Shown here: one piece after another, positions 1-33,260 of the stretch
How positions within the stretch are numbered: position 1 is the first letter of the stretch
How the letters are laid out: the number at the start of each line of letters is the position of its first letter
NCBI GenBank assembly: GCA_030040655.1
Contig: JASHTH010000331.1
Coordinates: 1 to 33,260 of the forward strand
Reading direction: 5' to 3'
DNA from: Acidobacteriaceae bacterium
GTDB lineage: Bacteria > Acidobacteriota > Terriglobia > Terriglobales > Acidobacteriaceae
Length of the DNA stretch: 33,260 nt
Notes under the pieces: generated by a model
Databases searched by the model: none
The model's input: the letters and a program-made list of their open reading frames with translations, nothing else
What the model was told of the DNA's origin: nothing
Program-made: the position numbers and the translations under genes

Positions 1-1
1 C

Positions 2-682
2 TGGGGTGCGCCGCGGATGCATGGAGAGTTAAAGATGCTCGGGTTGGAGATTTCCGAGCGCACAGTTCTGCGCTGGATGCGAAAGGCCCCTCGAGATACC
101 GAGCCGGCAAGACGATGGGCGACGTTCCTCAGCAATTACCGCGATGCGATCGCCGCCATGGACTTCTTCACTGTGCCGACGCTCACTCTTGGCGTCCTGT
201 ATTGTATTTTCGTGATCGCTCATCATCGGCGTCGCATTCTTCACGGCAACGTCACTCGGTATCCAAGCAGCGCATGGGTATCTCAGCAGCTGCGGGATGC
301 CTTTCCTTACGACTCCGCGCCAAAGTTTCTCATCCTCGATCGCGAGCACGCGTTCCATGATGGAGTTTTGGAGACGGCGAAGAGTTTGGGCATCACCCTG
401 GTTCGAATCGCGGTTCGAAGCCCCTGGCAGAACGGAGTTGCCGAGCGATTCGTCGCCAGCTGCCGCCGCGACCTGATCGATCATGTGATCGTGGTGAACA
501 AACCCCATCTGAAGCGGCTGATGAACGAATATGTGAGCTACTACCATGAAGACCGGACCCACCTCGGGCTCGGCAAAGAGACGCCCACTGGCCGGAAGGC
601 GAGGAACGTCCGTACTGCCGGTACAGTCATCTCCATGGCCAGGCTCGGCGGCTTGCACCATCGTTACGATCTCGCAGCCTGA
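2..682 (+). CDS. Integrase core-domain (DDE, rve) transposase, 5'-truncated by the window edge
   Basis: The frame stays open to the window edge (WGAPRMHGELKML...). RSPWQNGVAERF and DRTHLGLGKETP motifs are typical of rve transposases. Colinear homologue at 30916..31962. Confidence 0.85.
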   Translation, partial: WGAPRMHGELKMLGLEISERTVLRWMRKAPRDTEPARRWATFLSNYRDAIAAMDFFTVPTLTLGVLYCIFVIAHHRRRILHGNVTRYPSSAWVSQQLRDAFPYDSAPKFLILDREHAFHDGVLETAKSLGITLVRIAVRSPWQNGVAERFVASCRRDLIDHVIVVNKPHLKRLMNEYVSYYHEDRTHLGLGKETPTGRKARNVRTAGTVISMARLGGLHHRYDLAA

Positions 683-1031
683 AGAATCAACTCAGCCACA
701 GTCTGAAGAATCTCGAAATAACTCGATCACGTGTGCCTGCGTCTTTGAAGACGCGCGAATTCCAATTCCCCATCACCCAGACTCGCAGACTCGCACTCTC
801 TTGCCGAGAAAGGTCGCTCGGCAGTGACGGCGTATGATACGGCCCGCAGAGTCGTTTGAACGATCAGGAATCGATCCGGATTGAATTTTGGCGAGGCACA
901 GCTACAAAATCGACACCGTTCAAATCGGTGAATCCTGCCTCGAGGCAGCTTATTCCCGCCGCACATGCGGAATGCATCGACGCCTCATCATTCCCAGTCC
1001 TGAGACTTATCGGCTGGGCTCCTGCTTCGCC

Positions 1032-1883
1032 TTATGCTGTGATCGTCTCGTGCAGCGATCTAAGAAATGCGAGGCCATCCCAAGCAATCTGGCTTGGCTC
1101 ATCTGCCAAATCACGCCAGATCGAAGCTGCCGCGGCGAGGTCGCCTAGCGCAAATCCGAAACTCTCGATGGTGAGCCAGCCATCATATTGGATTGCTCGG
1201 AGCGCACGGAACACCTGATTCCAATTGACGTGCCCCGATCCTGGTATTCCTCGGTCGTTTTCGCAAGTATGGACGTGCTTCACATAGCGGCCGGCTGTTA
1301 CCAGTGAAGCTCCAAGTTCCTTCTCTTCGATGTTTGCGTGAAAGGAATCCCAGAGGATGCCGATCCTGGGATGTGCAATTTCCTCACAAAGAATGTGCGC
1401 ATCCTCCGTGGTGTTGAGGAAAAATGTCTCAAATCGATTCAACGGTTCGATGCAGAAGTCGACGGTGCAGCTCTCCAGAACCGGCCCAAGCTGACGGAAT
1501 CCGTCAATGGCCCATTTCCATTCTTCTTCGGTTCTTCTGCGTCCAGGGATGTACCCTACTGGGCAATAAAGCGGGCCCGCAATAATCTTTGCACCGGCTT
1601 CGGCTGCCAGTCGGATACATTCCGAGAGGTGACTCACCGTTTTGGCGCGAATCGAGCTGTCCTCAGAGATTATGCTCAAGCCGCGCGGCAAAACAGAGCA
1701 AACCGTGCAGAGCAGATCGTTCTCCGTTATTGCACGACGAATCGCCAAAGCGTCAAAGTCTTTAGGCCGAATCAGCGGGGCTTCGATGCCATCGAAACCA
1801 TGCGCTTTAACCTCAGGCAGTACGTGAAAATCATCCGGCCCAAAGTGAGCCGACCAAAGAAAGGTATTCACTCCAAACCGCAT
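1032..1883 (-). CDS. Sugar phosphate isomerase/epimerase (xylose isomerase-like TIM barrel)
   Basis: 283 aa. FCIEPLNRFETFFLNTTEDA, ILWDSFHANIEE, HVHTCENDRGIPGSGHVNW and WLTIESFG are hallmarks of the AP-endonuclease-2/tagatose-3-epimerase-like superfamily. Confidence 0.9.
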   Translation of the reverse strand: MRFGVNTFLWSAHFGPDDFHVLPEVKAHGFDGIEAPLIRPKDFDALAIRRAITENDLLCTVCSVLPRGLSIISEDSSIRAKTVSHLSECIRLAAEAGAKIIAGPLYCPVGYIPGRRRTEEEWKWAIDGFRQLGPVLESCTVDFCIEPLNRFETFFLNTTEDAHILCEEIAHPRIGILWDSFHANIEEKELGASLVTAGRYVKHVHTCENDRGIPGSGHVNWNQVFRALRAIQYDGWLTIESFGFALGDLAAAASIWRDLADEPSQIAWDGLAFLRSLHETITA

Positions 1884-1884
1884 T

Positions 1885-2100
1885 TCAGCTTTTCTCCATA
1901 GATGGCGTCTTCGGTGAATAGCCGGCAGCTGGCGGTCCGGCTACTGCGGCGCGGCTTCCCAACCGAACCTGCATGAACTGCGCATGCGCCGTCTGATTCC
2001 CCAAGGCCACCGCAATCTCGCCGTTGCGATTGCGAAGAATCAGCTCGTCATCGCACGTGCTTGTCGTTTCCAACCGCTTCGCTCCTAGAACTGGTTGCAT
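1885..2100 (-). pseudogene. Possible C-terminal gene remnant, function unknown
   Basis: 71 aa ORF with a non-random stretch (TCDDELILRNRNGEIAVALGNQTAHAQFMQVRLG). Its 5' end lies inside the inverted-repeat element at 2091..2215. Confidence 0.25.
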
Positions 2101-2215
2101 AAATCCGGTTTTGAAAGGGCTCGGCTTCAGCCGTGCCGCAAAAGGCCATAAAATCTGAGGGCTTTAGCCCCTGAGGGACGTTCGCTTGGTTGCCCAGGTG
2201 TATTTATGCAACCGG
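2091..2215. repeat. MITE/REP-like element with terminal inverted repeats
   Basis: ctggttgcataaat (2091-2104) is inverted as atttatgcaaccgg (2202-2215) with 1 mismatch. Internal palindromes cggcttcagccg (2122-2133) and gggctttagccc (2159-2170). Confidence 0.7.
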
Positions 2216-2546
2216 CTCCAGGTCGCGCGTGAGCACAGAATACTCGTGGCTGAAGTCGTATGGGCAGTTTATTTTGTCCTCCCTCAAAAGAAGAGTTCTG
2301 CGGTTATCCCCGCGTGTTGCGCGGTGCTTTGTGTTTGCGCCACGCCATGCGGCTGAGATCGCCGTCGAATGGTTTGTCCCGTGATGGTGGGCAATCCCGG
2401 CCCGGGCACCAATGCGGATCCGCAGAAAAGAATCAGGAATGTTCGCTCAATGCTCAAAGAGCCTCATCGATTAAGTACAATGATAAGGGAGTGTCCTTCG
2501 CGCGAATGCCGTCGCGATCATTCCTCACAATAATGGGGAGATCCAA

Positions 2547-3125
2547 GTGAAGCGGGCAGCTAAAAGGGGTTTTGTGTCTTCTACGGCGTCTTCCCTCGTG
2601 CTCTTTCTCCTCGGTATCAGCTCAATCACGGCATGGCTGCTGAGCGGAAACCCGGTTCTTGCCCGGCAGGCCCAGGCTACTCCTCCATCGCAAAGTTCCA
2701 CATCCGATCAGCAGTCCGCGCATCCCGAGTTTCCTCCCGGACAGGGCCGAGAGGCAGTCCTTCGTCTCTGCAGCAGGTGCCATTCTCCGAACATCATCCT
2801 CGCCAATCGCCAGACTCGCGACGGCTGGGAAGCAACCATCACGAAGATGGTCAGCCTCGGCGCCACCGGAACCGACGAGGACTTCACCGACATTGCGGAC
2901 TATCTTACCGCGAACTTCCCTCCGTCGAAGATCTCCAAGCTTTTTGTCAATAAAGCGACGGACCAACAGTTAGCAACGCTTCTCGGGATAAGTCTCGACG
3001 ATGCGAAAGTCATCACGACATACCGGGACAAGATCGGTGGATTCAAATCGATCGACGACATGGAACAAACTCCGAACGTCGACGCGAAAAAGATCGACGC
3101 AAAGAAAGAGAACCTGGTTTTCTAG
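2547..3125 (+). CDS. Exported heme c-binding domain + helix-hairpin-helix (ComEA-like) protein
   Basis: GTG start after a ggggag RBS; N-terminal hydrophobic signal; LCSRCHSPN (CxxCH); C-terminal LLGISLDDAKVITTYRDKIGGFKSIDDMEQTPNVDAKKI resembles HhH. Confidence 0.8.
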   Translation: MKRAAKRGFVSSTASSLVLFLLGISSITAWLLSGNPVLARQAQATPPSQSSTSDQQSAHPEFPPGQGREAVLRLCSRCHSPNIILANRQTRDGWEATITKMVSLGATGTDEDFTDIADYLTANFPPSKISKLFVNKATDQQLATLLGISLDDAKVITTYRDKIGGFKSIDDMEQTPNVDAKKIDAKKENLVF

Positions 3126-3131
3126 ACCGCT

Positions 3132-4181
3132 TTAGTTTCCGGGCCACCGCAGCGATTCTGGCATAACATCCACAATTTCACTTATAACCCAGTATTCTGC
3201 GTGCAATCGGGCCTTGGCCGCAATCCACTTGTAAGTCGGCGTGCCAAAGCGCGAGCCGCGCTCCACCATTTCTCGTCTTGTCTCTGGGAACGGCGATACG
3301 CCGAACTCCATGCCACGAGTCACTTCGCGCCCGCTCCACGGCGGGCTCTGCCGGCTGCGATTTTCTTCCCAGATGCCCAGCCACGGAAAATCCGCGCGCT
3401 TCCACACATACCCGAACGCCAGCCGGAGCTGGGGCGAATACGCCACGAAGAATGCCTCGTTCTGCTGCGGATCGGCCAGATGAGCCGTGTATGCGCTCGC
3501 GGGCGCCATGGGATTCATCCGGCGCAAGTCAGCCGTGCCGCTGCCGGCGAGCGGAGCGACGGGCCAATCGAACTCGGCGTTGAGTTTCAGATATCCATTC
3601 GAACCGGGGTCGGAAGCCATGACCATCGAGCGGGTCATGGAAGCACGAAACTCCGTGGTCGCAGGATGCAGGAAAGGCGGACCAAGAGTGACGTGCTGCG
3701 TCCAGCCGATGGGTTTGTCGATGCCGCTGAGATTCTCGACCGTCTCTTCGATACGCACGAGATTCTCGCGGAGCTGAATCGTACGCGAAAACCCCAGTTG
3801 TGCCATGCGAAGCGCAAGGTGCTGCGTCAGCGCGTGCTGGCTCTCCTCGATTTCATAGCGGTCGACTGAAGCCTCGCCATGAACCGTAAGCCCGGCAAGC
3901 GCTTCTTCTGCGGACGGACCTCCAAAGATGTCGAGGCACAAGTTATGCCCCATGATTCCGGCAAGTAACTTGGCGTCGGCTCCCGAGCCGAAGCCATCGT
4001 AGGAATCGACGGTGAAGGTCGAAGGCTCCAGCGAAGCCCACTGCGGAGTCCAGAGTGGGCTGACGCCGGTGCGCTTGTGGAGTATCTCGGCAATGTGCCC
4101 GCCTTCGACCAGGACGGTTAGACGCAGCGAATCGTTCTCGATCTGGATCGCGCGCCGATCATGGAAAATCACTTGAGGCAC
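3132..4181 (-). CDS. Aldose 1-epimerase/mutarotase-like (beta-sandwich) protein
   Basis: 349 aa. VEGGHIAEILHKRTGVSPLWTPQW, GHNLCLDIFGG and GWTQHVTLGPPFL fit the galactose mutarotase-like superfamily. Confidence 0.65.
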   Translation of the reverse strand: MPQVIFHDRRAIQIENDSLRLTVLVEGGHIAEILHKRTGVSPLWTPQWASLEPSTFTVDSYDGFGSGADAKLLAGIMGHNLCLDIFGGPSAEEALAGLTVHGEASVDRYEIEESQHALTQHLALRMAQLGFSRTIQLRENLVRIEETVENLSGIDKPIGWTQHVTLGPPFLHPATTEFRASMTRSMVMASDPGSNGYLKLNAEFDWPVAPLAGSGTADLRRMNPMAPASAYTAHLADPQQNEAFFVAYSPQLRLAFGYVWKRADFPWLGIWEENRSRQSPPWSGREVTRGMEFGVSPFPETRREMVERGSRFGTPTYKWIAAKARLHAEYWVISEIVDVMPESLRWPGN

Positions 4182-4265
4182 GATGGTCTTTTGAGCTCAT
4201 TCTTTTGATCGATTGAGAGGCCAGTTCCAGTCATCACTCGAATCAGTCAATCTTCAGATCTCGCG

Positions 4266-5159
4266 TCACGGCAGCGTCTTCAGCCAGATATTCCGGTGCG
4301 ATATTTTCACGTTGCCGGGCCCCTCGATCTCGAATGCGATCAAGCCCTTCGATTGCGCATGCGCGGGATCGGTATCGACCAGGATCGCCATCACATGTCC
4401 ATTGACAATATGGGTCAACGTATTCCCATCGGCGATGATCTCGACCTGATTCCACTCGCCGGGCTTGATAAATGACTTCAGCTCGTCCGCGCTTCCCAGA
4501 GTAGCAAGCAGCGTGGGCTTCTTGTCCGGCTCAGTAGCAACGACCTGGCCGCGCCACGCAACGATGCCGCGCGGCGAGTCCTGCTCATAAAGCTGTCCGG
4601 TGTACTTATTGGCGAAGTCGAAGTCAGCCTGATAGCCGGATAGGTTCCACTTAGCACGCTTTTGGGCCAGCTCCTGCTGCTGCTGAATCCGCGTCCGCTG
4701 CTCCTGAGTGAGATTATCCGGTAGCGGCCGGATCCTCGGTGGCACGCTGATGCTGCGGTATTGCACTCCGCCGTTCGCGCCTTCACCCTCGAGCTTCATT
4801 TCAAGCTTCAGTTCGAAGTTAGCCGGCTCGCCGCCGCGCCAGATGATATTCGTGGTGCCCGAGGGGTGCTCCGAGCTCGACTCGCCCACGATGGCTCCAT
4901 CCTCGACGTGCCACACGCTGGTGTCGCCATCCCAGTTATCCAGCGTCTTGCCGTCGAAGATCTGCGTCCACCCAACGTGGTCGTCGAAGTTGATCGGATC
5001 CGGCTGAGTGAAATGAAACGCCTGGGGACGGTGAGCCGGAGGCGACGGCTGCTGCGCGACCGTTGGTGAAGAAAGGCTCGCGGCGAGGGTTATCCCTGCC
5101 AAAGCGACCAAAACCGAAATCACGCGCGTGCGAGCCTGTGTGGCTGATCTGCTCTTCAT
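4266..5159 (-). CDS. DUF1080 (3-keto-disaccharide hydrolase-type, concanavalin-like) secreted protein
   Basis: Signal peptide; GWTQIFDGKTLDNWDGDTSVWHVEDGAIVGESS, NFELKLEMKLEGEGANGGVQYRS and GEWNQVEIIADGNTLTHIVNGHVMA are diagnostic of DUF1080. Confidence 0.93.
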   Translation of the reverse strand: MKSRSATQARTRVISVLVALAGITLAASLSSPTVAQQPSPPAHRPQAFHFTQPDPINFDDHVGWTQIFDGKTLDNWDGDTSVWHVEDGAIVGESSSEHPSGTTNIIWRGGEPANFELKLEMKLEGEGANGGVQYRSISVPPRIRPLPDNLTQEQRTRIQQQQELAQKRAKWNLSGYQADFDFANKYTGQLYEQDSPRGIVAWRGQVVATEPDKKPTLLATLGSADELKSFIKPGEWNQVEIIADGNTLTHIVNGHVMAILVDTDPAHAQSKGLIAFEIEGPGNVKISHRNIWLKTLP

Positions 5160-5187
5160 ATTTCCTCCTCACGGCGTGCCTTCGCAT

Positions 5188-6336
5188 TCAAGCCGCGGCT
5201 ACCTTTTCCCACTGTCCTGTTTTCGCCGACTTCAAAACGGCCTCCGTGACGCGATCCGTCGCCAGGCCATCGCGGAACGTTGGCGCCGCGGCGCGTCCTT
5301 CTCCTAGGGCGAGAATGAAATCCGCAGCCTGATGAATGAAGGTGTGCTCGTAGCCAATCTGCAATCCCGGCACCCACCAGTGCTTCATATACGGATGATC
5401 GCCATCGGTGACATGAACGCTTTTCCAGCCGCGCAACTGGCCTTCATCGCGATGGTCGAAGTAATTCAACCGGTGCAGGTCGTGCAGATCCCACGATGCC
5501 GAAGCCTTCTCGCCGTTAATCTCCACCGTAAACAGCGCCTTGTGTCCGCGGGCGTAGCGCGTAGCCTCGAACACGGCGAGCGATCCGTTGGCAAAGCGGC
5601 AAAGGAATGCGCTGGCGTCGTCGATTCTCACCGGCTCGACGCGCCCGGTCAGGTTATGCTTGCGTTCTTTGATAAACGTCTCGGTCACGGCCGTAACTTC
5701 TACAATTGGACCATTCAGCCATTGCGCCATATCGATGTTATGGGCAAGCAAGTCTCCCGTAACTCCGCTTCCGGCAATTGCGCTATCCAGACGCCACAAA
5801 CCTTCCCCGCCCTGCGGCAAATCCTGCGAGATGGTCCAGTCCTGGAGAAACTGCGAGCGATAATGAAAGATTCGCCCGAAGCGCCCTTCATCGAGAAGCT
5901 GCTTGAGCAGCGTCATGGCCGGCACGCGCCGGTAGTTATACCACACCAAGTTGGGTACGCCGGCTGACCCCACCGCATCGACCATCGCCCTCGCTTCGTC
6001 GACGGTTCGCCCCAGCGGCTTTTCGCACAGCACCATCTTCCCGGCCTTTGCCGCGGCGATCGCGATCTCGGCGTGCGTGTCGTTGGGGCTGGCAATATCG
6101 ATCAAGTCGATATCTTTGCGGTCGATCAGCGCTTTCCAATCGGTCTCGATCGATTCGTAACCCCAGTTCTCGGCGAAACCCCTGGCGCGATCCGCATTGC
6201 GCGCGCACACCGACTTGAGCACGGGGCGATAGGCCAGCGGGAAGAAGCGCGGCGCCTGGAGAAAGGCATTGGAATGCGTACGTCCCATGAAGCCGTAGCC
6301 GACGATTCCGATGTTCAGTTCTTTCTTGACTGCCAC
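5188..6336 (-). CDS. Gfo/Idh/MocA family NAD(P)-dependent oxidoreductase
   Basis: [18 protein letters not shown] Rossmann motif; [41 protein letters not shown]. Confidence 0.95.
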
Positions 6337-6352
6337 GGTTCAACTCTCCGCT

Positions 6353-7390
6353 TCAATCCCAGCCATGGGCGTCGCGCACCTGGATCATGGTTGCCAGGAT
6401 GTTTGTCCATGTTTCGGGAGCCAGCATCATTTCGTTGGGAAACATGCAGCCGTCCCAGCAGATATGCTGGAAAGCGCGCGTCGGCTCGCCGTTGTCGCCG
6501 CGCATCCAAAGGCCGGCCGCTTCGACGATGTTCAACCTGCCGTTGGGGTCGTTGGGCGGGCAATGACGCCCGGTTTTGTCGTGTGAGCCGGTGCCCTTCA
6601 CCGTTCCATCGTTCTGCGCCACGTGAAAATCGATCGTCCAAGGACGCAGCGCATTGGCCACTGTGCGCAGTGCTTCCTTCAAAACGCGGGTGTCGGACCA
6701 GTCGAAGTCCGCCGGAAGCAGCCGGCTCTCGGGTGAGTTATAACCCATCGTATAGAGCATGGTGTGCGCCATGTCGGCCTGAAAGCCCAGGGTTTTGGGG
6801 CGATTGACTAATTCGAGCAGCTCCACCATGTATTTCCAGCCGTGCATGCCGCCCCAGCAGATCTCCCCTTCGGCGGCCAACCGCTCGCCATGATCTTCGG
6901 CAATCGTGCAGGCTTCGCAAAAAGTCTCGGCAATGCGGCGCGTGTTGCCCGGCGGGTCAAACGCCCACTCCGCCGGACCGACAGCAGAATCGATGCGGAC
7001 CACGCCATAACTTCTGATTCCCAGGTCGCGAAGCTTTTTGCCGACGGAGCATGCTTTGCGAACCTGGGCGAGAAATCGTCCGCGCTCCTCATTCGATCCC
7101 ATTGCCGAGCCGCCGCCCAGCGGTGGCCAAACGGGAGCCACCAGCGAGCCCGCTACCAGATTATGTCCGGCTAACTTATCGGCGAGCCGCTTCAGATCCT
7201 CATCGGATGAGTCGATATCCGTGTGCGGCAAAGACAGAAAGAGGTCTACGCCCTCGAAGCGCGCTCCGCCGACCCGCGCCGCCGCAGTCAAATTCAGCAT
7301 TGTGTCGAGATCGATCGCGGGCTCCCCGTCGCCGCCTTTGCCCACGATGCCGGGCCACATCGCGTTGTGAACTGCAGGAGACTTATGCAA
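6353..7390 (-). CDS. Sugar phosphate isomerase/epimerase-like TIM barrel
   Basis: 345 aa. [42 protein letters not shown] and [26 protein letters not shown]; lies 16 bp from the oxidoreductase gene. Confidence 0.75.
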
Positions 7391-7401
7391 GCATCCTCCT
7401 C

Positions 7402-8622
7402 TTAGCGGTCCCGCCGCAATGCTTCCGCATCCGGATTGCCGGGGCCGAAGTGTTTCAGCAGCACGAGCGGATCCGTTGTGCTCGGATTCTCGATGAGGAT
7501 TCCCTCCTTCGCAGCATCCGCGGTGACAAAGAGCTCATCCTCGGTAAGTTCTCCGAAGCGAATCATCGACGGAGTCGAAACCGCATTCTTACCCAAGCGG
7601 CCCCATCCCTGAGTAAGAATCAATCCATAGGCCGCCGCGTCCTTGCTTGTTACCGTGCGTCCGGGCAGAACGGTAAGCTCTTTTGCGGAATAGTGTCCGC
7701 TGCCATAAGTGATCCACATTTCGCGGTACCCCGCTTCCTCCATCTCCTTAATTGGGCGCACCGGAACCGGATGCCGCTTGTTGGTCCTGGCAAACTCCGG
7801 ATTTACGTTGGCATCCCAGTCGAGCATGCCGATCAGGTAATCGAGATCGTGATGGTATTCCGGCAATACGTCTTTCGTCATCAGGCTCCAATCGACGATG
7901 CGACCCTCTACCTCCGACTGGAACATGGCAAAGACATCGCTGTTCACCTGCGGCTCGTATGTAACGAGGGAGCCGGGCGCATGCAAGATGCCGGGATCGA
8001 CCTGCCATCCGCTGCCCGGCTCAAGCCGATAAGCCCGCGAGTGAAACAGGATGCCGTTGTCGCCACGGTTCCAGCGTTCCAGGCAACAATGGATATCTTC
8101 CTTCGTTGTGCCCGGCTCGAGACCCATGTAAGTATGCGGAAAGTTATTGAAGAGCTGGTTATACTGTGGAGGAAAATAGTAGGCTTCCGGCTTTCCCTTG
8201 TATCCCACCAACTTGGCAAACTTATCGCTCTGGTGCATGTGATGCGGAATCGGACCCATGTTATCGAAGAACTTGCAGAGCAGGTTCCATCCGCCTTCTT
8301 GCGCCATTACGTCCGCACCCAGAAGGATATCGCCCGCGCTCTCGACCGCATCTTTCAGCAGAAATCTCGCGCCCCTCGAGGGATGCACGTAGCTCAATCC
8401 CTCGTCCGCAGTAGTCGCCGGACCGTTTGAGGCTTTTGTGGTTGAAGAAAACCATCGTTCGTTGATGCCGCCGCGGTGGGCGCCAAAGGAATAGAGGTCG
8501 TCGGGATGGAGCTTCAACCTGCGCCCGGGAATCATAAACGATCGGGGCACCCAGCATGGCTCAAGCCGCAATACGCCACCACCGGCATTGACCGCTTCCT
8601 GCACTTCTGCACGGCTTAACAT
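7402..8622 (-). CDS. Cupin-like (mannose-6-phosphate isomerase-type) conserved protein
   Basis: 406 aa. [28 protein letters not shown] and [23 protein letters not shown] look like cupin metal-site motifs. Confidence 0.6.
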
Positions 8623-8676
8623 TGTGCTCTCTCCGAAGTTACTGTCCGGTCGACGCCGTAGCAGCGCGTCCGGTCC

Positions 8677-10236
8677 TCAATGTTCCATTCCGATCCCAAA
8701 GGAATAGAGAACGTTGTCATGATCTGTGAAAAAGGCATGGCCGTCGCCGATGGCGACGCCGGACAGGCCGGTGTAAGTCGGAATCTCGTTCTTGCTCGAA
8801 TACAATTCGGCGCCGGTCGCAGCGTTCAGCATCCATAAAACCGCGTGGGCAGAACGATCGCCGCCCGCGAGTGCAACCACAACTCCGTTTGCGATGCGCG
8901 GCGGCGCGGGATTCACCATGTCCGGCGAGACCCAGACAGGATCGAGCGCTAGTTGGCCGCCATTGTCTTTCAGCCGGAATGCGACGATACCTCCGTGCGA
9001 AGTCGATCCGCTGCCTTGCACCTCGCCCTCGTTCAGAGTAATGGCCGATGAGATGGATGCATAGATCCAGGTGTTACTTTCTTTGTCTTCGTACTCTGCA
9101 AATCCGTCCCAGCCGTGCTTCTCCCCCAGCTTGGCGAGCGCCGGAGTTTCAAAAAGTGGTGTTTGATGGTCGGCGCCACCCGGTGTCTCTGCGTCGAGAA
9201 GCGTGATCGTCCCATCCTTTCCCGGAGCTACTGCAAGTTCTTTTCCCTTATAGGCAAAGACTATCGGCGAGACACTCTCATAATTTCCCATCCCGCCGGC
9301 AGGCGTATACCAGTTCTCCGTCTTCATATCCTCGGCGACCGAGACCACACTGCGGGAATGCTCGCCTGAGCCGGACCCCGTAACAAAAACCGCATCACCG
9401 TCCAGTGTTATCACTGGACCGCTGATTGCGAGCGGCGGAGCTACGGTTTCAAGATTCGCGACCGAATACTCAGAAGAAGCCAAGTCGATCGACCAGAGAC
9501 CATTTAACACGCCCGCACAACTATGGCCGGTTGATGTGTAAATCGCGTGATTCATGTAATTCAGGCCGAAAGCATCGACACCTCCGGCGGGGAGAAACTT
9601 CACCGGTGGGGCATAGTCGGCTCCGGTGGTGATCACCTGCTCATGCAGCATGCCGTCGGCAGCGAGCACATAAATCCCCTTGAGGCCGAAGAACCTGCCG
9701 CCGGGGGCGACTCCGAGACGGCGCTCGCTGGGCTTTAGCGGAGGCGGCTGTGGCGGAGGCGGCGTGCCCGGCGGCCGCCGACGTCGCGCGTTGAAATTGA
9801 TGACCGGCGGCGGCTCCATCAAAATCCCCAGCCGCGTGGCTCTGCAGTTTGCGGCGGCCTCCGGCGCATCCGACTTGAATTCCTTCTTCCACAAGAGCAC
9901 GCCAAGCTCGGAATCCACCGCATAGATCGTGTCGTCGGAGGCCCAGTACACCATGTCTTTGAACCCCTGGGCATTGATCAAGCGGCCGGCCAGAAGCGGT
10001 TCGCTGAACGACGTCGCGCCTTTCGACGGCTTCCCCAGCTGAATCATCCAGAGGAACTTTACATTGGCAGGAACGCTATCCGGCGATAGCTTCGTTTCGG
10101 ATTTTTGCCAGCCGGTTTGACCCGCGTCGGCGCCCGGCATGCTCCAGTCGCCGCGATCCAATTGAGCGGCGGCCATAGTCGCGGTGAGAAGCGCGACACA
10201 GCATATCCCAAATGTTCGCATTGGACACGTTGTCAT
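8677..10236 (-). CDS. PQQ-binding-like beta-propeller repeat protein, exported
   Basis: Start at MTTCPMRTFGICCVALLTATMAAAQ preferred (ORF extends to 10398). Repeats such as DDTIYAVDSELGVLLWKKEF, AVLWMLNAATGAELYSS and YTGLSGVAIGDGHAFF. Confidence 0.85.
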   Translation of the reverse strand: MTTCPMRTFGICCVALLTATMAAAQLDRGDWSMPGADAGQTGWQKSETKLSPDSVPANVKFLWMIQLGKPSKGATSFSEPLLAGRLINAQGFKDMVYWASDDTIYAVDSELGVLLWKKEFKSDAPEAAANCRATRLGILMEPPPVINFNARRRRPPGTPPPPQPPPLKPSERRLGVAPGGRFFGLKGIYVLAADGMLHEQVITTGADYAPPVKFLPAGGVDAFGLNYMNHAIYTSTGHSCAGVLNGLWSIDLASSEYSVANLETVAPPLAISGPVITLDGDAVFVTGSGSGEHSRSVVSVAEDMKTENWYTPAGGMGNYESVSPIVFAYKGKELAVAPGKDGTITLLDAETPGGADHQTPLFETPALAKLGEKHGWDGFAEYEDKESNTWIYASISSAITLNEGEVQGSGSTSHGGIVAFRLKDNGGQLALDPVWVSPDMVNPAPPRIANGVVVALAGGDRSAHAVLWMLNAATGAELYSSKNEIPTYTGLSGVAIGDGHAFFTDHDNVLYSFGIGMEH

Positions 10237-10363
10237 CTGACTGCGTGCTCCATTCCAGTTTGGAGAACAAACATTCATCGATTCCTCAGCTGGCGTCCTA
10301 AGTCGTCTGTTCCAGCTCGCAGTGCCGCATTTGAGCGTTGACTTAAGCGCATTTTGAAGCAAC

Positions 10364-11953
10364 TTACTTGAGGCCGAAACAATACACGGTGCCATCAAAA
10401 GTGCCGAAGATTACCTTGTCGCCAGCAACGGAAAGTCCGGCCTGGTGCAAAAAGGACTTTACCTGATCGCCGCTCGAATAGAGCTCCTTGCCGGTGAGTG
10501 CATCGAGCGCGAACAGCCTGGCGGGCACCGACCGCTGAATGCGCTCCTCCGAGCTGTACAAGCCACCCACCTCGTCGTTCGACTGCCCGGTAAATTCCCC
10601 GGCCGCCAGCGCGAAAACCACGCCATTCTGGATCACCGGCGGCTCAGCCGTGATCATGTCACGCGAGAGCCAGGCCGGTTCGAGCTCCGGCTTTCCATGT
10701 TTTTCCTTCAGCTTGAGCGCGAGAACGCCGCCATGCGGCGTAGGCCCATAGGTGATGGGTATCTTCACCGCGGCATCGCCGCCCGTAGGTCCGAAAATCC
10801 AGCGCGTCCCCTTTTTGTCCTCCCAACTCGCCAGGCTGCCCCAGGTCCCTTCCGTTTGGAAGTTCACGTTCTTATTCGAGTAAAGTTCGGAGCGGAATGC
10901 CGGAGTAAGATGGTCTACGCCTCCGAGGGACTGACTGTCCATCAAGAAATACCGGCCTTCCTTGCCCGATCCAACCAGGAAGTCACGTCCTTCGAATGGA
11001 AATACGACCGGCGTGACGTTCATATCGAGATCGCGCCGGGTGAGCCACTCATGATTACTAGGCGTGTAATAGTCCTTGAGAGTAAGTTGATCGTTGGCGA
11101 ATCGAAAAGCCTCGACGCTCGTAGCAAGCTGTCCTGTGGCCGGATCGTAAGGTCCGTCGCCCGACTCGAAATAGATGGTTCCATCCGAACCGACCGCTGC
11201 GCCCGCCACACCCCACAGCCCGGCTTGCGGCGGAGACGACTGAATCACCTTTCTGTTCTTGAGGTCGACAGCATAGAGCGCATTGGGCACACCGCCGCAG
11301 CCCTGGCCTGTGGCTGTATAGATCACGTCGCCGACCAGATTCAGACCATAGGGTTTTCCGTAGGGAAGGGGAAGGACCTGGATGGCGGGGTCGGCATCGT
11401 CGCCGCTGGAGAGATCGAGCGTATGCAGGTAGCCATCGCTGGCCAGCACATACAAGCGGCGCACCGGCGCGTCTTTGGGTGATATGACCGGCGTCGCGGT
11501 CAGCGCGTTGGTGCAGATAAAGCCGCGTCCTTCACCCGGTTCCTGCGGCTTCTCCGACTCCCACTTGAGTTTCTTCTGCCAGACGATGGCCCCGCTGTCC
11601 GCGTCGAGGGCATAGACTTCGTTCGCCGCGCTGGCGAGGATGGCCAGCGTTTTGGCGCCGCCGGACGTCTTTACGTCCGTGACAATCAGCGGCTCACGGA
11701 ACGACTGCATGCCCATCGCTTTGATGCCGACATTCACCTTCCAGAGCAGTTGAAGGTTACCGGCATTGCGCGGAGTGATCTTCGTCTCACCGCGTTGCCA
11801 GGCGTCGCGCGCAGCGTCGTAGCTACCGGTGAGCCATTCCGGGCCGGACTGCGCCAACCCTGGCTGCACGACCGACGCCGCGCACAGCGCGAGGCAAACC
11901 AGCGCCGACCTGCCCGTTCTGCCGAGCACGCTCGAACATCGGTTGAAAGTCAT
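10364..11953 (-). CDS. PQQ-binding-like beta-propeller repeat protein, exported (paralogue of the neighbouring gene)
   Basis: ANEVYALDADSGAIVWQKKLKWES, LFALDALTGKELYSSGDQVKSFLHQAGLSVAGDKVIFGTFDGTVYCFGLK; signal peptide. ORF extends to 12016. Confidence 0.88.
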   Translation of the reverse strand: MTFNRCSSVLGRTGRSALVCLALCAASVVQPGLAQSGPEWLTGSYDAARDAWQRGETKITPRNAGNLQLLWKVNVGIKAMGMQSFREPLIVTDVKTSGGAKTLAILASAANEVYALDADSGAIVWQKKLKWESEKPQEPGEGRGFICTNALTATPVISPKDAPVRRLYVLASDGYLHTLDLSSGDDADPAIQVLPLPYGKPYGLNLVGDVIYTATGQGCGGVPNALYAVDLKNRKVIQSSPPQAGLWGVAGAAVGSDGTIYFESGDGPYDPATGQLATSVEAFRFANDQLTLKDYYTPSNHEWLTRRDLDMNVTPVVFPFEGRDFLVGSGKEGRYFLMDSQSLGGVDHLTPAFRSELYSNKNVNFQTEGTWGSLASWEDKKGTRWIFGPTGGDAAVKIPITYGPTPHGGVLALKLKEKHGKPELEPAWLSRDMITAEPPVIQNGVVFALAAGEFTGQSNDEVGGLYSSEERIQRSVPARLFALDALTGKELYSSGDQVKSFLHQAGLSVAGDKVIFGTFDGTVYCFGLK

Positions 11954-12275
11954 TCTGTGCGTGGCCTTTTCGTTGAGAGTTCGAGCCATGTTGAATGCAC
12001 TACGCCGGGCCGACATTCTTCAGTCGTGAACCAAGTTCTCCCGGCGGAGCTGCGAAACGCCGCGCGCCCGGTTTAGATTCCACAACGCTTTCGATTCCTT
12101 ACGATGAGACCTGCAATAAGGTCTCCATTCACCAGGAAGCCCGCGGCAGAACAAGCCATGCGAACGAGGAAGTGCTCTGCCAGATTTCGTATGAGACAAA
12201 ATTTACCATTGCGAACGGAATACTAGATGGGGCCGGCAACTTCTGTCAATGGAGTCGTATTGCACCCGAGTTGTT

Positions 12276-12424
12276 CTAGCAGGCTGCGGAAAATCTAGGC
12301 ATTTCCCACGGAATCGGTGAAAGGCGCTCCTCCCGGGCTAAAAAGTCCCTTCGATTCTGCTGGCTTTACGCGGGGGTTGAAAACCCCGCCTCTCTCCGGA
12401 TCGAGCCTTTCCGCAGCCTGCTAG
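12276..12424. repeat. MITE-like element, 149 bp with perfect 17-bp terminal inverted repeats
   Basis: ctagcaggctgcggaaa (12276-12292) and tttccgcagcctgctag (12408-12424) are exact reverse complements; internal hairpin ggggttgaaaacccc. Confidence 0.85.
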
Positions 12425-12507
12425 GGAAAACAAAGCCGACCGGTTCGGGCGTAGACAAGGACCGCTCGATACGATAGAAGTGACTGGGAATCAGACCCGT
12501 CGTAAGA

Positions 12508-14061
12508 GTGTCCGCCTGCGATGAATGTGGGAGTCCCGGAAGCGTAGTGAGCCATCAGGACGAATTGCCCGTCAACCGGGCCATCCTCGCCGTTCGCGAC
12601 TTGGAGAAAAGCTTCGACGGCGTGTGCGCTCTGCACGGCGTCTCACTGGAGCTCCGCGCGGGCGAGGTACACGCTATTGTGGGGGAAAACGGGGCGGGCA
12701 AGTCGACGCTCACAAAAATCATTACCGGCGCAATTCAAGCGGACGCGGGAAGCATCGAGGTCCGCGGCCATTCCATTGAGCGGAACGACCCCAACGTCTC
12801 GCGCGCGCTGGGCATCGCCGCCATCTACCAGCAGCCGGCGCTGTTTCCGCACCTTACGGTCGCCGAGAACATCGCGTTGCCAATGGAGATGGGCAGTTCA
12901 AGGCAGACGGTCAACTGGAAATCCCGGAATCGGCGCGCGACATCGCTTGTAGAGAGCTTCGGCGCTACGATCGATCCGCGCCGGCTGGCGGGCACACTGA
13001 GCATGGCCGACCAGCAGATTGTCGAGATTGCAAAAGCCGTCGGCGCAGACGCGAAGATCCTGCTGATGGATGAGCCTACCGCAGTGCTGACGGAGCGCGA
13101 AGTGGAACGGGTCTTCGCGCTGATCCGCCGGCTCAAGGCGGACGGCACCGGCATTTTATATATCTCGCATCGCCTCGAAGAGATTCTCGCCATCGCCGAC
13201 CGCATTACGGTTCTGCGCGACGGCCATCGGGTGGCGTGCCGCAATGCCGCTGAGGTCGGCCGCAGCGAACTGATCGAGATGATGGTCGGCCGATCCATCG
13301 CCTCGGTCTATCCAAAACGCCCGGTTCCCATCGGCAATGTCGCGCTGGAAGTGCGCGGTTTAAGCAACGAACGCGAGGGTCTGCGCGATATTTCGTTCGC
13401 GGTTCGCGCAGGTGAGATCTTCGGCCTGACGGGGATGGTTGGCGCTGGGCGCACCACCCTGGCACGAACGCTCTTCGGCCTGGCGCCGGCGCCGAGCGAC
13501 GTATTTCTTGCAGGCAGGCCACACCGCATCCATTCGCCCGCCGATGCTATGCGGTTCGGCATCGGCTATGTGCCGGAAGATCGGCGCCGGAATGGCGTCA
13601 TTCTGGAGATGGAAGTGGCTGGGAACATCAGCTTGGCCAACCTCAAATCCGTTTCGCGGCGGGGCCTGGTGAGCGCGCGGAGCGAACGCGAACTTGCCGT
13701 GCGCTATGTCGAAAGACTGCGTATCAAAACGCCTTCGATCGCCACTGCCGCAGGCAAGCTTTCGGGCGGGAACCAGCAAAAAGTGGCGCTGGCGCGTTGG
13801 CTCGCGACCCGCCCACGCGTGCTGATTCTCGACGAGCCCACGCAAGGAGTGGATGTCGGGTCGAAGGCGGAAATCCACGAACTGATTGTCGATCTGGCAG
13901 AGCGGGGAATGGCGATTCTCCTCATCTCGTCTGAGCTGCCCGAGATTCTGGGCATGTGTGACCGCATCGGCGTCTTTAATGCGGGAAGGCTCGCAGGCAT
14001 CCTGGCCAGCTCAGAGGCCACGCAGCCGCGGATCATGTCACTGGCGTTGGGACACGGATGA
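12508..14061 (+). CDS. CUT2-type sugar ABC transporter ATP-binding protein (two ABC domains)
   Basis: GENGAGKSTLTKII, LSMADQQIVEIAKAV, LLMDEPTAVLT, second domain GMVGAGRTTLARTLFG, LSGGNQQKVALARWLATRPRVLILDEPTQGVDVG. Start uncertain (GTG 12508 or 12547). Confidence 0.95.
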   Translation: MSACDECGSPGSVVSHQDELPVNRAILAVRDLEKSFDGVCALHGVSLELRAGEVHAIVGENGAGKSTLTKIITGAIQADAGSIEVRGHSIERNDPNVSRALGIAAIYQQPALFPHLTVAENIALPMEMGSSRQTVNWKSRNRRATSLVESFGATIDPRRLAGTLSMADQQIVEIAKAVGADAKILLMDEPTAVLTEREVERVFALIRRLKADGTGILYISHRLEEILAIADRITVLRDGHRVACRNAAEVGRSELIEMMVGRSIASVYPKRPVPIGNVALEVRGLSNEREGLRDISFAVRAGEIFGLTGMVGAGRTTLARTLFGLAPAPSDVFLAGRPHRIHSPADAMRFGIGYVPEDRRRNGVILEMEVAGNISLANLKSVSRRGLVSARSERELAVRYVERLRIKTPSIATAAGKLSGGNQQKVALARWLATRPRVLILDEPTQGVDVGSKAEIHELIVDLAERGMAILLISSELPEILGMCDRIGVFNAGRLAGILASSEATQPRIMSLALGHG

Positions 14062-15014
14062 GGATATTCGAGGAGACCATACGCTTGGCGCGAACCTGGA
14101 GCCGCGAGATCGGCGTCGCAGCGACGATTGTGCTGCTCTATGCCGTGCTCTTCTTCGGCGGACGCACGTACTTCAGCGCGGAAAACTTCGGCGATTTGTT
14201 CCTGGCCAACCTTCCGGTTCTGATCGTCTCGCTGGGCATGTTGCTCATCATTCTCACGGGACAGATCGATATCTCCGTCGGCTCGCAATTTGCCGTGTGC
14301 AGCGTGATTGCGGGCGTGGCGGCCAAGGCGGGAATGCCCGTGGCGCTGGCGGGACTTGCGGCCTGCGCAGCCGGTGCGCTGTTCGGCGCCATCGGCGGTG
14401 GTCTGGTCGCGTTCCTTCGTATTCCGTCGATCGTGGTTACGCTGGCTATGATGATCGCGCTTCGCGACGGCCTGCGCTGGTCCACGCAGGGCGCGTGGAT
14501 CGAGAATTTGCCGCCGGGCTTTCAATGGCTGAGCCTCACGCAGTCGCGATTCACCACCGCGATGGCGGTGCTGGCCGTGGCTCTGGTTGCGGCCACGGCT
14601 GCGGGCCTGCGCTATTTGAAAGCGGGCAGGGCGGTGTTGGCTACGGGCTCGAGTGAGGCTGCGGCGCGCATCACCGGCATCCGCACCGACCGCGTGGTGT
14701 TTTCGGTCTTTGCGCTGACAGGCGCGCTCACTGGCCTGGCTGCCGCGCTGAATGCAATGCGCTTCCACCAGATTCCGAGCAACGCGGGACTGGGACTGGA
14801 GATGAAAGTCATTGCGGCGGTAGTCGTCGGCGGCGCCGCTATCACCGGCGGCTCGGGCACAGTCATCGGCGCCGTGCTCGGGGTGATTCTTCTCGGTTCC
14901 GTGGGCACCGCACTCACCTTCCTCGGTGTAAGCGCTTATTGGGAACAGGCGATTCAGGGAGCGATTATCCTGGCGGCGGTCGCCATCAACCTGGCGGGAC
15001 GCCGCCGTGAATAG
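14058..15014 (+). CDS. CUT2-type sugar ABC transporter permease
   Basis: Multi-TM; LLIILTGQIDISVGSQFAVCSVIAG; VIAAVVVGGAAITGGSGTVIGAVLGVILLG. 4-bp overlap with the upstream gene. Confidence 0.95.
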   Translation: MRIFEETIRLARTWSREIGVAATIVLLYAVLFFGGRTYFSAENFGDLFLANLPVLIVSLGMLLIILTGQIDISVGSQFAVCSVIAGVAAKAGMPVALAGLAACAAGALFGAIGGGLVAFLRIPSIVVTLAMMIALRDGLRWSTQGAWIENLPPGFQWLSLTQSRFTTAMAVLAVALVAATAAGLRYLKAGRAVLATGSSEAAARITGIRTDRVVFSVFALTGALTGLAAALNAMRFHQIPSNAGLGLEMKVIAAVVVGGAAITGGSGTVIGAVLGVILLGSVGTALTFLGVSAYWEQAIQGAIILAAVAINLAGRRRE

Positions 15015-17064
15015 CCTCTTGAAGCTGCGCATTCCCGCTGCGGCGCGGCTTCCCGTTACCTTGCCTTTGAGCGGCAGCGAACGATGGCTCCTGGGCGCGC
15101 TGTTCGCGGAGATCGTCTTTTTCTCGGCAGCAGCGCGAGAGTTTTTTGGCTGGACGAATTTCTTCGAGGTGCTGCGCTTCAGCGTGGAGCTCGGCCTGCT
15201 CTCCGTCGCGCTCACGCCCATCCTGATTACCGGCGGCATCGATCTTTCGGTGGGTTCCACCGTGGGACTCACTGCCGTGGCCATGGGCGCGGCCTGGCGC
15301 GACTTTCATGGTTCCATTGCCGCGGCGGTTGCGCTGGCACTGCTGGTGGGCTGCGCATGCGGCGCAGTGAACGGGCTTTTTATCGGCGGGCTGCGCCTGC
15401 CGCCGCTGATCGTCACGCTCGGCACTTACACGCTCTATCGCGGAATCGCCGAAGGCATCACGCACGGTGCGGTGAGCTATACCGGCTTTCCCGCGCGGTT
15501 TCTCTTTCTTGGCCAGGGCTACTTGTGGCGAGCGATTCCCGCGCAGCTGCCAATCCTGGTTATGTTCGCGATTGGCTATTGGGTTCTGCTGCATCGATCG
15601 GTTATCGGGCGCGGCCTATATGCCATCGGGCTCAACGAGCCCGGCGCCCGCTATGCCGGCATTCCCATTCGCCGGCATCTTGTCCTGCTTTATTTGCTCT
15701 CGGGGTTCGTCTCCGGGCTTGCAGGAATCATCCTCGTCGCCCATCTCGGGCTGGCGAAGCCGGATCTCGGCACCGGCTACGAGCTCGAGGCCATTACTGC
15801 CATCGTGCTCGGTGGGACATCGGTCTTCGGCGGGCGTGGAACTCTCTTCGGATCGCTGCTGGGCCTGTTTTTCCTTACGATCCTTCAGGGCGGAATGCAT
15901 CTGCTCGCTCTGCCGTCGGAGCTGACCGGAGTGCTGACCGGGTTGCTGCTGCTCGTCATCGTGAGCCTCGACCAGATTGGCGCCGCCAGCCGGCTGCGGC
16001 AATTCTTTGGCGCCCGGCCGGGCAGATTCGCCGCCACGCGCGCGGCGACGGCCGCGGCATTTGTCCTCGTTCTCCTCACGGCGGCCGGCTACGCGTTGAT
16101 GAGCCATTCGCGACGGTCCGGCGGTGCGCTGGCAAGCACGGGGACGATTTCGGCGGGACGGCGCTATGTCATCGCTGTTATGCCAAAGGCCAAGGGCGAT
16201 CCGTACTTCAAGAGTGCCGGCGCCGGCGCCGAAGAAGCCGCGCGCGAACTGGGCGTTGACCTGATCTGGGATGGTCCGACGAACCTCGATCCCTCGCAGC
16301 AAAACGAGATCGTGGAGAACTGGATCACCATGCGCGTGGATGCGATTGTAGCTGCGGTCGCGAATAGCGGCAGTATGTCGACTGTGCTGCGCAAGGCTCG
16401 GCAGCACGGCATTCCCGTGCTCACGTGGGATTCGGACGCGACCCCGGACGCGCGGGACTTCTTTCTGAACCAGGCCACGCCCGAAGGCATCGCGGCAACG
16501 CTCACCGATGAGGCCGAGAGGCTGATGCCTCGCGGCGGCCAGTTCGCCATCATCACGGGGCCCTTGAGCGCGGAGAATCAGAACGAGTGGATCCAGTGCG
16601 TCCGCAACGAACTGGCCCGGAGGCACTCGCGCCTTACGCTGGCCACCGTTAGACCGAGCGACGACGACCGCGACAAGGCGTTCCTGGAGACGCAGACCAT
16701 TCTGAAGATGTTGCCGAATGTGAAGCTGGTGATGGACCTCTCCGCGCCGGCCGTGCCCGGCTCGGCGGAAGCGGTTGCGCAATCCGGACGCACGGATGTG
16801 GACGTGATCGGCACCTCGCTGCCTTCCATTTGCCGGCCGTATATTCACGCAGGTACGGTGCCAAGCATCGTGCTATGGAACGTCCACGACCTCGGCTATC
16901 TCACGGTTTACGCGGGCTGGCTCGATGCGCAGCATCGTATCGCGCCGGGAAGCACGTCGATCGAAGCCGGCCGGTTAGGCAGGCTCGAAGTGCGCGGCAC
17001 CGAGGTCGTGCTGGGCAAGCCGATGGTGATCGATAAGACCAACATCGACCGGCTGAACTTCTGA
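15007..17064 (+). CDS. Fusion: CUT2 sugar ABC permease (N-terminal) + periplasmic sugar-binding protein (C-terminal)
   Basis: N-terminal half: ITGGIDLSVGSTVGL, ITAIVLGGTSVFGGRGTLFGSLLG. Then an extra TM (AAFVLVLLTAAGYALM), then an SBP domain (YVIAVMPKAKGDPYFKSAGAGAEEAARELGVDLIWDGPTNLDPSQQNEIVENWI...), all in one frame with no stop. Confidence 0.93.
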   Translation: MNSLLKLRIPAAARLPVTLPLSGSERWLLGALFAEIVFFSAAAREFFGWTNFFEVLRFSVELGLLSVALTPILITGGIDLSVGSTVGLTAVAMGAAWRDFHGSIAAAVALALLVGCACGAVNGLFIGGLRLPPLIVTLGTYTLYRGIAEGITHGAVSYTGFPARFLFLGQGYLWRAIPAQLPILVMFAIGYWVLLHRSVIGRGLYAIGLNEPGARYAGIPIRRHLVLLYLLSGFVSGLAGIILVAHLGLAKPDLGTGYELEAITAIVLGGTSVFGGRGTLFGSLLGLFFLTILQGGMHLLALPSELTGVLTGLLLLVIVSLDQIGAASRLRQFFGARPGRFAATRAATAAAFVLVLLTAAGYALMSHSRRSGGALASTGTISAGRRYVIAVMPKAKGDPYFKSAGAGAEEAARELGVDLIWDGPTNLDPSQQNEIVENWITMRVDAIVAAVANSGSMSTVLRKARQHGIPVLTWDSDATPDARDFFLNQATPEGIAATLTDEAERLMPRGGQFAIITGPLSAENQNEWIQCVRNELARRHSRLTLATVRPSDDDRDKAFLETQTILKMLPNVKLVMDLSAPAVPGSAEAVAQSGRTDVDVIGTSLPSICRPYIHAGTVPSIVLWNVHDLGYLTVYAGWLDAQHRIAPGSTSIEAGRLGRLEVRGTEVVLGKPMVIDKTNIDRLNF

Positions 17065-17172
17065 AGCAAAACCAGAGCGGTCCGCGATGCCGCTTAGCTG
17101 CGGATTTGATTTTTGCGGAGGACACGGCGGCCAGCCACTCTGAAGTGCCTCCGCACCCAATTGAATCTTGGG

Positions 17173-19008
17173 TCAGTTCGCGCCGAACGCCAGAAGCACA
17201 TTGCCTGGTGCCTCGCCAAAAGTGTCGTAACCGGAAAGAACATAGACGGTTCCGTCAACGACGACGGGACCGGCCACACTGATCGACCCGCCATGCGCTT
17301 GTACGTCATTGACCGTTTGGAAGTCGCGACCTGTATCGAAGTCCCACAGAACGACGCCATTCAGAGCCGAGTACGCGCGAATGTGACCATTGAGCGATCC
17401 CGAGAAGATCACTCCGGGAATGGCTGTAATGGCCGCTGTTTGCGCCGGACTGCAGGGCTTTCTCGCATCGCAGGGCGAAGGCGGCGCCGACCATATTTGC
17501 CTGCCTGTATCGAGTGACAACGCGAACAGTCCGCCGCCTTTCGAGGGATCGAGGCCAGTGCGAAGGAAGGATTCATCGGATATCGCCACGTATAGCCGCT
17601 TGGAATCCGTGGCAGGGCCCCATTCGATGCCTCCCAATACCCCGCCGGTTCCCAATTGAGCCTTCCATAGAAGCTTCCCGTTGCTGTCTGGATCAATGGC
17701 ATATACCGCGCCTGACTTCTGTGCGAGGAGCAGGACACGGCGGCCGCCGCGCCGCGACAACAGAATAGGTGATGCGCCAAAGTCGAAGTCAGGACCACCA
17801 GTGTCGGGACAATTGTTCGATTCGGCCCTCACGCATGCCACGTTGAAGGTATCCCCAGCCAGGAACTGGTGAGACCACACGATTTTTCCGCTGTCGAGGG
17901 AGAGCGCCAGCACCGCGTCGCTGCGATCGGTGGCCGGGTCGGAATAATTGTCACCGGTCCCGACATACAGCATGTTCCTTTTCCGATCCAGCGTAGGCGC
18001 TGACCAAACGCCTGCTCCCGAGGGGCCGAGGCTCGGCGAGCCCCGTTTGTTGCTACGGGAAACGGAGGCGGGGTCATCGATTGTGTAGGTTTGCCAGAGA
18101 ATGTTGCCCGAGGAGGCATTCAAAGCCAGAATGCTGCCGCGGAAAGTGCAACAGACATAGCCAGGGGCCGTGGCCGTTCCTTCTTCGACCGAGGAAACCG
18201 TCACGAAGAGCCTGCCGTTGAAGTACTGCGGAGTCCCTGTGATCACGGCCGAGGGATGATTGTCGACGTGTTTCAGCCACACCGGCGCTCCAGTTGCTGC
18301 ATCCACGGCGTGAACGTTGGCACTGCTGTCGCCAAAGAAGACGAGCCTCCGGGCAGCGGGGGCGCCGATCGAAAGGCCGCTCCGCAGATCGGACGGCAAT
18401 TCGGTAGACCAATAGGTACAACCCGTTGCGGCGTCGACCGAATACAGCATCGTTCCTCCGCCGAAAACGACATGCCCGCTGTCGACCACCGGTTGCGCTC
18501 GCATGGCGGTAAGGTCCGGCACGCCGAACGCCCATTTCAATCGCAGGCGCGAAACCATCTCGGGCGTCAGTCCCGCCGCGCGAGCAGACTGGAAGCGCAG
18601 GTTCTCCAGCCCGCCGCCCCAACTTGTCCAGGATGGCGTTTGCGAGCCGGCGATGGACGTGCGGACCGTGCAGGGATTCGTGATCTTCAACGGATCGATC
18701 GACTCTGCAGTTTTTCGCCCCAGCAGCAGCGCAACCGCGCTCCGCTCTTGGGGGGATAGCTCAGCTGCCTGTTGCTTCATGATCCCCGTGTTCAAAACCT
18801 GAAGAATGTATGCGCTGGTCCGCTGCTGAAGAACGGAGCGTGAAGGGATGCGGGGGCCCTCGTGGTCGTGGCACGTGGCGCAGTGCCCGGCATACACGGC
18901 ATCCCCAGTATTCGGGTGATCCGCGCCGAATTTCGTCTGCGATTGGGCAGCGATGGAAACGGCGATGAAACACACCGCGCTCGCGATGCAGAATACAGTT
19001 TTCGGCAT
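17173..19008 (-). CDS. Cytochrome c + PQQ-dependent dehydrogenase (polyvinyl-alcohol-dehydrogenase-like architecture)
   Basis: Signal peptide, N-terminal AGHCATCHDHEGPRIP (CxxCH), then PQQ propeller repeats (MLYSVDAATGCTYWSTELPSDLRSG, VHAVDAATGAPVWLKHVD, ILALNASSGNILWQ). ORF extends to 19059. Confidence 0.88.
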   Translation of the reverse strand: MPKTVFCIASAVCFIAVSIAAQSQTKFGADHPNTGDAVYAGHCATCHDHEGPRIPSRSVLQQRTSAYILQVLNTGIMKQQAAELSPQERSAVALLLGRKTAESIDPLKITNPCTVRTSIAGSQTPSWTSWGGGLENLRFQSARAAGLTPEMVSRLRLKWAFGVPDLTAMRAQPVVDSGHVVFGGGTMLYSVDAATGCTYWSTELPSDLRSGLSIGAPAARRLVFFGDSSANVHAVDAATGAPVWLKHVDNHPSAVITGTPQYFNGRLFVTVSSVEEGTATAPGYVCCTFRGSILALNASSGNILWQTYTIDDPASVSRSNKRGSPSLGPSGAGVWSAPTLDRKRNMLYVGTGDNYSDPATDRSDAVLALSLDSGKIVWSHQFLAGDTFNVACVRAESNNCPDTGGPDFDFGASPILLSRRGGRRVLLLAQKSGAVYAIDPDSNGKLLWKAQLGTGGVLGGIEWGPATDSKRLYVAISDESFLRTGLDPSKGGGLFALSLDTGRQIWSAPPSPCDARKPCSPAQTAAITAIPGVIFSGSLNGHIRAYSALNGVVLWDFDTGRDFQTVNDVQAHGGSISVAGPVVVDGTVYVLSGYDTFGEAPGNVLLAFGAN

Positions 19009-19202
19009 CTTCTTATCGACCTCTGGGAGAATCGGAATAACTATTACACACACAGCCATTGATCGGATACAGGGAGCAATTTCGGCTCTGCGATAGAATT
19101 CGGGCGTCTCGAATCCGACTCAGAGCGAGGGTTCGATGGGACCTCTCGAAAAGCATCAAGGATTGCCGATCAGGTTCCGAATGCGATAAAGCTGGCATTG
19201 CG

Positions 19203-19244
19203 GTGGCTTCATGAATGTGGGTTCATGACTGTGGCTTCACGATG
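19203..19244. repeat. Three tandem imperfect 14-bp repeats upstream of the APC permease
   Basis: gtggcttcatgaat / gtgggttcatgact / gtggcttcacgatg in direct succession. Confidence 0.6.
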
Positions 19245-19297
19245 AGCGACGTCATTTCCGCTTAGAGCCTTCCTTCGTGTGCGACGATCGTTACACG

Positions 19298-20734
19298 ATG
19301 CCTGAAACGGAAATCCAATCCCAGTCGCAGCACGGTCTGCGGCGTCAGCTGAGTCTCCGCGATCTTGTGCTGGCGCAGGTATTGTGCGTGGTGGGAAGTT
19401 CCTGGGTGGGGGTGGCAGCAGGGCTCGGCCGCGCGCAGATGCTCTTTTGGCTCGGCGCCATGCTCGCGTTTTATCTGCCCATGGCGTTGTCGGTCATCGG
19501 TCTCAATCGTGAACTGCCTCTCGAAGGCGGGCTGTATGTGTGGGCGCATCGCGCATTCGGCGACCTGGGTGGCTTTCTCACCGCATGGAACATCCTGATC
19601 TATGCCATCGCTGTAACGGCGGCGATTCTCTACGCCGTGCCCACTGAGATTTCATATCTTATCGGACCGTCAGCGTCGTGGCTGCCGGAGAATCGTCTGG
19701 TCTCGCTCGCAATCGTGACCGCGACCGTTGCTGGCGTGACGCTGGCGGCGATGCTCGGGCTGGATGTGGGCAAATGGGTGCAGAATATCGGCGGAGTGGC
19801 GATCCTGGTCGTTTTCGTAGTGCTCATCCTAATGCCGCTTTGGGGCCTGGCGCGTCATCAAACCATGCTTTGGTCGCCACTATCGTTTGCGGCTCCCCCG
19901 CGCGATCTGCGCACCATGTCGCTCTTCGGCCAGATCATGTTCGGTGGACTGTGCGGCCTGGAGTACGTGGCCATTCTCGCCGGGGAAAGCAGGCGGCCGG
20001 CGCGAACCATCGGCCAATCGGTGTGGATTGCCTCCCCCATTATCTGCGCCATGTTCATCCTGGGCACCAGCACGGTGGTGGCGTACGTGCCGCAGAACTC
20101 AATCGACTTCATCGCGCCCATTCCGCAAACTATGCGCGCCGCGCTCGGCCAGACCGGCTTGGGCAATCTGATCGCGATGACCGCGATCTTCCTGGTCGAG
20201 GTGCGACTGCTAGGTGCGGCGAGCATGCTCTTCACCGGCGCAACGCGCCTGCCGATGGCAGCGGGCTGGGATGAGCTGGTGCCGCGCTGGTTCGCGCGCC
20301 TCCATCCGAGATGGCGCACGCCGGTGAACTCCATCGCGTGCATGAGCCTGTTGATCCTCCTGCTGCTAGTGCTGGCCAGCGTTGGTGTACATGCACAGGA
20401 GGCGTATCAACTACTATCGAATGCCAGTACCACGCACTATGAGATTGCCTATCTGGTCATGTTCGCCGTGCCTCTGATGGGACGAGCGGCGCTGCGCAGG
20501 CAACTTCCAATGTGGCTCAAGATCGCGTCGGTTGCCGGCGGGATTTCGACGCTCTTCAGCCTCCTCATCTCGGCTTATCCGTTTGTCACCGTGGTAGACG
20601 CGCGCGCCTACGCGATCAAAATCGTGGGCACGGTGCTGGTGAGCAATTGCATCGCGCTGGGGTTCTATTGGGTACGGACAAGATTCCCGAGGCGCAGGCA
20701 GATTGAGAATGCGAGTAGATCGAGCGAAGAGTGA
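19298..20734 (+). CDS. APC superfamily amino acid permease
   Basis: QLSLRDLVLAQVLCVVGSSWVGVAAGLG, RELPLEGGLYVWAHRAFGDLGGFLTAWN, about 12 hydrophobic segments. ORF begins 19277. Confidence 0.92.
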   Translation: MPETEIQSQSQHGLRRQLSLRDLVLAQVLCVVGSSWVGVAAGLGRAQMLFWLGAMLAFYLPMALSVIGLNRELPLEGGLYVWAHRAFGDLGGFLTAWNILIYAIAVTAAILYAVPTEISYLIGPSASWLPENRLVSLAIVTATVAGVTLAAMLGLDVGKWVQNIGGVAILVVFVVLILMPLWGLARHQTMLWSPLSFAAPPRDLRTMSLFGQIMFGGLCGLEYVAILAGESRRPARTIGQSVWIASPIICAMFILGTSTVVAYVPQNSIDFIAPIPQTMRAALGQTGLGNLIAMTAIFLVEVRLLGAASMLFTGATRLPMAAGWDELVPRWFARLHPRWRTPVNSIACMSLLILLLLVLASVGVHAQEAYQLLSNASTTHYEIAYLVMFAVPLMGRAALRRQLPMWLKIASVAGGISTLFSLLISAYPFVTVVDARAYAIKIVGTVLVSNCIALGFYWVRTRFPRRRQIENASRSSEE

Positions 20735-20755
20735 GAATCTGAGTGGCAGATGGCG

Positions 20756-21399
20756 TTAATTCAGTAAATATTTTAGCTGCTCGCAGGACCACTGGTTCCC
20801 GCCGTCGCAAGCCTGGCGAAGAAGGCCTGCGCCTTTGGCGATGTCCCGCGAAACCCCGTAACCCTTTGCGTAGCAGCATCCCAATTGGCCGCATGCCTCC
20901 ATATCTCCGCCATCGCAGGCCCTCTGAAAGAGCGAAACTGCTCGCGGGTAGTCCTGGGCGACGCCCTGACCATTAGCGTAGGTCGCTCCGAGCTCGCGGC
21001 ACCCGTCCATAATCCCGCCGTCGCAGGCCTGCTCGGCTGCGGGCTTTTCGCATCGGCGCCTTGCGGCAGACCGTATGCCCTGTAAATCGCGAAGGCGGAC
21101 AATCCGGTACCAAGCACCGCGAAGACAACGACGAGGACCGCAACGATTCGAAATCGTTCGATCCGTGCGGCTATCTTTTTCATCACGATTTCGTATTGTT
21201 GCATCTGCGTCAGGCCGCTGGTGTCCACATGAATCACCTCGGCAAGCGTCTTCTCGATGAGCTCCGGCCTCCTTGCCGGCGGAGCGGTCTCAATCCTTAG
21301 CCGAGTTTCCTGGTCGCGGTTTTTCAGATACGACGCCAACGCGGCGACGATGAACGCGCAGAGGGAGAAGCCCCCGAGACGTAACCGATGGCTCCCCAA
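20756..21399 (-). pseudogene. Membrane-anchored Sel1-repeat protein, apparently frameshifted near 21025-21060
   Basis: N-terminal half (TM, ETRLRIETAPPARRPELIEKTLAEVIHVDTSGLTQMQQYEIVMKKIAARIERFRIVAVLVVVFAV) is in one frame. The Sel1 repeats (ACDGGIMDGCRELGATYANGQGVAQDYPRAVSLFQRACDGGDMEACGQLG...) continue in another frame. Confidence 0.75.
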
Positions 21400-21654
21400 A
21401 TCGACCCTGGCACGGGGTTAACCCCCATTTTGTAGGTTGCCGAACTATATTACGGTGCCCCGTCCGAATGGTCGCGTGGTCATATTGTCTTTGTGCTGCC
21501 CCACTCAGATGATCGCCCAACCATCGACTCGAATCCGGCAACTGAATGCTTAGGAAGACGGCAAGCTCGCCACTCAGGAGACAGAGGCGTGCGCGGCCAA
21601 CAGATAGTGGAAGCGCGCTCACTTTGGCAATGGAAAATCGTAGAGATTCTCCAT

Positions 21655-23061
21655 TTAACTCCTCCACGGAGGCAGCAGGCGTTTTTGCACCTTGCCGAGG
21701 GCGGTGCGGGGAAGGCTCTCAACAGCAATGAATCCGCGGGGAATCTTGAAGGACGCAAAGTTCCTCCGGCAGCGGGCTTCCATGTCTCCGGGGTCGAATG
21801 GCTTCCGCGCCACGATGTAGGCCACAGGCACTTCGCCTCGGACAGAATCGGGTCGACCAGCTACTGCCACTTCGGCCACCTCCTCCTGCTCCATGAGGAA
21901 ATCTTCAATCTCGCGAGGATAGATGTTGAAACCGCCGGAGATGATCAGGTCGCTCTTGCGGCCAAGCAATGTGTAGTACCCGTCGCCGGAGACTTCTCCC
22001 ATGTCGCCGGTACGAAACCAACCGTTGTCGAATGCCTCTGCGCTGGCGTCAGGGCGGCGCCAGTAGCCGGCAAATACATTGGAACCGCGCAACTGGACTT
22101 CGCCCTCGACCAGGCGCACGGAAATGCCTGGCAGAGGCATGCCGACAGTGCCCGGGCGGCGTTCCCCACGATAAGGATTGGAGATGTTCATGAGTGTTTC
22201 CGTCATGCCGTAGCGCTCGAGAATGGTGTGGCCGAAGCGCTCAAGGAATTCGTCCAGTACCTTCGCGGGAAGCGGGGCCGAACCGGATACGAAAAGACGC
22301 ATGAAGGACCCGATCTCACGTGCTTGTTCGAGAGGAAGGCCGAGGAGGCGAACGTAGATCGTAGGAACGCCGAAGAAGAGCGTCGGCCGGAACTCGAGGA
22401 ACTCGGCGGCGGCTTTGTGGTGCTCGAAGCGCTCAAGCAGCCGAACGCGGCATCCGCTCGCCAGCCAGCAGTGGATCCCATTTGCCAGGCCGTGGACATG
22501 AAAGAGCGGCAGAGCGAGCAGGAAGCGATCATCCGCAGTGATCTCCCAACACGATGTCAAGTTGAGAGCGTTGGTGAAAAAGTTGTTGTGCGTGAGTATG
22601 GCCCCCTTTGACGTACCGGTGGTTCCCGAGGTGTAGACGAGTGCCGCGGGTGAGTCTCCATCGAGGCTGGCCTGCACGGGCGCAGCAGATTCGGGGAGGT
22701 GTATCTCATCCAGGCGCCACACCGGGACACTGGCCGGTACGGCTTCGCGCGCCACAAGAGCCTTCGGCTCGGAGTCGGTGAGGATGAGCTGGATTTCTCG
22801 TTCACGGTAGAGGATATTGACCGGCACAAAGATCACGCCCATGCGGATACAGGCCAGATAGAGATCGATGAATTCAACGCAATTCGAAAGATAAACGCAG
22901 AGTCGATCGCCGCGCACAAGGCCGCGTGCGGTCAGCAATGCGGCGGTGCGGTCGGCGCGGCTGTCGATCTGCGCGAAACTGAATGCCTGGTACCCAAACT
23001 CGAGAGCTATCTGATTGGCCCGGCCCTGAATCGTACGACCGAACAGATGATTGAGATTCAT
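21655..23061 (-). CDS. AMP-dependent acyl-CoA synthetase (malonyl-CoA synthetase/long-chain acyl-CoA ligase-like)
   Basis: ALVYTSGTTGTSKGAILTHNNF (AMP-binding signature), LERYGMTETLMNISNPYRGERRPGTVGMPLPG, GWFRTGDMGEVSGDGYYTLLGRKSDLIISGGFNIYPREIE. ORF extends to 23175. Confidence 0.93.
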   Translation of the reverse strand: MNLNHLFGRTIQGRANQIALEFGYQAFSFAQIDSRADRTAALLTARGLVRGDRLCVYLSNCVEFIDLYLACIRMGVIFVPVNILYREREIQLILTDSEPKALVAREAVPASVPVWRLDEIHLPESAAPVQASLDGDSPAALVYTSGTTGTSKGAILTHNNFFTNALNLTSCWEITADDRFLLALPLFHVHGLANGIHCWLASGCRVRLLERFEHHKAAAEFLEFRPTLFFGVPTIYVRLLGLPLEQAREIGSFMRLFVSGSAPLPAKVLDEFLERFGHTILERYGMTETLMNISNPYRGERRPGTVGMPLPGISVRLVEGEVQLRGSNVFAGYWRRPDASAEAFDNGWFRTGDMGEVSGDGYYTLLGRKSDLIISGGFNIYPREIEDFLMEQEEVAEVAVAGRPDSVRGEVPVAYIVARKPFDPGDMEARCRRNFASFKIPRGFIAVESLPRTALGKVQKRLLPPWRS

Positions 23062-23224
23062 ACGGGATGGCGCGACTCCTCTTGGAGGAATGGTACCGAC
23101 AGGGCGGCGAGAAGCGCGAAGGCGGCCTAGGCGTCTACTAGCCATTTGTTTTTCCAAAAAAGAGCACGATCGCACACACTCGCGGTCTTTGGAGGTGCCG
23201 GGTAGTGGTGCAGTTTGAATCCTC

Positions 23225-23671
23225 TCACCTTACTATCGCAATTGAGCCCTTGGAAACCTGCTTCACTGAAAGCCATGCCGCCGCAATCAAGCACAATGTA
23301 ATCAGGGTTGAGAAGACGAGGGGTGTGGTGAAGGCGTATCTCCAGCTCAAAGCTGTGACTGCGACAAAGCAAATGGCGAGCGCCCACGCAATGCTTCGCA
23401 CGTGTGCCAAAGTCTCTGCAGGAAGTCCGCCCAGTAGCCACGCTAATACCGCCGCGAACAGAAGAAAAACGGAGAAAAAGAGCCCGAACGCGCTGAAGAA
23501 GTCCCAATAAGTCCGCGTAAACCCTTGCGCGTCAAAGTGGACGGAGCGCATTAACCCAAGAACCGCGTCCGCTCCCCATTCCGGGTTATTCTGGCGAAAC
23601 CCAAACGTATGTCCGGCGGCAAAAAGCAGTAGAAGAGCAGAGGCGATTCGATAAAACAGAGATGCTTTCAT
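23225..23671 (-). CDS. Small integral membrane protein (about 4 TM)
   Basis: 148 aa; MKASLFYRIASALLLLFAAGHTFGFRQ with several hydrophobic segments. Confidence 0.65.
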   Translation of the reverse strand: MKASLFYRIASALLLLFAAGHTFGFRQNNPEWGADAVLGLMRSVHFDAQGFTRTYWDFFSAFGLFFSVFLLFAAVLAWLLGGLPAETLAHVRSIAWALAICFVAVTALSWRYAFTTPLVFSTLITLCLIAAAWLSVKQVSKGSIAIVR

Positions 23672-23777
23672 TCTTGTCTCCGAAGATCACGGCAGCGGGC
23701 ACCACTATCCTGCCGCGTAGGTTGAAGCTCTGTCCCTACCGTCAACAGAACAATCCGCGCTGAGGTTTTAAAGCGAC

Positions 23778-26216
23778 TCACTCGTTCCTGAGTGCAATCG
23801 CTGGATCGACCCTTGCGGAACGATTCGCTGGAATAGCGGCTGCCAAAACTGCCACGAACCCGAGACTGAAGACAGTCAACAGCAGAGATCCGGAAATGCC
23901 AGTGTTCATCGCGGCGAACGAATGTGTCAAAACCCGCCGCGCAGCAAGCGTGAGCACAAGACCTGCCACGATGCCAGCGCCAATCATCGTTAAGGATTGG
24001 CGCAAGATCATCGACACCACCTGCCAGCGCTGTGCGCCGAGAGCCATCCGTATCCCTACTTCAATGGTGCGCTGGGATACCGTAAAGCTAAGCAGACCAT
24101 AAATTCCAATCGACGCAAGAACAAGGGCCACGCCGCCAAACAGAGTCAGCAGCCACACCAATAGCCGCCTCGCGGCAAGCGAGTCGCTGACAAGGCTCTC
24201 CAATGTATGGATGTCGTAGACCGCCTCGAATCCATCCGATTCCTGCACCGCATTGTCTAGGGCAGCACGCATCGAATCCGGGGAAATCGTCGTCCGCACC
24301 ACAAAAGCTGCCTCGTTCGCCGCGCTCTGCGCCATCGATTGATAAACGACCCCACTGTTGTCGTCCGATTCCAGAGAATCGCGGCGAACATGCCCCACTA
24401 CTCCGACGACTTCCACCCAGGGAGCATTCGGATCGTCGCGAATATGCTGTCCGACGGGGTTCTGGCCTGGCCAATAAACTCGCGCCAGCACATCGTCGAT
24501 GACGGCTACTTTTGGGTGGCCGCTGCGATCGTCATCGTTGAACCATCTCCCGCGCAGCAGCGGAATCTGCATCGCCGCCAAATAGCCCGGTGTGGCCGAC
24601 CATAGGTCGCCATGCGGCCCTGGATCGTTGGGCCGCTTTGGCCGATCCTGGATCTCAAAGCTCTCCGACGGGTTCTGCCCACTGCCGAATGGAAGCGGGA
24701 AGACGGCCGCGGCAGCAACCACGCCGGGTTCCCGACTCAGGCGCGCCGTCACGGTCTGAAGAAAGTTGGCCACCTTTACCGGCTGATTGCGATAATTGCT
24801 CGCGTTCAAAGTTACGTTGCCGCTCAGAACTCCCCTGCTCTTGAATCCCGGATCGATGCGCTCGAGATGTCTGAGGCTGGAGAGAAACAGTCCGGCGCCG
24901 GCAACCAGCAAGAATGCTAAGGCAATCTCGATTGACACCAGCACCCCCCTGAAGCGTTGCCGCGCAGGGCCTGCAGTAGCGCCCTTGCTTTGCTCGGCCA
25001 GGCGCAGCGCCTTATACGATCGCGCAACTTGAAGGACCGGCGCAATCGCTGATAGCAGACAAGTGACCAAGCCGAATCCCGCAGCTGCAAACACCAGGCC
25101 GAGGTTATTCTCGACTGCGAATCCGGTTGCCAGGTCGTGTGGGATCGCCAGCATCAAGAGCTTCCCCATGGCCGGCCCTGAAGCAATCGCGATGAGAGTC
25201 GCCATTCCGGCCAGCATCGCGGTTTCCGTAACAAACTGCTGGGTGATCTGCCCCAAGGATGCGCCGAGCGCAGCGCGAATCGCCAACTCTTTCATCCGCG
25301 TCGAGGCCTTGGCCAGCATCAATCCAGAGATGTTCGCGCACGCAATCAGCAGAATGATCGCTACTACCGCGGACAGAACGAAAAGCGGCTTGCGCAGGTC
25401 TCCTGCGGCATTCTCGGTCAAGGGTTGTCCAAACATACCCCAACCCGAGCTCAGGGCGAAGCTGCCCGTCCCCTCGCGGCGAATCTCTTCTAGCCGCTTC
25501 TGATCGAGCGCGGCATTGAGCTGGACGACAGTCGCGCCCGGTCTGAGGCGTGCCACGGCGGCATCGTAGTCCTCGTTGAAACGGTTGCCGGCAGCGTACA
25601 CAGACGGCGCCAACCCCAGCGGAATCCACAACTGTTCGTTTCGCGGCCAATCGAAATCGCTCCGCATCACCCCGACAACGCGGTATGACTTTCCCTCCAG
25701 AAGCAGCGGTTGGCCTATCGCATCTTGCCGACCGCCGAAGAGCTCCTGCCAGGTCGAATAGCTGAGAACCACCTCCAGGTTCGAGCCCTTCTGGTCTTCC
25801 TCTGGAAGGAAAGTGCGGCCAACGATCGGCTGGGCGCCGAATACCTGAAACCATCTCCAGGTAATTAGTCCCACTCGCATGTGCCGTGTTCGGCCTGCAA
25901 AGGTCGCATTGAAGCTGCCCGTCTGAACCATCGCGGCCGACTCGACGATGGTGTTCAGAGATTCCGCATCAGCAAGGTCCGGCGCGGAGACCCCAGCGTT
26001 CGGTATATTGAGATGGCCATAGCGAGCGTAGATTGAAACGACGCGCCCCGGGTCATCCACGCCCGCCGGGTGCAGAAGGACCGCCTGAACAACGCTGAAG
26101 ATTGCCGTGTTCGCGCCCACTCCCAGAGCCAGAGTGAGGATTGTAACCATTGCAAAGGCCGGCGTCCGCGACAGTTGCCGCGCGCCGAAGCGTAGATTCC
26201 GGACCAGACCCTGCAT
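23778..26216 (-). CDS. FtsX/MacB-type ABC permease of the acidobacterial ADOP group
   Basis: 812 aa. VRNLRFGARQLSRTPAFAMVTILTLALGVGANTAIFSVVQAVLLHP; two FtsX-like halves; C-terminal GLLSFTVSQRTIEVGIRMALGAQRWQV and DPAIALRNE. Aggagg RBS at the start. Confidence 0.95.
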   Translation of the reverse strand: MQGLVRNLRFGARQLSRTPAFAMVTILTLALGVGANTAIFSVVQAVLLHPAGVDDPGRVVSIYARYGHLNIPNAGVSAPDLADAESLNTIVESAAMVQTGSFNATFAGRTRHMRVGLITWRWFQVFGAQPIVGRTFLPEEDQKGSNLEVVLSYSTWQELFGGRQDAIGQPLLLEGKSYRVVGVMRSDFDWPRNEQLWIPLGLAPSVYAAGNRFNEDYDAAVARLRPGATVVQLNAALDQKRLEEIRREGTGSFALSSGWGMFGQPLTENAAGDLRKPLFVLSAVVAIILLIACANISGLMLAKASTRMKELAIRAALGASLGQITQQFVTETAMLAGMATLIAIASGPAMGKLLMLAIPHDLATGFAVENNLGLVFAAAGFGLVTCLLSAIAPVLQVARSYKALRLAEQSKGATAGPARQRFRGVLVSIEIALAFLLVAGAGLFLSSLRHLERIDPGFKSRGVLSGNVTLNASNYRNQPVKVANFLQTVTARLSREPGVVAAAAVFPLPFGSGQNPSESFEIQDRPKRPNDPGPHGDLWSATPGYLAAMQIPLLRGRWFNDDDRSGHPKVAVIDDVLARVYWPGQNPVGQHIRDDPNAPWVEVVGVVGHVRRDSLESDDNSGVVYQSMAQSAANEAAFVVRTTISPDSMRAALDNAVQESDGFEAVYDIHTLESLVSDSLAARRLLVWLLTLFGGVALVLASIGIYGLLSFTVSQRTIEVGIRMALGAQRWQVVSMILRQSLTMIGAGIVAGLVLTLAARRVLTHSFAAMNTGISGSLLLTVFSLGFVAVLAAAIPANRSARVDPAIALRNE

Positions 26217-26272
26217 GCGATCCTCCTGCCGATTGGTGCCGGATTGACGGCACGTCCTTCGCCAAACGAGAC

Positions 26273-26365
26273 TTCCGAATTCGTTGGCATTTCAACGCAA
26301 AGTGTCCGTCTGAACCGGGAATTTGATGTTCATTTTCATAACATCCCGTCCGGATTCGGACAGAG
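26273..26365 (-). repeat. Dispersed structured repeat, copy A (upstream of the ADOP gene)
   Basis: 88/93 positions by eye match 28793-28885. Nested inverted repeats TGTCCG/CGGACA, CCGG/CCGG, GATGTT/AACATC. Confidence 0.8.
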
Positions 26366-26579
26366 AACGACTTTCGAGGATTCCCCCGCCGGCTTTCGTT
26401 TCCCTTGCGAAACTATGCGCATGGCAATAAGCAGAAGGTCATGACCCTATCGGCTCATGAGTTTTTGCGCCGATTCCTTCTCCATGTCCAATCCGTGGAA
26501 CTCGTATGCATCCGGCACCTCGGCCTGTTCGCGAACCGCAACCTTGGCGCAGCACTGGAACGCTGCCGCACACTGCTCG

Positions 26580-27209
26580 TCACTTCATCAGCAGACGAAA
26601 ATGCTCCCGAAGCACTTTCACCGTTTGGTCGAATGGATCGACCGAACCGTAGGACCGGGAGAGCATCACGCCACCCTCCATCGTGGCGAGCACATAGGTT
26701 GCCAGAGCCTCGATATCGATACCTGCCGGGAGGGGCGCAGCCTGGAGGCAATCGCGGACGGCGTCGATCCAACCGCGAAAATTCTCGGCGATGAGCTTGT
26801 GCGCCGGACGATTTTCCGGATCGATTTCGAGCGCCAGACGCCCCAGCGGGCATCCGTATTTCGCATCCGTCATCAGAATGCGTTCGCGATAGCCCTCAAG
26901 GATGGCGAAGATGCGCTCGATGGGCTCGGATGTGGCCGCGTGTGCGGGTTCGACGATCATGGGATAGAGCGCGACCCGATAGCTCTGAAGCACCTCACGC
27001 AGCAGCGCTTCCTTACTGTCGAAGAAGTGGTAAAAACTGCCGGAGTTGACCTTTGCGTGGGCCAACAAGTCAGCCATGGAAGTACCGGCAAAACCCCGCT
27101 CCCAAAAGAGATAACGCGCCGATTCAACGAGCCGCTGCCGCGTCGCGGGCCCCGCGGACCGGACGAGGGTGGGTTTCTTGACCGTGGATGCGGGAACGAC
27201 ATTCGCCAT
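26580..27209 (-). CDS. TetR/AcrR family transcriptional regulator
   Basis: TRQRLVESARYLFWERGFAGTSMADLLAHAKVNSGSFYHFFDSKEALLREVL: TetR HTH. ORF extends to 27245. Confidence 0.93.
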   Translation of the reverse strand: MANVVPASTVKKPTLVRSAGPATRQRLVESARYLFWERGFAGTSMADLLAHAKVNSGSFYHFFDSKEALLREVLQSYRVALYPMIVEPAHAATSEPIERIFAILEGYRERILMTDAKYGCPLGRLALEIDPENRPAHKLIAENFRGWIDAVRDCLQAAPLPAGIDIEALATYVLATMEGGVMLSRSYGSVDPFDQTVKVLREHFRLLMK

Positions 27210-27266
27210 AGAAAGTCCTGAAAATCTTGGAGAAGCTCTTGACAACTCAGGTTATATTGATTTTAC

Positions 27267-27278
27267 TTGAACGATCAA
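27267..27278. promoter_or_regulatory. Putative TetR-family operator (TTGA-ACGA-TCAA)
   Basis: ttgaacgatcaa inverted repeat in the divergent tetR/SRPBCC intergenic region; TTGACA at 27239-27244 may be a -35. Confidence 0.4.
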
Positions 27279-27295
27279 CCAAGGGGTCTCGTTTC

Positions 27296-27862
27296 ATGAA
27301 AACACCCTTTCTCGCGGTACTCTTTGCGGCTGCCAGTGTTTCCGCTCAACCTACCGGTCCGGTCGCCGCCGGTGCGGCGCAGCCGGACGATTCAGCAAAG
27401 ATATTGCGGATCGAGTTGTCGATTCCTGCCCCGGTCCACGATGTGTGGGAGGCCTTCACGACAAAGCAGGGTTTGAGCAGCTGGCTGGCGCCCGATGTGT
27501 CGGTTGAGTTGAAACCCGGTGGGAACTGGCTGGTGAAGTTTCCCGGAAGCACGGGAGGAGGTACCATCGTGAGCTTTATGCCGGAGAAGGAGATCGTAAT
27601 CAACGCGCTCGCGCCGGATCGCTTCCCGCAGGTGCGCGCCGCACGAACGCGTGCTGTATTTACCTTCACGGCGAAGGGGAATAACACGCTTGTAAGCCTG
27701 ACCCAAACGGGCTGGCAAAGCGGCGCGGAGTGGGATGCGGCCTATGAGTACCTGGCGGCCGGAAATGCAGAGTTGCTCGCAATGCTGCACCATCGCTTTG
27801 TAGCCGGGCCGACGGACTGGCAAAAGGCGATGGCTGAGGCCGCAGACAAATCTGCGAAATAA
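27296..27862 (+). CDS. SRPBCC/AHSA1-like domain protein with N-terminal signal peptide
   Basis: LSIPAPVHDVWEAFTTKQGLSSWLAPDVSVELKPGGNWLVKFPGSTGGGTIVSFMPEKEIVI...LVSLTQTGWQSGAEWDAAYEYLAAGNAELLAMLHHRF. Confidence 0.88.
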   Translation: MKTPFLAVLFAAASVSAQPTGPVAAGAAQPDDSAKILRIELSIPAPVHDVWEAFTTKQGLSSWLAPDVSVELKPGGNWLVKFPGSTGGGTIVSFMPEKEIVINALAPDRFPQVRAARTRAVFTFTAKGNNTLVSLTQTGWQSGAEWDAAYEYLAAGNAELLAMLHHRFVAGPTDWQKAMAEAADKSAK

Positions 27863-27893
27863 CCGGCGCAAGATGAGCAGGAGGAAAGAAACG

Positions 27894-28289
27894 ATGAGCA
27901 GCCATTTGAATTATTGGGCGGTGCTGGCCGCGGCCGTATCGTCCTTCGTGCTGGGTGGGATATGGTACAGAATCTTCTCTGCGCAATGGAAGAAGGCTAA
28001 CGGCTTTGAGGTTGAGCCGCCGGCCGGGAATCCTGCAAAGATCTTTGGGGTCGGCTTCCTGTTCAGCCTAATCATGGCATTCAATCTGGCGAAGTTCCTT
28101 GACAGTCCGACGACGACCGCAGCGTGGGGTGCCACGGCCGGCTTCCTGGCCGGATTTGGGTGGTGCTTTATGGGAATCGGCATCATCTGCTTGTTTGAGC
28201 GCAAGTCCTGGAGTTACATACTGATCAATGGAGGCTTTCTGACGGTGGCGCTCACGCTGATGGGCTTGATCCTGGGCGCCTGGCGCTGA
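27894..28289 (+). CDS. DUF1761-like small membrane protein
   Basis: MSSHLNYWAVLAAAVSSFVLGGIWYRIFSAQWKKANGF, then 3 further TMs; strong aggagg RBS. Confidence 0.75.
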   Translation: MSSHLNYWAVLAAAVSSFVLGGIWYRIFSAQWKKANGFEVEPPAGNPAKIFGVGFLFSLIMAFNLAKFLDSPTTTAAWGATAGFLAGFGWCFMGIGIICLFERKSWSYILINGGFLTVALTLMGLILGAWR

Positions 28290-28659
28290 AATGGCTTGCG
28301 TCCGGGCGGGCCCTTCGGCAGATTGGTCGAACCGCTGCGCTAATAGACACGTTGCCCTTTCAGATTCCCAACACGTTCGACCGCAAGTTGACCTGACGGG
28401 GAGAGAAACCACTATAGCATTCACAGCCCGCCCGCGAAGCAAATGATTGGATTCGAATTGGCAGGCGGCGCCCTCTAAGCAAACTGGTGGATCTCGGCGA
28501 GCGCATAATCGGAGCGCACAATCGCCAATGCACTCACGAGCGCCGAATGCGGAGTTCCGGGCGAATGACGGCCATTCCGGAACATTCGGGGACCGGGAAT
28601 CCGGCTCCGGGCTGTCGGGGCAGGCGAAACTAATTGGTATGGTCCGCCGCCTCTTCGAG

Positions 28660-28793
28660 GTATGCGGCTATAAGTGGTGCAACAGCAGGCGGACCACCTC
28701 GTCTGATGGAAATTCATGGTATTGGACCGCTTACGGCGATGGCGGTGGTAGCCTCCGTCGGCAGCGGCTCCAGGTTCCGGAAAGCGCGCTCGT
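28660..28793 (+). pseudogene. Fragment of an IS110/IS116/IS902-type transposase (Transposase_20 region)
   Basis: AAISGATAGGPPRLMEIHGIGPLTAMAVVASVGSGSRFRKARSF matches the conserved GIGP...F C-terminal block; no full ORF. Confidence 0.65.
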
Positions 28794-28885
28794 TCCGAAT
28801 TCGTTGGCATTTCAACGCAAGGTGTCGGTCGGAACCGGGAATATGACGTTCATTTTCATAACATCCCGTCCGGATTCGGACAGAG
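28793..28885 (-). repeat. Dispersed structured repeat, copy B
   Basis: 88/93 match by eye to 26273-26365; begins where IS110 similarity ends. Confidence 0.8.
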
Positions 28886-29092
28886 GTGGACTCTTCGAGG
28901 TTTTCCGCCGAGGATGTCCAGAACAAGGCTTTCGACTTTCAGGTGTCGCACGATTCGAAACCGGCTCGCACCCAGGACAGCCGGGGTGGCCATCTCTAGA
29001 GTGGGGCCTCATTGATGTGAGCCGCTCAAGGCGGCTTTTGCGGGTTGCTAGCACGGGGTCCCGGTTGAGTTGTGCCACCTTAAGACGACCGG

Positions 29093-29349
29093 TCAGTTCG
29101 AGATTTGCATCAAGTCGTTGCGCTTGTCCTCTGCTACCTCGTTTTCGGATGTAGTCCCGGATCGCCTTCTCATCGCGGCCCTCCATGGGCACGAAATATC
29201 TTCATCCAGAAATCCCGCCCGGCGTCGTTCTGCTTACCCTTCGCGTAGACCCGCACCGGGTGGATCGCGCTCTTGCCATTGATAAACTCACCCGAGCGGA
29301 AGGCGAAAGGCGTCTTTTCCCGCCGCGCTTCGCCTCCACCCGTCACTTA
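29093..29349 (-). pseudogene. Frameshifted remnant of a small protein of unknown function
   Basis: Minus-strand segments in three frames join as GEARREKTPFAFRSGEFINGKSAIHPVRVYAKGKQNDAGRDFWMKIFRA // MEGRDEKAIRDYIRK // EVAEDKRNDLMQISN*. Confidence 0.45.
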
Positions 29350-29435
29350 CGATCGTCAACCCATCCCAAAAGCCTCGTAAATCCGTGAGACAGCCGTTAG
29401 ACTCAGTCTTCAGTTCGTTGGACTCAAGATCGACG

Positions 29436-30764
29436 ATGAAACAAAGCAGGTCGCACAATAGAGTGCTCTTTCGCCAACTCGCTCCCGTGTTCCTTTCTTG
29501 CGCATTCGCTTTCGCGCAGGACACGGCCATGTTTCGAGGCGATCTTGGTCACTCGGGTATCTATGAGGGAGCGGGAGTGCCCAAACTCAACGGAGTCAAG
29601 TGGACCTTCCACACTCACGGCGAAGTCATCTCATCACCCGCCATCGTCGACGGCGTCGTCTATATTGGCAGCAACGACGGCAATCTTTACGCTATAGACC
29701 AGCAAACCGGCTCCCAGAAATGGAGCTTCTCCACCGAAGCCCGCATCACCTCATCGCCCGCCGTCGCCAATGGCCTAGTCTATTTCAGCAGCTACGATGG
29801 AAACTTCTACGCAGTTGAAACTACATCAGGAAGGCTGCGATGGAAGTTTCGCAACGCGGGCGAGCGCCGCTACGCCGCAACGCATCTGCACGGCTCCCTT
29901 CCTGCGGGCGAAACAATGCCCGACCCTTTCGACATCTATCTCTCCTCGCCCGCGGTCTGGAATGGCGCCATCTACTTCGGCAGTGGCGACGGCAATATTT
30001 ATTCGCTCGATGCCGCTGCCGGTTCGCTCAGGTGGAAGTTCCGGACCGGCGATGTTGTGCACGCCTCGCCCGCCATTGTCGATGGCAAGCTCTACATCGG
30101 CAGTTGGGATAGCTATTTCTACGCGCTCGATGCTGGCACTGGAAAAGAGCTTTGGCGATTCAAAACCGGGGAAGACGCCGACATCCATAATCAGGTCGGC
30201 ATCCAGTCTTCCGCCACAGTGGCAAACGGTCTGGTCTATTTCGGCTGCCGCGATTCGAATTTCTACGCTCTGGATGCGACGACGGGTACAGAACGATGGT
30301 TCTTTAACAACAAGGGCTCGTGGGTCATTACCTCACCCGTGGTGCAGGCGGGCAAGGTCTACTTTGCGACATCGGACTCGGCGATCCTCCGCATACTCGA
30401 CGCCCAGACCGGCGTACCCACTGGCTCAATCCAGTTCCACTGGCCTTTCTTTGCATCGCCCTCAATTGCAGGCAATACGCTCTATCTCGGCGGCCAAGAT
30501 GGAAAACTCGTTGCGATCGATCTCGCTTCGGACAAACCCATATGGGTCTTTCAGTCGGAGGGCTCCCGCCACAGTCTGGCCGCAATCTCTAAGCCCGACG
30601 GTAGTCCCAACTACGAAGCCGCCTTCACTTCCAACTTCTACGATGACTTGCTGGTCGGTGTCAGCAAAGTCCACGCCGTAGGCATGATCCTGTCGTCGCC
30701 CGTGGTCTCGGGCAATGTTGTCTACATAGGAAGCTCCGACGGCAGCCTCTACGCCCTTGAATAG
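29436..30764 (+). CDS. PQQ-binding-like beta-propeller (BamB/WD40-like) repeat protein, exported
   Basis: Regular repeats VDGVVYIGSNDGNLYAIDQQTGSQKWSF, ANGLVYFSSYDGNFYAVETTSGRLRWKF, WNGAIYFGSGDGNIYSLDAAAGSLRWKF. ORF begins 29385. Confidence 0.92.
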   Translation: MKQSRSHNRVLFRQLAPVFLSCAFAFAQDTAMFRGDLGHSGIYEGAGVPKLNGVKWTFHTHGEVISSPAIVDGVVYIGSNDGNLYAIDQQTGSQKWSFSTEARITSSPAVANGLVYFSSYDGNFYAVETTSGRLRWKFRNAGERRYAATHLHGSLPAGETMPDPFDIYLSSPAVWNGAIYFGSGDGNIYSLDAAAGSLRWKFRTGDVVHASPAIVDGKLYIGSWDSYFYALDAGTGKELWRFKTGEDADIHNQVGIQSSATVANGLVYFGCRDSNFYALDATTGTERWFFNNKGSWVITSPVVQAGKVYFATSDSAILRILDAQTGVPTGSIQFHWPFFASPSIAGNTLYLGGQDGKLVAIDLASDKPIWVFQSEGSRHSLAAISKPDGSPNYEAAFTSNFYDDLLVGVSKVHAVGMILSSPVVSGNVVYIGSSDGSLYALE

Positions 30765-30915
30765 GCGAAACTCTCTGCGGGCTTTTGTCTTGGAATTCGC
30801 AGGCCGCCTCATGCTCGGCATCATCCTGTGGCTCGCCAAAATAACGATTCTGCCGTCGAATCAGGCAAATGCGTTGTTTTACGCATCCGGTCAGTCGGCG
30901 TGTCAAACTGGCCGT

Positions 30916-31962
30916 ATGATACGCCTGCTGGGACTCATGGTTGCTCTAATCGCGCAATTCCACCGGTCTCGACGCGACCTGCTTTTGGAAAACTTGGCGC
31001 TGCGGCAGCAACTCGCCGTTTTGAAACGGCGGCATCCGCAACCGCGATTCGTAGCTTCTGATCGATTGTTCTGGGTGGTTTTGTGTCGACTCTGGCGAGG
31101 ATGGAAGGACGTACTGATTCTCGTCCAGCCGGAAACAGTTGTCCGATGGCACCGGGCGGGATTCAAAGCGTACTGGGCCTGGCTCTCGCGCCGTCGAGCT
31201 CGGGCGGGAAGGAAGCGAGTCAGCAAAGAACTGCGCGAACTCATTTTCCGCATGGTGGTTGAGAACCCGACCTGGGGCGCGCCGCGCATCCATGGAGAAC
31301 TGAAGATGCTTGGCTTCGATGTTGCCGAGAGAACCGTACTGCGCTGGATGCGCAAGGCCCCTCGAAGTCCCGAGCCGGCAAAGCAGTGGATGGCGTTTCT
31401 GACCAATCACCGCGAAGCCATCGCAGCGATGGATTTCTTCACCGTGCCCACGATCACTTTCAGCGTTCTCTATTGTTTCTTCGTCATTGCGCATGCCCGG
31501 CGACGTATTCTCCACTGTAATGTGACGAGGCATCCGAACAGCCCTTGGGTGGTTCAGCAGTTGCGCGAGGCCTTCCCCTTCGACCTGGCTCCGAAGTACC
31601 TGATCTTTGATCGTGCTGCAAACTTCAATCGGGAAGTCGTCGATACCGTGAGCAGCTTCGGCATTCAGCCCAAGCGTACCAGCTTTCGAAGCCCGTGGCA
31701 GAACGGCGTCGCTGAGCGCTGGATCGGCAACTTCCGCAGGGATCTGCTCGACCATGTGATCGTTCTCAACGAACGGCATCTAAAACGCCTAACAAACGAG
31801 TACATCCGTTACTACCATAACGATCGAACCCATCTGGCGCTGGCGAAGGGAACACCGGCGGGTCGCAAAGCAGCGAGCAAATCTGGCGTCGAGGTCGGGG
31901 CGAGGATTATAGCGATGCCAAAGCTCGGCGGTCTGCATCATCGCTACGAATGGGCCGCCTGA
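30916..31962 (+). CDS. Integrase core-domain (DDE) transposase, apparently intact
   Basis: ENLALRQQLAVLKRRHPQPR N-terminus, IHGELKMLGFDVAERTVLRWMRKAP, AMDFFTVPT, RSPWQNGVAERWIGNFRRDLLDHVIV. ORF extends to 30757. Confidence 0.92.
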   Translation: MIRLLGLMVALIAQFHRSRRDLLLENLALRQQLAVLKRRHPQPRFVASDRLFWVVLCRLWRGWKDVLILVQPETVVRWHRAGFKAYWAWLSRRRARAGRKRVSKELRELIFRMVVENPTWGAPRIHGELKMLGFDVAERTVLRWMRKAPRSPEPAKQWMAFLTNHREAIAAMDFFTVPTITFSVLYCFFVIAHARRRILHCNVTRHPNSPWVVQQLREAFPFDLAPKYLIFDRAANFNREVVDTVSSFGIQPKRTSFRSPWQNGVAERWIGNFRRDLLDHVIVLNERHLKRLTNEYIRYYHNDRTHLALAKGTPAGRKAASKSGVEVGARIIAMPKLGGLHHRYEWAA

Positions 31963-32214
31963 GTCACTGCTTTGAAGATCTCTCTTCAGCGTTGAGGATG
32001 AACTGCGGGAGAGGTATGCCCGCTGTTCTTTCCTTCGCCCAGTGCGGTGTGCCTTGATGAGTTCCCACCGTCTAATGGTCTACGTCAACCCAGCCGAAAA
32101 TCTTCTGCGAGACTGTCCGCGTGTCAGACACGCAGGTCCATTTTGCACCCGGATGGAATTTTGGCGGAGGACAGGACGACTTGTCACGCGAGACGGCCAG
32201 CAAACTCTCTTCGA

Positions 32215-32440
32215 GCCGATTGGCCTGGGACTGCACGCTGTCCACCAAAACGCACCAGACCTCACGCCCGTCCAAGCGGCGCCGCTCAAAGACGTGGCGT
32301 GGCGGAGGATTATTGCGGCCATCTCCCGGATAGGTAGGCGGAAAGATCTTGTCCCCCTTGCCTCCCACAGGCTGAAGACGTTGGCGGCGGCGAATAGCAG
32401 CGTGCTTGGAAACATACTCAGAGAGCGTGGCAGCGTCCAT
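32215..32440 (-). pseudogene. csb1: N-terminal fragment of type I-G (formerly I-U) CRISPR-associated Csb1/Cas7 (GSU0053 family)
   Basis: MDAATLSEYVSKHAAIRRRQRLQPVGGKGDKIFPPTYPGDG...RHVFERRRLDGREVWCVLVDSVQSQANRLEESLL. The LQPxGGxGDKxFPPTY and DSVQSQANRxEE blocks are recognised as Csb1-like. Similarity stops soon after; the ORF ends at 32072. Confidence 0.65.
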
Positions 32441-32946
32441 GATCCCCTTCCATTTTGCTCTTTACAGAATTTGGCGTTGACCCGACTGCTATCTCGCCTC
32501 GATTCGGTGTCTGAAATCATAAAGCAAATCTCTCTGCTGTTTGGCCCTCGTAAGCCATCGACGACCACCAGGTGCGCGCCCGGCGTGAAGCGGAGTCAGA
32601 CCGGGATTTGGAGCAACTTCTTCTCCCATCTGGTCTCGCGTTGCCGTCCGTCCAAGGAACTCGGTCGATGGGACCTCGGCACACTAATTAAAACGAAATC
32701 TGAGCAGGAATTCCGTTCGTTCCGTCAGCGGAACGGCGATACACGTCGCAGAGCGCACCATCTGGTGGGAGGGCTGCGGTGTTGGCTTTCGGCAACAAGC
32801 TCGACTGGGACTTCGGCCAGACTTGGCGGAAGGAAACGCAGCGAGAATAACTCGATACGAAGCGCGTGTGGCGATCACAGCTACAATTTCGACTACAGCC
32901 CAAATACATGGCTGGCTCAAATTTGCTGTAAACTATTGAAAATAAA

Positions 32947-33023
<77 letters not shown>

Positions 33024-33169
33024 AATCTGGATTGTCGAAGCGCATCACTTGAGGCCGGCCTGGCGGCAATGGCCATATCCTGGCGCTTGATTCAGTTTAG
33101 CAGAGAATGCCGTGCGTGATTCGAACCGATAGTGGGTCAGTTTGGATTTGCACAGAGACGGGAAGAGGG

Positions 33170-33259
33170 TCAACTGTAAATGTAAGGCCGTTTGATGGCA
33201 TTTTCGAAGAATTGCGCAACTCTCTCCATGAGTTCCTCGCTTACCGTCGAAGGATGCAA
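33170..33259 (-). CDS. C-terminal end of a CDS running off the right edge
   Basis: Minus strand reads ...LHPSTVSEELMERVAQFFENAIKRPYIYS*, open to the edge. Confidence 0.35.
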   Translation of the reverse strand: MHPSTVSEELMERVAQFFENAIKRPYIYS

Positions 33260-33260
33260 A

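Follow-up and report, generated by a model that had tools for sequence, protein, structure and literature searches.

The window analysed here, a 33,260-nt stretch of DNA from an Acidobacteriaceae bacterium, carries on its minus strand the 5′ part of a csb1 (cas7g) gene, which breaks off at the end of an insertion sequence (IS). It is highly probable (about 0.9) that this stump is what remains of a decayed type I-G CRISPR-Cas operon whose other parts were lost through the IS and a deletion. An earlier note on the same DNA had proposed the residue of a lost CRISPR-Cas locus, and this proposal was supported, with csb1 truncated and no cas partners detected in the genome. Beyond that note, the present analysis established that the IS itself is the breakpoint, that its other flank lacks the remainder of csb1, and that csb1 heads intact operons. 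The evidence supports an ordinary CRISPR-locus relic that is recent and probably non-functional. The locus thereby provides a clean example of type I-G loss, with a breakpoint at an IS end and a truncation that looks recent, and it adds one data point on the gain and loss of type I-G systems in this group, in which the same-genus genomes searched were without csb1.

Identity and extent of the csb1 fragment

The minus-strand open reading frame (ORF) 32440–32072 encodes 122 amino acids, the first 87–89 of which match Csb1/Cas7g (TIGR02570, PF09617), described as the backbone subunit of the type I-G effector in Thioalkalivibrio sulfidiphilus (PMC9638904). The profile PF09617 (Cas_GSU0053) matched ORF residues 18–89 with an E value of 9.7e-18 and 65.1 bits, which passed the cut-off of 25. 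TIGR02570 matched residues 14–86 (E 2.3e-5) with 24.3 bits and did not reach its cut-off of 38, because the fragment covers just one third of that model (66 of 178 model positions). The similarity to both profiles is far beyond chance, and no unrelated family gave a better match, which confirmed the earlier assignment to a truncated type I-G csb1 (cas7). The two Csb1-like peptide blocks on which that assignment had been based, LQPVGGKGDKIFPPTYPG and VDSVQSQANRLEE, were both found on the minus strand within ORF 32072–32440.

The 5′ part of csb1/cas7g occupies 32174–32440 on the minus strand (3′ limit about 32174–32178), as delimited by PF09617 and by homology to intact Csb1. The extent given previously, 32215–32440, was therefore right at the start and too short at the other end. 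The ATG at 32440 is intact and directly preceded by the Shine-Dalgarno-like GGAAGGGG, and the fragment is collinear with full-length relatives from the start codon on. It comprises the start codon and 87–89 codons, about 21% of the gene; roughly 80% of the protein is missing, and the fragment falls short of full length (about 400 amino acids), intact relatives having mostly about 400–430. The fragment is a genuine N-terminus of Csb1, truncated. Since csb1 is cut short by the right terminal repeat of the IS, its frame continues for 33–35 foreign codons into the right end of the element (32072–32173, minus strand, from the ORF list) before reaching a stop. With about one fifth of Csb1 left and no partner subunits found, the product would be unable to form the Cas7 effector backbone, and the stump should not receive a CRISPR-Cas system annotation.

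The insertion sequence, its junction with csb1, and the presumably lost operon

The adjoining IS is an IS3/IS481-like element of 1347 bp on the plus strand (30827–32173), with a DDE transposase between imperfect terminal inverted repeats and with defined ends. The inverted-repeat pair lies at 30821–30842 and 32158–32179, on either side of the transposase ORF, and the left boundary was placed at 30825–30827 from divergent copies in the bacterium's own genome and in genome G273. The transposase ORF (30757–31962, plus strand) carries rve_3 (Pfam, E 1.6e-10) and HTH_21 domains, and its actual start codon is probably ATG 30918, which lies within the element. A single transposase ORF, TGT...ACA ends, and imperfect terminal inverted repeats are shared with IS of the IS3/IS481 type; unlike these, the present copy scored below both NCBIfam family cut-offs (97 bits for IS3 and 88 bits for IS481) and has no target-site duplication, the flanks CATCATCC (left) and GGACGACT (right) being without a common direct repeat.

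The junction lies at 32173/32174, where csb1 meets the right terminal repeat of the element, and the DNA homology to Granulicella csb1 spans about 32178–32441, from the ATG to a few bases before the IS end. The IS is the breakpoint of csb1. The earlier note had placed the break after 75–90 amino acids, about 250–300 bp from the transposase; the first figure agrees with the 87–89 residues found, whereas the second has to be replaced by a break at the IS end itself, the 210 bp between transposase and csb1 being the 3′ non-coding end of the element. The C-terminal remainder of csb1 was not found across the IS on the other flank, in a search of the window and the assembled genome. The left flank is a 62-bp stretch following a PQQ-repeat gene (stop at 30764), and, including the gap to that gene, it showed no csb1 or cas similarity.

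The missing target duplication and the absence of the csb1 remainder beyond the IS can be explained if the element first inserted and a deletion then ran outward from it. The site would have held a csb1-csb2-cas3g operon of horizontally exchanged type, and an IS3/IS481-like element would have interrupted csb1 beyond roughly codon 89. Proceeding outward from this element, the deletion would then have taken the remainder of csb1 and probably everything downstream, leaving at most a 122-aa chimera of 87–89 Csb1 residues and an IS-encoded tail. Because csb1 is the first gene of intact operons, the lost side is the one where the remaining operon would sit.

As claimed before, the window holds no other cas gene and no CRISPR array, and no similarity to the csb1 C-terminus, csb2, or cas3 was detected in it. 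The genome-wide check for partners and type I-G arrays that had been recommended was carried out on the genome's own assembly, whose completeness (74.4%, in 894 contigs) bounds every absence result. In the assembled genome there is no second csb1 and no cas1, the same cas1 search being positive in 9 of 14 controls. The best Cas3g match in this assembly reached 37.5 bits, in the range of generic helicases, compared with 474–741 bits in four relatives that carry csb1. No csb2 was found in the assembly, a weak negative since the search gave no match in any control genome, and the 3′ handle GCTTCAATGAGGCC of the repeats in I-G relatives gave four scattered one-mismatch matches without a cluster. 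The features of a type I-G system, namely adjacent csb2/cas3g, a repeat array, and the adaptation gene cas1, were thus not found.

The 74%-complete assembly may have missed partner genes. In particular, IS-mediated recombination or inversion could have parted the 5′ end of csb1 from an operon that was not lost and whose rest sits in the unassembled 25%, in keeping with the fragmented assembly and with a breakpoint at an IS end. Together with its array, however, a complete I-G operon would extend over many kilobases, and the searches for csb1, cas1, cas3g, and repeats were all negative, which makes such a split improbable.

The right boundary of the IS at 32173 was fixed by a 91-bp copy in another contig of the same genome (C180, 10554–10645), which is 99% identical and ends exactly there. 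With these 91 bp occurring twice in the assembly, the junction could have been an assembly chimera formed at the repeat, the real csb1 being intact or elsewhere. However, an indel distinguishes the two copies, the csb1 homology ends no more than about 5 bp from the biological end of the IS, and the 3′ part of csb1 is on no contig, so that a chimera appears very improbable.

Relatives of the fragment and age of the truncation

Across 84,980 species genomes, the search yielded 312 confirmed relatives. The closest is the intact Csb1 of a Granulicella metagenome-assembled genome (MAG), 79% identical over residues 1–87, and alphaproteobacterial MAGs follow at 75–80% identity, so that csb1 of this type moves across phyla. 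The stump thus resembles type I-G Csb1/Cas7g throughout its N-terminal part, including both peptide blocks, and differs from it in what is missing, in the run of its frame into the IS end, and in the lack of detected effector partners. The order csb1-csb2-cas3g, with csb1 first, was found in loci L018, L021, L059, and L061 (the cas3g of genome G146 being among those scored). Plasmid relatives are annotated Csb1/Cas7u genes with less than 60% identity, and the closest intact Csb1 had no solved-structure match by sequence.

Among 149 genomes searched, csb1 matches occurred in ten: the bacterium's own and nine belonging to its order or class. The same-genus relatives in this set had no csb1, and no sister genome with an intact locus was found. 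The comparison with sister strains proposed earlier consequently revealed no intact system in the genus, the ancestral locus is not directly visible, and we infer the former operon from distant relatives. A similar case is L113 in Roseomonas genomospecies 6, also an apparent deleted I-G locus, where about 140 bp separate csb1 residues 25–178 from cas3 pieces and csb2 was not found. There the csb1 part stands beside cas3 remnants, whereas here it stands beside an IS with no other cas sequence left. A recurrent short form of Csb1 was considered and rejected, the short-looking L089 being a frameshift with the rest of its operon intact. Separately, a 16.8-kb IMG/VR contig (L139, 4887–6218) contains an apparently full-length csb1 with a 444-aa open frame, and the open frames downstream of it resemble csb2 and cas3 on visual inspection; the contig may be bacterial and have been classified as viral.

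In 24 alignment columns, conservation among 78 relatives reaches 95% or more, and the fragment deviates in none of them. Comparison with the closest relative gave a dN of 0.14 and a dS of 2.3, with 16, 6, and 49 differences at the first, second, and third codon positions. The retention of conserved columns together with these rates points to a recent truncation, and the csb1 fragment appears, from its substitution pattern, to have been under purifying selection until recently; a single truncated copy cannot show selection after the truncation. The notion of solo Cas-like inhibitors is not new, and the open frame, the intact start codon and ribosome-binding site, and the fully kept conserved residues would suit a retained and expressed chromosomal 122-aa Csb1-IS fusion that inhibits type I-G systems arriving on mobile elements, for example by poisoning Cas7 filament assembly. 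Such a role is hardly credible, given that the site is an ordinary chromosomal stretch, neither phage nor plasmid, that phage records contain no relative, that no second truncated copy with this break was found, and that a recent truncation accounts for the conservation.

Upstream stretch and tRNA-Pro

The region upstream of csb1 (32441–32946) contains no recognisable cas gene and showed no similarity to csb1 loci, either as DNA or in six-frame translation. No trace of further cas genes was found from csb1 to the tRNA, the best six-frame match having an E value of 0.06. A tRNA-Pro (CGG) was identified at 32947–33023 on the minus strand (ARAGORN; Rfam RF00005), so that both neighbours named earlier, the IS and a tRNA, were correct.

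The search of the genome for an att-type duplicate of the tRNA-Pro 3′ end, the mark of a tRNA-anchored island, found just a second full tRNA-Pro (CGG) on contig C181. With its flanks, window 32869–33128 aligns to C181 62–323 (L053) with 91% identity over 264 bp, and the two copies are nearly identical across the tRNA and its 5′ side. The C181 copy adjoins a gene resembling acyl-CoA dehydrogenase; sister genome G014 also has a homologue of this gene, about 2 kb away from tRNA-Pro. Segmental duplication could account for the copy in the window, or it could represent a strain variant. Many same-genus genomes, as in L054 (G004) and L057 (G032), carry a repeat of some 48–53 bp from the 3′ terminus of tRNA-Pro (CGG) (window 32945–32995) without the remaining tRNA. 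Attachment sites of integrative elements would show such a pattern; no integrase was identified. At its other end, the contig starts within a related IS (window 1–912, rve_3 transposase 2–682), and GAATTTTGGCGAGGCACAGCTACAAAATCG (window 883–912) occurs again near the start of C181.
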